DNA of 64,000 bases from Sphaerochaeta sp. GTDB taxonomy: Bacteria > Spirochaetota > Spirochaetia > Sphaerochaetales > Sphaerochaetaceae. A program made the position numbers and the translations under genes. Below are positions 1 through 64,000 of this stretch, piece by piece. Below the pieces are notes generated by a model. It saw only the letters and a program-made list of their open reading frames with translations, was not told the DNA's origin and made no database searches. The DNA is taken from contig JAKVPA010000008.1 in the NCBI GenBank assembly GCA_022482495.1, positions 1-64,000 on the forward strand, read 5' to 3'. How positions within the stretch are numbered: the first letter of the stretch is position 1; each line of letters opens with the position of its first letter.

Positions 1-290
1 ACCTTGCCGAACAACGAGGGAATATCCAGATCACTCTGGTGGTTGGCGATGTAGCAGACCCGTCCGGTATCCTTGGGCAGGTTCTCCCGCCCGTCCACCG
101 TCACCTTCACCCCTACCAGGAACAACAGGGCGTTGCTGGAAAAACGGGCGCACAGGTCGGTCCAACGGTCAGCAGCCTTGCGGGCATGCAACAACCGAAG
201 CAGGGATCCTGGGATCAAGGCATAGACGACACTTGCCAACAACACGGGGAAAAACAATATGAATCCAATGATGACGCGGATCTTTGCCAT
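1..290 (-). CDS. plsC: 1-acyl-sn-glycerol-3-phosphate acyltransferase (PlsC family), 3' part outside the window
   Basis: The product acylates lysophosphatidic acid in phospholipid synthesis at the inner membrane. About 96 N-terminal residues are visible. They comprise a hydrophobic anchor (about residues 5-30) and, near residue 82, NHQSDLD, which contains the HX4D catalytic motif of the family (His and Asp four apart). The start is ATG at 290, preceded by a GAGAGGGA ribosome binding site. The rest of the gene, including the downstream substrate motif, lies beyond the left edge. The next gene upstream on this strand (the helicase) ends 14 bases away, so the two may be cotranscribed. Family assignment is good; acyl specificity cannot be read. 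Confidence 0.8.
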   Translation of the reverse strand, partial: MAKIRVIIGFILFFPVLLASVVYALIPGSLLRLLHARKAADRWTDLCARFSSNALLFLVGVKVTVDGRENLPKDTGRVCYIANHQSDLDIPSLFGK

Positions 291-303
291 GATGCATTCC
301 CTC

Positions 304-1957
304 TCACGTACCGTTTTTCTTTTGTTTATGCCCAAACAGGCGGGCGAAGAACCCTGTCTTCTTCGGAGGCAGGGGTTTCTCGGCATTCTGCGGCGCGGCT
401 GTCGGTTTGACCACCTTTGCCTTCTGCTTGGGTGGAAGCGGATGCTCGGCGTTCATCGGCCGGCTCTCCGCCTGGTATTCCTGCTTGTAGTAGGCAAGGC
501 GCTCTTCCAAGGAAAGATTCTGGATCTCCGTATAGCTCTTGTGCCCCTTGTTCACGTCCACGAGGAGCGCCGCCACGGGAAGGAGCTTCTCCTCTCCGGC
601 CGCCACGAGGACCTTCTCCCCTACGGGACGGACGGCTTCCACTGCGCGGCCGTTCGGAAGAACCAGATCCGCTTCGACGGGAACCTGAGTATCTGCCGCC
701 ACCTTGGCGGGATCCGGAGCGAGAGCGGGAATAGGGGGCATCGGGATCATGGGAGCTGTACTCACGCTCCGAGACGATGTCACGGAAACGCATCCCCTTG
801 GTCTTGTCCACCACGGTGGGAAGATCACCGTTTTCCGGCCAGATTACAGGAATCTTCATCTTGATGAAGTTCTCGATGGCTTCCAGCCCATATACGTACT
901 CTTCATCGGCGAACGTGATGGCCTTGCCGCTCTTTCCGGCACGGGCCGTTCGTCCGATACGATGGACGTAACTCTCATAATCCTCGGGAATATCGTAGTT
1001 CACCACCATGGGCAGGTCATCGATCTGCAGTCCACGGGCAGCCACATCGGTGGCCACCAGGTATTTGATCTTCCCCTCTTTCATCCGGTCGATGGTAGCC
1101 AGCCGTTTGGCCTGCGGCATGTCCCCCATCAGATAGCTGGTGGGGAATCCGTTCAGCGTAAGCCGCTTGGCGACTTCAATGCAGCGCGCCTTGGTGTTGG
1201 TGAAGATCAGGCAGCTTTCCGGGTTTTCCTTGGTCATCACCTGCAGGAACAGGCCGAACTTCTCGTCCTTGCTTACGTGGTACAGTTCCTGGGTGATCTT
1301 GTCCACCGTCACTTCTTCCGGATGGATGGCGATCTCCTGCGGTTCATTCATGTACTGCCAGGCGAGGTTCTGCACTTGGGTGCCCAGCGTGGCGGAGAAC
1401 AGCATCGTCTGCCGTTCCCGGTTGTCACGAAGCAAACTGAACATCTTCTGGATATCCGGATAAAAGCCCATGTCGAACAGGCGGTCCGCCTCGTCCACCA
1501 CGAAGAAATCGAACTGGCGGAAATCAATCTTGTGCGCCTTCTGGTAATCCAGGATGCGGCCCGGTGTGCAGACGAACAGGTCGCACCCTTGCTTGAGCAA
1601 CGCATCCTGCTTTTCATAGCCCACACCGCCGTAGAAACAGCCGATGATGATGCCTTCCACATGGCTTGCCAACTTGATGGCGTCCTCTTCGATCTGGACG
1701 GCGAGTTCACGAGTTGGAGCTACGATCAACGCCTTGGGGGTATCCTTGCCCGCTTCCTTCGCCTTGACGAATGCCTGGAGAATCGTCAACAGGTAAATGG
1801 CGGTTTTTCCCGAACCGGTCTTGGACTGCACCATGACATCCTTGCCCTGAAGGGAGATGGGAAGGATTTTCTCCTGTACCTCGGTACAGTCGGTGAATCC
1901 GGCGTCGGCGACGCCATCAAGAACCGGTTGTGATAACGGTAATTCATTGAATTTCAT
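304..1957 (-). CDS. DEAD-box ATP-dependent RNA helicase, frameshifted near its C-terminus
   Basis: An RNA helicase of the RhlE/SrmB-like class that unwinds RNA in ribosome assembly or decay. The visible motifs are an N-terminal Q-motif region, Walker A SKTGSGKT (about residue 45), the VDEAD box, FSATL (motif III) and HRIGRTARAG (motif VI). A basic Arg/Ser/Gly-rich or Pro/Lys-rich tail follows. A +1 shift at the five-G run 733-738 moves the reading frame. After it, a plausible tail resumes (NLSLEERLAYYKQEY, ending LFGHKQKKNGT at 304), whereas the unshifted frame gives low-complexity Arg/Gly sequence. The start is ATG at 1957 with an AAGG ribosome binding site. The frameshift is probably a sequence error. 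Confidence 0.85.
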
Positions 1958-1974
1958 ACAAAACCTTGTTTTTC

Positions 1975-2004
1975 CTTATAGGATAATGACACAACGGTCA
2001 TCAA
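1975..2004 (-). promoter_or_regulatory. Likely sigma-70 promoter of the helicase gene
   Basis: On the minus strand TTGATG (1999-2004) and TATAAG (1975-1980) are separated by 18 bases. They sit just upstream of the helicase ribosome binding site and ATG at 1957. The remaining gap to the aminotransferase gene (about 2005-2064) shows no further clear signal. Confidence 0.5.
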
Positions 2005-2064
2005 AACCTGCACTCATGGGCAAGTTTATGCCAAATCTGATGCTCTGTCTACCTTGGGCGGAAT

Positions 2065-2883
2065 TCAGTTCCGGTCATCCAATTCCCAGGTACGGACCAT
2101 TTTGCAGATGGAAAGGGTCCGTTGGTGGGAGGGGGGGAGCTTCACCGACCCAATACGGGCAATTGGCATCGCAGCCATGCTGGTGGCGCTGATAAAGCAC
2201 TCGTCGTAAAGTCCAGAGAGCAAATCCGCTTCCTTGGGCGCCTGAAACACCACCGGGATGTGCAGCTGGGCGGCAGCCTTGAGCACCCTGCTCCGGGTCA
2301 CACCCAGGAGCACCTTCTCATCCGGCGCGGTGTACAACGTTCCGGAACGGAACGCGTAGAAATTACTGCGCGTTCCCTCCAGCGCCTCTTCCTCCCGGTC
2401 GATCAAAACAGCTTCGAAACAGCCCTGACGTTTGGCTTCCTCGACCGCCATGTAGTTGAGAAGCAGGTTCCCCGTCTTGCAGTTGGGAAGAAGCCGCTCC
2501 CCATGGTAGGTGATCACCCCGACCCCGTTGGTGTAGAAGCTATCCGGATAGGCAAGAAGCGGAGAAGCGATGACGAAGCACCGTGGCTCCGGCCCGCCGT
2601 ACATCAGAATCTTCATCGTCGCGTCCTGGAGGCCATCGGCATCGATCAGACGGAACACCCAGGAGCCGATCTCCCCTGAGGTGAACGGATGGGCCAGATG
2701 GATGCCATCACAGGATGCCTTGAGACGGGCGAGATGGTCATCCAGATGGACCACCTTTCCTCCCAGCACCCGAAGCGATTCATAGGTGCAGAATCCGTAC
2801 TGCACCTCCCGGTTGGTCACCGGCACCACCGCGGCGGCCACATCGACCACCTTCCCGTTATACACGACATGCGTTCCAAGCAT
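2065..2883 (-). CDS. Class IV PLP-dependent aminotransferase (branched-chain or D-amino-acid type)
   Basis: A 272-residue fold-type IV aminotransferase like IlvE, DAAT or aminodeoxychorismate lyase. The family hallmarks are the segment CKTGNLLLNYMAVEEAK (about residues 132-148), with the lysine that carries PLP in this class, and EALEGTRSNFYAF (about residues 167-179), which matches the phosphate-binding region. The start ATG at 2883 overlaps the ftsK stop in a TAATG arrangement, so translation is probably coupled and the gene ends the mnmE-mnmG-rsmG-ftsK operon. The substrate cannot be decided from sequence. IlvE-type, D-alanine-type or PabC-type activity are all possible. Confidence 0.75.
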   Translation of the reverse strand: MLGTHVVYNGKVVDVAAAVVPVTNREVQYGFCTYESLRVLGGKVVHLDDHLARLKASCDGIHLAHPFTSGEIGSWVFRLIDADGLQDATMKILMYGGPEPRCFVIASPLLAYPDSFYTNGVGVITYHGERLLPNCKTGNLLLNYMAVEEAKRQGCFEAVLIDREEEALEGTRSNFYAFRSGTLYTAPDEKVLLGVTRSRVLKAAAQLHIPVVFQAPKEADLLSGLYDECFISATSMAAMPIARIGSVKLPPSHQRTLSICKMVRTWELDDRN

Positions 2884-5800
2884 TACGGTCCTCCCTGGAC
2901 AATATCCCCGGCGTCCTGTTGGCCGAGGCTGACCGAGCCGGGATAGCGGAGCAAAGGACGGGGCTTCGAACCATTGGCCGGTCCGACGTACCCCTGTTCC
3001 TCCATCTCCTCCACCAGGCGGGCTGCGCGGTTGTACCCGATGCGCAGCCGCCGCTGCAGGTAGGAGGCGGAGGCCGCCTTCCGTTCCACAACGATGTCCA
3101 GCGCCTTGCGCATCAACTCATCGTCGTTGTCGTCATCGCCGCCGATCATCTCGCCATCGTCGACATCACTCTGGTCGCCCTTCTCCGGCTCGTCTTCAAA
3201 GAACGACTCGTCGATGTAATCCTCCACCCCTTGCTGTTTGGCGAAGTCCACCACCCGCTCCACCTCGCCATCGGAGAGGAAAGCCCCCTGGATGCGGGCC
3301 GCTGCGGGATCAGAGGAAGAGAGATACAACATATCGCCTTTGCCCAACAGTTTCTCCGCTCCCATCTGCTCGATGATGATCCTGCTGTCCTGTCCGCTGG
3401 TGACGGCGAAGGCGATGCGGCTGGGGATGTTGGTCTTGATGATTCCGGTGATGACATTGACGCTGGGCCGCTGGGTGGCGAGCACCAGATGGATGCCCAC
3501 CGCCCGGCTCATGGCAGTCAGGCGGGACACCTTGGTCTCCATCTCCTTGCCCACCGTATGCATCAGATCGGCGAACTCATCGATGATCACCACGATGTAC
3601 GGAAGCTTCTCTCTGAGGATGTGCCCCTGGCGACACCTTCTCGTTGTACCCCAGAATGTTCCGGGCGTTCAGCCCCTGCAGCAGTTTGTACCGCCGCTCC
3701 ATCTCCCACAGGCAGAAGTCAAGCGCCTTCAGCGTACGTTTGGGATCGGTGATGACCGGCGTGAGCAGGTGGGGGATGCCATTGTAGATCTGCAGTTCGA
3801 CGATCTTCGGATCCACCAGAATCAGACGCACGTCTTTGGGGCTCTTCCGGAACAAAATGGAGCAGATCAGGCTGTTGACGCAGACCGATTTGCCACTGCC
3901 CGTGGCTCCCGCGATGAGCAGGTGCGGCGTAGTGGAGACGTCGATGACCACCGGCTGTCCCAGCAGGTTTCGTCCCAGCACCATCGGAATCATGTAGTTC
4001 TTCAGATCCATGGCAGGAATCATTTCCTTGAATCCCACCGTATCCCGCTTGGCGTTGGGGATTTCCACCCCGACGACCGTCTTGCCGGGAATCGGCGCCA
4101 CAATACGAACCTGTGTGGCGGGAAGCCTCAGCTGGATGTTGTCCGCCAGGTTCTCGATCTGCGTCACCCGCACCCCGGGTGCCGGCATGATCTCGAACAT
4201 CGTCACCGTCGGCCCCTTGATGATGTCCTTCAGTTCCACCTTCACATGAAACTCGTCCAATGTCTGGACCAGACGATCACCTTTTTCCACCGTGGCGGCA
4301 TCCACATCACTTCCCGATGAGGGGTAATCCGTCAGGATGCTGGTCGGTGGAATGTGGTAGTCCAGATTTAGACGATTAAGGAGCGCGCTCTTTCCCGCGT
4401 TGGCGGAGGACAACCCTCCGACCCCGGATTCACTCTGCAGTTCATCTTCCACAGCCGCCTCTTCCTGTTTCTCTGGTGTCTGCGCCACGGGTTGGGACGC
4501 CGGTTTTGACGTAGCGGGGCCGGAGGATTGGGAGCTGCAGGGGGCACCGACCGCTCTCCTGACGCACCGCCATCTCAGGCGGTGGAGAGGCCGGCTTTTC
4601 GGGAGCGGAAGCGGGAATATCAATCGGCCCGGAGGGCGTGAAGAACACCGGTTGGCGGGAAGACAGGACAGGAGCCGGTTGCTGTAATGGCGCAGGCGGG
4701 GTTTCCGAAAGCTCTGGGACATCCTCAATCGGTTTGGAGAACGAAGATCCCATCTTCGCCAGATCCTTGTGCTTGCGCTGGTTCTCCTCCACCGCTTCAA
4801 AGAGGAGACCTTTCCCATGACCGAAGGCTGGAGTGGACTCTGAAGCTGTCTTCGTCTGGGATTTCGGCGCTTTGCCTACTGCTTCCAACGCCCCTTGAAG
4901 AAATCCGGAAAGTGTTTTCCGGGGCACCGGTTTTTCCTTCACGTCCGCCGCGGCTACCGGGGGAGGATCGATCGGATTGGTCCGAGTCACCTCGTCACGG
5001 ATCACCTCCAAGGTCTTCAGCGACACCACACCCTTCCCCAACGGATTGGACGCTCCTTGCGCGGGAGAAGAATCCTGCAAAGGCGCAGGATCTTCCGTTG
5101 GCACTTCCGGATTTTTCCGTTTCAGATGGTCCAGCTTGGGGACTTCCATGAACGAGGGAAACCTCAGCGCTTCCTCCCGGCTTGCACGGTCAGGGACGAC
5201 CACCGTGGTCCGTTCTTCCCCTGGTTCCGGAACATCATCTCCCGAGGTGCCTTTTTTGCCGGCCGCCTTGGCCAGCTTCTTCGCTTCTTTCGCCTTCCGT
5301 TTCTCTTCCCTACGCATCTGTCGTTTGGAGAGAACCGGTGCTGCAGTCTCTTCCGGCTGGGATGCCAGTCGGGCCGCTTCCTGCTTGGCTTTGAATTCCT
5401 GCTTCTTCCGATAATGGGCGTTGAGCGGTTTGGCAAGGAGGATCAACAAGACCAAAACGACCAGTTCGGCAATCATCAAGAGGACCACCCAGAGCGCCGC
5501 TTCCCGAAGCGGTTTGCCATCGGAAAGAAGCCGTTGGTAGGCAAGCTGGGGAAACGCGTGCCCGCTTTGGATCCCCGAGAAGAAATTCGCCGTGGCGAAC
5601 AACAGGATCCAAACGGGGAACGTCAAGAACGAGAACGGTTTCCGATGCCGGAACAGAAACGTGCAGATTCCCAGCGCGCCGCAGAAGACGGCAAGCGGAA
5701 GCAACGCAAAGGCGGAGGAATAACCGAATCCCAGCGCCGCGATCACCGGAGAAAACGCTGAGGCAAGGAATGCGGGAAGACGCCCGGAAAGCGAGAGACC

Positions 5801-5887
5801 AACCATCGTCAGCAACACCAGGCACGCGCCCAGCATCACGACGCCGAATATCATCGAAAACCACCCGCCTTTCCGCCGTTTCCCCAT
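2883..5887 (-). CDS. ftsK: FtsK/SpoIIIE-type DNA translocase, split by two +1 frameshifts
   Basis: A septum-anchored hexameric ATPase that pumps chromosomal DNA during division. The order is an N-terminal region with about four membrane segments (residues 12-160), a long charged Pro/Lys/Glu linker, then the motor. The motor carries Walker A GATGSGKS, Walker B in VVIIDEFADLM and LATQRPSVNVITG. A C-terminal gamma winged helix follows (SASYLQRRLRIGYNRAARLVEEM). Single extra bases at the G run 4540-4544 and at 3624-3627 (CCCC) break the frame. Removing one base at each restores continuous family sequence such as VSPGHILREKLPYIVVIIDEF. The start is ATG at 5887, just after the rsmG stop. FtsK is normally needed for growth, so these are probably assembly errors. 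Confidence 0.9.
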
Positions 5888-5889
5888 CT

Positions 5890-6537
5890 TCAGTCCAATC
5901 TCCCCACACACAGCGAACGCTCCGCGTCAAGGAACGGCACGGAAAGTTTGACCTGCTTAAATTTCCACGGACGATTCAGGTGGGACAACTCCTCCCTGAA
6001 CACTTCCTCACGACCTTTGTACAGCATGACGACGCCACCCCGTTTCAGGATAGGGACGACTTCATCCTCACTCTCATAAAAGGGATGGAACGCCCTGCAG
6101 GTTACAATCTCATACTGCTGCTCCACCTCGCAGAGCCGCTTGCAGACCACCTGGACGTTGTCCAAATGGCACCCCTGGATGGCCATCTGCAGGAACCGGG
6201 CACGCTTCTCCATCCGCTCGATCAACGCGAAGCGCACCGAAGGAAGCCCGATGGCAAGCGGAATGCCGGGTAGTCCCGCCCCGCTTCCCAGATCGGCAAC
6301 CGTCGGGTCTTGATACCCTTTGGCAAGTGCCTTCAGCGTCGGGAGTCCCGCCAGAGAGTCGGCGAAGTGGCGGACGATGAAATCATCCCCCTCCGCCTTG
6401 ACCATCTTCAGGACGGGATTGTACCGATCCAAAAGGTCGTAGTACCGGACCAGCTGGTCTTTCTGTCCATCGGAGAAGGACAGAGAGAGCTTGTCCAGAC
6501 AGGCATCCAGCAGTTCATGATTGATCGGTTTTCCCAT
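5890..6537 (-). CDS. rsmG: 16S rRNA (guanine527-N7)-methyltransferase RsmG (GidB)
   Basis: A 215-residue SAM-dependent methyltransferase that modifies G527 of 16S rRNA; its loss commonly gives low-level streptomycin resistance. It shows the family sequences VRHFADSL, the SAM-binding ADLGSGAGLPGIPLAI (about residues 88-103) and a C-terminal LYKGR segment. The frame is intact. The start ATG at 6537 lies inside the end of mnmG (overlap of about 23 bases). The stop at 5890 sits two bases before the ftsK ATG. This is the common mnmE-mnmG-rsmG arrangement and supports a single operon. Confidence 0.93.
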   Translation of the reverse strand: MGKPINHELLDACLDKLSLSFSDGQKDQLVRYYDLLDRYNPVLKMVKAEGDDFIVRHFADSLAGLPTLKALAKGYQDPTVADLGSGAGLPGIPLAIGLPSVRFALIERMEKRARFLQMAIQGCHLDNVQVVCKRLCEVEQQYEIVTCRAFHPFYESEDEVVPILKRGGVVMLYKGREEVFREELSHLNRPWKFKQVKLSVPFLDAERSLCVGRLD

Positions 6538-8343
6538 GGAACGTTCCTTTTTTCAGATGGAGGATCAACAACGCCAGGTCGCTCATACGCACCCCATTGA
6601 CCCGGGACGCCTGTCCGACGGAAGCAGGACGCACGCTCTTCAGCTTCTCCCTGCCTTCACTGGACAACCCCACCACCTCATCGTAGGAGAAATCTTCCGG
6701 GATGGCAAGGTTCTCCAGCTTCTCAAACCGGGCGATTTCTCGATCCTCTTTGTCAATGTAGCCCTGGTACTTCACCTCCAGCTCCGCCTGGTAGCGGATC
6801 GCCTCCCGGTACGAAGCCAGTTCCGGGATTACCGGAATCATGTCGGTGATGGTTACCTCGGGGTTCTTCAACGCCTCGTAGGCGTTTTTCTGCTGGTATC
6901 CATGCTGGTGGAGCAACTCCTTCACCGCATCGATGTCTGCAACCTTCCGCCTTAGCCGTTCCAACGCCTCTTCTTTCTGCAATCCGACATCACACCCTTT
7001 TTGGGTGAGCCGCTGGTCACTGGTGTCGTGGCCCAGATGCAGACGGTATTCGGCACGGCTGGTGAACATCCGGTACGGCTCGGTGGTGCCCATCGTTACC
7101 AAATCGTCGATCAACACGCCGATGTACGCCTCGCTGCGCTTCAGGATCAACGGCGCTTCGCCCCGCAGTTTCTGCGCCGCGTTGATGCCGGCCATCAAGC
7201 CCTGGCACGCCGCTTCCTCATAGCCGCTTGTCCCGTTGGTCTGACCGGCGACGAACAACCCTTCCATCCGCTTGCTTTCCAGCGACGGATACAACCCCTT
7301 GGGATTGAGGTAATCATACTCCACCGCGTAGGCGGGACGCATGATCTCGGCGTGCTCCAGGCCCCGGACGGTGTGGATGAACGCGTCCTGCACATCCTCG
7401 GGAAGCGAGGAGGAAAGCCCGTTCAGGTACATCTCCTCCGTCCCCAACCCTTCCGGTTCGATGAACACCTGGTGCCGGTCACGCTGGGGGAAGCGGACTA
7501 CCTTGTCCTCGATGGACGGGCAGTACCGTGGCCCTTTGCCGACGATCTTGCCTCCGTACAGCGGGCTGCGGCCGATGTTCTCCCGGATGATCCGATGGGT
7601 CTCGCTGTTCGTCCAAGTGATGTAACAGGGTACCATCGGGCGATCCACCGTATCGTAATCAAACGAGAACGGCATGACTTTCTCGTCGGCATCCTGCTTT
7701 TCCATGACATCCAGATCCAACGAACTCTTGCGTACCCGTGCCGGAGTGCCGGTCTTCAGACGCCCCACGTCAAACCCCTTTTTTCCGGAGGGCCGTCCCT
7801 AGTCCGATGGCAGGCCAGCTCGTTGAGCCGCCCGCAGGGTGCGTCGTACTCGCCGATGAAGATCTTGCCTTCCATGAACGTCCCGGTGGTCAGCACCATC
7901 ACCCGGCTGGTGATGCGGTGGCCACGCTGGGTGACCACCCCCTGGTAGCGATGGTTGTCATCGTCCTCCATAATGTCCACCACGGTATCCATGAACAGGT
8001 GAAGGTGGTGCTGCCCTTCCAGCGTTTCCTTGGCCGTCCTGCTGTAGGTGAACTTGTCCGCCTGGGCGCGGGGCGCCTGGACGGCAGGGCCACGACGACG
8101 GTTGAGGATCCGGTACTGGATCATGCTCTTGTCGATCAGATGGGCCATCTCCCCGCCCAGGGCATCCACTTCCCGAACCAGATTTCCCTTGGCAAGCCCG
8201 CCGACGGCAGGATTGCAGGAAAGCCGCCCGATGGTATCCAGACTCTGGGTGACCAGCAATGTCTCAAACCCCATGCGGGAGAGCGCCAGACAGGCTTCGA
8301 TGCCTGCGTGCCCACCTCCCACTACGATCGCGTCATATTCCAT
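6515..8343 (-). CDS. mnmG: tRNA uridine-34 carboxymethylaminomethyl modification enzyme MnmG (GidA), two frameshifts
   Basis: An FAD enzyme that works with MnmE to install the cmnm5 group at wobble U34 of tRNA. The N-terminus has the dinucleotide fold VVGGGHAGIEACLALSRMG, then GRLSCNPAVGGLAKGNLVREVDALGG and GTFMEGKIFIGE. After the break come GRLKTGTPAR and PGYEE-type segments (TSGYEEAACQGL). Two single-base insertions separate the halves, one near 7813 (GG where one base fits) and one at the C run 7775-7778. Correcting both gives AAIGLGTALRKKGFDVGRLKTG. The start is ATG at 8343, four bases after the mnmE stop. Both halves are well conserved, so sequence error is more likely than decay. Confidence 0.9.
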
Positions 8344-8347
8344 GATT

Positions 8348-9661
8348 TCACTTCCCTACACAGAACCCGGAGAAAATCTTGTTCAGGATATCTTCCGTTG
8401 TCACCGCTCCGGAGATCTCCCCCAGGCTTTCCAGCCCCTGTTGCAACAGGGCAGCGACGATATCCAGCGGAACCTTCTGGGCGTTCAGCTCCAACGCGCC
8501 GCGGATGGAGGATGCCGTGGCGTCCAGAAGCGTGTGTTGCCGCTCCGACTGGACCACCACATCCTCTTCCCCACGCGGAGCGCTCTGGCGGAGTTTCGCC
8601 CCGATGGCGGCAAGCAACTGAGGAACTCCTTCTCCCGTGAGGGAGGAGACGGAAAGTCCGGAATGCTTCTGCAAATCATTTTTGCTCCAGACGACCACCG
8701 TCCGGCCATCTTCCGGAGGAACGGGATCCCCGTCTTCCCGGAGATAGACGACCACATCCGCCTGGGCGATCAGATCCTTGGTCCGCCCAATTCCCTCCCG
8801 CTCCACCACATCCCCGCTCTCCCTGAGTCCCGCCGTATCGTACAACCGCACGGGGAACCCGTCGATGACGCAGGCTTCTTCAATGTAATCCCGGGTGGTG
8901 CCAGGCACTTCGGAGACAATGGAACGGTTTTCCTTCAACAGCAAGTTGAACAACGAGCTCTTTCCCGCGTTGGTGCGGCCGGCAAGCACCACTTTGGCGC
9001 CACTGCCGTACAGACGCCCCACCTGGTAGGTGGAGGAAATCCGTTCGATCTCCGTGGCGATCTCCTCCAACTGCTCCTCCGGAAAGGTGAAAGCGTCCAG
9101 TTCATCCTCGCTGTAATCCAACTGCACTTCGATGGCGGCCATCACGGTAAGGAACTTCTCCCGAAGGTTTCCCAGCCGCTCGCCCAATACGCCGCGCAGG
9201 CGATTGAGCGCCATGCGGGAGCCGACATCGCTCTGGGCGTCGACCAGCTCCTCCACCGCCTCTGCCTGGGTGAGATCCATTTTCCCATGGAGGAACGCCC
9301 GGTAGGTGAACTCCCCCGGCTGGGCGGCCCGAAGCCCCAACGCCCCGAGGACGGAGAGGATCCTGCCGATGACGACCACCGACCCGTGGCAGGTGATCTC
9401 CAGCGCGTCCTCTCCGGTATACCCATGGGGCGCGCGGTTTACGGCGACGACCACTTCATCCACCGCATCGCCGGAGGCATCCTGGACAAACCCGTGGACC
9501 AATGTGGCGTTGGACGCTTTCCGCAAGGCCTCAGGCCGGGAAAACGCGTTTGCAACGCGTTCCAACGCGCCGTTTCCGCTGACCCGGATGATGGCCAGCG
9601 CGCTACGTGTCCACCCGGTGGCCAGGGCATAGATGATGTCGTCCGTCTCATACCGCTGCAT
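8348..9661 (-). CDS. mnmE: tRNA modification GTPase MnmE (TrmE)
   Basis: A 437-residue GTPase partner of MnmG in tRNA wobble-uridine modification. The N-terminal tetrahydrofolate-binding domain is followed by a G domain with GRTNAGKSSLFN (about residue 216), the DTAG switch region and a SKND-type guanine-specificity motif. The protein ends FCVGK, matching the invariant C-terminal FC(I/V)GK whose Cys is catalytically important. The start is ATG at 9661 (MQRYETDDIIYAL); an in-frame extension upstream has no family sequence. It is the first gene of the operon and is divergent from epmA, with 58 bases between them. Confidence 0.95.
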   Translation of the reverse strand: MQRYETDDIIYALATGWTRSALAIIRVSGNGALERVANAFSRPEALRKASNATLVHGFVQDASGDAVDEVVVAVNRAPHGYTGEDALEITCHGSVVVIGRILSVLGALGLRAAQPGEFTYRAFLHGKMDLTQAEAVEELVDAQSDVGSRMALNRLRGVLGERLGNLREKFLTVMAAIEVQLDYSEDELDAFTFPEEQLEEIATEIERISSTYQVGRLYGSGAKVVLAGRTNAGKSSLFNLLLKENRSIVSEVPGTTRDYIEEACVIDGFPVRLYDTAGLRESGDVVEREGIGRTKDLIAQADVVVYLREDGDPVPPEDGRTVVVWSKNDLQKHSGLSVSSLTGEGVPQLLAAIGAKLRQSAPRGEEDVVVQSERQHTLLDATASSIRGALELNAQKVPLDIVAALLQQGLESLGEISGAVTTEDILNKIFSGFCVGK

Positions 9662-9692
9662 ACCCGGCAAGTATATCGGCCGGGGCGATGTC

Positions 9693-9721
9693 TTGCAATG
9701 CGACAAGGACCAAACTACAAT
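9693..9721 (+). promoter_or_regulatory. Likely sigma-70 promoter of epmA overlapping its first ATG
   Basis: TTGCAA (9693-9698), 17 bases, TACAAT (9716-9721). The -10 box overlaps the ATG at 9720. Transcription would therefore start near 9728-9730, and the functional start codon would be a downstream ATG (9732 or 9744), giving a leaderless or nearly leaderless message. Confidence 0.5.
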
Positions 9722-10724
9722 GCCGTACCGTATGCGTACCGAGATGATCAAACGCCGGAGCCAACTGCTCCGAGCCATGCGGAATTTCTTTGATGCCAAA
9801 GGATATCTGGAAGTGGATACCCCCAGTCTCTCGCCGGATCTGATCCCCGAGCCGACCATCCAGAACTTTGAGACGACCTTCTCCAACGAGTTCGTCGGTA
9901 GCAGGAACCTGTACTTGATCCCCAGCCCGGAAGTGTTCATGAAACGCCTGATCGCCGACGGCTCCGGTTCGATCTACCAGTTCTGCCACTGCTTTCGCAA
10001 CGACGAGCAGATCGGGGAGAACCACAACCCGGAGTTCACCATGTTGGAGTACTACACCGTCGGGTTCGACGAACAGGATTCCATTCCCCTTACCGAAGAG
10101 CTGGTTGCAACTTCCAGTCCGAAGGATGCCGACCAGGCGGTGCTTCCTCCGTTTCGGCGCATCACGATGAAGGAAGCGATGTGGGAGTACGCCCACGTCG
10201 ACCTGGATGCCTGCCAAAAGCAGAGCGCCCTTGCCGAGGAGTGCCGAAAGCACGGCCTGATGGCACCCACCAGCCCGGAAAGCTGGGAAGAGACGTTCAA
10301 CCGGCTGTTCCTCACCTTGGTGGAACCCAACCTCCCCCAGGACAAGCCGCTGGTCTTGGACCGCTACCCGGCCCAGATCGACTGTCTGGCCAAACGGGAC
10401 GGCGCCTACCGCAAGCGCTGGGAGATGTACATGAAAGGCGTGGAGATCGCCAATTGCTACGACGAGGAGCGGGATGTGGAGACGGTGCGCGCCTACTATG
10501 AGAAGGAATACGCCCGTCTGGTGGACGAGCGCGCCAAGAGTGGACAAGCCATCCCCGACGTGGATCCCGCCTTCGCCGATATCTTCGCCCATTTTCCCCA
10601 GACCAGCGGGGTCGCCATGGGGATCGACCGTCTGTTGATGGTCCAAAGCGGAGCTCATCAGCTGGGGGATTTGATTCTTTTCCCCTTCTCTGCTATGCTA
10701 TCTTCCGGCAAAAAAACCAATTAG
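9720..10724 (+). CDS. epmA: EF-P beta-lysylation ligase EpmA (PoxA/GenX, LysRS-like)
   Basis: A class II lysyl-tRNA-synthetase paralogue without the anticodon domain, which attaches (R)-beta-lysine to EF-P. The visible class II features are FFDAKGYLEVDTPSLSP, YLIPSPEVFMKRL, FCHCFRNDEQ (motif 2), HNPEFTMLEYY and the C-terminal GVAMGIDRLLM (motif 3). The length of about 330 residues fits EpmA and is far shorter than full LysRS. It lies directly upstream of efp, and a probable EpmB is at 21.6 kb. The annotated ATG at 9720 overlaps the predicted -10 box, so the real start may be 9732 or 9744, which still leaves the whole catalytic fold. Confidence 0.92.
   Translation: MPYRMRTEMIKRRSQLLRAMRNFFDAKGYLEVDTPSLSPDLIPEPTIQNFETTFSNEFVGSRNLYLIPSPEVFMKRLIADGSGSIYQFCHCFRNDEQIGENHNPEFTMLEYYTVGFDEQDSIPLTEELVATSSPKDADQAVLPPFRRITMKEAMWEYAHVDLDACQKQSALAEECRKHGLMAPTSPESWEETFNRLFLTLVEPNLPQDKPLVLDRYPAQIDCLAKRDGAYRKRWEMYMKGVEIANCYDEERDVETVRAYYEKEYARLVDERAKSGQAIPDVDPAFADIFAHFPQTSGVAMGIDRLLMVQSGAHQLGDLILFPFSAMLSSGKKTN
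10671..10699 (+). promoter_or_regulatory. Likely sigma-70 promoter of efp inside the end of epmA
   Basis: TTGATT (10671-10676), 17 bases, TATGCT (10694-10699). This gives an untranslated leader of about 39 bases before the efp ATG at 10745. It lets efp be expressed at a higher level than epmA. Confidence 0.6.
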
Positions 10725-10744
10725 GGATATAGAGGTAGATCAAT

Positions 10745-11311
10745 ATGTCAATGAAAGCAGGTCAGATCGACAAGGGAACCGCACTTCTGGTGAAGGGTCA
10801 GCCGTACGTCGTCGTGGAACGTGAGTTTGTGAACCCGGGCAAAGGCTCGGCGTTTGTTCGTATCAAGATGAAGAGCCCCACGACCGGCCAGACGCTCTCT
10901 GATACCATCAAGACCCAGGATACGGTGGAAGACATCTCCGTCGAGGACCGCGACTGCCAGTACCTGTATCAGGATGGTGAATTGTTCCATTTCCAGAACA
11001 CCACCACGTTCGAGGAAGTGACGTGCCCGATGACCACCTTCCCCGATTACCAGTATCTGATGAAGGAAGGCGATACGTATCGCTGCACCTTCTGGGAAGA
11101 TGAGCTTCTGGACATCCAGATCCCCAGCAAGGTGGTCTACACCGTCGCTGAGGCGGAGGAAGCGGTCCGTGGCGACACCGTCACCGGGACGACGAAGAAC
11201 GCCGTCACCGACACCGGTCTGAAAGTCCGCGTCCCGATCTTCATCAAGGCGGGAGAAAAGATCCGTGTCAACACGGAAACGAAAGAATACCTGGAAAGGG
11301 TGAACGACTAA
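10745..11311 (+). CDS. efp: Translation elongation factor P
   Basis: A 188-residue EF-P, which rescues ribosomes stalled on polyproline stretches. The N-terminal KOW-like domain carries the modification loop NPGKGSAFVR, with Lys33 at the tip. Lys at this site, flanked by Gly, is the type lysylated by EpmA, which is encoded just upstream. Two OB domains follow and the protein ends in the usual basic region (KIRVNTETKEYLERV). The ribosome binding site AGAGG lies nine bases before the ATG at 10745. A strong terminator follows at 11326-11353. Confidence 0.97.
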   Translation: MSMKAGQIDKGTALLVKGQPYVVVEREFVNPGKGSAFVRIKMKSPTTGQTLSDTIKTQDTVEDISVEDRDCQYLYQDGELFHFQNTTTFEEVTCPMTTFPDYQYLMKEGDTYRCTFWEDELLDIQIPSKVVYTVAEAEEAVRGDTVTGTTKNAVTDTGLKVRVPIFIKAGEKIRVNTETKEYLERVND

Positions 11312-11325
11312 GGGAGGGACCCGAA

Positions 11326-11353
11326 AGGAGCTGGAAGACAGCTCCTTTTTTTT
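11326..11353 (+). terminator. Rho-independent terminator of efp
   Basis: An eight-base-pair stem AGGAGCTG / CAGCTCCT with a GAAGA loop is followed by seven T. The T run ends only four bases before the mntP ATG. Confidence 0.85.
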
Positions 11354-11357
11354 GCCT

Positions 11358-11942
11358 ATGGGAATACTTGACTTCATTTTGCTTGGTGTAAGCCTCTCCA
11401 TGGACGCGTTTGCCATCGCCCTGTGCAAGGGACTGTGCATGCATGGCGGCATCAAGTACCGGGATGCATTGGTCATTTCGGGATTCTTCGGGTTCTTCCA
11501 GTTCCTCATGCCAGTCATCGGCTGGGCGCTGGGTGTCCGCTTTGAGAAATACATCACCAGCATCGACCACTGGATCGCCTTCGCCCTGCTTGGGTATCTG
11601 GGAGGCAAGATGCTGTGGGACGCCAAGCATGAGAAGGTGGAGGACGCCTCCTCCTGCCCCACCGATCCCAAACTGGATATGAAGGAACTGCTGTTGATGG
11701 CCATCGCCACCTCCATCGACGCGCTGGCCGTCGGCATCACGCTGGCATTCCTTTCGGTGAACATCTGGCAGGCTTCGTCCATCATCGGGGTCACCACATT
11801 CATCATCTCGTTCGCCGGGGTGGCCATCGGCAACCGGTTCGGCACCAAATTCCAAAAAGGAGCAAAAGTTCTTGGCGGATGCATGTTGATCCTGATCGGC
11901 ACCAAAATCCTGCTTGAGCATCTGGGAATCCTTAGTTTTTGA
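11358..11942 (+). CDS. mntP: Manganese efflux pump MntP (YebN/DUF204)
   Basis: An inner-membrane Mn(II) exporter of about 194 residues with six membrane segments. The family's repeated acidic motifs are seen as LSMDAFAIALCKG (about residues 12-24) and SIDALAVGITLAF (second half). The C-terminus ends with a hydrophobic GGCMLILIGTKILLEHL. The start ATG at 11358 lacks any ribosome binding site because the efp terminator stem and T run directly precede it. A TTG at 11352 is an in-frame alternative. Expression may depend on terminator read-through or on structure-linked control. No yybP-ykoY-type Mn riboswitch is visible. Confidence 0.88.
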   Translation: MGILDFILLGVSLSMDAFAIALCKGLCMHGGIKYRDALVISGFFGFFQFLMPVIGWALGVRFEKYITSIDHWIAFALLGYLGGKMLWDAKHEKVEDASSCPTDPKLDMKELLLMAIATSIDALAVGITLAFLSVNIWQASSIIGVTTFIISFAGVAIGNRFGTKFQKGAKVLGGCMLILIGTKILLEHLGILSF

Positions 11943-11949
11943 ATTTGTA

Positions 11950-11984
11950 TGCATAATATTGCATGAGTATTGCATATTCATGCA
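11950..11984. repeat. Helically phased TGCAT repeats upstream of the symporter promoter
   Basis: TGCA(T) occurs at 11950, 11960, 11971 and 11981, at spacings of 10, 11 and 10 bases, so all copies face the same side of the helix. The segment 11961-11983 is also a nearly perfect inverted repeat (GCATGAGTAT, TGC, ATATTCATGC). The array ends 11 bases before the -35 box, a typical activator position. Confidence 0.5.
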
Positions 11985-11994
11985 AAAATACCTC

Positions 11995-12023
11995 TTTACA
12001 CAATTTCTGGAAAAGTCTATGCT
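11995..12023 (+). promoter_or_regulatory. Likely sigma-70 promoter of the symporter gene
   Basis: TTTACA (11995-12000), 17 bases, TATGCT (12018-12023). It lies between the TGCAT repeats and the leader hairpin. Confidence 0.65.
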
Positions 12024-12025
12024 TT

Positions 12026-12050
12026 CCTCAATCATTCTTTGTGATTGAGG
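12026..12050 (+). promoter_or_regulatory. Leader hairpin covering the ribosome binding site
   Basis: CCTCAATCA (12026-12034) pairs perfectly with TGATTGAGG (12042-12050) around a seven-base loop. The ribosome binding site GAGGGA begins inside the right arm at 12047, and the ATG follows at 12060. In the folded RNA the site would be largely hidden. No T run follows, so it is not a terminator. Confidence 0.55.
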
Positions 12051-12059
12051 GAAGTACCT

Positions 12060-13051
12060 ATGGAAGTCTTGAAAAAGATCAGTAGTTTCGTGGGCAAATG
12101 GATGGCGATCATCGCGTTCGTCATCGCCGCATTCGCCCTGTTCGTTCCGACGGCATTCACCGGTTGGCTGACCACCAAATGGGTCAATCCGCTGTTGATG
12201 CTCGTCATGTTCGGTATGGGATTGACCATCAAACCCAGCGATTTCGCCGTGGTGTTCAAACGCCCCAGGGACATCATCATTGGGTTCTGCGCCCAGTTCG
12301 GCATCATGCCGCTCCTTGCATGGATGCTTGGCAAAGCGTTCCACCTGCCCCCTGAACTTCTCATTGGTGTTGTATTGGTCGGCACCTGCCCGGGAGGAAC
12401 GTCCAGCAACGTGATGACCTATCTGTCCAAAGGGGACGTTCCCCTCTCCGTCGGCATGACCTGCGTCTCCACGCTGCTCGCGCCGATCATGACGCCGCTG
12501 ATCACCTATCTGATCCTCCGACAGACCGTTGAAGTCAACATCCTGGCCATGTTTCTTTCCATCGTGAAAGTGGTGTTGATCCCTATCGGACTGGGTCTTC
12601 TCATCAACCATTTCTTTGAGAAGCAGACACAGGACGCCGTGGCCGTCCTGCCGTTGATCTCCGTCACCGCAATCGTCATGATCATCGCGGCGGTCGTTTC
12701 GGCCAACAGCAAAGCCATCATGGGATCCAGCGCCATCGTGTTCGTCGTCGTGATCCTCCACAATATCCTGGGATATGCGTTGGGCTTCGGCCTTGCCTCG
12801 TTGCTCCACCTGCCGCTTGCCAAGAAGAAAGCGTTGTCCATCGAGGTGGGCATGCAGAACAGCGGACTCGCCGTCAGCTTGGCCAAGACCAGTTTCGCCG
12901 CCTATCCGCTGGCGACCGGTACCGGGCGCCTGTCTTCAGTGTCTGGCACAACATCTCCGGAGCCATTCTGGCCAACATCTACAACCGGTTCGTCGAAGAG
13001 CCGAAGAAGGTGGAGGTCCCCGCGAAGGAAACCGTAGCGCCCAACGCGTGA
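12060..13051 (+). CDS. Bile acid:sodium symporter family (BASS) transporter, two frameshifts near the end
   Basis: A membrane transporter of about 330 residues with roughly ten hydrophobic segments. It carries the family sequences MLVMFGMGLTIKPSDF, LVGTCPGGTSSNVMTYLSKGDVPLSV and EVGMQNSGLAV. Members move organic anions with sodium; the substrate here is unknown and need not be a bile acid. Two single-base insertions (near 12918 and 12931) disturb the C-terminus. Removing them gives ATVPGAVFSVWHNISGAILANIYN, the expected ending, with a stop at 13051. The start is ATG at 12060. Upstream lie a promoter, phased repeats and a hairpin over the ribosome binding site, so the gene looks tightly controlled. 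Confidence 0.85.
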
Positions 13052-13071
13052 CGGTTTTCTTCCGCAAGCTT

Positions 13072-13101
13072 GACGCACGCGATCGCGTGCGTCTTTTTTT
13101 T
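13072..13101 (+). terminator. Terminator of the symporter gene
   Basis: A ten-base-pair perfect stem GACGCACGCG / CGCGTGCGTC is followed by eight T (13094-13101). It lies between converging genes. Confidence 0.9.
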
Positions 13102-13103
13102 GC

Positions 13104-14346
13104 TCAGAACGGAGCGGGAGAGGTGAATTCCATCACCTGGTGGGTCGCCGGATGGACGAATGACAGGAAGCTTGCGTGGAGCATCAGACGCTCCCCTTCC
13201 GCCCGCGTTCCGTACAGGCGGTCCCCGACGATGGGGATGCCCAGTCCGTAGCGGCTGTGCACCCTGAGCTGGTGGGTCCGACCGGTATGGGGAGTGAACC
13301 GCACCCGGGTCACCACCCGGCCGGGGGAGAGGTCGAACACCCCGAGATTCTCCCAATCGGTGACGGCTTGTTTGCCTCCCACCGGATCGATCACCTGGTA
13401 CGGCCGGTGTTCCCGATCCTGCCGGATTGCCAGGTTGATCGTCCCACCCTTCTCCTTCAGAATGCCATCCAACACGGCGATGTACTGTTTGTGGATCTTC
13501 CCTTCCGCAAACTGACGGGAGAGATCGGACTGGGAGACGGCGGGTCAGGCCGTAGACCAACAGGCCGGACGTGTCCATGTCCAGACGATGGACGGATGGC
13601 TGGACGATGGAGAACGGGAACAGCCGGGTCACCCGCTTTTCCACGCAGTCCTGCTTCTCCTCCCCGATTCCCGGGACGGAGAGCAATCCCGCCGGTTTGT
13701 CCACCACGACCACCGCATCATCGGCGTACACCACGTCGATGCCCAGCATCCCTTTGATCAACGGCCGGCACCGTTCCTGACAGGGGGGATAGCATTCCTT
13801 ATGGATCCGGGTGCCGGATGCGTTGTCCCTGCCGTAGAAACACTCCGCCATGCTGACGGGAAGCCAGCCTTGGGAAAAACAGTATGAGAGCAGTTTGGGA
13901 GCGCAACAGTCTCCCGTCCCTACCGGAGGCATCGCCTGGGGGAACAGCGTCCTGAGCGTCAGCACGGAGCCATCAATGGCGGAAAACCGGTACAAGTTGA
14001 AGTATGCTTCCAGACACTGGCGGTTCGCTTCGGCGGAGGAAAGGCTCTTGTCCCACTGCTGTTTCACATCCTCCCATGCTGCGGGATCCAGGCACGGAGG
14101 CACCCAGCCGGGAATCACCCACCTGCCGTCATACTGGCCGCTGAACGCCTTGAGAATGTGGGGGGAACCGGAAGCGTCCCGGGCCAGCAGGACCCCGAGC
14201 ATATGCCCTCGGGCGGGAGAGAACAGATAATCGGTGGAAACCTTTCCCTCCGTCTCCCAGTCCATCGCATGGTACTGGTCCAGACGGGAACAGAGTTCGG
14301 TAAGCAATGATTGTGCCCGATTGACGGGAAGCGGCGTGTAGGTCAC
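13104..14346 (-). CDS. RluA-family pseudouridine synthase with N-terminal extension, one frameshift
   Basis: A pseudouridine synthase acting on rRNA or tRNA. The catalytic motif HRLDMDTSGLLVYGLT contains the invariant Asp. Downstream are the family sequences TGRTHQLRVHSRYGLGIPIVGDRLYG and LMLHASFLSF. An extension of roughly 200 residues precedes the catalytic domain (HMLGVLLARDASG, AFSGQYDG, WVPPCLD), resembling the long RluA-like proteins of some Gram-negatives. A +1 insertion near 13540 splits the gene; correction gives LTRVSQSDLSRQFAEGKIHKQYIAVLDG. The start is uncertain: GTG 14346 is chosen, TTG 14382 is possible, and neither has a clear ribosome binding site. The position modified is not predictable. 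Confidence 0.82.
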
Positions 14347-14391
14347 GGATACAGTATGACGAGAGAAGCACGATGATGGCAAGCGCGACTG

Positions 14392-14841
14392 TCAGGCCAA
14401 CGGATCGTAATCACGAAACGGACCGTAGATGTGCACCTCGGGGTGGTAGCGCTTGTCAAAGTCCTCCATGGAGATGTCGTGCTCGGTGTCGATCAGTCCC
14501 TGCCGGATCTCCGTCTTCCCCAACCGGTCCTTGTACTTGTCAAATCCTTCCCAGACATGATCCATGAAGATGTCGCCATCCCCGCAAAACAACGTCCCGA
14601 ACACCGAGCAAAACCGATGCATGTGCATGCCGAACATGACGAAATCCTCGTAGGTGGCGCGCTTGCTGACGAACTCGGAGCACGCGGCGACTCCCTGGAT
14701 GCGCATGTACGTGTAAAACAGCCCCCATGCTTCATTGGCCGAGCACCCGAACCAATCGTTGGATTCCAACGTATAGGCCCGACGAAGCAACGCCCGGAAC
14801 ACATCATCGCGAAAAGGTTCCTTCTCCACCATGTACTCCAT
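14392..14841 (-). CDS. Unknown 149-residue protein downstream of the exported peptide gene
   Basis: I do not recognise a family. The protein is acidic, with several His and Cys (HMHRFCSVFGTLFCGDGD, about residues 73-90) and many aromatic residues. It has no signal peptide or membrane segment, so it is probably cytoplasmic. It lies in the same orientation immediately after the peptide-export operon. The ATG at 14841 directly abuts the T run of the peptide gene's terminator and has no ribosome binding site; an in-frame ATG at 14832 is an alternative. An immunity, maturation or accessory role for the peptide is possible only by position. It could equally be unrelated. Confidence 0.6.
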   Translation of the reverse strand: MEYMVEKEPFRDDVFRALLRRAYTLESNDWFGCSANEAWGLFYTYMRIQGVAACSEFVSKRATYEDFVMFGMHMHRFCSVFGTLFCGDGDIFMDHVWEGFDKYKDRLGKTEIRQGLIDTEHDISMEDFDKRYHPEVHIYGPFRDYDPLA

Positions 14842-14870
14842 AAAAAAGGGCTACCCTCGCAAGGTAGCCC
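14842..14870 (-). terminator. Terminator after the double-glycine peptide gene
   Basis: Minus strand: GGGCTACC and GGTAGCCC pair around a seven-base loop (14848-14870), followed by six T (14842-14847). The next ATG begins at 14841. Confidence 0.85.
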
Positions 14871-14891
14871 GTATCGTTCAGAGATATTCCA

Positions 14892-15140
14892 TCAACTTCC
14901 CATTATCGTCACCGTCGTTCCATCTGCAGTCTCCTGCGTGGTGACCGTCGTCAACGGATTGTTGGACGCAACGGTGAATCCATTTGCCGTGGGAATGACA
15001 GAAATCCGCTCCGGTACCACCGCGTGCAAACGGAGCACCGCAACCTGCTTGCCGCCCTGGACTTTGGCCAGATCCTCGTCAGAGACGGGAACCGCCTTTG
15101 CCGGGACTCGGCCAGCGTTTCGCATTACTTTGGCCTTCAT
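14892..15140 (-). CDS. Candidate double-glycine leader peptide, substrate of the adjacent exporter
   Basis: An 82-residue protein with a leader ending VSDEDLAKVQGG at residues 19-30. This is the classic acidic/hydrophobic pattern plus Gly-Gly that C39 peptidase exporters cut. Cleavage after Gly30 would release a 52-residue product starting KQVAVLRLHAVVPERISV and ending in a Thr/Val-rich stretch (about ten Thr, no Cys, no Trp). No lanthionine or Cys-derived thiazole chemistry is therefore possible. A good ribosome binding site (AAGAGGAAA) precedes the ATG at 15140. It lies 51 bases after the second exporter gene and is followed by a terminator. It could be an unmodified peptide, or one changed at Ser/Thr by enzymes encoded elsewhere. 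Biological function is unknown. Confidence 0.72.
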   Translation of the reverse strand: MKAKVMRNAGRVPAKAVPVSDEDLAKVQGGKQVAVLRLHAVVPERISVIPTANGFTVASNNPLTTVTTQETADGTTVTIMGS

Positions 15141-15191
15141 CTCGTTTTCCTCTTACCTGGAATATATCCCAGATGTTCCCAAAAGTCCATC

Positions 15192-17370
15192 CTACAGCTG
15201 TTGCCGGGTGATCAGAGAGGTGAACAGGTGGTCGTCGGTGTTCAGTTCATCGAACGTTCCTTCCTCCGCAATCCTCCCTCCATCCAAGACAAAGATCCGA
15301 TCGCACTGGCGGATGGTGGAAAGCCGATGGGCCACAATGATACGGGTGCAGGAGAGCTTTTCCAATGATTCGGAAACCTTCTTCTGCGTCAGATAATCCA
15401 AGGCGCTCATCGCCTCGTCGAAGATCAACACGGACGGATGGGAAACCAGTGCCCGGGCGATCATGATCCGCTGTTTCTGACCTCCGGAAATACCGCCGGG
15501 AACCTTCACTGATGTGGGTGTACATGCCCATCGGCATCCGCCGGATGTCGTCGGCAATGCCGGCGATCTCCGCCGCGCGCCACACCTCGTCGTCCGAGAT
15601 GCTGCTGTCCATGATGGTGATGTTGGACAGGATGTCCCCGGAGAACAGCTTGCCGTTCTGCAACACCACGCCGATGTGGGAGCGAAGGGAAGGAAGATCC
15701 AACGTGTTGATGTCCTTGCCGTCGTAGTAGATGGCTCCCTCCTGCGGTTTGCCGAAACCGAGCAGCAAACGGATCAACGTGCTCTTGCCACACCCGGTCC
15801 GTCCGACGAACGCGACGTACTGTCCAGGCTGGATGGTCAGGCTGAGGTCATCAAACACCTTGGTGTTCTGGTCCTCATACCGGAAACTGACGTTGTTCAC
15901 CTCGATCTTCCCGGCAACCTCTTCCACAAACTGCTTGCCGCTGGTCAGTTCCGGCACCGTTTCCATCAAGGGTTTGCCGATCTTCAGCGCCGGTCTGATC
16001 TGGGCGAACACCGAAGCAAGCTGGACGAACGAAAGCAACGCTCCACTGAGCAATCCATAGACCAAATTGAACGCCACGAAATCCGGCACGCTGACATTTC
16101 TCGTCACGCCGACGAACGCGAACCAGATCGTTCCAAGCAGGGAGACGGCTCCGATGATCACCTGGGAGACGCGCAGGAACACCGGCATTCCGTATTCCGG
16201 TTCCTGCGCCTCCTTGTACAATGATGCCCACCTGCCGAACGCCCGTTTCTCTGCACCGGCGTTCTTTACTTTCTGGATACCGGAATACAAGTTGTAAACG
16301 AATGCGTACAACTTGCTCTCCAACCGGATTTTCTTGTCCTGGATCCCTTGGAACAGCACGATGCTGATCACCGACAGGACCAACTGGACGACGAGGACCG
16401 TCAGGGCAGGAACAACCAGGTAGGGCCCGAACAGATGAATCTGGGCCAGATAGACCAGACTGAGCAGCACCGTCAAGCCGGAGCCAAGAAGCAGATTTGC
16501 CATCAGGGACGGAAGCCGGTTGAACGCGTCGGTAACCTCGGTCAGTTCTCCGCTGGAGTAGCGGGAGAAAAAGGAAGACGGGAAATACATCATGCGAGCC
16601 ATGACGGCACTCTGGAACCCATCCTCCACCCCCAGGGAAATCCGACTGCGCACCAAATCCCGGCTGACGCCCACCAACGCCTGGGAGACGGCGACGCCAC
16701 TGAGCATCAAAAACAGCGTGACGACCAGGGAAACCTCACCGACCGGCACCAGTTTGGAAAACAGGAAACGGATCGCCCACGGCATGACCAACGACAGGGC
16801 TGTCAACGCCAAGGCAAGAAGCAGGAACAACAGGTAGTCCCGTCCGTTGGACAACGTCAGGAAGAACGAGAAGAGATCATGACGGGAGAGCGCCCGCTGG
16901 GGAAGCGGACGATAGAACATCACCGCTTTCTCCGTCAACAGGGACGCCGTCTGGGCATCGACCTTGAGCCGTTTACCTTGGGAATAATCAAAGAAGGTGT
17001 ACCCGCTGTAGGAGCGGGGGATCAAGGCGACGGTCGTGCCATCCTTGGCATGGCAGAGCATGGCGGAACGGCTGTTTTTCCACCACGACGCATCCAACGT
17101 CACCGCGCGTCGCATGTACCCGGCGGGTCGAAGCATCCGATCGATCTGCACATCCACGTCATCCAGCCGGTCGGCGCTCTTTGCATAGGGAACATGAAAA
17201 TACCGGCACAGCTCCTCCACCGACGTACGGGCGCTCTGCCGCCTGAGTTCTTCGGTGGCCATCGTCTGCCTGCCGCCCATGATCAGGGACGCGACATTGA
17301 AGAACGAACTCTCCACCGTGTCGTTGTCGTTTTCGATCTTCCGAATGATCCGCTTGCGTCCGTTGTCCAT
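15192..17370 (-). CDS. NHLM-type peptide export ABC transporter, ATP-binding/permease without peptidase, one frameshift
   Basis: The second of two exporter ABC proteins of the type paired in NHLM (nitrile hydratase leader microcin) export loci. A non-catalytic N-terminal region (about 150 residues) is followed by six membrane helices (about residues 170-440). The nucleotide-binding domain has Walker A GRTGCGKST, the signature SGGQKQR, Walker B VLIFDEAMSALD and a switch His (IVAHRLSTI). A +1 insertion near 15496-15500 lies just before the signature; correction gives ISEGSGGISGGQKQRIMIARAL. The ATG at 17370 starts two bases past the stop of the peptidase-bearing partner, so the two are cotranslated. 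Together they probably form a heteromeric exporter of the peptide encoded next. Confidence 0.85.
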
Positions 17371-17372
17371 AC

Positions 17373-19527
17373 CTACTCCACCGTGACCAGGTGGGAATAC
17401 AACCCACCTGCCTTGAACAGTTCTTCGTGCCTTCCCCGTTCGACGATCTGTCCATGATCGAGAACAATGATCTCGTCACTGTCCCGAATGGCGGAGAGCC
17501 GGTGGCTGATCACCAGCATCGTCACGCCATGGGCCTTGATGTTGCGCATCACCTGGTATTCCGTATCAGCGTCCAGCGCGCTGGTGGCCTCATCCAGCAA
17601 CAAGATGGAAGGGGATGAGGCAAGCACCCTGGCGATCTCAAACCGTTGCAACTGTCCTCCGGAGAAGTTCCGGCCATCCTCGGCCACCCGACAACTGTAC
17701 CCACCCTGCCGGAGCATGATGTCGCCATGGATCATGGCGTCCCGGCACGCCTGGATCACCGTGGAATCCTCGATGGTGTCATCCCACAGCTTCAGATTCT
17801 CCATCAACGTCCCTTCGAACATCTTGCAATCCTGGTCGATCACCGCGATGGAAGAGGTCATCACCTCACGGGGATACTCCCTGCGCAGTTTTCCGTCAAA
17901 GCGGATATCCCCGCTCCACGGCTGGTACAACCCAAGGATCAACTTGGCCAGCGTGGATTTGCCACTTCCCGTCGGCCCGACCAAGGCGATGGTCTGTCCC
18001 TTCTTGATGGAAAGATCCAGCGACGGGATCACCGGTGGCAGCATCCTGCTGTAGCCGAACTGCAGTCCCTTCACATCGATGTTCCCTTCCAACGGGGTGA
18101 GTTCCTCACCTTCCTGGACCTTTCCGTTCCTCAAGCAACGGATCCTCCGGATAATCCATCACGTCCCAGATCCGTTCCACCGAAGTGGCCATCTCCTCCA
18201 GACTCTGCTGGTCCGCCAGGAGGTTCTCCGCCGGGGCGAGGAACTGGTTCATGAACGCCTGGAAGGCCATCAGCATACCCACCGTCATCTGCCCGTTGAT
18301 GATCATCTCCGAGCCCAAGGCGAGTACGATGAGTTCGGAAAGACGGTGCACCAGCATGGGAACGGCATTGGTGACGGCGTTACGCCGGGCAAACGAAACG
18401 GTCGTCCGGGTCAACAGGCTCCGCATGCCGGCCCATCGGTTGAAGAACCCGTTCTCCGCGCCGCTTGCCTTGATCGTATCGATCATGTCGATGCCGCTGA
18501 CCGTGGTGGAACGAAGCTTCGACTGGTTGATCATCGTGGCGTTGGAATAGGCGATACGGCCTGCCGAAGCAATCTTTCCGGCGATCAGGTTGACGCCTGT
18601 GGCGCACAACGCCACCAACGCCAACGGGACACTGTAGGAAACCATCAGATACAGGTACACGCAGATCATCACCAGGTTGACCAACAACGGAGCCAGTTTG
18701 GTGGTGATGGTGGAGGACACCTCGTCATTTTCGGTTTGACGGGCCGCCACATCCACGCTGGAGCGCTGGGAAAAGAATGAAAGCGGCAGGCAGAGGCTGT
18801 GCCACATGAACTTCACATTGGACAGAATGGTCAGTTTTCCCCGGAACTTCCGGATGGCCACCTCGTCCAACAAGGATGCCACCACCTGGAAGATGATCAA
18901 CAGCAGGAGGGCCATCAGGAATGGGGACAGATACCCCGGTTTATCCTTTCCCAGGATCCGGTCAAGATAGAATCGGTAGAACGCCGGCATCACCACCGCC
19001 GTAGCGGAAGAGAGCAACGTGGCCAGCATGACAAATACCAGGGAACGGCGTATGCCGGCGATTCGGGAACCGATGAACCGCCACACACTGGGCTTTTTCC
19101 CCTCGGGGACAAATGTTTCGTCAGGGGAGAACTCCAGACAGATGCCGGTAAACGAATCGGAGAGTTGCTGCATCGTCACGGTGCGACGGCCTACCGCAGG
19201 ATCGTTGATCACCGCTTTACCCCGGAAGAATCCCGCAAGCACGACAAAATGGTTGAATTCCCAGTGGAGGATGGCGGGAAGCTTTGCCTTTTCCTTCAGA
19301 TATTGCAGATTGCAGGATACGGCTTTCGGTCCAAGCCCGTACAAACGGGCTGTCTTGACCATGGCAAGCGCGTTTGCGCCATCACGGCTGACGCCACAGT
19401 CCAGCCTGACCTGCTCGAGCGGCAACCATTTGTGGTAGAAGCAGCAGACCATGTCCAGACACGCGGCGCCGCACTCCTCCGCTTCCATCTGCATCACCTG
19501 GGGAACCCGAACCATTCTTCCGCCCAT
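17373..19527 (-). CDS. NHLM-type peptidase/ABC exporter (C39 peptidase domain), one frameshift
   Basis: A peptidase-containing ABC exporter that removes double-glycine leaders during transport. The N-terminal C39 domain shows QMEAEECGAACLDM, with the catalytic Cys near residue 19. It also shows HWEFNHFVVLAGF (catalytic His) and INDPAVGRR (Asp). The membrane domain spans about residues 160-440. The ATPase has GPTGSGKST, FSGGQLQR and LLLDEATSALD. A single extra base near 18129 separates the membrane domain from the ATPase; the protein continues as NGKVQEGEELTPLEGNIDVKGL. The start is ATG at 19527 with a GGGGGCGGA ribosome binding site. It sits between a short HlyD-like gene and the second exporter. 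Confidence 0.87.
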
Positions 19528-19536
19528 TTCCGCCCC

Positions 19537-20055
19537 CTACTGGAGGATGTATTGGATCGGTTTGATCCGTCCCAACAGAATATTCACGTCACACAACGTA
19601 CCCGTCGCGACGGGAAGGGATTGGTTGGAGATGATCGTCACCCGGTCCGCATAGTTGCTGGTCATCAAGTTGAACAACAGCCAGTCACTGGAAACGGTGG
19701 AGGCAACTTCCTGCCGGGAGAGCGGCGTCTGGGAAACGGCATACACCCGAGCATCATAGGATTGCTTGCCACGGGGAGGAGTGATGGCAACCTGCTTGCC
19801 CACCAGATACAAGTTGTTCTCCGACACGGGAAGATAGGCAACCAGATGCGTGCCATCCACCACCAACGCCTTGGCGTTGATCGTCTCAGGAATGCTCCCT
19901 ACCGCCGCCCAGATGAACACGGAGACCATCAGGACGAGAAGCGCGGCCAGCAGAAACCACCAGCCGGTGTGGGTCACCACGATGTAGCTGTCCAGCTGCT
20001 GGGGGTTGGTGATGTGCTCCAGACTTTCCTTGCGGAACAGGCCATCGTCAGGCAT
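19537..20055 (-). CDS. Short HlyD-like secretion accessory protein of the peptide exporter
   Basis: A protein of 172 residues with one N-terminal membrane anchor (about residues 28-52, WWFLLAALLVLMVSVFIWAA) and a beta-rich periplasmic part. The opening DGLFRKESLEHITNPQQLDSYIVV resembles the start of NHLM system secretion (HlyD-type) proteins. It is much shorter than ordinary membrane fusion proteins and lacks the coiled-coil hairpin that normally reaches the outer membrane channel. The start ATG at 20055 has a GGAGG six bases upstream and overlaps the MFS stop by eight bases. It probably bridges the ABC pair to the periplasm. No outer-membrane partner is encoded here; a TolC lies at 57.3 kb. 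Confidence 0.65.
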   Translation of the reverse strand: MPDDGLFRKESLEHITNPQQLDSYIVVTHTGWWFLLAALLVLMVSVFIWAAVGSIPETINAKALVVDGTHLVAYLPVSENNLYLVGKQVAITPPRGKQSYDARVYAVSQTPLSRQEVASTVSSDWLLFNLMTSNYADRVTIISNQSLPVATGTLCDVNILLGRIKPIQYILQ

Positions 20056-21346
20056 TGGCATCCTCCGGTTCGCCTTTGTCCACCTTGGCCATCAGGAAGA
20101 ACGCCACCAGCATGGAGACGCAACCGTAGATGAACAAGGAACGATAGCCGAAGCGGTCGATACACGCCCCGGCGATGGGCGGCGAGATGATCGACGCCAG
20201 CTGGCTGAAGAAGTAGTACAACCCGGTGTAGATCCCCACCGTTTCATAGGTGGACATCTGCCAGAGCATCGGGAAGCTGTTGGTCACCACAGTGACCCAG
20301 AAGATGCCAAACAGGAACAGCAGCAACCAGAACGTGTATTTTGCCACGGACGAAGAGAGGGAAAGCCCCCCTTGGATGAAGATCAACAGGAGGACAACCA
20401 CCAGGCAGACCAACGCGCCGCGGATCGTCTTCTTCCTGCCGTGCAGGTGGGCGAAGCGTCCGGAAGGAATGGCGAACAGCGCGTAGGCGATGCCCACCAT
20501 GCCGGCAGCCAGGGATGCCGTTCCCTTGCTGGTATGCAGCACTTCCAGAGAATACTTGCCGACGAACGGCAGAATCCCCTGATACCCAATGAACCAGAAC
20601 AACAGGGAAAGGAGAATGAACAACGCGCTCTTGTCCTTCTCCCCAACCACCGCCTTGATGGAAGCCCAGATCGGTTCCCGTTTCTCAGAGGCCTGACCGC
20701 CTCCCTGCCCCTTGGATTCCTTGACGAACAGGAACAGCAGCAACACGGCGAGCAACACCAACAGGGACGCGAACGGGAACGCCAGAATGCCGGTCTGCTT
20801 CTCCGCGAACCCAGGCACAGAGACCGGCACGTTCATCAGCCGGGCGAGCCCTACCGTACCGACGATGGTGGCGATGCCCCCCATGGTGTTGATCACCCCG
20901 TTGGCCTCACTGCGAAGGTCTCCGGGGATCATGTCAGGCATCAGGGCGACGACCGGGCCCCTGACGGCCTGTTTGAACAGATTCAGGATGAAAATCAACG
21001 TAACCAGCAACACCAGGCTCTTCAACGCCGCGTACGGCATCAACGCATAGGCTACCGCGCTGATGGGCAGGCAGGTGATGATGTACGGCATGCGCCGCCC
21101 AATCCTGGTATGGGTATGGTCGGACAGGGTGCTGAACACAGGAATCAAGAAGATGGCAAGGATGTTGTCCAACGTCATGATGGTGCCGATCACCGAGTTC
21201 CGTTGGATGAATTTTCCCAAGAAAATCGGCACGTACGTGTCGTACAGGGGATCCATCAACCCCATGGTGAAGAAACCCAACCCAATGAGGAACGTGGTCA
21301 GATAGTACCCTTTCAGATCTTTCTTTTTTTTCGCTTCCTGCTGCAT
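20048..21346 (-). CDS. Major facilitator superfamily transporter (GPH/SLC45-like)
   Basis: A 432-residue membrane protein with about twelve helices. The loop motif SDHTHTRIGRRMPYI is typical of sugar:cation symporters of the GPH or sucrose (SLC45) type, and GRKKTIRGA lies in the second half. The start is ATG at 21346 (MQQEAKKKKDLKGYY) with a GGAGA ribosome binding site. The stop overlaps the start of the HlyD-like gene, so it is the first gene of the peptide-export operon. A minus-strand TATGCT at 21367-21372 could be its -10 box, with only a weak -35. Whether it takes part in peptide production, self-protection or sugar uptake is unknown. Confidence 0.8.
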   Translation of the reverse strand: MQQEAKKKKDLKGYYLTTFLIGLGFFTMGLMDPLYDTYVPIFLGKFIQRNSVIGTIMTLDNILAIFLIPVFSTLSDHTHTRIGRRMPYIITCLPISAVAYALMPYAALKSLVLLVTLIFILNLFKQAVRGPVVALMPDMIPGDLRSEANGVINTMGGIATIVGTVGLARLMNVPVSVPGFAEKQTGILAFPFASLLVLLAVLLLFLFVKESKGQGGGQASEKREPIWASIKAVVGEKDKSALFILLSLLFWFIGYQGILPFVGKYSLEVLHTSKGTASLAAGMVGIAYALFAIPSGRFAHLHGRKKTIRGALVCLVVVLLLIFIQGGLSLSSSVAKYTFWLLLFLFGIFWVTVVTNSFPMLWQMSTYETVGIYTGLYYFFSQLASIISPPIAGACIDRFGYRSLFIYGCVSMLVAFFLMAKVDKGEPEDANA

Positions 21347-21522
21347 AACCGTCTCCGATGTCCCCAAGCATACCATATTTTTTCTGTTTGGGAACGTTGA
21401 TTCTTCCATGCTACCCCCGAGAAGCGCACACGTCCATGGAGAAACGCTTTCCTTCGGAGGAATTGATGGTTTTCTCGTACAAACCAGCAACACCACGAAC
21501 CTTTCCCTCTTTTCCCTCTTCG

Positions 21523-21551
21523 TTGCAATCTTTCCGCTTTTTCCCTATAAC
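21523..21551 (+). promoter_or_regulatory. Likely sigma-70 promoter of the epmB-like gene
   Basis: TTGCAA (21523-21528), 17 bases, TATAAC (21546-21551). The first ATG is only nine bases beyond the -10 box. The message would be leaderless at 21561, or use ATG 21579 preceded by GCGGA. The rest of the 21347-21560 gap shows no gene. Confidence 0.6.
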
Positions 21552-21560
21552 TGAGAACAT

Positions 21561-22606
21561 ATGAGCGGAATTCATTCCATGCAAGAATTGGCCGGGCGTC
21601 TCGATCTGACCGATGATGAACGTGCATTTGATGAGCGGAAACCCCACCTCCCGGTGAACATCACCGATTATTTCTTTTCGTTGATCGATCCCAACGACCC
21701 CGAACGACCCGCTCCGACGCCAGGTGGTCCCCACCCGCTACGAACAGACATCCCAGCCCTATGAGGATCTCGACCCGTTGGAAGAAGGTGAGCCACAGCG
21801 TCACCAGTCGCCTGATCCATCGCTACCGCAGCCGTGTGGCGTTCCTGGTGACCGACATCTGCCCGATGTACTGCAGGCACTGTTTCCGCCGACGCTTCAC
21901 CGGGACGTTCCAAGGACCGGCAAGCGAAAAGGAAATGGAGGAAGCAGCCGCATACTGCAAGGCCCACCCGGAAGTGACGGAAATCCTGTTCACCGGTGGG
22001 GACATGATGACCCTCTCCGACCAGGCGATCGACCGGATGATCACCATCTTCCGTACGGCGCGAGCCGATCTGGTCATCCGGCTCTGTACCCGCATCTGCG
22101 TCTCCCAGCCCCAGCGGGTGACGGACAGCCTGGTGGAAATGATCACCTCCCACCACACCGCCCCCTTCTATGTAATGACCCAGTTCAACCATCCCCGGGA
22201 ACTGACCGACGCGGCGCGTGAAGCCGTCGCCCGGTTCGTCGACCATGGGATTCCCGCGATGAACCAGACAGTGTTGCTCCGTGGTGTGAATGATGCCCCT
22301 GATGTGCTGGAAGAACTCTGCAACAAACTGGTTGCAAACCGAATCAAACCGTACTACCTGTTCCAGGGGGATCTGGTTTCCGGTACGGATTATTTCCGCG
22401 TTCCACTGGCCCGCGGCATGGAGATCGAGCAGGAACTCAGACGGAGGCTTTCCGGCCTGGCCATGCCGGTCTACGCAGCCGATCTCCCCCATGGCGGCGG
22501 AAAAATCCCCCTCTGCCAGTCATACATTGTCTCCCAGGAAGACGGAGTATGGACGTTCCGCACCCCGGAAGGTGGAATCCGTCATTACCGCGACCCGCAG
22601 ACATGA
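21561..22606 (+). CDS. epmB: Lysine 2,3-aminomutase-type radical SAM enzyme, probably EpmB, two frameshifts
   Basis: A radical SAM/PLP enzyme converting (S)-alpha-lysine to (R)-beta-lysine for EF-P modification. The cluster motif CPMYCRHC (Cys-x3-Cys-x2-Cys) is followed by FRRRFTG. Other family segments are LFTGGDMMTLSD, HPRELTDAA, NQTVLLRGVND and KPYYLFQGDLVSGTDYFRVPL. The length of about 345 residues fits EpmB rather than the 416-residue KamA of lysine degraders. The N-terminal SLIDPNDP segment is seen in both groups. Two +1 shifts (near 21697-21704 and at 21793) interrupt the N-terminal third; correction gives DPLRRQVVPTRYEQ and EEGEHSVTSRLIHRYRSRVAFLVTD. epmA and efp in the same window support the EpmB role. 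Confidence 0.82.
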
Positions 22607-22629
22607 AAAAGGACCGGTTTCCCGGTCCT
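22606..22629 (-). terminator. Terminator of the minus-strand polA-coaE operon
   Basis: AGGACCGG (22610-22617) and CCGGTCCT (22622-22629) form a stem with a four-base loop. On the minus strand it is followed by a T run (A run 22606-22610 as written). It may also stop plus-strand transcription of epmB less efficiently. Confidence 0.8.
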
Positions 22630-22650
22630 CATCTTTCCCGTCAACGCGGT

Positions 22651-23754
22651 TCACGTTCCTGATCCAATCTTGTTCAGTACGTCCTGAATGGCCTGTTGCC
22701 GGATCTTCTCCCGCTGGGTCATGTAATCTTCCTGCGTAAGGGTCACAGGAGTTTCTTTCTCCGTAATCTCAGGAGCCGAGATGACACTCGTCTCCGTCGT
22801 TTCCGCCACGGCCACAGTGGTGGATTCCGTCTCTTCCTCCGTAGTGGCAGAGGTTTCCGCCACCGGCTCCGCAGTGGCCGCTTTTTCCGTCTGGGCTGTC
22901 GCTTCCGAAGCCACAGGTTGAGCGCTTTCCGTCACCACGGCAGACGTTTCTTCCGCTGTGGGGGCCTGGCTCTCCGCTTCGAGCGTGGCTGCGGGTTGCG
23001 TGGCTTCCGTTGCAGCAGGATACGTCGTGGCAAACTCGGCGAACCGGCTGTCCAGATACGTGTCGATCTCCGCTTTCACTTCCGCTTCACCCTGATCCAG
23101 GATGGCCGGTACCAGATCGGCGATGATGGCGTTCCGATAGGCAAGATAGACGCTCTTCAGTTGCTCCTCATCCAGACTCTGGTACGGTTTGAGCGCCTCG
23201 GCAAGCTGGGGCAGGTAGGTATCCTGATGATCGCTGAACTCCTTGACCAACGCGGTGACCAATGAAGGTATCATGGCATCCACCGCCTGGGGTACCTGCT
23301 TTTCGATCTGGGATCGCACATCTTTCTGCAACTGGGCAAGCTGCGCGTCCGTGGCGTTTTTCTGAGCGGCGAGTGCCTGGTCCACCTGTTGCTGTACGGA
23401 TTTCTGGAAGGTGGAGAGTGTGTTGGGCAATGTGGTGTTCGTATAGGTGGACAGGCGCTGGTCGAACTCATCCCCTACCGTGGCGACCAAGAAATCGGTC
23501 AGCGTTTTGTCCGCTTTGATCTTTTCCGAAAGGTATGGGTAGAGATCCTCGGCCGTCTGACGATTCTCATCATCCACCGTCTTGGAGAGCCGGGCCGGTT
23601 GATCGATTTCCATCAACGGCTGCAGCTGCCGGGATTTTGCGATCTCGATCATCTCATTGTCCGCTGCCGGACGCGTCAGCCATACTACGGCGAACGTCAT
23701 GGCCGCCAACATCGTGGTGAACACCAATATTCTGATCCGTCCTGCTTGTTTCAT
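22651..23754 (-). CDS. Unknown membrane-anchored protein with a Thr/Glu/Ala-rich tail
   Basis: A 367-residue protein of no family I recognise. An N-terminal membrane helix (about residues 8-26) suggests a signal anchor. Residues 30-240 are mostly helical and Gln-rich, with many LAQLQKDV-like heptads, so a coiled coil is likely. Residues 250-340 are low-complexity Thr, Glu, Ala and Val. The end is charged (EDYMTQREKIRQQAIQDVLNKIG). The ATG at 23754 overlaps the coaE stop by four bases. A terminator follows, making it the last gene of the operon. A cell-envelope spacer or binding role is speculation. Confidence 0.65.
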   Translation of the reverse strand: MKQAGRIRILVFTTMLAAMTFAVVWLTRPAADNEMIEIAKSRQLQPLMEIDQPARLSKTVDDENRQTAEDLYPYLSEKIKADKTLTDFLVATVGDEFDQRLSTYTNTTLPNTLSTFQKSVQQQVDQALAAQKNATDAQLAQLQKDVRSQIEKQVPQAVDAMIPSLVTALVKEFSDHQDTYLPQLAEALKPYQSLDEEQLKSVYLAYRNAIIADLVPAILDQGEAEVKAEIDTYLDSRFAEFATTYPAATEATQPAATLEAESQAPTAEETSAVVTESAQPVASEATAQTEKAATAEPVAETSATTEEETESTTVAVAETTETSVISAPEITEKETPVTLTQEDYMTQREKIRQQAIQDVLNKIGSGT

Positions 23755-24368
23755 ACCTGCCAGTCCTTGCCCATCGCTTGGGTTATGGTATCACACAACG
23801 CCGCTACTTGTCGATGAATCGACTCCAAACTCCCCGCATTGTCCAGAACCACCACCTTGCGCCCTGGCGCGATGGTGTCGATGGCGATGTCTTTTTGCGA
23901 CGCATCACGGTTACGGAACCGAGCAAGATCCATTCCGTCACGCATCTGGGCCCGACGGTAACGGATGTACCACGGCACACGCACGAACACCACAAGATCG
24001 CAAAGTCCATCCAGGTGCATCCGGGACAAAAGCGCCGCGTTCAACACGACCACCTGTCCTCCGGAAGCGGTCTCCTCAGCGATGATCCGTTTGCATTCGG
24101 CGACCATCCGTGGATGGGTGATGGCCTCCAGCGTCTTCAGCTTGGAAGGATCGGCGAACACCAGCGCCCCCAACGCCTTGCGGTTCACCACACCATCCGG
24201 ACCGATCGTCTCCGGTCCGAAATCCCGACGCACCTCGTCGGCCGCCTGCTGGAGGATCGGATGCCCCAGCTTGTCCACATCGACGATGCGCCATCCCTTG
24301 TCCGCCAGCATCCCCGCAATGACATTTTTCCCCGAACAGGCTTTGCCGGTCAAACCAACCACCACCAT
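23751..24368 (-). CDS. coaE: Dephospho-CoA kinase
   Basis: The kinase performs the last step of coenzyme A synthesis, phosphorylating the 3'-hydroxyl of dephospho-CoA. About 205 residues. The P-loop reads GLTGKACSGKN, in which the usual final Ser/Thr is Asn. I recall similar SGKN/AGKN variants from spirochaete CoaE proteins, but this is not checked. Other family parts are VDVDKLGHPIL, GALVFADPSKLKTLEAITHP and RFRNRDASQKD. The start is ATG at 24368, overlapping the polA stop as TGATG; an ATG six codons earlier is less likely. The stop overlaps the next ATG. Confidence 0.85.
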   Translation of the reverse strand: MVVVGLTGKACSGKNVIAGMLADKGWRIVDVDKLGHPILQQAADEVRRDFGPETIGPDGVVNRKALGALVFADPSKLKTLEAITHPRMVAECKRIIAEETASGGQVVVLNAALLSRMHLDGLCDLVVFVRVPWYIRYRRAQMRDGMDLARFRNRDASQKDIAIDTIAPGRKVVVLDNAGSLESIHRQVAALCDTITQAMGKDWQV

Positions 24369-27093
24369 CAGTGCATGCCTCCCCAATCCGGCGCCGTCTC
24401 AATGCTCACCTTCAGCGGAACGGACAGCTGATACGCCCCTTCCATCGCTTTCTTCACCAGGCTCGTCATCATCTCCACTTCCTCGTTGGGAACTTCGAAG
24501 ATCAACTCATCGTGGATCTGCAGCAGCAGGCGGGATCGCACCTTCGCTTCCCGCATGGCGCCTGTCACCTTCAGCATGGCAAGCTTGACGATGTCCGCCG
24601 CCGACCCTTGGATCACCGTGTTGACCGATACCCGCTGGGCTTTGGCCTTCTCCGTATGGTTGGCGCTGCGAATCTCCTTGATCTCCCGCTGGTGTCCCAG
24701 AAGCGTGGTGACGAATCCGTTCTTTTCCGCCTCTGTATGGATCCGATCGATGTAGGCGGCAACCCCCTTGTACGTATCGAAGTAGTTGTCGATGAACGAC
24801 TTCGCCTCGGCGTGGGTGATGCCCAGATCTATCGACAGGCTGTGGGCGCTGATGCCGTACACCACGCCGAAGTTGATCGTCTTGGCCACCCGTCGCTGCT
24901 CTGGCGTGACGAACGCGTCGAACTCATGGTAAATCTTCGCCGCCGTGCTGCGGTGAATGTCCTCTCCGGCCCGGAACGCGTCCATCAACTCGGTATCCTG
25001 AGCCATGTGGGACAGGACGACCAGTTCGATCTGCGAATAGTCCGCCGAAAGGAACACACATCCCGGGGACGCGACGAACGCGCTTCGGATCTTCCGCCCT
25101 TCCTCACTGCGCACCGGAATGTTCTGCAGGTTGGGATTGTTGCAGGAAAGACGCCCCGTCTCCGTCCCGGTCTGCAGAAAGTGGGGATGAATCCTGCCAT
25201 CCGTCTGCTCGATCATCCCAGGCAACGTATCCACATAGGTGTTCTTCAGTTTGCTCACCTGACGGTAGGCAAGGATCTCCTTGACGATCGGATAGGTGTC
25301 GGCAAGCGGCTCGAGGACATCACTCGAAGTGGAGTAGCCGGTGCGGGTCTTCGCCCCGGGAGGAATCTTCAGGTCGGTGAACAGCACCTTCTGCATCTGC
25401 GCAGGGGAGTTCAGGTTGAACTGCGTGCCGGCATAGGCGTAGATTTGCGCTTCCGATGTCTGCATCATGGAAGAGAACTCTCCGTCCAACTTTTTCACCC
25501 GTCCGACATCCAACGTGATGCCGGCCCATTCCATCTCAGCCAGCACGGTGATCAGGGGCATCTCCACGTCCCGCATCAGCCGGTCCAGATGCCGCTCCTT
25601 GAGCTGTGGCTCAAACAGACGCCACAGACGGAAGGCCAGGTCACTGTCCTCCCCGCCGTATTCCTTGGCTTGCTGAAGCGGCACGTCGGCGATGGTCTTC
25701 CCCTTGGGGATGAGATCGTCGTAGTGGATCGTCTTGTAGTTCAGGTATCTGTCCGCCAGATAGTCCAGGTTGAACGCCCGGCCCGCGCTGTCCAGAAGCC
25801 AGGCGGCGATCATCGTATCAAAGTACGGATGGGCCATCGTCACACCCAACCGTTTCATCACCTTGTAGTCGTATTTGACGTTCTGCCCGATGATCTGGAA
25901 AACGGAAAGCGCGTCGGAAAGGATGGCCTTCACCACATTCCGGTTATCGTCACCCACCGGCACGTAGTACGCCTCCCCTTCCTTCCACGCGAAGGAAAAG
26001 CCCAGCAACGTGGCGTTCATTTCATCCAGGGAATTGGTCTCCGTATCAAAAGCCAGGTATGCGCTCTCCGAACGGGCAACGGAAAGAAGCCGAGAAAGTT
26101 CTCCCATGTCCGTCACGCCATGATACACGCCCCGCTTGCCCGCCTTGGCATCGTCATTCTCCTGCTTTTGGGCATCCTGGGCTGCCTGGGGAGCCATGCT
26201 GATGGCTTCCTTGGACAAAGACGCAAGCTTCAGGCGGTCGAACACCTGGCTTGCCGTACGATAGTCGATGTCCTTGCAGAGGAACTGCGGGGTGTCGAAC
26301 GAATCGACGGCCATGACATCGTGCTTCAGCTCGATCAACGTACGGGTCAGGTCCATATGATCCTTGGCGGCAAGCAGCTTGGTCCCGCACCGATGGGGAG
26401 AGATCATTCCAGATGCTGGTACACCCCTTTCAGCGTCCCATAGGAGGCCAGGAGCTTGACGGCCCCCACCGGTCCGATGCCGGCCACCCCCGGCACGTTG
26501 TCGCTGGAATCTCCGATCAACGACAGGTAGTCGACGATCTGCCCAGGCATGACGCCGTACTCCTCTTTGACTTCTTTCTCTCCGAACATGCGGTAATCGT
26601 TGGTTTTTGGTTTGGGAGGACGGAGCGCCTTGACACGATCGTCCACCAGCTGGAGCAGATCCTTGTCACCGGTGAAGATCACCGTGTCGATGTCCTGTCG
26701 CTTCGCCTCATCACTGAGCGTGGCGATGATGTCATCCGCCTCGAAACCCGGCTTGTTGATGTGCGGCACATGCATTTCTTCCAGAATCCGTTCGATCACC
26801 GGCACCTGGGCATGCAGGTCGTCCGGCGCCTTGTCCCGGTTTGCCTTGTAGGCAGGATACAGCTGGTGGCGGAACGTCGGCGCGTGGCTGTCCAACGCCA
26901 CCACCAAATAATCGGGATGGTACTCCCTGAGCAACTTCATCACCGTTTTGAAAAACCCGAACACTGCGGAGACGTTGTTCCCTTCCCCATCGCGTATCGG
27001 AGAAGAGATCAACGCGAAGTAGGACCGGTAAATCAACGCGTATCCGTCAATGATGTACAGCTTCTTCTTGGGAGAAAACAGTTCTTCGCTCAC
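24368..27093 (-). CDS. polA: DNA polymerase I, split by a frameshift inside the 5' nuclease domain
   Basis: Repair and Okazaki-fragment polymerase with three domains. The 5'-3' nuclease (KLYIIDGYALIYRSYFAL, DIDTVIFTGDKDLLQLV) is followed by a 3'-5' exonuclease. The exonuclease retains DxE in AFDTETNSLD, NVKYD and YGGEDSD, so proofreading is probably active. The polymerase has DYSQIEL (motif A), RRVAKTINFGVVYGIS (motif B) and QIHDELIFEV (motif C). Near 26403-26407 one base appears missing (GGAATGATC): the first part ends LKGVYQHLE and the second resumes ISPHRCGTKLLAAKDH in another frame. The break creates an ATGA stop/start overlap. The start is GTG 27093 with a GAGGTG ribosome binding site. 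Sequence error is the simplest explanation. Confidence 0.9.
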
Positions 27094-27094
27094 C

Positions 27095-27866
27095 TTACAC
27101 CTCGATGGACAGCATATCATACGAGGGAAGAATTGTCGTCCTGCCCGCGCTTTGAAGCTCATCACACAGCTTCTGGTGGCTGATGTCGTGGCACATATGG
27201 ATGAAATAGGTCCGCTTGGCACCAATTTGCTCACTGACCTGGATCGCCTGGTCGATGGAGAAATGGGTGGGATGGGGACGATAGCGGAGCGCCCCGATGA
27301 CCAGCACGGACGGATGCAGCATCGCTTGGAGGGATGGCGCGTCGATGCCGCTGCAGTCCGTGGCGTACACCAGGTCCCCGATCCGATAGGCGGAGATGAT
27401 GTGCCCTCCATGGTGGATGGGAATCTCCATCACCGGGAACCCGGCGATCTCCACCTCCGTCAAGGAAGGAAGCACGGTGGGAACCAGATGGGGAAGCCCG
27501 TCATGGATCGCCTGGGCATGGATGACATAGGGGAATCGCCGATGCATGTCATCGCTGACCGCCTGGTTGCCGTAGACGGGAAGCGGTTTGTCATTGGCGT
27601 ACATCCTCAGGTCATCGATGCCGTAGAAATGGTCGGCATGAGTATGGGTGTACAACACGGCGTCAATGTGCATGATGTGGGCGCCGAAGCGCCTGGAGCC
27701 GGAACTCCGGCCCGGTGTCGATGACCAACACGCGGTCATCCTGCTGGATCATCACCGAGGAACGGTAGCGGTTGTCACGGGGATCGGAAGAAGTGCAGAC
27801 CGGACAGGTACAGGTAGGCACGGGAATTCCATGGCTGGTTCCCGTCCCCAGAAACGTCACGTTCAT
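27095..27866 (-). CDS. Metallo-beta-lactamase-fold hydrolase, PhnP-like, one frameshift
   Basis: A small MBL-fold hydrolase of about 256 residues. Metal ligands appear in THTHADHFYGIDDLRMY (HxHxDH), HHGGH, YATDCSG and the final HMCHD. The N-terminus FLGTGTSHGIPVPTCTCPVCTSSDPRDNRYRSS carries two CxC-type Cys pairs, as in PhnP phosphodiesterases and related proteins. A +1 shift lies near 27685-27705, between GPEFRLQA and RFGAHIMHIDAVLYTH. The ATG at 27866 overlaps the upstream stop by four bases and the stop at 27097-27095 is one base before the polA GTG. Cyclic-nucleotide or cyclic-phosphate phosphodiesterase activity is plausible but unproven. Confidence 0.8.
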
Positions 27867-28300
27867 TGTTTTACCGTTTCCACCAGGGAATCGATGCCCT
27901 GTTCCAGCGCGTCTCCACCTTTTACAGCCGCATCCTTGAGTTTCTGTACCGTCGCGGGATCAGACAGCGCCTTCTGCAACTTGGCCGTCTGCTCCTTGGT
28001 CAGATCCCCGGCATCCTGGACGATCTTCTTCACCTCGTCGGTGAACGCGTCTCCCGCTTGGGAAGCAAATGACGCGAGCCTTTTTTGAATGGCAGGATCC
28101 GAAAGTTTCTGTTTCACCGCCGCCATGGCCCGTCCCACCGTTTGGGACACTGCCGCGTCCACCGATGTCTTTGCGTGCCGGTAACTGGCCCCCAAATAGC
28201 GCTCCGCGGTATTCGGCCAGAAGAAAAACAACAGGAAAAACACCACCACGGCGATCAGCAACGCCCGGAGGAACGAACCAAAGAAACCCCGTTTCGCCAT
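27863..28300 (-). CDS. Unknown small membrane-anchored protein
   Basis: A 145-residue protein with one N-terminal membrane helix (about residues 10-30, FLRALLIAVVVFFLLFFFWP) and an amphipathic, Ala/Lys/Asp-rich helical remainder. The remainder has weak internal repeats (LSDPAIQKRL, LSDPATVQKL). I do not recognise the family. The ATG at 28300 has an AAGGAG ribosome binding site. The gene opens the five-gene minus-strand operon with the MBL hydrolase, polA, coaE and the exported protein. Confidence 0.65.
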   Translation of the reverse strand: MAKRGFFGSFLRALLIAVVVFFLLFFFWPNTAERYLGASYRHAKTSVDAAVSQTVGRAMAAVKQKLSDPAIQKRLASFASQAGDAFTDEVKKIVQDAGDLTKEQTAKLQKALSDPATVQKLKDAAVKGGDALEQGIDSLVETVKQ

Positions 28301-28320
28301 ACCTGAACTCCTTGTCATCC

Positions 28321-28349
28321 AGCCTATCAGCTGCGGACGGCCGATGCAA
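28321..28349 (-). promoter_or_regulatory. Likely promoter of the polA-coaE operon
   Basis: Minus strand: TTGCAT (28344-28349), 17 bases, TAGGCT (28321-28326), about 20 bases before the ATG at 28300. Confidence 0.5.
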
Positions 28350-28364
28350 GTCCAATCGCTGGAC
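28350..28364. promoter_or_regulatory. Inverted repeat between divergent promoters
   Basis: GTCCA, five bases, TGGAC. It lies against the -35 of the minus-strand promoter and overlaps the -35 of the plus-strand promoter, so a bound regulator could affect both directions. It may also be chance, since the arms are only five bases. Confidence 0.3.
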
Positions 28365-28388
28365 AAACCGCTCCAATACCGGTACAAA
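28360..28388 (+). promoter_or_regulatory. Likely promoter of the MFS-kinase-regulator operon
   Basis: TGGACA (28360-28365), 17 bases, TACAAA (28383-28388). It lies 39 bases before the ATG at 28428. Confidence 0.45.
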
Positions 28389-28427
28389 TACGGATGAGAA
28401 TCACCATTCACAAAAAGGAAGTATCCC

Positions 28428-29609
28428 ATGCGTTCCATCGCCACCTCATTGGGGGTATCCAACGAGAACAAGCGTCTGATGTACGCGATGTATTTCGCGT
28501 TTTTCTGCAGTGGCCTGATGAGCCAGCTCTTCGGAGCAATCCTCCCTTCCTCCAGGAGGAGTATCACCTTTCCTACACCTTCCGGGGCATGTTGCTCTCC
28601 GCCCATCAGGCAGGCAACCTGATCGCCGTGTTTGTCGCAGGCTACCTGCCCTATGCCATCGGCAGAAAACGAAGCACCATGTACCTGACCGCGGGGAAAG
28701 CCATCGGGCTTACCATGATCGTATTGACCGGCAACCCGGTGTTGCTGCTCTTCGCATTCCTCCTGACCGGTGTGGGACGGGGAACATTGTCCAACATCAC
28801 CAACGTGGTGACGGCGGAGATTTCCACCAAAAAGACCAGCGCGTTGAACATTCTCCATTCCACGTTCGCCGTCGGAGCGTTCATTTCCCCGATCATCGTC
28901 CTGGCGTTGACCCGCCACAACCCGTCGTGGTGGTGGATTTCCGTCGCCTTGATCGTCGAGTTGGAAATCTTCTCCCTGGGCGCCATCGATACCTCCAACC
29001 TCTCCGACACGCCGATGAAGAAGAGTCAGGACCAGGGACGGGGATACTTCAAGGATGCCCACTGGTGGATCAACACCGGCATCCTGTTCTTCTATCTGTG
29101 CAATGAAGCGTCCATCATGGGGTGGTTGATCACCTACTTCAAGGAAACAGGGCAGACTTGCTCCCGCCGTCGCCCAGATCTCATCCTCCCTGCTGTGGTT
29201 GATGATGCTGGCCGGCAGACTGACCTGTGCCGCCGTCAGCGGCAAACTCCACAAGAATTCCCTGTTGCTGGTGCTGGGTCTTGCCCAGACGGCCTGCTTT
29301 TTGGTGATGCTGACCAGCGGAAACAAAACCGTTACGTTGGTCTCCGTCCTGCTTCTCGGCCTGTTCATGAGCGCCACCTACCCGACAACGCTGGGCACGA
29401 TGCCCAACCGGTACAACAGCTCCACCGTGGCTACAGGGAACTGCATCGCCATCGCGTCCATCGGGGGCATCCTGATGCCGATCATCGTCGGGGCTGTCGC
29501 GGAGAAAACGGGAATCGCCGGCGGCATCGCCACCATTTCCATCGCGCTGTTCTGCATGGTGGCCCTGATGGTCACCAAACGGATCCTGGAAAAGGACGGA
29601 AAGGAGTAA
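28428..29609 (+). CDS. Major facilitator superfamily transporter, two frameshifts
   Basis: A twelve-helix MFS protein of about 390 residues. It begins MRSIATSLGVSNENKRLMYAMYFAFFCSGLM and carries the loop motif GYLPYAIGRKRSTMY between helices 2 and 3. The second half includes LGLFMSATYPTTLGTMPNRY. A missing base in CCC at 28544-28546 and an extra base in GGG at 29150-29152 break the frame; corrected joints read GAILPFLQEEYHLSYTFRG and ETGRLAPAVAQISSSLLWLMMLAGRL. The ribosome binding site AAGGAAG precedes the ATG. It is the first gene of an operon with a two-component system and a TRAP-type binding protein, which suggests a common ligand such as a sugar or sugar acid. Confidence 0.8.
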
Positions 29610-29612
29610 CCA

Positions 29613-31080
29613 ATGGGAGGGCGCCTCAGGCCGACATTCCAGACGATCATCCTGACCTTGTGTCTGTCCATCCTGGCCTGTACGCTTGCCGTGTCCTTCA
29701 TTCTGCTTTCCCGGGTCTACGCCATCGCCGGGAACATGCAGCAAAGCATCTCCACCTACCAGACGATCAACCAATTGTCCCGGAACATCAGCGAAGCAGG
29801 AGAGACCTACCAGCAGTTTTTCACCGGGTTGACCGGTGCGGAAACTCTGGAGGAGATATCCCATGGCGGTGGAAACATCCGGGACGCGCTCTACCGGGCC
29901 AAAGCGGAAGCGAACAACCTTGCCGTCACCTACCAGGAAAACCAAGACCGGTACTTTCTGGTCCGGGCCATCCAGAACGGCTTGGATTACCTCACCACTT
30001 ACGTCGATACGATGATGGGCAAATCCTTCCCGCTGCAGAGTGAAGCGGAATTCAGCGACTATTACTGGGGACTGAAGGTCTTCACCTACCTGGATGGATA
30101 CTGCTACAACCAATTGCTCAGCCAGGCGGTGCGTGCCGATTCCCTGGCATCCATCCGGAACCAGGAAATGATGACCCGCCTTCGTGTGCTGGTGATTTTG
30201 GTGCTCCTCGTCGTCTGCGCGACCGCCATCATCGCCAGTGTGGGCATCACCCACCGGCTGACCAATCCGCTGAGAGACATGGTGGAAACCGCGGGGGAGA
30301 TCACCAAGGGAAACCTGGACACCCCGGACCTGCTTCCCTCCGGACCTCGGGAACTGCTCTTTCTGGAATCCAGCATGAACACGATGAAACAGAGCCTGAA
30401 GGAGCGGATTTCACTGGAACAACAGCTGTACCAGCACACGCTCCAGCAGGAGAAGATGCACCGGGAGTTGGAACGGGCCCAGTTCCTCTCCCTGCAAAGC
30501 CAGATCAACCCACACTTTTTGTTCAACACCCTGACCACGATCAGTCATACCGCGCTGTTCGAGAAGGCGGACAAGACCGTCACGTTGATCAACACGCTGG
30601 CAGGGTTCCTCCGGTATCCGCTGGAATACAAGGACAGTGTTCCCCTGGAGATGGAGTTCGCCTTCACCCGCCAATACCTGGAACTGCAGAAGGCGCGGTT
30701 CAACGACCGGCTCGCCTATTCGCTTTCATTGGCTCCGTCGCTCCGGTCGTTGATGGCTCCCCCGTTGTTCCTCCAACCGTTGGTGGAAAATGCCATCAAG
30801 CATGGGCTTGAACCGCTTCCCGAAGGGGGCTTTCCTCACCGTCACGGCGACGGAAGACTTAGGCCGCGCCACCATCATCGTGGAAGACAGCGGTGTGGGG
30901 ATCAAAGCGGATTTCTCCGTGGAGAATCTGCAATCCGACGGGAAACACATCGGCATCGTCAATGTACGGGATCGCCTTTCCATGTTCACCGGAGGAAAAG
31001 GATCCTTCACCATGCAACGGATATCCGAGGAAGGCGGCACACGGGTTACCATCACCATCCCGACAGGAGGACTGACATGA
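29613..31080 (+). CDS. YesM/LytS-type sensor histidine kinase, one frameshift
   Basis: A membrane sensor kinase of about 488 residues. Two membrane helices (about residues 10-36 and 190-212) enclose a mainly helical periplasmic domain. A HAMP region follows, then the His_kinase segment LSLQSQINPHFLFNTLTTISHT with the phosphoacceptor His. The N-box VENAIKHGLEP and GHGI-type IVEDSGVGIKADF form the ATP-binding part. A +1 insertion at the G run 30825-30829 splits the ATPase domain; corrected sequence reads LPEGAFLTVTATEDLGRATIIVEDSG. An uncorrected reading runs open into the next gene and falsely suggests a hybrid kinase. The stop overlaps the response-regulator ATG. The MFS gene ends three bases upstream. 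Confidence 0.87.
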
Positions 31081-32537
31081 CCTACACGGCATTGATCGTC
31101 GATGATGAGAATCTGGAACGGGATGCCATCGCCTTGATGATCTTCCGCAGCGGGCGTCCCTTCACCTGTCTGAAAGCAGCCAACGGGGAGGAAGCGGTCA
31201 ACATGGTCCATGAGCATGACCCGCAGGTGGTGTTCATGGACATCCAGATGCCGGTGCTCTCCGGTCTGGAGGCTGCCAGGCAGATCAAGGCATACGACCA
31301 GCGGATCGCCATCGTGTTTCTCACCGCCTGGGGAACGTTCGATTTCGCCAAGGAAGCGCTCCAATTGGGCGCGACGGATTATCTGGTAAAACCGACCACC
31401 CAACAGGCGCTCAACAGCACGTTGGACAAAGTGATGGCCTATATCGCCCGACAGAAGCAACCGGAGGAGCGGATGCGTTCCGTCCTTGGGGCATTCACCC
31501 GGGACTTCTTTGCCTCGTTGAAATACGGCACGGTGGACGAAGAGAAAGCGCGCCAGTACTTCCGCCTGCTGCAGATCACGTTGGAATGCGGCTTTGCCAT
31601 CGTGGTGAGCAACCTCACCACGGCGCGGTTGCAGGAAATCCAACAGGCGGATCCTCTGCTTGAAGAGACAAAACTCTGCTATTACTCCAGTTTCGACCGC
31701 ATCACCATTCTGCTGTTCACCAACCGGACGGAAGCGTTGATGGAACGGTGTGAGCAGGCAGTTTCCCAGGATTCGGGAATCATCCAGGGTATCGGGCTTC
31801 CGTTCCAGAACCTCAAAGAAATCCCCCGTTCCATCCATTCCGCGTCCATGGCACGACTCTGGGCCGGTCAGGAAGGCGCGCGTTCCCTGCGGTTCCAGGA
31901 ACGCAAAGGATTGGACACCCAGATCGCAACCCAGCAGATCGCCAACTCCGTCGCCAAGGCACGGGAGGCGGTGCTTGCCGGGGATCTGCAGCAGGCCAGG
32001 CAGGAAGCGCACGTCATTCTGGATATCTCCCAGGAACTTCCCGACCCCGAAGAGACCGCCTACCAAGCCATTGTGGTGTTCACCTACACGTTGAAAGCGG
32101 AAATCCCCTACTTCTTCCGCGCCGATCCGGAGAAAGCCTCCATTCGGGAGATGGAAGTGTATCTGATGGACTACATCGACGCCGCGGTATCCGCCGTACG
32201 AGAAGACAACCGCAACAAGTACAGCCGTTCGTTCGCCATGGTGGACCGGTATCTTCACCTGCACTACGCCGACCAGGTGGGGGTGAACACCCTTTCGGAA
32301 ATGATGCAGATCAACCCCAGTTATTTCTCCAAATTGTTCAAGGAATACTTCCACAAGTCCTATGTGGAGTACCTGACGGACATTCGGTTGGAAAAAGCAA
32401 AGGCGCTTCTTTCCAGCGGAGAAAGCGTGCAGACCACGGCGGAGAAGACCGGGTTCTCCGACCACACCTATTTTGCCCGGGTGTTCAAACAGAAATACGG
32501 GGTTTCCCCGACGGACTTCAAGAAGGTGCAAGGATGA
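31077..32537 (+). CDS. AraC-type response regulator (YesN-like)
   Basis: A 486-residue cytoplasmic regulator paired with the preceding kinase. The receiver domain has the acidic pair in IVDDENLERD, the phosphoacceptor Asp in VVFMDIQMPVLSG (near residue 55) and Lys in YLVKPTT. A long middle region of unknown fold follows. The C-terminal AraC/XylS helix-turn-helix includes INPSYFSKLFKEYFHKSYVEYLTDIRLEKAKALL and FSDHTYFARVFKQKYGVSPTDFKK. The start ATG overlaps the kinase stop, and the stop overlaps the lipoprotein ATG (ATGA at 32534-32537). Likely targets are this operon and the TRAP genes downstream, by position only. Confidence 0.9.
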   Translation: MTYTALIVDDENLERDAIALMIFRSGRPFTCLKAANGEEAVNMVHEHDPQVVFMDIQMPVLSGLEAARQIKAYDQRIAIVFLTAWGTFDFAKEALQLGATDYLVKPTTQQALNSTLDKVMAYIARQKQPEERMRSVLGAFTRDFFASLKYGTVDEEKARQYFRLLQITLECGFAIVVSNLTTARLQEIQQADPLLEETKLCYYSSFDRITILLFTNRTEALMERCEQAVSQDSGIIQGIGLPFQNLKEIPRSIHSASMARLWAGQEGARSLRFQERKGLDTQIATQQIANSVAKAREAVLAGDLQQARQEAHVILDISQELPDPEETAYQAIVVFTYTLKAEIPYFFRADPEKASIREMEVYLMDYIDAAVSAVREDNRNKYSRSFAMVDRYLHLHYADQVGVNTLSEMMQINPSYFSKLFKEYFHKSYVEYLTDIRLEKAKALLSSGESVQTTAEKTGFSDHTYFARVFKQKYGVSPTDFKKVQG

Positions 32538-33535
32538 AACGTCTGATACCGTGCCTCCTGCTCATCCCGCTGTTGCTTCTCTCCTGTTCCAAACAGGAAC
32601 CAGCCACCACCCAGCAACCCAGTCCGCAACTGGTACTCAGATATGCGGAAAACCAACCACTGGAGTACCCGACCACCCAGGCCGCCCTGTGGTTCGCCGA
32701 GCAGGTCAACCAACGGACGGACGGGCGGATTTCCATCATCGTCTACCCGGACGCAAAACTGGGCGATGAGAAATCGGTGTTCGAACAGATGGAATTCGGC
32801 GCGATTGATTTTGCCCGTGGCTCGCTTTCCCCGCTCTCCGAACTCGCGCCGTCGCTGAACATCCTCCAGCTCCCCTACCTGTACCGGGACGCCCAGCACA
32901 TGTGGAATGTCCTGGACGGGGCGATCGGCGACCAGTTCCTCCGCTCCCTGGAGCCAAAAGGAATCATCGGGCTTTCCTGGTATGACGCAGGTTCACGGAA
33001 CTTCTACACCTCCGGACATTCCATCACCACGCTCCAGGACATGCAACACCTGAAGATCCGTGTCCAGGAATCCCAACTGATGAGCGCGATGATCATTGCC
33101 CTGGGCGCCACACCGGTGCAGATGCCCTATGGAAACGTGTACGCCAGTCTGCAGACCGGAGAAGTGGATGGCGCGGAAAACAACTGGCCAAGCTACGAAG
33201 CCACCCGCCACTACGAGGTTGCCAAGTACTTTGTCACCGACGGGCACAACCGGGTTCCGGAAATGCAGATCGTCAGCGCCATGACGTGGGACAGCCTGAG
33301 CCAGGAAGACCGGGACATCATTGCCCAGTGCGCCAGGGAATCCTCCGCCATTGAGCGGAAACTTTGGGCGGAGAAGGAACAGACGGCCAGGGAACACGTC
33401 CTTTCCAAAGGCGTGGTGGTCACCGAACTCGCTCCCGGAGAACGGGAGAAGTTTGAGGAAGCGGTACGTCCGCTGTACACCACGTTCGGTTCGGGATACC
33501 AGGACATCATCCAACAGATCCAAGCTACTCCATAG
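32534..33535 (+). CDS. TRAP-type substrate-binding lipoprotein (DctP family), probable sensor component
   Basis: A 333-residue DctP-family binding protein. The signal peptide ends in lipobox LLSC with Cys18, so it is lipid-anchored rather than free. Family segments include FARGSLSPLSELAPSLNILQLPYLYRD, the substrate-carboxylate Arg region LKIRVQESQLMSAMIIALGATPVQM and TGEVDGAENNWPSYEATRHYEVAKYF. It is translationally coupled to a kinase/regulator pair and has no permease of its own. A related binding protein with a full TRAP permease follows after 160 bases. An anchored receptor presenting ligand to the kinase is a reasonable inference; a second uptake protein is the alternative. Confidence 0.85.
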   Translation: MKRLIPCLLLIPLLLLSCSKQEPATTQQPSPQLVLRYAENQPLEYPTTQAALWFAEQVNQRTDGRISIIVYPDAKLGDEKSVFEQMEFGAIDFARGSLSPLSELAPSLNILQLPYLYRDAQHMWNVLDGAIGDQFLRSLEPKGIIGLSWYDAGSRNFYTSGHSITTLQDMQHLKIRVQESQLMSAMIIALGATPVQMPYGNVYASLQTGEVDGAENNWPSYEATRHYEVAKYFVTDGHNRVPEMQIVSAMTWDSLSQEDRDIIAQCARESSAIERKLWAEKEQTAREHVLSKGVVVTELAPGEREKFEEAVRPLYTTFGSGYQDIIQQIQATP

Positions 33536-33695
33536 TGTACATTTCTGAAAAAATTTTGCCCGATTCCATAAAATTCCATCTTCACAGGTGAAAAACCCAA
33601 TGGGAAAATGAATCGGAATGTGGAGCGATGGGAAAAGTCCTGACGCGCCACATCCGGCACGCCGGTATCGGCGTCCCATTTTTCAGGAGGTTTGT

Positions 33696-34734
33696 ATGAA
33701 AAAACTGTTCGTCGCTCTGTTGATGGTGCTGACGGTATTCACCCTGTCAGTCGCCGCGCAAGGTGGAACGGAAGCCGCAGGCACCAAAACCACTGCTCCC
33801 GCCAAAACGGTCACCTTGAAGCTTTCCGAAGTGCACGCCGAAGGATATCCCACGGCACTTGCTGATCACGAGTTCGCCCGCTTGGTCGAAGAGCGCACCA
33901 ATGGCAGAGTAAAAATTGAAGTGTACACCGGCGGAACGCTGTACGGACAGGAAACGGGATCCATCGAAGCCATGCAGGCTGGTGACCTTGCTTTCGCTCG
34001 TGTATCCGCATCCCCCGTTGCTTCGTACGTTCCCGCCCTCAACGCCATTCAGATGCCGTTCCTGTACAAGAACGCCGCTCACCAGTGGGCAGTCCTTGAT
34101 GGCGAAATCGGCCAGCAGATGCTTGCTGACATCGAGAAGTCTGGTTCCGGCCTGATGGGTCTCTGCTACTATGATGCAGGTGCCCGTTCCTTCTATCTGA
34201 CCAAGGAAGTCCATTCCGTCGCCGACATGAAGGGCTTGAAGATTCGTATGCAGAACAACCAGATGATGGTTGATATGGTCACTTCCCTGGGAGCCACCGG
34301 TGTGACCGGTATCGGACCGAACGACGTCTACTCTGCCATCACCCAGAAAGTGATCGACGGTGCAGAGAACAACTGGCCGACCTACCAGAACATGGGTGAC
34401 TACGAAGCCGCCAAGTACTACATTCTTGACGAGCACACCAGAGTCCCTGAGATTCTGCTTGGTTCCGTCGCTGCCCTGAAGGCTGTCAGTGCCGATGATC
34501 TTGCCATCATCAAGCAGTGCGCCAAGGACACCGAGGAATTTCGAGAAGAAAGCCTGGGCCGCCAAAGAGAAAGAGTCCGAAGAGATCGTCCGCGCCAAGG
34601 GTACGGTGGTCATCGAGCTGACTCCGGAAGCCAAGGCTGAGTTCCAGAGCCGGATGAGCGGCGTGTATGCCAAGTATGGCAAGGATTACACCGACGTCAT
34701 CCAGAAAATCCAAGAGATTGGAAAGAACTACTAA
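33696..34734 (+). CDS. dctP: TRAP transporter substrate-binding protein DctP, one frameshift
   Basis: A periplasmic binding protein of about 345 residues with a normal signal peptide (MKKLFVALLMVLTVFTLSVAAQG). The family core is ADHEFARLVEERTNGRVKIEVY, QMPFLYKNAAHQWAVLDGEIG, MKGLKIRMQNNQMMVDMVTSLGATGV and KVIDGAENNWPTYQNMGDYEAAKYY. A +1 insertion (TTT at 34539-34541) separates the last 60 residues; corrected reading is DTEEFEKKAWAAKEKESEEIV. A CAGGAGG ribosome binding site precedes the ATG. It probably feeds DctQ and DctM encoded next with an organic acid, perhaps a hexuronate given the nearby uxuA and uxuB. Confidence 0.9.
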
Positions 34735-34746
34735 GGTTTGATGCAC

Positions 34747-34776
34747 ACCAGGGAGGCGGAAATCCGCTTCCCTGGT
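34747..34776 (+). promoter_or_regulatory. Intercistronic hairpin between binding-protein and permease genes
   Basis: ACCAGGGAGGCGGA pairs with TCCGCTTCCCTGGT over 14 positions with one wobble and a two-base gap. No long T run follows. Such hairpins behind binding-protein genes usually protect the upstream mRNA or reduce read-through, giving more binding protein than permease. Confidence 0.6.
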
Positions 34777-34806
34777 TCTCTGTATTGGTTCTCACGGGGG
34801 AATTTC

Positions 34807-35466
34807 ATGCAAGAAAGACATTCCAAACAATCATTCCACGAATGGGCGGTAGCCAAGAACATGGTGCCTGATTACGCGAATAATCAAGGACACATGTTCT
34901 CTGAATGGTTGCGGGTCATCAACCACTGGGCCCATTTCATCATGTTGATCATCGCCGAAGTCGCGCTTGCCTCGATGATCGTCATCGTCTTCATGACCGT
35001 ACTGCTTCGGTACGTCTTCAATACCGGCATCGGTTGGGCGGAGGAGGTCCCCCGTCTCCTGGTGACGTTGTTCGCGTTCCTCGCCATGGCGTTCGGAGTG
35101 CGCGACCACATCCACATCTCCGTCAACCTGCTGTACAACCGTTGCGGCAAATGGGGCAAGAAGTTTTTTGATTATCTGTGTGACACCTCCATGCTGGTCT
35201 GTGGAATATACTTCCTGTACTTCGGCGGCAGACGCATGCTGATGATGATGAAGTTCCCCGGTACCCTGCCGATGACCGGCTGGCCGACCTGGCTGCAGTA
35301 CCTTCCCATTCCGCTTGCCGGCTTCCTGATCACGTTCGACTGTATCCTGTTCTTGACAGGGGTCTTGGACAAAGGAGACCTGCTGTACAGCGCGAAGGAA
35401 GTGGATTACGTCGCCATCGTGAAACAGCGTGAAGCGGCGAGACAACTCAAGGAGGCCTCCAAATGA
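34807..35466 (+). CDS. dctQ: TRAP transporter small permease DctQ
   Basis: A 219-residue inner-membrane protein with four membrane helices. The family sequence IVFMTVLLRYVFNTGIGWAEEVPRLLVTLFAFLAMAFGVRDHIHISVNLL contains the conserved Trp-Glu-Glu pair. It links the binding protein to the large permease in Na+-driven uptake. The ATG at 34807 has a GGGGGAA ribosome binding site; an in-frame TTG at 34738 is less likely because it would place the hairpin inside the gene. The stop overlaps the dctM start. Confidence 0.9.
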   Translation: MQERHSKQSFHEWAVAKNMVPDYANNQGHMFSEWLRVINHWAHFIMLIIAEVALASMIVIVFMTVLLRYVFNTGIGWAEEVPRLLVTLFAFLAMAFGVRDHIHISVNLLYNRCGKWGKKFFDYLCDTSMLVCGIYFLYFGGRRMLMMMKFPGTLPMTGWPTWLQYLPIPLAGFLITFDCILFLTGVLDKGDLLYSAKEVDYVAIVKQREAARQLKEASK

Positions 35467-36885
35467 GCATGACAGGCTGGGCGTCGTTCGCCCTTCTCGG
35501 AGGATTCTTCATCCTGATGTTCCTCCACATCCCCGTAACCTTCGCGCTTTTGATCGCAACGTTGATCTCCGCGACCCTTTCCGGACTGAACATCGCAGCG
35601 TTGATCTCCCCGATGCTGGACGGCGTGAGCAACTTCTCCCTGCTGGCCATCCCGTTCTTCATTCTGATGGGAGAGATTATGGCCGCCGGAAAGATTTCCG
35701 ACCGGATCATCGATTTCGCCAACCTGTTGGTCGGCAAATTCCGGGGAGGCCTGGCGTACGTCAACGTCGTCTCCTCCACCCTGTTCGGCGGTGTTTCCGG
35801 CTCAGCGGTCGCCTGATGTGGCATCCCTGGGTACCGTCGTCGTCCCGATGATGTACAAGCAGGGATACGACCATGAATTCTCTGTCGGCCTGACCGTCAC
35901 CACCGCCTGCCAAGGCGTGTTGATCCCGCCCAGCCACAACATGGTCATCTACGCGCTTGCCGCTGGTGGCGGCGTGTCCATCGGCGCCATGTTCATGGCC
36001 GGCCTGTTCCCCGGTCTGTTCCTGGGGCTGTGCTTCATGGTGTACTGCTTCTTTATCGGGAAACGGCTGAACTTCCCCAAAGGCATCATCATCGGCCCGG
36101 GAGACAAGATGCGCTGGCTGAAGTTTTCCAAGAGTCCGGCTGGCACCAAATGGTCCAACGTGAAGAATCCGGAGGGCTGGAGGATTCTGTCCAATCCGAA
36201 GTTCACCTGTGAGATGGGCAAATGCGTCGGAGTGATCCTCAACGCCATCCTGCCGATGTTCACGCTGGTCATCATCATGGTCGGTGTCGCCGCCGGTGTG
36301 TTCACCGCGACGGAATCGGCCGCCATCGCCTGTGTCTACGCCTTCCTGCTGACCTATGTGATTTATCGTTCGGACAGGATCTCACATTTTCCCCAGGTTC
36401 TGAAGAACACGTTGAAGACACTGGCTACGGTGCTTTCTCTGATCGCCACGGCAAAAGGGTTCGCCTACATGATGACCAACCTCCGCATCCCGGAGATGAT
36501 CACCAATTCGTTGATCTCCCTGACGGACAACCGTGTGTTGCTCCTTCTGGTCATCAACCTGATGTTGCTGCTCTTGGGCTGCTTCATGGACATGGCTCCG
36601 CTGATCATGATCATGACGCCGATCCTGTTGCCGGTCGTGACCGGCCCGATCATCCACATGTCTGAGATCCAGTTTGGCATCATGTTGATCTTCAACCTGG
36701 CCATCGGTCTGTGCACGCCTCCGGTAGGAACGGCGTTGTTCGTCGGATGCGCTGTTGGAAAAACAGAACTCGGACCGACCAGCAAGCGGATGATGGGATT
36801 GTTCCTGACCATGGTGTTCGCCCTGATGGTCGTCACCTTCTGGCCGCCACTGTCCACCTGGCTTCCGTCGGTCACCAAAGCGTAA
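35463..36885 (+). CDS. dctM: TRAP transporter large permease DctM, one frameshift
   Basis: A permease of about 473 residues with roughly twelve membrane helices that carries out Na+-coupled transport. Family segments are FALLIATLISATLSG, LLAIPFFILMGEIMAAGKISDRII, GGLAYVNVVSSTLFGGVSGSAVADVASLG, QGVLIPPSHNMVIYA and NLAIGLCTPPVGTALFVGCAVG. An extra C at 35812-35813 creates a false stop after GSAVA. Removing it restores the conserved joint VADVASLGTVVVPMM. The ATG at 35463 overlaps the dctQ stop. A strong bidirectional terminator follows. Confidence 0.92.
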
Positions 36886-36915
36886 CGGGAAAACCGTTTT
36901 CCTCTTCCAAAACAC

Positions 36916-36942
36916 AAAAGGCTGCCAAACCGGCAGCCTTTT
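36916..36942. terminator. Bidirectional terminator between dctM and the cyclase gene
   Basis: AAAAGGCTGCC / GGCAGCCTTTT form an 11-base-pair stem with a five-base loop. The A run and T run make it work for both converging transcripts. Confidence 0.9.
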
Positions 36943-36966
36943 GCAATGCAGGGAAGAAACAACCTG

Positions 36967-37656
36967 TTACGCGGAAAACTCCGACAATCCCTCGATGGCA
37001 TACGCCCGCACCGGACAGGAGTCCAGCCCTTTGATGGGCAGTGGAGCGTAACTCATGAAGAACGTATCGGTGGAAAGCCGATCCAAATGCTTCAGCACTT
37101 CCAGGAACACGATGTTCTCCGCCAAAAGGATGTCATGGAACGGCTTGACGTCCTCATTTCGGTTCTCGATGGACACGCCATCACCGAAACCGACACATTT
37201 GGCGTGATGCTCCTTCAGCCACTGGGCCGTCTCCCCGTTGACCAGCAGCCGCTTGTCCTCCGCCGTATTGGTCTTCGGCGTGAACGGCGTGAGTTTGTAT
37301 GGGGAATCCAGAATGACGATGTCCCCATCCTTCATCTTCGGGGCGCACACCGCATCCAGCATTTTCGCCGTGATGTAGGTATTGGGCTTTGCGTCGGAAA
37401 ACGTCACGTAGATGGCTCTCCCGAAGAACGTGGTGAGCGGCAGGTCCGCCACGGACGGCCAGGCGTCATTGTGATGGTACGGACACTCACAGTGCGTCCC
37501 AAGATGGCTCATCAAATCCATGTTGGTGTGGTAGTCAGGGATCGGCCCTCCGGTGTTGAAACGGTACAGCTTGCACCTTCTGGTTTCCGTTGCGGGATCC
37601 AGTTCCTTGGAAAGATCAACGATCCTCAACCCATGCATTTCATACACACAATCCAT
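36967..37656 (-). CDS. Cyclase / kynurenine-formamidase-like hydrolase
   Basis: A 229-residue metal-dependent amidohydrolase of the cyclase family (PF04199). The metal motif HxGTHxDxPxH appears as HLGTHCECPYHH (about residues 51-62), with Glu replacing the usual Asp. GDIVILDS and GVSIENRNEDVKPFHDILL are also typical. The family includes arylformamidases and enzymes acting on cyclic or lactone substrates, so a role in sugar-acid breakdown fits the neighbours (KPR-like, YhcH, uxuA and uxuB) but is not proven. The ATG at 37656 follows a GGAGAAGG ribosome binding site, 19 bases after the KPR-like stop. Confidence 0.75.
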   Translation of the reverse strand: MDCVYEMHGLRIVDLSKELDPATETRRCKLYRFNTGGPIPDYHTNMDLMSHLGTHCECPYHHNDAWPSVADLPLTTFFGRAIYVTFSDAKPNTYITAKMLDAVCAPKMKDGDIVILDSPYKLTPFTPKTNTAEDKRLLVNGETAQWLKEHHAKCVGFGDGVSIENRNEDVKPFHDILLAENIVFLEVLKHLDRLSTDTFFMSYAPLPIKGLDSCPVRAYAIEGLSEFSA

Positions 37657-37675
37657 ATATCCTTCTCCTTCAGGG

Positions 37676-38591
37676 TCAATCCCTGGGTTTGGTCTCCAGC
37701 GCGTGGATCAGACGCACCATCAACTCTTGTCGCGGCACGGGCACCTGCAGGGCCTTCGCCCTGCGGACCACATAGCCGCTGATCATATCCACTTCCGTCT
37801 TTCGCCCCGCCTTGATGTCGGAGTAGATCGACGTATATCCGCCATGGGCACGATCCAGAACGCCACGGATATCGCGCCTCACGTCCTCCCGGTCAAACGG
37901 ATACCCGTCCGCCTTGGCGACGGAAAGCGCCTCATCCACCAATGACACGACGGCATCCCACGTTTCCTGATGCTGTCCCAAGATATTCCATCGAACACTG
38001 CAGGACGGCGGTCAACGCGCTGATGCTGGTATTGTTGAACAGCTTGCGCCAGACGCTGCGCATCACTTCGGAAGAGACCTTGGTCGGGAATCCGCAGGCG
38101 GTGAATTCCGCCGCTATGGGCTCCAGGATACTGCTTTCCCCTTCCACCAGTCCGATGACCGTCACACCGGAGCCACCATGGACCACCACCCCTACATCCC
38201 GTACCGACGCGTTGTCCTGCGTCGTGCCGATGATGATCCGGGTCCGGGGGACGAACGGGAGAATCAACTCATCATGACCGGCTCCGTTCTGGAACGTGGC
38301 GACCAATGTGGATGGGCCGATCAAACCGGCGTTTGTCTGCAGCGCCTCCCGGGTATGCATTGATTTGACGAACAGAATTACCAGATCCACCGGAGACATT
38401 CCGGAGGTATCCGTCGTCGTGTCAGGATGGTACAGGTGCTCTCCATCCGCCTGGACGATACGCACGCCTTCCCGGCGGAGCAGTTCGGATTTTTCCGGAT
38501 GTACGCCAACAAGCACCACGTGGTTCCTGACGGACAACAGGCTGCCAAACAGGCATCCCATGGCGCCATCCCCAAGCACAGCGATACGCAT
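37676..38591 (-). CDS. Ketopantoate reductase family (ApbA/PanE-like) dehydrogenase, one frameshift
   Basis: An NADP-dependent 2-hydroxyacid dehydrogenase of about 304 residues. The N-terminal Rossmann motif is IAVLGDGAMGCLFGSLL. Further family segments are ILFVKSMHT, TLVATFQNGAGHDELI (with the substrate-binding Asn) and VWRKLFNNTSISALTAVL (Lys-x3-Asn). An extra base in the run 37977-37979 splits it; corrected joint MEYLGQHQETWDAVVSLVDEAL. The ATG at 38591 overlaps the yhcH stop (TGATG). Such proteins occur in pantothenate synthesis and also in sugar-acid operons. The LacI-linked context favours a catabolic role. Confidence 0.8.
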
Positions 38592-39061
38592 CACGCACCT
38601 CCAAGCAGGGAAGAGCGCACCTTGACCACCACTTTCTTGCAGGTGACGCTCCGACCATTCCAAGCCCCACCGGGACGATGGATGTCCGTCGGGAAGAAGA
38701 TCACGACATCACCCTTGCGGGTGTACACCCGGGACTCTTCGTCGGCCACAGGACAATAGTACAGGTCATCCTTGGGGTTTCCTCCGACAATCGGCTCGTT
38801 CCCCTGCCGTTCGGAGCACCCCAACAGCTCCTCGCCCTCCACCCAGTACTGTACGTCCAGATAGATGTCGTGGAACTCCGCTTTGCATTGGGTGATGTCC
38901 TTGGTCTCAAGGGTGAACACCCTTGCGAACAGATCCTTCCCCTCAATGGGATACTCCCCTGGCTCCATGGAAGAGAAATCATGGGTGCGCAAGTATTGGA
39001 ACACCCGGCGAAGCACGCCAGGAAGCCAACTGTCATCGCGATCCAATCGTGTGGTAATCAT
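38591..39061 (-). CDS. YhcH/YjgK/YiaL family protein (sugar anomerase-like)
   Basis: A 156-residue cupin-like protein of the DUF386 family that includes YhcH, TabA and EbgC. Members act on sugars or sugar acids, and YhcH has been linked to sialic acid anomer conversion. Visible family residues are HDIYLDVQYWVEGEELLG and the metal-binding FFPTDIHRPGGAWNG. The ATG at 39061 has an AAGGAG ribosome binding site. A strong promoter and a 16-base LacI-type operator lie directly upstream. It is the first gene of the operon with the KPR-like and cyclase genes. Confidence 0.82.
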   Translation of the reverse strand: MITTRLDRDDSWLPGVLRRVFQYLRTHDFSSMEPGEYPIEGKDLFARVFTLETKDITQCKAEFHDIYLDVQYWVEGEELLGCSERQGNEPIVGGNPKDDLYYCPVADEESRVYTRKGDVVIFFPTDIHRPGGAWNGRSVTCKKVVVKVRSSLLGGA

Positions 39062-39072
39062 GCCAGCTCCTT

Positions 39073-39088
39073 TTGCAATCGATTGCAA
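39073..39088. promoter_or_regulatory. LacI-type operator O1 in front of the yhcH operon
   Basis: TTGCAATCGATTGCAA is a perfect 16-base palindrome with the central CG typical of LacI/GalR sites. It lies at the predicted transcription start, just after the -10 box, a repression position. A near-identical site lies in front of the lacI gene. Confidence 0.75.
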
Positions 39089-39096
39089 TCCACCAA

Positions 39097-39125
39097 AGTA
39101 TAGGTATCTTCGCTTCCTTGGTCAA
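39097..39125 (-). promoter_or_regulatory. Promoter of the yhcH-KPR-cyclase operon
   Basis: Minus strand: TTGACC (39120-39125), 17 bases, TATACT (39097-39102). This is a near-consensus sigma-70 promoter in the gap after lacI, directly followed by operator O1. Confidence 0.8.
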
Positions 39126-39127
39126 GT

Positions 39128-40129
39128 TCAGGTTGTCTCTCGGAGAACGATGGATGAGACGATCACCTGCTTCTTTTTCCCCGGTTTTCCTTCGACGGCA
39201 TCCACCAACGCGCGGGCACACCCGAGGGAAAGCTCCCCCAGTTTGGTATCCAGACTGGTCAGCCGGGGGGTGGTCACGTACGCGTACGGACTGTTGTCCA
39301 CGCCTATGACCGCTACGGACTGGGGCACAGCCCTCCCCGCATCCTGCACAGCTCGCAGGCCTCCCGCAGCCAAAAGATCGACGGCATAGATGATGCCATC
39401 CACCTGGGGATGCTGGACAAGCAAGCTGGCAGTGGCGTCATATCCCGCCTGGTAGTCCGACGAAGATGCCGGGATGATCCAGGACGTGACGGAAGGATCC
39501 TTTCCCACCTCGTTGAGGAACCCCTGCTGCTTGATGCGGTTGCTCGGCGTGTCCGTCCCGTTGACGAACGCAAGATGCCGCCTTCCCTGCCCTAAAAGCA
39601 ACCGAACGCAGGAAGCGATCCCCTCCGCCTCGTCGGCGACCACGCCGTATGCCTGGGGCAGGTCCACATAGCCGTTGGCGATGACCACCGGCGTGGTGGC
39701 AAAATACAACTGCAGGGCATCCCGTACGGCGTCACACTGGAATGTGGAACCGATCAACGCGACGCCATCGACACGACGAGAAGCCAGAACCCGGAGGGAA
39801 TCCACCTTGGAAGGATCATCATCCCCGGTGTTGCAGATCAACGCGCCATAGCCATGATTGGCGAACTCCTGGGCGATCAGGTAGGCACCCTCGGCATAAT
39901 GGGAGTTGCGGATGTCCGCCACCAGAATCCCCATCATCCGGGGCGTCTGCATCACCAGCCCACGGGCCGCCTCATTGGCGAAAAAATGATGGGTCTCCAA
40001 CAACGCCTGCACCTTTTTGCGGGTCTGTGCGTTGACACCTGGCTTTCCATTCAGCACACGAGAGACGGTACTGCCCGAAACCCCCGCTTCCTTAGCGATA
40101 TCATAAATGGTCACAGACAAAGGATACAT
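39128..40129 (-). CDS. LacI-family transcriptional repressor
   Basis: A 333-residue sugar-responsive repressor. The N-terminal helix-turn-helix TIYDIAKEAGVSGSTVSRVLNGKPGVNAQTRKKV is followed by the periplasmic-binding-protein-like effector domain (MMGILVADIRNSHYAEG, VDGVALIG, GIIYAVDLLAAGGLRAVQDAG, VAVIGVDNSPYAYVTTPRLTSLD). It probably binds the TTGCAATCGATTGCAA palindromes at 39073 and 40134, controlling yhcH and itself. The effector is likely a uronate-derived metabolite by context. ATG 40129 is used; GTG 40114 is possible; neither has a good ribosome binding site. Confidence 0.9.
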   Translation of the reverse strand: MYPLSVTIYDIAKEAGVSGSTVSRVLNGKPGVNAQTRKKVQALLETHHFFANEAARGLVMQTPRMMGILVADIRNSHYAEGAYLIAQEFANHGYGALICNTGDDDPSKVDSLRVLASRRVDGVALIGSTFQCDAVRDALQLYFATTPVVIANGYVDLPQAYGVVADEAEGIASCVRLLLGQGRRHLAFVNGTDTPSNRIKQQGFLNEVGKDPSVTSWIIPASSSDYQAGYDATASLLVQHPQVDGIIYAVDLLAAGGLRAVQDAGRAVPQSVAVIGVDNSPYAYVTTPRLTSLDTKLGELSLGCARALVDAVEGKPGKKKQVIVSSIVLRETT

Positions 40130-40133
40130 CGGG

Positions 40134-40149
40134 ACGCAATCGATTGCAA
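40134..40149. promoter_or_regulatory. LacI-type operator O2 in front of lacI
   Basis: ACGCAATCGATTGCAA matches 14 of 16 bases of O1, with a perfect 12-base core GCAATCGATTGC. It lies five bases before the lacI ATG, so self-repression is likely. No clear separate lacI promoter was found. Confidence 0.65.
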
Positions 40150-40160
40150 CACAAGGACAA

Positions 40161-40187
40161 ACAAAACCCGCCGAGGTACCGGCGGGT
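40161..40187 (-). terminator. Terminator of the uxuA-gntR-uxuB operon
   Basis: Minus strand: ACCCGCCG / CGGCGGGT form an eight-base-pair stem (40166-40187) followed by TTTTGTTTG, just after the uxuB stop at 40195. Confidence 0.75.
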
Positions 40188-40194
40188 CGTCTTG

Positions 40195-41805
40195 TCAGTG
40201 GACGTATCGTTGCAACGTAGCGCGTACCGCACCGGGCGCCTCGACCATCTCGGTGAAGTACCGGATGACCAGTGGAGCAAGGCCGGTGGCGTACAGATCC
40301 ACACCAAACAGCGTCGTATCGGAGAGGATCGGGCGAAGCACCTCGTCAAACGGTCCCTTGTCCCCCAGCTTCACCGACGCCACATAGGCGCTCTCTTCGG
40401 CAAGCCGCGGATCGGGACTGGGGGTGAAAGCGTTGCCTTGGTCGTCGATGCCCATCAGATAGCGGCACCAACCGGCAAAGACCAGCGGGATCACCTTCAG
40501 ATCGGACAGATGCAACGCGGGATTGGCCTGATACGCCTTGATCGTCTCCCCGAAACGGATGGGAAGCTTCTGGCTGGTATCACAGGCGATACGCTGCGGC
40601 GTGTCCGGCATGAACGGGTTGGGGATGCGCTTGTCCACCACTTCGTCGATGAACGCCTTGGGATCGATGATCCCCGGGTTGACCACCACCGGCATGCCTT
40701 CCCGGTAGCCGATGATTTTGACCATTTCCTTCAGCTGGGGATCCTTCATCTCGTCGGCGATCAACGTGTAGCCGAGCAGGCACCCGAAAACAGCCAAGGA
40801 GGTGTGCAGCGGGTTCAGACAGGTGCATACCTTCATCTTCTCCACCTTGTTCACCGTGTCACGGTCGGTGAAGTAGACCCCTGCCTTCTCCAGCGCAGGC
40901 CGGCCATTGGGGAAATCATCCTCGATGACCAGGTACTGAGGCTCCTCCGCATTGACGAACGGAGCAATGTAGGTGTTCTTGGAGGTCACCACCACCGCCG
41001 TATCGGTGAAACCATCCTTCTCCAGCATCTCCTTCACCTTGGCGTCCGGACGCGGCGTGATCTTGTCGATCATCGACCAAGGGAACGACACGTCCTGGTC
41101 AAGATAGGTCAGGAAGCCCTTCTGGCAACGTCCCTTCTCCACCCACGCAGAGGCAATGGCTTTCACCGCCGTCTCCAGCTTCTCCCCGTTGTGGGAACAG
41201 TTGTCCATCGAGCAGAGAGCCAGCTTCGCCTTGCCGGTGAGGAAACGATGGTATACCAGCGCCGTCACCTTGCTCATCATGCTGGCAAGCTTGCCTTCCG
41301 GGCCATTCTCCATATCGGAGACGATGAACGGGAAGAACTGTCCGTCCTTTCCCTTCAGACCGTAGCCTTTCTCCGTGATGGTGAAGCTCACCATCTGCAA
41401 CGACGGGGATGCAAACGCATCCTGGAACTTCTTCCATTCGTCGGCAAACGAGGAGTCGCACTTGTATGCCGCCGCCACCGAGCCGACCACCGTCTTGGCG
41501 ATGGAACCGTCGGCCTTCAGCGTGACAAGCAATGAGATGTCATCATGCGGCGCATAGATTTTGTCGATGATCTCATAATCGAACCCTTCCCCGACGATGA
41601 TGCCTTTCTTGGCATCCCCTTGGTTCAGCAGGTGCTGCATCAGCATCGCGGGAAAACCGCGGAAAATGTTTCCCGCTCCGAAATGGATCCACACGGGCGA
41701 AGCGAGCGTCGCCTTCACCATGGCGTCACGGTCAAACCGCGGCATCTCAAATCCTTTACGTTTCCATTCCGATTGATCCACAATCCCTTCTGCATTCAAT
41801 TGCAT
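40195..41805 (-). CDS. uxuB: D-mannonate oxidoreductase / fructuronate reductase (mannitol dehydrogenase family)
   Basis: A 536-residue NAD-dependent long-chain polyol dehydrogenase. The N-terminal nucleotide fold includes PVWIHFGAGNIFRGFPAMLMQHLL. The catalytic-domain sequence PLHTSLAVFGCLLGYTLIADEM and the Lys-containing DRFPNPF-type KRIPNPFMPDTPQRIACDTSQKLPIRF are typical of UxuB. It reduces fructuronate to mannonate in glucuronate breakdown, the step before UxuA, which is encoded two genes upstream. The start is ATG at 41805 with a GAGGGGG ribosome binding site. No frameshift is seen. Tagaturonate or mannitol specificity cannot be strictly excluded, but uxuA linkage favours fructuronate. 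Confidence 0.85.
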   Translation of the reverse strand: MQLNAEGIVDQSEWKRKGFEMPRFDRDAMVKATLASPVWIHFGAGNIFRGFPAMLMQHLLNQGDAKKGIIVGEGFDYEIIDKIYAPHDDISLLVTLKADGSIAKTVVGSVAAAYKCDSSFADEWKKFQDAFASPSLQMVSFTITEKGYGLKGKDGQFFPFIVSDMENGPEGKLASMMSKVTALVYHRFLTGKAKLALCSMDNCSHNGEKLETAVKAIASAWVEKGRCQKGFLTYLDQDVSFPWSMIDKITPRPDAKVKEMLEKDGFTDTAVVVTSKNTYIAPFVNAEEPQYLVIEDDFPNGRPALEKAGVYFTDRDTVNKVEKMKVCTCLNPLHTSLAVFGCLLGYTLIADEMKDPQLKEMVKIIGYREGMPVVVNPGIIDPKAFIDEVVDKRIPNPFMPDTPQRIACDTSQKLPIRFGETIKAYQANPALHLSDLKVIPLVFAGWCRYLMGIDDQGNAFTPSPDPRLAEESAYVASVKLGDKGPFDEVLRPILSDTTLFGVDLYATGLAPLVIRYFTEMVEAPGAVRATLQRYVH

Positions 41806-41818
41806 GAGTACCCCCTCA

Positions 41819-42487
41819 TTACGTATGGTTTCTGAAATAGCCGGGATGCTGGCGTTCGATCTCCCCGGCCTCTGCATCCAATCTTCCCAGATGCGTCTTC
41901 TCCAGCTCCGTCACCGCAGCTTCGTCACGGTCACGGAACGCCTGGATCATCACCTGGTGCTTCTCCATGATGGACGGACAGACATCCGGCACGCTGAACG
42001 AAAGAAGCCGGATGCGATGGTAGTTGCCGCTTTGGTCCTGGATCAAATCCCACAGCCTGCCCAGTCCCTGACTTTGGAACACCACGGCGTGGAACGCGTC
42101 GTCATAGGAGAGGAACATCTGCATGTCCTCCCGCTGCCAGGCGTTCCGCTGTCCGTCGATGGCCAAGGCCATGTCGGAAAGATCCCGTTCCGTCCGCTTG
42201 CGACAGAACGGCACGGCCGCGTTGGTCTCCAGGCTGGTGCGAAGGAACCGCTCCACCTGCACCTGTTCCATGTCGATCGGCGCCACGCGGGTCCCGCTCT
42301 GCGGCAGGATTTCCACCAGGCGCTCCTCCCGGAGCTTCAGCAAGGCATCCCTGACGGGAGAGCGGCTCACCCCCAGTTCGTCGGCCAGCGTCTGCACGTT
42401 CAGCATCTGTCCCGGTTGCAACACCGTGGACAGAATCTTCCCGCGCAGTGTACGGAAAATCTGCTCGCTGGCCGTCATCCGTTCCAT
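41819..42487 (-). CDS. GntR/FadR (FCD) family transcriptional regulator
   Basis: A 222-residue regulator with an N-terminal winged helix (QIFRTLRGKILSTVLQPGQMLNVQTLADELGVSRSPVRDALLKLREERLV). The FCD effector domain contains the metal-binding residues DDAFHAVVF and the later HQVMIQAFRDRD. It lies between uxuA and uxuB, a typical place for a UxuR-like repressor of hexuronate genes. It may bind the palindrome at 43599-43612 in the uxuA promoter region. Starts at 42487 (ATG) or 42478 (ATG) are both possible; neither has a strong ribosome binding site, so coupling to uxuA is likely. Confidence 0.85.
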   Translation of the reverse strand: MERMTASEQIFRTLRGKILSTVLQPGQMLNVQTLADELGVSRSPVRDALLKLREERLVEILPQSGTRVAPIDMEQVQVERFLRTSLETNAAVPFCRKRTERDLSDMALAIDGQRNAWQREDMQMFLSYDDAFHAVVFQSQGLGRLWDLIQDQSGNYHRIRLLSFSVPDVCPSIMEKHQVMIQAFRDRDEAAVTELEKTHLGRLDAEAGEIERQHPGYFRNHT

Positions 42488-42488
42488 C

Positions 42489-43566
42489 TTAGTGGCCACG
42501 CCGCGCGTTCTTGTCGATCGCTTCCCACAGTCCGTTGATGTACGTTGCACCCAACGCGCGGTCATACAATCCGTACCCGGGCATCGCCTTCTCGCCCCAG
42601 ATCATCCGTCCGTGGTCCGGCCGGATCGGTCCGTCAAAACCGATGTCGTACAGGGCGCGACAGATCTCGTACAGGTCGAACGAGCCGTCACTGGAAAGGT
42701 GCGCAGCCTCTTCGAACACCCCCGGCGCGAAATGGTGCAGGTTGCGCACATGGGCGAAATGCACCCGTCCGGGAAGCGCGCGGATGATGCCGGGAAGATC
42801 GTTCTTCGGGTTGGTTCCCAAGGAACCGGCGCAGAACGTCAGCCCGTTGTACGGCTTGTCCACCGCTTTCATCAGCTTGAGGATCGACTCCTTGCCGGTG
42901 ATGATCCGGGGAAGCCCGAACACCGGCCATGCGGGATCATCCGGATGGATGGCCATCTTGATGCCGTACTTCTCGCACACCGGCCCGATGGCCTCGAGGA
43001 AGTACACCAGGTTGGCGAACAGCTTGTCGGCGTCCACATCCTTGTAGGCTGCGAACAGCTCCTTCACATGGGCAAGCCGCTCCGGCTCCCAACCGGGCAT
43101 CACATGCCCGCCGCTCTGGTTGTTTGTCTGGTCGAAGAACGTCTGGGGATCGATGGAATCGACTACCTTCTGGTCGTAGGCCAGCACCGGTAGAACCATC
43201 CGGTCGAACTTTCGCCAAGTCGGTCCGCGTCCAGTCAAACACCGGCATGAAGTTGTAACAAACCATGTGGATGCCTTCCAAGGCCAGATTCTCCAAGGTC
43301 TTGATATAGTTGTCGATGTATTTGTCACGGGATGGAAGCCCGATCTTGATGTCGTCATGAACGTTGACGCTCTCGATGCCCAGGATGGACAGGCCGGAGG
43401 CCTCCACCTCTTCCTTCAGGGCATGAATCCGTTCCCGAGGCCACAGCGTGCCGGCGGGAAGATCGTACAACGTGGTGATGACCCCCTTCACTCCGGGGAT
43501 CTGCCGAATCTGCTGCAAGGTGACGGTATCGAACTTCGAACCGTACCAACGTAATGTCATCTGCAT
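42489..43566 (-). CDS. uxuA: Mannonate dehydratase, one frameshift
   Basis: A TIM-barrel enzyme of about 358 residues that dehydrates D-mannonate to 2-keto-3-deoxygluconate. Family segments are LRWYGSKFDTVTLQQIRQIPGVKGVITTLYDLP, VCYNFMPVFDWTRTDLAKVRPDGST, IHPDDPAWPVFGLPRIIT, LTFCAGSLGTNPKND and PIRPDHGRMIWGE, which carry metal-binding His, Cys and Asp residues. A +1 insertion near 43188 divides it; corrected joint PDGSTVLAYDQKVVDSIDPQTFF. The start is ATG at 43566 with AAAGGAG. It is the first gene of the uxuA-gntR-uxuB operon. Confidence 0.92.
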
Positions 43567-43598
43567 AGGACGAAACTCCTTTCGCCCTATATTAACAT

Positions 43599-43612
43599 AC
43601 TAATATATTAGT
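43599..43612. promoter_or_regulatory. Palindromic operator in the uxuA upstream region
   Basis: ACTAATATATTAGT is a perfect 14-base palindrome in the only AT-rich stretch between divergent uxuA and the methyltransferase-THEP1 gene. It overlaps the likely uxuA promoter (minus-strand TTGTGG upstream). The GntR regulator of the same operon is the natural candidate to bind it. Confidence 0.5.
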
Positions 43613-43661
43613 TGTCCACAAGAATCTTTTCCCTTTTCCCGAAACCGGGTACACTTTTCCC

Positions 43662-44813
43662 ATGTTCACCTGGAAACCGGATGCAATCCCCTACCAAAAA
43701 GACGAGTTCTCCCAGAACCCGATGTACCGGGACATCGCCCGGGCCATCGTCCGCCATGGGAGCGGGACAACCTTGTTGGACGCCGGAAGCGGCCTGGGGT
43801 TCCTTTCCGCGGCGTTCGCCTCCCTGGGGTGTTCTGTCATCGCTGTGGAACAGAACCCATTGGTCGCCGCTTCGGCCGTCTTCCCCACTCGGGTGGAGGA
43901 TGTCCACCAGCTTTCCCCTTCGCTCGTGGTGGACACGGTGGCATGCTGCAACTTCGGCTCCACGGTGGAATGCCTCGAGTTGGGGGAAATCCATGCATCG
44001 AAGACACTCTGTCTGGTAAGGCAGAACTGGGGGGGCCACCGCTTCCGACCGGACGCGCCAGAATCCAATCCGGCATCCCGTACCGCGATGATGCTGGACG
44101 CCCTCTCCATCCCTTGGGAGGAAGAGCAGGTGACGGTAGAAGCAGGACAACGGTTCCGAAGTCGTGCCGACGCCGTCCGATTCTTTCAGCTGTGGGGCAA
44201 CGATACCGTCCCGCCGCTTCAAGTCCAAGCGGGATCGTTTCCCTTTCTGTACCACAGGGAAGGCGTGATGCGTCTGTTTTTCATCCGCCGCTCGGACATC
44301 CCAACCATCCGGACCAACCACCTCCTGGTCATCTCCGGTTCCCAGGGGATCGGGAAGAGCACGCTCCGCACCCGGCTTGTCGCACACTGCACGGCTCCCC
44401 AGACAGGATTTCTCACCCACAAACAGGACGACGTCGTCGTACTGGACGGCATCTCAAGTAACATACATGGCATCGTCGGAAAACCAGGCCAGATACGGGC
44501 CGACGGTTTTGATACGTTGGGCGTCCAGGCGCTGCAAACACCGGGAAAGCTGAGGATCATGGATGAGCTGGGATACATGGAGCGGGACGCCCTGCGGTTC
44601 CAGAAGGCGGTGAGGGACGCGCTGCACGACGGGGTGGACACCATCGCCGTGGTGAAGGACCGGAGCACCCCGTTTCTGGACGCCATCCGGAGCGATGCCG
44701 CTTCCTTGTGCGTCCACCTCACTCCGGAAAACAGAAACGCCGTCACGGAGGACCTTTTGCGCTCCGTAACGGCGAATCTCAACTGGCCGCTTGGCAGGCG
44801 GCTCAACGGCTGA
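43662..44813 (+). CDS. Fusion of a SAM-dependent methyltransferase and a THEP1-type NTPase
   Basis: A 383-residue protein of two parts. Residues 1-200 look like a class I methyltransferase, with SAM-binding TTLLDAGSGLGFLSAAFASLGCSVIAVEQNP and a Cys pair in VACCNFGS. Residues 210-383 resemble THEP1 nucleoside-triphosphatases, with Walker A SGSQGIGKST, GFLTHKQ, the DELGYME Walker B (DEIGxME in the family) and a TIAVVKDRS segment. The gene is divergent from uxuA. Its end overlaps the 3' end of the converging ABC-importer operon by 11 bases. A link to metal or cofactor handling is suggested only by that neighbour. The substrate is unknown. Confidence 0.72.
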   Translation: MFTWKPDAIPYQKDEFSQNPMYRDIARAIVRHGSGTTLLDAGSGLGFLSAAFASLGCSVIAVEQNPLVAASAVFPTRVEDVHQLSPSLVVDTVACCNFGSTVECLELGEIHASKTLCLVRQNWGGHRFRPDAPESNPASRTAMMLDALSIPWEEEQVTVEAGQRFRSRADAVRFFQLWGNDTVPPLQVQAGSFPFLYHREGVMRLFFIRRSDIPTIRTNHLLVISGSQGIGKSTLRTRLVAHCTAPQTGFLTHKQDDVVVLDGISSNIHGIVGKPGQIRADGFDTLGVQALQTPGKLRIMDELGYMERDALRFQKAVRDALHDGVDTIAVVKDRSTPFLDAIRSDAASLCVHLTPENRNAVTEDLLRSVTANLNWPLGRRLNG

Positions 44814-45867
44814 GAAGGCTCTGCACCTGTTCGTCGCTCAGCGTGGCGTGATAGAACAATGAGAAATACCGTTTGGCCTCTTCAGCCATATCATACGTGG
44901 CGCGATCGGGATACAGCAGTTTCGCCCCCCACAGCAAACCGAGGAACCGGTTGACGGACGGCGGGTTGGCAAGCCAACCGGCAGGCACATCCGGCGACAG
45001 ATAGTATGTTCCCCGTTTGATTGCCTCCACCTGGGGCCACAGGGGATCCGTCTTCGCCTTCTCGTAGGCGGGCGCCGCGTCCCCGGCGAAGATCACATAC
45101 GGCGGATTCCACCCGAGGATCGCCTCCATGTCCACTTCGTTTCCCGTTCCCTTGGCGGACGGATTCTCCACCACGGCGAGGTTATCCAGGATCATGTCCA
45201 CCGCCTCTCCCTGGTAGCTGTTCTTGGCAAGCACGTTGATGCCTTTCTCGCCCACGACGTAGATACCCTGCACCTTTCCCCCATCGGTGATGGTCTTGAT
45301 GCGCGAGAGCGTCTCGCTGCAGTAATCACCCAGCGTCTTGGCTTCCTTTTCCAACCCAAGGAGCGATCCCAACTTGGCATAGGTCTGGTCCATCGTCGCC
45401 GTGGTCGCGTCGATGTGGATCACCGGGATGCCCAGCTGAGCCTGGATTTTGTCCAGATCTTCCGTCATGTTGTTCTTCCGTTCCCCGACGTCGAAGACCA
45501 CCTGGGGATCCAGATTCAACACTTCCTCCATGTTGAACGTCGCTTTCCCTCCGTAGATCTGGCCGGCGAACGGGAGATCCAGATACTTCGCGTCGACAAT
45601 TCCCTTCGCCGAATCGTTCCACCGGACGGAGATCCCGACGAAGCGGTCTGCCGCCAGCGGGAACAACACGTACTGGGAGATCAAGCCGGAGGGAAGGATC
45701 CGCTCCACCTTGGACGGCAACGTGACGGTCCGCCCCAGATCATCGGTGAATTCCACCGTTGTTGCCGCAGGCGGTGCCTGTTCCACAACCGGTTGTGCAA
45801 AAAGCGACCATGCCATCAGGCATGCCAGCACTACGACAAACACATTTCGTTTCAGATTCAAATTCAT
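44803..45867 (-). CDS. Periplasmic binding protein of an iron/cobalamin-type ABC importer
   Basis: A 354-residue class III binding protein (FecB/BtuF-like). A signal peptide (MNLNLKRNVFVVVLACLMAWSLFA) ends without a lipobox. The mature protein opens with VEFTDDLGRTVTLPSKVERILPSGLISQYVLFPLAADRFVGIS, the usual start of this family. NMEEVLNLDPQVVFDVGERKNNMTEDLDKIQAQLGIPVIHID follows. Ligands in the family are siderophores, haem, cobalamin or other metal complexes; which one is not predictable. The ATG at 45867 overlaps the ATPase stop. The stop end overlaps the converging methyltransferase-THEP1 gene. Confidence 0.88.
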   Translation of the reverse strand: MNLNLKRNVFVVVLACLMAWSLFAQPVVEQAPPAATTVEFTDDLGRTVTLPSKVERILPSGLISQYVLFPLAADRFVGISVRWNDSAKGIVDAKYLDLPFAGQIYGGKATFNMEEVLNLDPQVVFDVGERKNNMTEDLDKIQAQLGIPVIHIDATTATMDQTYAKLGSLLGLEKEAKTLGDYCSETLSRIKTITDGGKVQGIYVVGEKGINVLAKNSYQGEAVDMILDNLAVVENPSAKGTGNEVDMEAILGWNPPYVIFAGDAAPAYEKAKTDPLWPQVEAIKRGTYYLSPDVPAGWLANPPSVNRFLGLLWGAKLLYPDRATYDMAEEAKRYFSLFYHATLSDEQVQSLLSR

Positions 45868-46652
45868 TTCTCCTCTCCCTGTTTCCTGTGGACACACACC
45901 CGGATGGCGTCATCATACAGGCTCTCCATCCGGACATCCACGCCATACACTGATTTGATCATTCCTTCGGTCATCACTTCCTGGGGCGTCCCCTGGGAGA
46001 ACAACCGACCATCCTTGAACACCGCGATCGATGACGAATACTGGTAGGCCTGTTCGGGATTATGGGTGGTCATCACCACGGCGTATCCTTGTTCGGCCAG
46101 ATGGGACACTTCCTCCAGCACCTTGATCTGGTTGCCCAGATCCAGATTGGCCACCGGCTCATCCAACAGCAGGTTCTTCGCTTTCTGCATCAACGACCGG
46201 GCGACCAGCACCAACTGCCGCTCCCCTCCGGATACTTCCAGAAACAGCCGGTCGGCCAATGAGGCGATCCCAAGACCATCCATCGTGGCCAACGCCTCTT
46301 CCCGTTCCCGCGCTCCCGGGCTTCCCAATGCACCGACCCGGTTGTTGGCACCCATCAAGACCATTTCCACACAAGGATAGTTGAACGTCGGATACGATAT
46401 CTGGGGAACATAGGCCAACTGGCGGGACAGCGCTTTGCGCGAGAGGGTGCGGACATCCGTTCCATCCACCATGATGCGCCCCGTCCATCCCGAACGGATG
46501 CCAAGCACGCACTTCAGGAGCGTCGTCTTTCCCGCTCCGTTGGAGCCGATCACCGACGTGACCTGCCCGTCACGGGCGGAGAAATCCACATGGTCCAGGG
46601 CAAGCTTCCCCTCTCCATACCCATAGGTCAGTCCGGATACCACAATACTCAT
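45864..46652 (-). CDS. ATP-binding protein of an iron/cobalamin-type ABC importer
   Basis: A 262-residue FecE/BtuD-like ATPase. Walker A GSNGAGKTTLLK, Q-loop YVPQISYPTFNYPCVEMVLMG, signature VSGGERQLVLVARSLMQ, Walker B NLLLDEPVANLDLGNQ and switch His MTTHNPEQAYQYS are all intact. It powers uptake through the FecCD permease encoded upstream. The ATG at 46652 overlaps the permease stop, and its stop overlaps the binding-protein ATG. All three genes are chained by ATGA overlaps. Confidence 0.92.
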   Translation of the reverse strand: MSIVVSGLTYGYGEGKLALDHVDFSARDGQVTSVIGSNGAGKTTLLKCVLGIRSGWTGRIMVDGTDVRTLSRKALSRQLAYVPQISYPTFNYPCVEMVLMGANNRVGALGSPGAREREEALATMDGLGIASLADRLFLEVSGGERQLVLVARSLMQKAKNLLLDEPVANLDLGNQIKVLEEVSHLAEQGYAVVMTTHNPEQAYQYSSSIAVFKDGRLFSQGTPQEVMTEGMIKSVYGVDVRMESLYDDAIRVCVHRKQGEEK

Positions 46653-47656
46653 AGGTGCTCCTTTCCCCGAAGCATCAAAAAGAGGAAGAACGGAGCCCCG
46701 ACGAACGCCGTAAGGATGCCGATGGGGATCTCGCTGGTCGCGGCACACCGGGCGATGTCATCCACCAGGAGCAGGAACAATGCGCCGAACAACGCCGATG
46801 CGGGGAACACCTTGGTATGGGAGCTGCCGGTGACCTTGCGCGCCAAGTGCGGAACCACCAGACCAACCCAGCCGATCAAGCCACAGGTGGCGATGACCGC
46901 CGAAGTGGCCAACGTGGCGCTGATGACCAACACCCCCCGGAGCCGGTTGACATCCACCCCCAGCGTCAATGCGTCTTCGTCCCCCAGACTGAGAAGATCG
47001 GTTTTCCAGGAAAGAAACAACAACGGCACCACCCCGATGGCAAGCGGCACCACGGCGATCGCCACGGTGTGCCAGTCCGTTCCGGAAAGGCTTCCCATCA
47101 ACCAGTAGGTGATGGCAGGCAATTGGTTGGTGGGGTCGGCGACCAGCTTTATGAACGAGGTGCCCGAACCGCACAGCGAACCGACCATGATGCCGGAGAG
47201 GATCAACCCGGTGGTGCGGCGGGTCTTCAGCGCCCGGGACAGGGCATAGACCAACATCACCGTAGCCAAGCTGGCAAGAAATGAGAGGGCCATCACCCCG
47301 GAGGCAGGAAAGCCCAGCAGAATGGCAAGCGCCGCGCCGAACGCTGCGCCATTGGACGATCCCAGGATGTCAGGGCTGGCCATCGGGTTCTGGAACACCC
47401 CCTGGTACGTCGCGCCGGAAAGGGACAACGCCAGCCCGGCCAACATCGCCATGACGATGCGCGGCAGACGGATGGAGAACACGACCCGTTCCATGGCGAC
47501 TGTCCAGGTCCGATGGATCGGCACGATCCGTGACAGCAGGATCCGCACCACATCCCCCATGGACAAGGCATACCGTCCCCACGTGATGGAGAGACAGAAC
47601 ACCACCAAAAGCAACAGGGTGGTGACAATCCAAATGAATGGGCCACGGCGTGTCAT
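46649..47656 (-). CDS. Permease of an iron/cobalamin-type ABC importer (FecCD family)
   Basis: A 335-residue membrane protein with about ten helices. FecCD family features are IRLPRIVMAMLAGLALSLSGATYQGVFQNPMASPDILGSSNGAAFGAALAI, ITYWLMGSLSGTDW, LGVDVNRLRGVLVISATLATSAVIATCGLIGWVGLVVPHLAR and the C-terminal EIPIGILTAFVGAPFFLFLMLRGKE. It is the first gene of the importer operon. The start ATG at 47656 has no strong ribosome binding site and lies just below a promoter with an inverted repeat (47671-47704). Confidence 0.92.
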   Translation of the reverse strand: MTRRGPFIWIVTTLLLLVVFCLSITWGRYALSMGDVVRILLSRIVPIHRTWTVAMERVVFSIRLPRIVMAMLAGLALSLSGATYQGVFQNPMASPDILGSSNGAAFGAALAILLGFPASGVMALSFLASLATVMLVYALSRALKTRRTTGLILSGIMVGSLCGSGTSFIKLVADPTNQLPAITYWLMGSLSGTDWHTVAIAVVPLAIGVVPLLFLSWKTDLLSLGDEDALTLGVDVNRLRGVLVISATLATSAVIATCGLIGWVGLVVPHLARKVTGSSHTKVFPASALFGALFLLLVDDIARCAATSEIPIGILTAFVGAPFFLFLMLRGKEHL

Positions 47657-47670
47657 GCATCGATGGTAGC

Positions 47671-47704
47671 ATTATTTCCAATGCAACACAATGGAAGAAA
47701 TAAT
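47671..47704. promoter_or_regulatory. Inverted repeat over the metal-importer promoter
   Basis: ATTATTTC (47671-47678) and GAAATAAT (47697-47704) are perfect arms 18 bases apart. On the minus strand TTGTGT, 17 bases and TACCAT lie in and beside the repeat and could be the promoter. A metalloregulator (Fur- or DtxR-type) or another repressor could bind here; the identity is inference. Confidence 0.45.
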
Positions 47705-47717
47705 CCGCAAAAATCAT

Positions 47718-47744
47718 AAAAAAAGCATGCGCCGAAGCGCATGC
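47718..47744 (-). terminator. Terminator of the outer-membrane-protein operon
   Basis: Minus strand: GCATGCGC, loop TTCG, GCGCATGC, then seven T. The stem is 47725-47744 and carries a stable TTCG tetraloop. It follows the gene ending at 47770. Confidence 0.9.
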
Positions 47745-47769
47745 CCATCATAACTTTTTCCTTGTTTGC

Positions 47770-48381
47770 TTACTGCAGATTCAGCAACAACGAAACACCA
47801 AACTTCCCACTGTCCCAATCCACGTCAATCAGATTCTGGACATTGGTGTAATCATTGAACGTGTAGGAGGTATCCACCATGTAGCTGGCTCCTACGGAGA
47901 GCCCGCCCAGCATGAAGTCAACCATGGCGCGATAGGTCATCGGAGCGTTCATCACGACATTCTGGAACGAGGCGCCATCGACCACGGTACCATCCTGCGT
48001 CTTCACCTGCCATGTACCATCGTTGTTCTCCGCGCGGAGACGGGGTCCAAGACCGACACCGACACGGATGGTGTCCAACAGGTCCATCGCCAAGCCGGCG
48101 GTGACGATGCCGGAGATTTCCGGCATTCCGGAACCGTCGGTGGACGAGCCGCTGTACAATCCCATGGCGGTGATGTCAAGCATCAGCAGCTTCAGACGTA
48201 CGTCCGCGCCAAACGTATAGTTATTAATGTCCTTGAATGCTTCCGTATCATCCGTAACACTGCCTGCGTTGACGCTGTACATGGCGATTCCTCCCAGACT
48301 CAGGCTGATGGCTTTCGCAAACAGCAGGGAGGGTATCAACAGTACGACAAGCACCAATGCAAGTATCATTCTTTTTTTCAT
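47770..48381 (-). CDS. Small outer-membrane beta-barrel-like protein, paralogue 1
   Basis: A 203-residue exported protein with signal peptide MKKRMILALVLVVLLIPSLLFA. The mature part is rich in Gly and alternating hydrophobic residues, as in small beta-barrels. The ending NLIDVDWDSGKFGVSLLLNLQ resembles that of the neighbouring paralogue (DLLDVDWNTGRYGFLIKYLW). Both also share a central GLGPRLRAENNDGTW / GPRFRVVRDGDGNFW region. It is the last of three tandem genes and is followed by a terminator. No family name is recognised. A structural or porin-like envelope role is likely but unproven. Confidence 0.7.
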   Translation of the reverse strand: MKKRMILALVLVVLLIPSLLFAKAISLSLGGIAMYSVNAGSVTDDTEAFKDINNYTFGADVRLKLLMLDITAMGLYSGSSTDGSGMPEISGIVTAGLAMDLLDTIRVGVGLGPRLRAENNDGTWQVKTQDGTVVDGASFQNVVMNAPMTYRAMVDFMLGGLSVGASYMVDTSYTFNDYTNVQNLIDVDWDSGKFGVSLLLNLQ

Positions 48382-48436
48382 AATGTTTCTCCTTGTTGTA
48401 TCAGTCTATCGGGATTTTTCCAAATCCACAAGAAAC

Positions 48437-49018
48437 TCACCAAAGGTATTTGATGAGAAAACCGTATCTTCCCGTGTTCCAATCCACATCCAGCAGGTCC
48501 TTCACCTCATACCAGTGTTTAAAACGAAACAACGTATCCACCTGATAGGTTACACCGAACGCCACCGGTCCGGTCTGCCATTCGGCTGATGCGCGGTACG
48601 CCACCGGGGAATAGGAAAAATATTCGATGACCTTCTCCGCCTCGGTGAGGAACCCGTCATTATCGTAGCGCCAGAAGTTGCCATCACCATCACGAACCAC
48701 ACGGAAACGAGGTCCCGCCTCAATACCCAGCCGCACCGGACCAAGTTTCAGGGATGGTCCCAGACTGGGGAACACGGAAAACTCAGAGACGTCGTTCTCT
48801 TCCATCCGGGCTTCCCCGGTGAGGCTGAATCCAAACCACATCACGTGGGCGTACCCACCCAGCTGGATACCCCAATCAGAAGAGGAAACAGGAAACGGTG
48901 TCGTGACGCCCGCACCAAAACCGCCACCCACATCCCCCTCCGCACACAACACACCCATCAACGACAGAGCTACGAGGACCATCCCGAACCGTTTGCCCAT
49001 ACCCCACCTCATGCTCAA
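48437..49018 (-). CDS. Small outer-membrane beta-barrel-like protein, paralogue 2
   Basis: A 193-residue exported protein. A signal peptide (about residues 8-26, KRFGMVLVALSLMGVLCAEG) is followed by Gly/Phe-rich strands (GGGFGAGVTTPFPVSS, WGIQLGGYAHVMWFGFSLTGEARM) and PSLGPSLKLGPVRLGIEAGPRFRVVRDGDG. The C-terminal DLLDVDWNTGRYGFLIKYLW ends in an aromatic residue, a common outer-membrane insertion signal. The start ATG at 49018 overlaps the upstream gene's stop by four bases. It is clearly related to the downstream paralogue. Confidence 0.7.
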   Translation of the reverse strand: MSMRWGMGKRFGMVLVALSLMGVLCAEGDVGGGFGAGVTTPFPVSSSDWGIQLGGYAHVMWFGFSLTGEARMEENDVSEFSVFPSLGPSLKLGPVRLGIEAGPRFRVVRDGDGNFWRYDNDGFLTEAEKVIEYFSYSPVAYRASAEWQTGPVAFGVTYQVDTLFRFKHWYEVKDLLDVDWNTGRYGFLIKYLW

Positions 49019-49632
49019 TAAATGTCCAGACTCAACGCGAAGGTCAACATCCCCTCGCTTGTCCTGAAGAAATCAGAAATGCTGGGGGACGAACGAAGCG
49101 TGGAGAGGGAAAGGTTCGTAGGACAAAGATACCCGGCATGAAACCCGAAATTCCCCACCTGCGCGGAAAGCCCGATCTTCCAATACATACGACTGTGCAT
49201 CAGCAACGAACCGAACGACGTGGAAGAATCCACCACGGAACCATCGGCGAGTTCATAGCGGAAGGCGCTGTCACTTTCACTCTTGGTCGGCACAAGCATC
49301 CCCAGCGACGGGCCGAACCCAAATTCCAGATTGGACACGACGGAGAGCGGAATGGAAACACCAGGCATCATCAGGATGAGCAGTTTGCTTTCGTCATCCG
49401 AGTAAGAGAACGGCAAAAACGACGCTTCCACCGTCATCAAGGAAAAGCGAAATGCCATCCCACCGCCAATATGCCAATTGTCAAACGACTGCATTCCTGC
49501 ACCATAGCCACCATCTCCGGGGTACAGATACCCGCCCACCACCTGCAACGACGCGGTGGAAAGGGATCGGGCGCCCACGGCGCCACAAAGGAGGCACAGC
49601 AGCATGATGCTGAACAATCGTTTGAGTTTCAT
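49015..49632 (-). CDS. Small outer-membrane beta-barrel-like protein, paralogue 3, with start codon in a hairpin loop
   Basis: About 205 residues, with signal peptide MKLKRLFSIMLLCLLCGAVGA. The mature region is Gly-rich (VVGGYLYPGDGGYGAGMQSFDNWHIGGGMAFRFSLM) and shares NLEFGFGPSLGMLVPTKSESDSAFRYELADGSVVD with the layout of the two downstream paralogues. It ends LTFALSLDIY, again aromatic. ATG 49632 is chosen; ATG 49638 two codons earlier is equally in frame. Both lie in the loop of a ten-base-pair RNA hairpin (49620-49648), so translation of this operon's first gene may be structurally controlled. Confidence 0.68.
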   Translation of the reverse strand: MKLKRLFSIMLLCLLCGAVGARSLSTASLQVVGGYLYPGDGGYGAGMQSFDNWHIGGGMAFRFSLMTVEASFLPFSYSDDESKLLILMMPGVSIPLSVVSNLEFGFGPSLGMLVPTKSESDSAFRYELADGSVVDSSTSFGSLLMHSRMYWKIGLSAQVGNFGFHAGYLCPTNLSLSTLRSSPSISDFFRTSEGMLTFALSLDIY

Positions 49633-49648
49633 ATGCATAAACTCAAAC
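49620..49648 (-). promoter_or_regulatory. Hairpin that places the start codon in its loop
   Basis: On the minus strand GTTTGAGTTT, ATGCATATG, AAACTCAAAC. The ten-base arms are perfectly complementary and the nine-base loop contains both in-frame ATG codons. The only weak ribosome-binding GAG lies inside the left arm. The repeat could also be a protein-binding site on DNA. Confidence 0.6.
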
Positions 49649-49679
49649 AAGAATCATATAAGAAAGATACAAAAAACCT

Positions 49680-51593
49680 TTAAGAAATGATACGGTCCAA
49701 CTCGGCGAGCCACAGAGTGGCGCAGGCATCACTAGGCATCCGCCAGTCCCCACGGGGAGAGAGGGTCACCGAACCCACCTTCGGGCCATCGGGCAGACAG
49801 GAACGCTTGAACTGCTGGGCGAAGAACCGCTTGCAGAACACCTTCAGCCATTTGAGAATCTCCCCATCGGCGTACGCTCCGTCAAACGCGTACCGGGCCA
49901 ACCGGTAGATTTTCGCAGGAGAGAATCCCCAGCGAACCAGGTAGTACAAGAAGAAATCATGCAGTTCATACGGACCGACGATATCCTCCGTCACCTGGCT
50001 GATCGTCCCATCCCCGTTGGCGGGAAGCAACTCCGGACTGACCGGAGTTGCGATGACGTCCAGGAGGATCGCCTTGACCTGCTCCGGGGACTGCACCGCC
50101 ACGTAATGCACCAGAAACCGGACCAACGTCTTCGGCACGGAGCAGTTCACCCCGTACATCGACATGTGATCCCCGTTGTACGTCGCCCATCCCAACGCCA
50201 GTTCGGACAGGTCTCCCGTTCCGATGACCAGTCCCCCCTGTTGGTTGGCGATGTCCATCAAAATCTGTGTCCGTTCACGCGCCTGGCAGTTCTCATAGGT
50301 GACGTCCCGCACCGTCTCATCCTGACCTATGTCGGAGAAATGCTGCCGCACCGCGGCGGAGATGTCCACCTCGCGGAGCGTCACCCCCAACGCCTTGGCA
50401 AGCCGCGTCGCGTTGCTTTTCGTCCGGCTGGTCGTCCCGAAACCCGGCATCGTCACGGCGATGATTCCCTTGCGTTCCAGCTTGAGATCATCAAAGGCGC
50501 CGACACAAACCATCAACGCAAGCGTGGAGTCCAGTCCCCCGGACAAGCCCACCACCACGGTTTTCCCCTGCACGTGGGCCAACCGTTTCTCCAAACCCAG
50601 CCGTTGCAGACGAAGGATCAAAGCGCACCGCTGATCCCTCGCCCCATCATCGGCGGGCACGAACGGACTCCGGTCCACGTGCCGGGTCAGGACCGCTTCC
50701 TTCACCGGCATGGCGAACTCCACCACATGGCATTCGCGATGGCTCTGGGCGAACGTCGTCACCTTCTGGCGTTCCAGCGTCAACCGGTTGACGTCGATCT
50801 CGCTCTTCAGCACCTCCCCGCTCTGGGCGAACGACTGGGCAAGCACCGTACCGTTCTCCGCGATCAGGTTATGCGAGGAAAACACCAGATCGGTGGAGGA
50901 TTCCCCGAATCCGGCGTCGGCGTACACGTAGCCGGCGATCAACTTGGCGCTCTGGCTGGCGACCAGGTTTCTTCGGTACTCCGCCTTCCCCACCAGCTCA
51001 TCACTGGCGCTGGGGTTGACGATCACCGTGGCGCCGCCCAAGGCAAGATCCACCGATGGGGAGGAAGGAACCCACAGATCCTCGCACACCTCCACGCCAA
51101 AGCCAAACTCCCGTTGTGATGCGCACGTGAACACCAAGGGAAAACCGAACGGAACCAGCTGGCGGCAGAGCATCACTTCCCGCACCCCATCCTCCCCCGG
51201 GGTGAACCACCGCTTTTCATAGAACTCCTGGTAGGTGGGAAGGTTCCGCTTGGGAACCACCCCAAGGATCTTGCCGTTGTACAGGACCACCGCACAGTTG
51301 TACAAGCGTCCGGAGAACGAAAGAGGACAACCGACGACCATCACCAGGTCGAATCCTCGGCTGAACATCACCAGATCGGCCAACCCTTCCAAGGCCCCCT
51401 GCTGCAATGTCTGTTGGAGAAACAAATCAGCGCAGGTGTATCCTGTCAGACAGAGCTCAGGGAAGACCAGAAGCCGAACACCGGCTTTGGAGGCCTTCTC
51501 GATCCCCTCTTTGATCCGCTCTACGTTGTACGGGCAATCCGCCACGTGCACCAACGGAGAATATGTACCGACCGAAATGAATCCATCCCTCAT
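49680..51593 (-). CDS. nadE: Glutamine-dependent NAD+ synthetase
   Basis: A 637-residue two-domain enzyme making NAD+ from deamido-NAD+. The N-terminal nitrilase-like glutaminase has the triad Glu in FPELCLTGYTCADLF, Lys in VVPKRNLPTYQEFYEKRWF and Cys in GVEVCEDLW. The C-terminal synthetase shows the PP-loop VVGLSGGLDSTLALMV, then GIIAVTMPGFGTTSRTKSNA and LVIGTGDLSELALGWATYNGDHMSMYGVN. The frame is intact. The start is ATG 51593, overlapping the stop of the methyltransferase gene (ATGA), so it belongs to the same operon as pepF and the NtrC-like regulator. Confidence 0.95.
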   Translation of the reverse strand: MRDGFISVGTYSPLVHVADCPYNVERIKEGIEKASKAGVRLLVFPELCLTGYTCADLFLQQTLQQGALEGLADLVMFSRGFDLVMVVGCPLSFSGRLYNCAVVLYNGKILGVVPKRNLPTYQEFYEKRWFTPGEDGVREVMLCRQLVPFGFPLVFTCASQREFGFGVEVCEDLWVPSSPSVDLALGGATVIVNPSASDELVGKAEYRRNLVASQSAKLIAGYVYADAGFGESSTDLVFSSHNLIAENGTVLAQSFAQSGEVLKSEIDVNRLTLERQKVTTFAQSHRECHVVEFAMPVKEAVLTRHVDRSPFVPADDGARDQRCALILRLQRLGLEKRLAHVQGKTVVVGLSGGLDSTLALMVCVGAFDDLKLERKGIIAVTMPGFGTTSRTKSNATRLAKALGVTLREVDISAAVRQHFSDIGQDETVRDVTYENCQARERTQILMDIANQQGGLVIGTGDLSELALGWATYNGDHMSMYGVNCSVPKTLVRFLVHYVAVQSPEQVKAILLDVIATPVSPELLPANGDGTISQVTEDIVGPYELHDFFLYYLVRWGFSPAKIYRLARYAFDGAYADGEILKWLKVFCKRFFAQQFKRSCLPDGPKVGSVTLSPRGDWRMPSDACATLWLAELDRIIS

Positions 51594-52721
51594 TCCATCC
51601 TCCCCAACACCACACACGCTTCCTGCCCAAAGGTCTGTGGATACATGTCGAACACCTTCATCTGTAGGGGATGGTACCCCGTGGAGGCGAACAACGCCAA
51701 GTCCCGCGCCAGCGTGACGCTGTTGCAGGACATGTAGATGATCCGTTGGGGCTTCCATCCCGCCACCAAGGACGGGACATTCCTGTCCAGTCCGATCCGC
51801 GGGGGATCCAACACCACGGTATCCACCCCTTCCTTGCTGACCCAATCCTTCACATCCCCGGCATAGGAACGGGCGAACGGCGCGTTCTCCTTGGCCAGGC
51901 GCAGGCAGGAACGATCCTTCTCCACCAACACGATTTGTTTGTCTTTCCCGATGAACGCGCTGAACGTCCCCACGCCTCCGTACAGGTCCATCACCCGTTC
52001 CCCGACTACGGCGTTCCGGACGAATTCCCCCATCTGGGGCAGCACGAACCGGTTTCCCTGGAAAAACACCTGACCATCCACACAGAAACGAACCCCACCG
52101 GCCTCCAGGTGCACCACGGTACGGTCCGTCGTCACTCCATCATCCCCTGCAAACGCATTGACGGCAAACACGCCGTCCTCGCCACCACCGGAGAACATCA
52201 CCTGACGTGCCGCATCCCAGAGCCGATGCTTGTCCTTCAGCAGATCCCGAAGCGGGTGGACCAGAACGGGACAATCCTCCACCGGAACCAGCGTATTGCT
52301 CCGCCGTCCCAGGAACCCCACCTCTTTGGAAGTCAGGCGCACATGGAAACGAGCCCGGCACCGATAGCCCCACGCCGGTCCGCAGGCAACGCCAAGAGAC
52401 GGAAGCTCAGCGATTCCGCCGATTCTCCGGAGATTTTCACGCACCAGGTCCTCTTTTGTCTGCGCCTGACGGGCGTCAGAGAGAATCTGCAGGTCGCACC
52501 CGCCACAGATTCCCGTAGTACGGACAGCGAGGCTGGACGCGATCAGGAGACGGGGCGAGCACCCCGGTGACATGGGCGACCTGGTAGTCCGGGGTGACCC
52601 GGTCCACCTGGCATTCCACCGTCTCTCCTGGCAACGCGCCCTCAATGAGAAGGATCTTTCCATCCGAGGAGCGGGAAAACCCCAGCCCTCCCTGGACGAG
52701 GCGCTCACAGACGGCAACCAT
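51590..52721 (-). CDS. RlmD/TrmA-type RNA 5-methyluridine methyltransferase, one frameshift
   Basis: A class I methyltransferase of about 376 residues acting on uridine in rRNA or tRNA. An N-terminal TRAM-like region (GFSRSSDGKILLIEGALPGETVECQVD) is followed by a Fe-S cluster motif RCPYYGICGGCDLQ. The SAM site is MDLYGGVGTFSAFIGKDKQIVLVEKD. The catalytic segment IIYMSCNSVTLARDLALF carries the nucleophilic Cys. A +1 insertion at 52512-52514 falls inside the cluster motif; the corrected joint is the one shown. The ATG at 52721 overlaps the pepF stop by 17 bases. Whether it targets 23S rRNA or tRNA is not decidable. Confidence 0.87.
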
Positions 52722-54440
52722 CGGCGAACCTGTCCACAAACGAACCGATGACATCCATCCCCTGTTGCCAGAACGCGGGATCCCGGATATCAATGCCGAC
52801 GGAAGCGGCCACATCCATGGCGCTCATCGATCCCGTCTTGGAAAGCAACGAGACATAGGTATCCTCAAAGTCCTCGGGATGCTTCTCGTAGATGGCGTAC
52901 AGCCCCAGCCCGAACAGCTGGCCGAACGCGTACGGATAGTTGTAAAAGCTGAAATCACTGCTGTAGTAGTGGCTCTTCACCGCCCACATGTACGGGTGGT
53001 AGACGGATAATTCCCCGTACGTCCGCCTCTGGCAGGAGACCATCAGACGGCAGAACGCATCAGCGGTGAGCTCTTCCTTGGCCCGCTTGTGGAACACCTC
53101 CTGTTCAAACAGGAACCGGCAGAGGATGTCGACGCACACCTGGGTGGCGTCCTGCAGGAAGTGCTCGGTCAATGAAAGCCGTTCATCGAAATCCCCTTCC
53201 TTCAACGCCCCGTTCAGGGCGACGAACTCACTGAAGATCGACGCCGTCTCCGCCAATGTCATCGGGTAGGTCCGAAGCAGATGGGGAAGCGGCAACACGA
53301 TGCTGTCGTGGAACGCATGGCCCAGCTCATGGGCGAAGGTGGACACCCCATTGTACGTTCCGTCGAAATTGGCCATCACACGGCTCTGTCCAAACGCCGG
53401 GAAAGCGGTATCATATGCGCCCCCCACCTTGCCCTGGTGCGGAAACGGGTCCACCCACCCCTCGTGGAACGCTTTGGTGACGAACGATCCCATCTTCGGG
53501 GAGAACGCGCCCATCTGCCGGATGACAAACTGTTGGGCTTCTTCGTAGGTGTACGTTCTTCCACCCTTGCCCACCGGGGCGAACAGATCATAGAACGCCA
53601 GCTGGTCCACCCCCAATACCTTTGCCTTTGTCTCGAGATACCTGCGGAACATCGGAAGGTTGTCCTGCAGCGTGGAAAGCAGGGCATCAAACGTCGCCTG
53701 GTCGATCCGTGACTGGGACAGGGAGCGGGCAAGCGGGCTTGCATAGCCCCGCTTCCCATCCAGCGTGATGGTTGCTCCTTTGACACCGTTCAGCGCCGCG
53801 GCAAACGCGTCCTGATGTTCCTTCCAAATGGAAATTTCTTTGGAAAACGCCAGCGCCCGGAGCGTACGGTCCGGACTGAACGCGTAGCCACGGAGTTCGG
53901 TTGCCGTCTTCTTCTCATCATCCGTCCACGCCACTGTGGCGTTGGCCGAAACAGACTCCTGCAGGCGGGAGAACGCGTCCGTGCCGCTCCGGTTCAAGTC
54001 GGAGGCAATCGCCTCCAGTTCAGGATCCATCGTATGACGCTGCTCCTCCAACAACTCCTCCAATACGTACCGGTAGGAGGCCAACGGCTGTCCGTCTTCC
54101 GTCAACCGATGGATTTCTTCCGTACGAGAAGCCAGGAAGGAAAGCATGGAGACATGGAGATGGTCCACCGCAAGGGAGGCCTTCCCCACATGGGAGACAG
54201 GCGCGGATGGCGAAAGGCATCGGTGGTGTCCACCGACCGGACGGCTGATGCGAACGCCGAAAGGCTCTCCATCACATCCAGGATCTTCTGGTACCGATCC
54301 AATGCGTCGACAAGCGAACAGGATTTCCGTCTGATATCCCGTTCCAGACGGCGGGAATCCGTCACCACCTGAGAGAGATCCCCGCGGAAACGGGGGCTGC
54401 CCACCGTCCCGTACAACGTATCCATATTCCAACCGGTCAT
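52705..54440 (-). CDS. pepF: Oligoendopeptidase F family metallopeptidase (M3), one frameshift
   Basis: A cytoplasmic zinc peptidase of about 578 residues that degrades short peptides. The zinc motif FAHELGHAFHD (His-Glu-x-x-His) and the third ligand in TLAETASIFSEF are clear. VWDPFPHQGK-like EGWVDPFPHQGKVGGAYDT and YPYAFGQLFGLGLYAIY are also typical. Between 54198 and 54206 one base is missing (or two extra), joining DALDRYQKILDVMESLSAFASAV to VSHVGKASLAVDHLHVSMLSFLASR. The start is ATG 54440, overlapping the regulator stop, with a GGAGG ribosome binding site. Confidence 0.88.
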
Positions 54441-55792
54441 AATTCCTCCAATCCGTACTCGGCGATCTTGTTGATCAACGTCCGGCGGGAAATGCCCAGT
54501 TCCTGGGCGGCCTTGGTCCGGTTGCCCTCCCACCGCTGGAGCGCCCGGATGATCGCCGTCTCTTCCACATCCTTCAGGCTTTTCGCCTGATCATCATCCA
54601 CCGGCTGTTCGGTGCGTTTCTGTTCCTTGGTGAACACCGAGCTGTTCAGCTCCAAGTCATCCGGGGTGATCTCATCCCCGGATGAGAAGATCACGGCGCG
54701 TTCCAGAATGTTCTCCAACTCCCGGACGTTTCCATAGAACTGGTAGGAACAGAGAAGCTTCAGCGCCTCAGGGGTGAACCCTTTGACCTTATGCCCCACC
54801 TGCCGGTTCAGCCGGGCAAGAATTCCCGCCGCCAGGAGCGGGATGTCCCCGCTCCGTTCCCGCAGCGGTGGTATCTCAATGCGGACCACGTTGAGCCGGT
54901 AGAACAGATCCTCACGGAACTGCCCGTCACGGACCATCTGCTCCAGATTCTTGTTGGTCGCCGCGATGATCCGCGCGTTGATCGGCATGGCGCTCGTACC
55001 ACCCAGCCGGGTGATCCTCCGCTCCTGCAGCACCCTGAGAATCTTCACCTGCAACGACAACGGCATGTCCCCGATCTCATCCAGGAACAGCGTGCCCCCA
55101 TTGGCCAGCTCGAACATGCCGGTCTTGCGGTTCACCGCTCCGGTGAACGCTCCTTTCTCATACCCGAACAACTCACTTTCCAGCAGGTTCTCCGGCACTC
55201 CTCCGATGTTGATGGCCACGAACGGCCCCTGGGAAACCGGACTGTTGGCATGTATCTCCCGGGCCACCACTTCCTTCCCGGTGCCGCTCTCCCCGGTGAT
55301 CAACACGGTGGAGGTGGTGTCCTTGATCTTGGCGATCAACGCCTTGATCTTCATGATGGCGGGGCTCTCGCCGATGAAGGCGCTTTGCGTCTTCCCGTCC
55401 TCCATGCTCTTCGCCTCCACCAAGGTCCTCAGGTTCTGCGCCTCTACGAGCTTCTTCAGCCGGATGACCAGTTCCTCAGGATCGAACGGTTTGACCACAT
55501 AGTCCTGGGCCCCTTCCTTCAGCGCGGTGACGGCGTCGGTAATCTCCCCATGGGCGCTCATCATGATCACCGGCATCCGGTACCCTTCCTTGCGCAACCA
55601 CTCGATCAACTGCTGCCCGTCCATGCCGGGCATCTTCAGGTCAACCAACACGGCGTCATACGGCTTCTCCCTGAGAATCCGTTGGGCGGACAACCCGTTC
55701 TCCGCCACATCCCCGTCGATCCCGTCCAGCTTCAGGTACTGCTGCAACGAATTCCTGATGTCTTCCTCGTCATCCACGATCAATACGTTCAT
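54437..55792 (-). CDS. NtrC-family sigma-54-dependent response regulator
   Basis: A 451-residue transcription activator. The receiver domain (VLIVDDEEDIRNSLQQYL, phosphoacceptor in AVLVDLKMPGMDG, VVKPFD) is followed by an AAA+ domain. The AAA+ domain has Walker A GESGTGKE, GAFTGA for sigma-54 contact, the LFLDEIGDM Walker B and LRERSGDIPLL. The C-terminal Fis-type helix-turn-helix is NRTKAAQELGISRRTLINKIAEYG. It works with the histidine kinase encoded just upstream (ATG 55792 lies five bases past its stop). Targets are unknown. No convincing sigma-54 promoter was found in the window. Confidence 0.95.
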   Translation of the reverse strand: MNVLIVDDEEDIRNSLQQYLKLDGIDGDVAENGLSAQRILREKPYDAVLVDLKMPGMDGQQLIEWLRKEGYRMPVIMMSAHGEITDAVTALKEGAQDYVVKPFDPEELVIRLKKLVEAQNLRTLVEAKSMEDGKTQSAFIGESPAIMKIKALIAKIKDTTSTVLITGESGTGKEVVAREIHANSPVSQGPFVAINIGGVPENLLESELFGYEKGAFTGAVNRKTGMFELANGGTLFLDEIGDMPLSLQVKILRVLQERRITRLGGTSAMPINARIIAATNKNLEQMVRDGQFREDLFYRLNVVRIEIPPLRERSGDIPLLAAGILARLNRQVGHKVKGFTPEALKLLCSYQFYGNVRELENILERAVIFSSGDEITPDDLELNSSVFTKEQKRTEQPVDDDQAKSLKDVEETAIIRALQRWEGNRTKAAQELGISRRTLINKIAEYGLEEL

Positions 55793-55796
55793 ATCG

Positions 55797-57088
55797 TTAC
55801 TCCAAATGGAGGCTGCTTGGCATAATCACTTCCGCCACGGTTCCTCCGCCATCCCTTCCATACAGTTTCAGATCCCCGCCACGCGCCTTGACGAACTGCC
55901 TGCTGATGGCCAGCCCGATGCCACTGCCATGATCTTGGTGGTGAAGAACGGATCGAAGATCTTCTTGGCATCCTGACGGGGAATCCCATCCCCGCGGTCC
56001 ATCACCAGAATGTGGATCTTGCCCCGTTTGTCATCCCGGATCTCCACCGACACCTGGGGATCACGTCCCTGGCAGCTTTCCATGGCGTTCTTCAGCAGGT
56101 TCTCAAACACCGAGCGGGCACGCCCGGGATCCATCAGAATCCGTTCGTTCCCCTTGGCGACGAACGAAACAGGACGCTCAAACGTCTGGCACAGCTCCCC
56201 GAACAGCGCGTTCAGGTCGATGACGGTGGGGTTTCCCAACGGGTTCCGCAGGAAATCGCTGACCTTGTTGGTCAGCTGGGTAAGCCGCTGCACCTCGCTC
56301 TCCATCACCTTCAGGTCTTTGTGATGGCTTGCCGGAAGCGTCTTCTTCAACAGCGCGAGCTGGATGGTGATGGCGGACAACGGGTTTTTGATCTCATGGG
56401 TCAGCGTACGCGCAGCCTGTCCCAGACTGACCAGATTCTCCTGCTTGGACAATTCACTCCGGTATTCCCGGTTCTTCAAATAAATCTGCAGGACGAGAAA
56501 CAAAAGCGCCGCCAGGATGATCGACGCGGCATACCCCAGGATGCGCAGCCCCACGATCCGACGATGGTATGCCGTACCGTTGAGCACCACGTACAACACA
56601 TCAGGGAAATCCAACGGTGTGGTGAGCAGTCCGCTGGAGGTCAGCGCGAGGTTTCCGGTATCCAGCAGGATGTTCAGCCGTGAGTATCTGAGGTATTCGA
56701 TCAAGCCGGTCGTCGTGTTGTAGTTGATGATCCCCGTCTCGATGCTCTGCTGTCCGTTGTGCAGTGAGAAGCCGGTGATGTCCAGCACCTGGGGTACCTG
56801 GCCAAGGCTCATCACCCGCCGGCCGGTGCTGTCATAGATGCCGATGCCGGTGACCTTCTCGTCCTCCATCGTCTTCTGGGCTTTCTGGGCGTCTCCGTCC
56901 TGCAACGAGAGATAAATGGAATTGAACGAGCGTTCCGCCTCGCTCTGCATCTTCAGGTCTTCCCGTTCGATCAAGGCTTGGGAGAGGAACAACACCATGG
57001 CGATCAGAATGGCGAAGGAGATCACCAGCGAAATGATGACCAGATACAGCTCCGTCTTGTCTCCCATCAGCCAACGGGTCGGTTTCAC
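55797..57088 (-). CDS. NtrB-type sensor histidine kinase, frameshift near the C-terminus
   Basis: A membrane sensor kinase of about 430 residues. The first membrane helix (ELYLVIISLVISFAILIAMVLFL) precedes a periplasmic domain. A second helix (about LRILGYAASIILAALLFLVLQIYL) follows, then the H-box LGQAARTLTHEIKNPLSAITIQ, N-box FENLLKNAMESCQ and G1 VMDRGDGIPRQDAKKIFDPFFTTK. A missing base near 55928-55935 hides the last part. The corrected frame gives HGSGIGLAISRQFVKARGGDLKLYG (G2) and a stop at 55797. The start is GTG 57088, because the ATG at 57109 lies inside the predicted -10 box and GTG has a GGGAGG ribosome binding site. Confidence 0.88.
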
Positions 57089-57108
57089 CTCACGCCTCCC
57101 TCTTTCCA

Positions 57109-57137
57109 TTCATAGTCCAAAGCCCATACCGGGTCAA
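57109..57137 (-). promoter_or_regulatory. Promoter of the two-component/pepF/nadE operon
   Basis: Minus strand: TTGACC (57132-57137), 17 bases, TATGAA (57109-57114). The predicted transcript start near 57102 supports the GTG 57088 start. The rest of the gap to tolC (to about 57332) shows no gene and no other clear signal. Confidence 0.65.
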
Positions 57138-57332
57138 GTTCGGAAACCGACCCATGCTTCATGATACCGAAGAGGGAGGACAAGGCAAAGACCCCGGGGA
57201 TATGAGGAAGCGGTGACCTGTGTGACAATCCTGTGGAGGGAAGTGAACATGTATAGAGTTATGTGTCGATTCCGTGGCCAAAGCATACGAAGGGGAATTC
57301 CCTGACTATGATTGAAGGCAATGAGGTATCCG

Positions 57333-58808
57333 ATGAAACGAAGCTTCCGAATTCTGCCATTGATCATGTTCTCCCTTCTGGTGTTGAGCCCTCTTTCCGC
57401 GAAGGACCTTTCTGAAATCCTCTCTTCAGCGAAAGCGAACAGTCCGACGCTGAAGCAGGCTCAGTTGACCAGGGAGAACAGCAAGCTTGCTGCCAAAGCG
57501 GATACGCTCACCGATTCCACTTCCCTCACCGTATCCTCCGGGGACGTGACCTACCAGGGAGCGAGCGTCATCAATGACAGCTCCTCCGATTGGGACAACC
57601 AGGCGTATCTGTCCGCCATCACCGCATCCCCCTCGCTTTCCCTGACCATCCCCTCAAACGCCACCGATTCCACCACGATTTCCCTCTCGATGGATGATTC
57701 CGGCGTGTATTCCCTGAACAACGGGACACAGATCGGCGTGATGAACCCATCCCTCTCCGTCGGACACACGTTCACCTTCGGCAAGACTAGCGACGAGCGA
57801 ACAACGCTGCTGGCCCAGTACAACTACCTGTTGGCCGACACCACTTATGCCTCCAGCGAACAGGATTTCGAGACCAGCATCCTGTCCAATCTGGTGGAGA
57901 TCCTGACGGAAGAACGGAGCATCGCAGAAACCACCCGGACCATCGAGAAAGCGCAGAAGACATTGGATGACGCGCTGACTCTGGGGACGATCACCCAGGA
58001 CTCCGTCTCGGCGAAACAACAACAGCTCTCCATCTTGGCATCCCGGAACACGCTGGCATCCGCAAAGGCGAAACGATCAGCCGCCGTGGCGTTGTTCACC
58101 ACCCTGACGGGATTGGAATACGACGGAGTGACGGGCATCGGGGAGCCGGACCTTTCCTTCACCGCATCCCCGGATGGCAACAGCACCGTCAAGCTGAAGC
58201 AGCAGGCGATGGCCATCGCCCAGGAGAACCTGGACATCCGCAAAGCCCAGGACACCAACACCACGCTGGATCTGTCCGGTGGCAGCGCCTGGACGGTCAG
58301 CAGTGCGACCGGCTCCACCAATACGTCGTCCTCCGGTTCCGTCTCCGTCGGTGCGACGCTGAAGCGGCAGACCTACTCCATCGGGCTGTCCACCGGCCTG
58401 AAGGGAATCACCTCCTCTTCCGGCACCACGCCGTTCGTCACCGTCAGCGGCTCGTGGAGCAACAACGCCACCAAAGAGAGTGCCCAGCTGGAAATCCTTC
58501 AGCTACAGAACAGCGTCCTGTTGGCCCAGTGGGAATACACCACGGCGTTGTCCGACTACCAGAGCAAGGCGGCAAGCCTGACCGGCGACATCACCAACTG
58601 GAACCTGGAACATCAGCGGTTGATCAGGCAACTGGACTATGAGAACCAAGCATTGGAGTACCAGCAAACCTTGTTCAAGGAAGGACTGGCCACCCAGGAA
58701 GAGATCAAAGACGCAGAACTCCAGGTCAACCTGGCAACCTACGATATTTCCATTTCATTGCTCAACGGATTGATCCTTGAGCAGTCCATCGCAACCCTCG
58801 CATCGTAA
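57333..58808 (+). CDS. TolC-like outer-membrane efflux protein
   Basis: An outer-membrane channel protein of about 491 residues. Signal peptide MKRSFRILPLIMFSLLVLSPLSA is followed by two repeated helical halves with the outer-membrane efflux layout (LSEILSSAKANSPTLKQAQLTRENSKLAAKA, then EILTEERSIAETTRTIEKAQKTLDDALTLGTITQDSVSAKQQQLSILASR). Ser/Thr-rich strand regions lie between. The C-terminal half ends FKEGLATQEEIKDAELQVNLATYDISISLLNGLILEQ. ATG 57333 has a GAGG six bases upstream; ATG 57321 is possible. It opens a four-gene efflux operon and may also serve other exporters in this genome. Confidence 0.82.
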   Translation: MKRSFRILPLIMFSLLVLSPLSAKDLSEILSSAKANSPTLKQAQLTRENSKLAAKADTLTDSTSLTVSSGDVTYQGASVINDSSSDWDNQAYLSAITASPSLSLTIPSNATDSTTISLSMDDSGVYSLNNGTQIGVMNPSLSVGHTFTFGKTSDERTTLLAQYNYLLADTTYASSEQDFETSILSNLVEILTEERSIAETTRTIEKAQKTLDDALTLGTITQDSVSAKQQQLSILASRNTLASAKAKRSAAVALFTTLTGLEYDGVTGIGEPDLSFTASPDGNSTVKLKQQAMAIAQENLDIRKAQDTNTTLDLSGGSAWTVSSATGSTNTSSSGSVSVGATLKRQTYSIGLSTGLKGITSSSGTTPFVTVSGSWSNNATKESAQLEILQLQNSVLLAQWEYTTALSDYQSKAASLTGDITNWNLEHQRLIRQLDYENQALEYQQTLFKEGLATQEEIKDAELQVNLATYDISISLLNGLILEQSIATLAS

Positions 58809-58828
58809 CCGAGAAAGGAGCAGAACCC

Positions 58829-59962
58829 ATGAATAATCCGATCATTTCCCCCGACGGGGACACCCAGGACCTTCTCAACCGAAGAAAAAAGGCGAAAGCC
58901 AAGGCACGGCGAAGAAAAATCATCGTCCTTGTGGTCATCCTGGCCATCGCCGCGGCGGCAGTCTTTTTCTTCCTTCGCCGGAAGGCAACCACGTCCAAAA
59001 GCGCGACGCCCCAGGCAACGGAAGCCCAGGTATACACCAGCACGTACGACGTCTCCATCGACGTGGACGGATATCTGGAGGCCAACGACACCCAATCCGT
59101 GTACGTCCGTACCGACGGGACGGTCACCGGCGTGTACGTCAAGGTGGGACAGGAAGTGAAGAAAGGGGATCTGCTGTTCTCCGTGGATGACACCAGCCAG
59201 CAGTACACCCTGGCTTCCATCCAGTCGGACATTGACGAAGCGAAACTTTCCGGCAACCAACGAAAACTCTCCCTGCTGAACCTGCAGCATGAAGCTGCGG
59301 AGAAAACGGTGGAATACACCAAGGCGTACGCCAACTTCGACGGCGTGGTGGCCAGCGTGGACATCGATACCGGCGATTGGTTCGAGGCAGGCACCTCGGT
59401 GATGACGATCATCGACCGGAGCAAACTGAAAGCCACCGTCCAGATCGATGAGATCGACATGCAGTACGTGAAGCTGGGCATGGAAGCCAAACTGACGTTT
59501 GACGCGCTTCCCGGCAAAACGATCACCGCGACGGTCAGTTACATCCCGATGGTCGGCACGTACACCGACGAGGGAATCGGCGTCAAGGACGTCGAGCTGA
59601 CCATCGACAACCCTCCGGATGAACTCTCTCCGGGATATACGTTCGACGGAACGATCTCGGTGGACGGCTCCGTCCAGCTGGTCTTGATCCCCCAGGCAGC
59701 CATCTCCAGCACCCGGGGCGTGACGACGGTGCGGAAAAAGCAGAGTGACGGGACAGTCTCCACCGTGCAGGTTTCGGTGAAGTACCTGGGCGAAGGGGTC
59801 AGCCAACTGGTCAGCGGCGATCTTGCCGTCGGGGATACCGTACTGCTCACCTCCTCCACGACGGAAACAAAGACCACCACGTCGTTGATGGGCATGAGTG
59901 GTGGCGGCCCGGGTGGCGGCGGTGGCGCGCCCCCGTCCGGCGGTGGAGGGCCTGGAAGATGA
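58829..59962 (+). CDS. Periplasmic adaptor (membrane fusion protein, MacA/HlyD-like)
   Basis: A 377-residue efflux adaptor. A basic N-terminus is followed by one membrane helix (about residues 30-50), a lipoyl domain (YVRTDGTVTGVYVKVGQEVKKGDLLFSVDD) and a helical stretch. The second lipoyl half is ANFDGVVASVDIDTGDWFEAGTSVMTI. Beta-barrel sequences (LVLIPQAAISSTRGVTTV) come next. The C-terminus is a Gly/Pro-rich tail from about residue 355, which is unusual and probably disordered. The helical hairpin is short compared with MacA. The ATG at 58829 has AAAGGAG. The stop overlaps the ATPase start. Confidence 0.87.
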   Translation: MNNPIISPDGDTQDLLNRRKKAKAKARRRKIIVLVVILAIAAAAVFFFLRRKATTSKSATPQATEAQVYTSTYDVSIDVDGYLEANDTQSVYVRTDGTVTGVYVKVGQEVKKGDLLFSVDDTSQQYTLASIQSDIDEAKLSGNQRKLSLLNLQHEAAEKTVEYTKAYANFDGVVASVDIDTGDWFEAGTSVMTIIDRSKLKATVQIDEIDMQYVKLGMEAKLTFDALPGKTITATVSYIPMVGTYTDEGIGVKDVELTIDNPPDELSPGYTFDGTISVDGSVQLVLIPQAAISSTRGVTTVRKKQSDGTVSTVQVSVKYLGEGVSQLVSGDLAVGDTVLLTSSTTETKTTTSLMGMSGGGPGGGGGAPPSGGGGPGR

Positions 59963-60657
59963 ACGAGCAGATCATACCCGTCGTCCGCCTGACCGATGTG
60001 CGGAAGTACTACGTCATGGGAGACTTCGTCGTCAAGGCGCTGGATGGTGTCACCCTCTCCATCCAGCAGGGGGAGTTCACCTCCATCATGGGTCCGTCCG
60101 GTTCGGGCAAATCAACGATGATGAATTTGATCGGTTGTCTGGATACGCCGACCAGCGGCACGATCGCCATCACCGGGGAACCCACCTCGGACATGGATGA
60201 AGAAGAGCTGGCAGATCTGAGGAACCGGAAGATTGGATTCGTCTTCCAGCAGTTCAACCTGTTGGGAAAGCTTTCCGCAGTGGAAAACGTCATGACGCCG
60301 CTCCTGTACCGGGGAATGCCGGTGGCCGAACGGCGGGAACGGGCGGAGGCCGCGTTGGAGCGCGTCGGGCTGAAAGAGCGGATGCTCCACAAGCCCAACG
60401 AACTGTCCGGCGGACAAAAGCAACGGGTTGCCATCGCCCGTGCGCTGGTGACCGAACCGTCTCTGCTTCTGGCCGACGAGCCAACCGGAGCGCTGGACTC
60501 CAAGACCGGACTGCAGATCATGGAGATGTTCGAAGGCCTGAACGCCGAAGGACTCACCGTCGTGCTGGTCACCCATGACCAAACCCTGGGCATGCGGTGT
60601 CCCCGGCAGATCCACATCAAGGACGGCCGCCTGGAAGGAGGATCCAATGTTGTTTGA
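59959..60657 (+). CDS. MacB-type ABC transporter ATP-binding protein
   Basis: A 232-residue LolD/MacB-class ATPase. Walker A MGPSGSGKSTMMNLIGCLDTPTSG, Q-loop FVFQQFNLLGKLSAVENVMTPLLYRG, signature LSGGQKQRVAIARALV, Walker B LLLADEPTGALDSKT and switch His LVTHD are all intact. It drives the permease encoded next. Together with the adaptor and TolC this forms a MacAB-TolC-like efflux or export complex. It overlaps the permease start by 11 bases. Confidence 0.95.
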   Translation: MNEQIIPVVRLTDVRKYYVMGDFVVKALDGVTLSIQQGEFTSIMGPSGSGKSTMMNLIGCLDTPTSGTIAITGEPTSDMDEEELADLRNRKIGFVFQQFNLLGKLSAVENVMTPLLYRGMPVAERRERAEAALERVGLKERMLHKPNELSGGQKQRVAIARALVTEPSLLLADEPTGALDSKTGLQIMEMFEGLNAEGLTVVLVTHDQTLGMRCPRQIHIKDGRLEGGSNVV

Positions 60658-61831
60658 AAACCTCAAACTTGCCTTTTCGTCCATGCTGTCCAACAAACTC
60701 AGGACGTTGCTCTCCCTTCTTGGCATGATGATCGGGGTGGCTGCCGTAGTGACCATCCTGACGCTGGGGGACAGTGCGTCGGGCAGCATCACCCAGTCCA
60801 TCGCCTCCGGAGGCCTGAACACCATCACACTGTATCCTACCAGCGGGGAGGCGACCACCAAGGAGTTCACCGACACGTTCGGCGTGACCCTGCAACGGGA
60901 AGTGGCCGGTCTGGAAGCGGTGTTGCCCATCAACACGGCGTCTGCCGTAATCCGCAACGGCCATGAAAGCGGTTCGTACACCGTGATGGGAGTTCCCTCC
61001 ACCTACGCGTCGCTGAACAACTACAGCGTAGGGGAAGGCGCGTTCTTCACCGATCTGGATAACATGAACCGGCAACAGGTCATCGTGCTGGGCTCCGATG
61101 TGGCGGACGACCTGTTCCCCGACGGGAACGCCATCGGAGAGACGGTGAGCATCCTGTACCAGTCCAAAACACGGAGTTACACCGTCGTCGGTGTGATGGA
61201 CGCCAAGGACGCCGGTTCCACCGCATCCTACGACACCAGCGTCTTCATTCCATACAACACGTTCGTCCAACGACTGCGCAACCCCCGTGTCGTCACCCAG
61301 TATCTGATCAACGTGGCGGACGGCTACGACACCTTGGAAGTCAGTGACCAGATCACCGCGTATCTGGACAGCATCGTCGGCAGTGACGGCTATCGGCTGT
61401 TCTCCCCGGCGACGCTCGCCCAGATGTCCGAGGAGATCACCGGGACGTTCAGTTCGTTCCTGGCGGCCATCGCCGCCATCTCACTGCTCGTCGGAGGCAT
61501 CGGCATCATGAACATCATGCTGGTTTCCGTGGCGGAACGGACACGGGAGATCGGCATCCGCAAGGCGCTGGGGGCATCCCCCCGGGTGATCCGCGGCCAG
61601 TTCCTCACCGAGGCGGTGGCGCTGACGCTGTTGGGCGGCCTGTTCGGCATCGTGCTGGGCACGATCCTCAGCGTGGTCATCACCCATGTCGTCGGATGGT
61701 CCCTCTCCTTCTCTCCTGCCGGCTATCTGGTGTCGCTGGGCTTTTCCATGGCCATCGGCATCTTCTTCGGCTGGTATCCGGCGATGAAGGCGGCCAAGCT
61801 CAATCCGATCGACGCGCTGAACTGGGAATGA
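60647..61831 (+). CDS. MacB-type ABC transporter permease (FtsX-like)
   Basis: A 394-residue permease of the MacB/FtsX fold. It has one N-terminal membrane helix (LRTLLSLLGMMIGVAAVVTILTLG), a large periplasmic domain of about 230 residues, then three C-terminal helices. The C-terminal region includes the conserved AAIAAISLLVGGIGIMNIMLVSVAERTREIGIRKALGA. Substrates of such systems include macrolides, peptides and toxins; none is indicated here. The ATG at 60647 follows AAGGAGGA. The stop directly abuts the stop of the converging SDR gene, with no terminator between. Confidence 0.93.
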   Translation: MLFENLKLAFSSMLSNKLRTLLSLLGMMIGVAAVVTILTLGDSASGSITQSIASGGLNTITLYPTSGEATTKEFTDTFGVTLQREVAGLEAVLPINTASAVIRNGHESGSYTVMGVPSTYASLNNYSVGEGAFFTDLDNMNRQQVIVLGSDVADDLFPDGNAIGETVSILYQSKTRSYTVVGVMDAKDAGSTASYDTSVFIPYNTFVQRLRNPRVVTQYLINVADGYDTLEVSDQITAYLDSIVGSDGYRLFSPATLAQMSEEITGTFSSFLAAIAAISLLVGGIGIMNIMLVSVAERTREIGIRKALGASPRVIRGQFLTEAVALTLLGGLFGIVLGTILSVVITHVVGWSLSFSPAGYLVSLGFSMAIGIFFGWYPAMKAAKLNPIDALNWE

Positions 61832-62548
61832 TCACAGAAGGTGCTCGCCACCGTCGACATGGATCGTCTCCCCGGTGACGTATCCGGCATCCAGCAGGTA
61901 CCGTACGGCGCCCACTACGTCCCGGGGGGAGCCGGTGCGTCCCAGAGGGAGCACGGAGCGCATCTTTTCAAAGTACGCTTCATCCCCGGAAGGGAGGATG
62001 CACCCCGGCGCGACGGCGTTGACCCGAAGGTGCGGAGCAGATGCCTTGGCCAACAGCGTCGTTTCTTTGGCCAGGGACGCTTTCCCCAGCAGGTACGGCA
62101 CCCTGCTGCTGTAGCCGGCATCAGCCCGGGTGTCAGTGATGTTCACCACCACACCCTCTCTTCCCTGTCCCTTCAACCAGTGAAAAAACGCCTGGGAAAG
62201 CAATACAGGACTGGAAGCATGAACATCCAGCATTCTCCGGATATCCGCTTCGGTCATTTCCCCGAAGCGACACGGACTGAACTCAGAAGCGCTGACCACA
62301 ATCCCATCCAATTCCCCGAACCAGGCGACCGCCTGGGAGAACACTTCATCCATCGTCTGGGGACGGGAAAAATCTGCGTACACCATCCCAACCTGGCCAG
62401 GAAAACGGGAGGCAAGCGCCTCTGCTTCCCCTTTGTCGGTATGCCACGTCACCACGACGCGTGCCCCATCAGTGAGCAGCGATTCACTGATGGCGAGCCC
62501 AACTCGATGGGCTCCTCCAGTCACCATATAGCTCTTTTTCGCATCCAT
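61832..62548 (-). CDS. Short-chain dehydrogenase/reductase (possible pteridine-reductase type)
   Basis: A 238-residue SDR. The cofactor motif TGGAHRVGLAISESL (TGxxxxxG) lies at the N-terminus, and the catalytic YLLGK (Tyr-x3-Lys) follows NITDTRADAGYSSRVP. VNAVAPGCILPSGDE and the C-terminal SPRDVVGAVRYLLDAGYVTGETIHVDGGEHL are standard. The His-Arg in the cofactor loop and the overall shape resemble FolM/PTR1 pteridine reductases, but that is tentative. The ATG at 62548 is preceded by GTGGA. It converges on the MacB-like permease and is divergent from ftsH. Confidence 0.8.
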   Translation of the reverse strand: MDAKKSYMVTGGAHRVGLAISESLLTDGARVVVTWHTDKGEAEALASRFPGQVGMVYADFSRPQTMDEVFSQAVAWFGELDGIVVSASEFSPCRFGEMTEADIRRMLDVHASSPVLLSQAFFHWLKGQGREGVVVNITDTRADAGYSSRVPYLLGKASLAKETTLLAKASAPHLRVNAVAPGCILPSGDEAYFEKMRSVLPLGRTGSPRDVVGAVRYLLDAGYVTGETIHVDGGEHLL

Positions 62549-62584
62549 TGGTTCCACTCTATCACAGATTGGGCCAAGATTCGA

Positions 62585-62613
62585 TTGCCGGCACCCCTGA
62601 TGCGGGATATATT
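62585..62613 (+). promoter_or_regulatory. Likely promoter of ftsH
   Basis: TTGCCG (62585-62590), 17 bases, TATATT (62608-62613), followed by AAGGA and the ATG at 62633. Confidence 0.6.
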
Positions 62614-62632
62614 GAATGCATAAGGACAAGAT

Positions 62633-64000
62633 ATGGAAAACAATCAGCAAAACCTGTCTGAATTCGAAAAAGATCAGCAGCACCACAAGCAACCGAAAGA
62701 GGAGCCGGGTATCCATCTCGGTGGACCGGACCCCAACAAACGGAAGAAATTCACCTTTTCGTTCTGGTATTTCTTCATTTTCCTGATGCTGTTGTATCTG
62801 ATCAACAGCATGGCTTTGCAGAATGCGTCCCGTCGCGCGATCACCAAGATTGACTACAACCAGTTCAAGTCTTTGGTGGAGAGCGGGACCATCAAGCGGG
62901 TGGAAATCACCGACGAACAGTACATCGGATACACCATCACCAAGGAACAGGCACAGACATCCCTGCAATCCAAGGATACGGAATCCATCCAGGACGCGCG
63001 CGCCTACAGCACGTACATCGTGCAAAACGACAGCGCGTTCATCCCATTGTTGGACTCCAAAGGCGTGGAATACTACGCCACGGCTCCACAGAAACCAGGA
63101 ATTGTCTCCACCATCCTCTCCTATGTGCTCCCCTTCATCTTCCTGATCATCATCTGGAGGATCATCTTCTCCAAGATGGGAGGAGCGGAACAGGGAGTGC
63201 TTTCCTTCAACCAGAACAAGGCGAAGATCGTCGCCGAGGGGGATACCGGAGTACGGTTCTCCGATGTGGCCGGCGTGGATGAGAGCAAGCAGGAGCTGGA
63301 GGAAGTGGTTGACTTCCTGAAGAACCCCCAGCGGTACACCGCCATGGGGGCGAAGATACCCAAGGGCGTGTTGCTGGTCGGTCCTCCGGGAACCGGCAAG
63401 ACGCTTCTTGCCAAGGCGGTAGCCGGAGAAGCCGGTGTCCCGTTCTTCAAGATGAGCGGCGCGGACTTCGTCGAGATGTTCGTCGGTGTCGGCGCGGCGC
63501 GGGTGCGGGACCTGTTCAAACAGGCCAGGGAGAACAGCCCGTGCATCATCTTCATCGATGAAATCGACGCCATCGGCAGACAGCGGAGCGCCGCGTCCAT
63601 CGGTGGCAACGACGAGCGGGAACAGACGCTGAACCAGTTGCTCGTCGAAATGGACGGGTTCGATTCCCGTACCGGCGTCATCATTCTGGCCGCCACCAAC
63701 CGGCCGGAGATCCTTGACCCCGCCCTGCTCAGACCGGGCCGGTTCGACCGGCAGGTGCTGGTGGACAAGCCGGATCTGGAAGGCCGTTTCCAGATCCTTC
63801 AGATCCACACCAGGGGCATGAAGCTGGGGCCGGATGTCGACCTGCACAAGATCGCCCAGGCATCCGTCGGGCTTTCCGGAGCTGACCTTGCCAACATCGC
63901 CAACGAAGCGGCTCTGATGGCCGTCCGTGAAAAGCGTGAGCAGATCGCCCAGGTGGACTTCGAGGAAGCCATTGAGAAATCGGTGGCGGGACTGGAGCGG
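62633..64000 (+). CDS. ftsH: ATP-dependent zinc metalloprotease FtsH, 3' part outside the window
   Basis: A membrane-anchored AAA+ protease for quality control. About 456 residues are visible. They comprise a hydrophilic N-terminus, a first helix (about residues 43-62), a periplasmic domain ([23 protein letters not shown]), a second helix ([19 protein letters not shown]) and the AAA+ module. The module has [23 protein letters not shown], Walker A GPPGTGKT, pore residues in [15 protein letters not shown], Walker [11 protein letters not shown] and the arginine-finger region [20 protein letters not shown]. The zinc protease domain lies beyond the edge. The ATG at 62633 has AAGGA. No frameshift in the visible part. 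Confidence 0.96.

Follow-up and report, generated by a model that had tools for sequence, protein, structure and literature searches.

Gene content of the locus

The window analysed here, a stretch of 64,000 nucleotides from Sphaerochaeta sp., carries on its forward strand a single uninterrupted frame of 383 aa (43662..44813, +), in which a predicted methyltransferase (MT) is fused to a THEP1 domain and which is retained in two congeners. Converging with it on the reverse strand lie the genes of an ABC importer, namely a substrate-binding protein (SBP) of the Peripla_BP_2 type (44803..45867, -; Pfam, with a weak likeness to MolA, HI_1472), an ATPase (45864..46655, -; NCBIfam and Pfam) and a permease of the FecCD family (46649..47656, -; PF01032, 296 bits). 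As the stop of the SBP gene lies at 44803, the fusion and SBP genes overlap tail to tail by 11 bases (44803..44813). The fusion of both domains in one chain, its intact NTPase motifs and this overlap had been claimed in a preliminary description of the DNA, and all three were confirmed.

Upstream of the importer, three successive genes (47770-49650, -) encode secreted, probably beta-rich proteins of ~200 aa without a Pfam match. On the other side of the fusion, a mannonate-dehydratase-like gene (42489-43566, -), which we take to be uxuA-like, is split across the overlapping frames 42489-43358 and 42937-43566, with an apparent frameshift near 43190 that indicates either a disrupted gene or a mistake in the assembly.

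The two domains of the fusion protein

The N-terminal domain (aa 1-205; 43662..44276, +) was delimited with an HMM of unfused importer MTs, an alignment and a profile search against the PDB, and contains the SAM motif I LLDAGSGLG (43773-43799, +). It scored 99.6 bits with the HMM, which was built from 20 unfused importer MTs, compared to less than 47 bits for unrelated MTs from the fetched loci. When taken alone, the window sequence was below the gathering scores of the Pfam MT families (PF04445, 25.9 vs 26.0; PF08241, 13 vs 21.2), and the profile of the whole MT family matched many solved class I MTs (241 chains; best E 2e-13), TehB among them. The N-terminus is thus predicted, from sequence comparison, to be a class I SAM methyltransferase. 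The region of SAM motif I is shared with orphan class I MTs such as CpaM and those of the PRK14968 type (NCBIfam, 17.7 and 24.4 bits), but these scores are far under the respective cut-offs, and the importer MTs form a separate orthologous family with a FGQPFRS..DA motif in the alignment. An AlphaFold2 model of the fusion, made without an alignment, was unusable (pLDDT 35), and a plasmid search with the fusion protein gave no match.

The C-terminal domain (aa 215-383; 44304..44810, +) was assigned to THEP1/NTPase_1 by Pfam, alignment and tree. PF03266 matched the fusion protein with 64.6 bits, above its curated gathering score of 23.9 bits, the best stretch covering profile positions 75-167 of 168, and the NCBIfam THEP1 model NF010248 matched residues 222-373 (E 3e-15) with 56 bits, below its equivalog cut-off of 156 bits. 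Walker A (GSQGIGKST, aa 226-234; 44337..44363, +) and the Walker B region with its catalytic Glu (DELGYME, aa 301-307; 44562..44582, +) are both present, and the G and K of the former (columns G12 and K18) and the D, E, G and E of the latter (columns D87, E88, G90 and E93) are invariant in the THEP1 alignment. A PF03266 match above the gathering score, Walker A and a DE..ME motif are shared with the known THEP1 family (PF03266, COG1618; Aquifex aq_1292, PDB 1YE8), from which the window protein differs by its fusion to an MT and by its membership of a clade found alongside importer and Mo/Se genes, instead of being generic or linked to a tRNA MT.

Conservation of the fusion within the genus

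The preliminary description had proposed a search for the same fusion and its neighbours in other anaerobes. A search of 139 family genomes found the full fusion in three species, all from the genus of the window, whereas in relatives MT and THEP1 accompany the importer as split genes. The fusions of the two congeners (G082 and G083) are 37-39% identical to the window protein, and in both of them the convergent overlap with an SBP-ATPase-permease operon is kept, with 23 bases. Between these two, the dN/dS of the fusion was 0.21 (0.20 for the MT and 0.23 for the THEP1 half). As the ratio is about 0.2 in each half, both halves appear to be maintained by purifying selection and, as two congeneric species retain the fusion together with the convergent importer overlap at a dN/dS of 0.21, the frame is not a product of chance.

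Neither the window nor the fetched flanks of the two congeners contain a Mo or Se gene near the fusion. Within the genus, then, fusion and importer stand apart from such genes, and the neighbourhood evidence comes from relatives.

The unfused methyltransferase in the rest of the family

In the other genera of the family, MT is encoded by its own gene within the importer operon, mostly in the order permease-ATPase-MT-SBP or SBP-permease-ATPase-MT. Within 10 kb of the family MTs, the permease was found in 42 of 43 loci, the ATPase in all 43 and the SBP in 42. The link to a FecCD importer, already suspected from the window, is therefore real and conserved, down to the gene overlap in the two congeners. 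The genes within the same distance also included a ModE-type HTH protein (17/43), XdhC (22/43; ModE or XdhC, 29/43), SelD (20/43), YedE (16/43), DUF3343 (16/43), YqeC (14/43) and YqeB (13/43), with at least one selenium-trait gene in 25 of the 43 loci. By our own estimate, which assumes one SelD per genome of roughly 2 Mb, SelD would be expected by chance in such a span in ~1% of genomes. Of the 23 loci with flanks of 6 kb or more on each side, 18 had a Se or Mo gene. The identity of SelD, YqeB, YqeC, YedE, the ModE domain and the XdhC-like proteins was verified with curated models. The most complete locus (L041) comprises YqeC, YqeB, an EF2568-like protein, YedE, DUF3343, SelD, THEP1, ModE, SBP, permease, ATPase and MT. 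Only adjacency was counted, as XdhC and the Mo-binding domain PF02738 are present in nearly all family genomes and their mere presence is uninformative.

A minority of the family members have a separate THEP1 gene inside the cluster. As most members have the importer and MT without THEP1, the latter is not essential to the importer-MT pair. Two species from a different genus (G138, L053 10980-11663; G136, L059 3328-3870) have an unrelated class I MT gene in divergent orientation next to the same importer and a THEP1 gene, as if a different MT filled the same slot; both MTs had matched a loose iterated HMM and were dropped as orthologues when the strict HMM gave 32-34 bits.

Relatives outside the family

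The rest of the phylum sample yielded no MT orthologue, all other matches being below 60 bits. In the class of G498, which by our inference is of the Clostridia type, the MT was present in 8 of 341 genomes, and in some of them THEP1 and MT lie side by side as individual genes, next to ModE, DUF364 or a Mo-hydroxylase cluster. One locus (L108) has permease, ATPase, MT, SBP and THEP1 as one run, and in another (L110) MT-THEP1 is divergent from an importer. ModE-THEP1-MT was found in L115 and also, ahead of genes for a Mo hydroxylase, YqeC, XdhC and YqeB, in L112 and L114. In the Rfam scan of the loci, a Mo/W riboswitch (RF01055, 60.8 bits) was detected at L112 only, just ahead of the first gene of the operon, with an apparent terminator hairpin behind it. 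The fusion thus joins two proteins that elsewhere are separate yet neighbouring.

Two further loci (L109 and L111) have a DUF364 (metal-chelation) protein and a CobW-like GTPase by the MT and are devoid of Mo genes. Cobalamin riboswitches near both loci precede neighbouring operons and for this reason were set aside as support for cobalamin; a strong one in L109 (6188-6365) lies ahead of a divergent operon that, by eye, looks like bza cobamide lower-ligand genes. In two Clostridia, the ECF 'ABC_cobalt' component PF09819, which belongs to a different importer type, is encoded next to THEP1 or THEP1-MT (L032, 5739-6284; L115, 5468-6001).

Phylogeny of the THEP1 domain

We know of no established function for THEP1 proteins. 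In a tree of 47 THEP1 domains, the fusions grouped with the THEP1s of importer and Mo clusters, apart from the generic THEP1s of the family, with support of 100/99 on both sides. In Methanocorpusculum, a THEP1 of the fusion clade comes after MoeA-like and ModA-like genes.

In the 2005 paper on the THEP1 structure, a link to tRNA was proposed because THEP1 lies beside a COG1867 tRNA methyltransferase in four archaeal genomes (PMC1079890). By analogy, MT-THEP1 could be a pair that modifies nucleic acid, such as tRNA, with the importer as a chance neighbour, but the link to the importer, present at 42 of the 43 loci, the separation of the fusion clade from the generic THEP1s and the partial matches of the window MT to the RNA-MT models of NCBIfam, far under their cut-off, make this highly improbable.

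The substrate of the importer

When the window SBP was compared with solved SBPs, MolA was not the closest but the fourth match (6e-11); the best was 4pag (1e-22), and the three ahead of MolA are named just periplasmic or iron-complex binding proteins. MolBC-A of Haemophilus influenzae (HI1470-1472), a type II system that imports molybdate with low affinity and works beside ModBC-A (PMC4031551), resembles the window importer in having a FecCD-type permease, an ATPase and a Peripla_BP_2 SBP, and the window SBP is weakly similar to HI_1472. In contrast to MolBC-A, importers of the window type are accompanied by an MT gene, often as part of the operon, and by THEP1 in some lineages, and their ligand is putative.

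The preliminary description had pointed to a metal complex or to cobalamin. Uptake of another metal or complex (cobalt, nickel, iron-siderophore or cobalamin), to be processed afterwards by MT-THEP1, would agree with the best-scoring NCBIfam models for the FecCD permease and ATPase, which are those of B12 and iron importers, and with the CobW-like GTPase and DUF364 by the MT in L109 and L111 and PF09819 by THEP1 in L032 and L115; on account of these Clostridia loci, the substrate could be another metal. However, the window importer reached neither the curated cut-off of BtuC (229.8 vs 461 bits) nor that of the corrinoid ATPase (189.7 vs 537 bits), no cobalamin riboswitch was matched by Rfam near the importer operon or elsewhere in the window, those near L109 and L111 precede neighbouring operons, and genes for Mo and Se prevail in the neighbourhoods, so that we regard this alternative as unlikely. 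Of the earlier interpretation, the fusion and the importer link stand, whereas the partner system appears to be Mo/W and Se-dependent Mo hydroxylases (ModE, MoeA, XdhC, YqeB, YqeC, SelD and one Mo/W riboswitch) instead of cobalamin. The methylated cofactor that was also suggested there is a conceivable substrate.

The selenium genes allow another reading, in which the importer would take up a selenium compound and a TehB-like MT would methylate selenide or a seleno-intermediate, either to detoxify it or to serve the labile Se cofactor, with the assistance of THEP1. SelD, YedE, EF2568-like proteins, DUF3343 (Se_S_carrier), YqeB and YqeC do adjoin the importer-MT in many relatives, and TehB structures are among the matches of the MT profile, but TehB is one of many in that list. 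Moreover, ModE, MoeA, DUF364 and the Mo/W riboswitch indicate a metal, the Clostridia loci L108-L111 have no Se-trait genes nearby, and YedE, a putative Se transporter, is already alongside the importer-MT; we consider selenium handling quite unlikely.

Molybdenum and selenium genes in the genome of the window

The fusion is the sole PF03266 protein of the genome. The trait of selenium-dependent molybdenum hydroxylases (SDMH) is represented there by SelD, YqeB, YqeC and a Se-dependent xanthine dehydrogenase, the latter with 1326 bits vs a cut-off of 830 bits. SelD and YqeC lie on contig C3 together with an EF2568-type desulfurase and an XdhC-like protein, YqeB on C6 and the dehydrogenase on C4, whereas the window belongs to C8; the fusion is thus not adjacent to SDMH genes. 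Compared to the SDMH gene set described by Haft and Self (2008, PMC2276186), relatives place importer, MT and THEP1 among selD, yqeB, yqeC, EF2568-like and xdhC genes, but in the window's genome the set lies at other loci and in its genus the fusion is not adjacent to it. Importer, MT and THEP1 were unnamed in the SDMH literature searched.

A ModA-like SBP is also present in this genome (214 bits), and therefore the importer is not its sole Mo candidate; the coexistence is like that of ModBC-A with MolBC-A in H. influenzae. No strong ModA-like SBP was found in the two congeners (best 76 bits). PF13531 was discarded as a ModA marker, being too general save at high scores.

A putative role in molybdenum supply

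The reading that we prefer, with moderate confidence, is that MT-THEP1 assists, as an accessory protein, an importer of the FecCD kind (type II, MolBC-like) that supplies Mo/W to xanthine-dehydrogenase-type Mo hydroxylases; the hydroxylase served in this organism is probably the selenium-dependent one. The substrate may alternatively be tungsten, some other metal or a compound of selenium. As we infer the imported ligand, the MT chemistry and the NTPase step, the importer would bring in molybdenum or tungsten, as an oxyanion or a complex, and MT-THEP1 would work after this import step, either on the metal itself or on its ligand or a carrier. The MT domain would bind SAM and alter either the complex taken up or a ligand or protein involved in its handling, and the THEP1 domain would spend ATP or GTP on a hand-over or conformational step.

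A more specific version, which we hold to be decidedly unlikely, is that the importer takes up an organic Mo/W complex instead of the free oxyanion, and that MT-THEP1 opens or remodels this complex by methylation and NTP-driven release, loading the selenium-dependent Mo hydroxylases. If true, this would be a metal-complex salvage route for molybdenum.

To our knowledge, little is understood of how labile-selenium Mo hydroxylases mature. That MT and THEP1 are naturally fused says that the two act together, and offers a single protein to purify. Under the preferred reading of a role in Mo/W import, a clade of THEP1 and a family of orphan MTs would gain a connection with the supply of molybdenum and, in many species, with the Mo hydroxylases with labile selenium.
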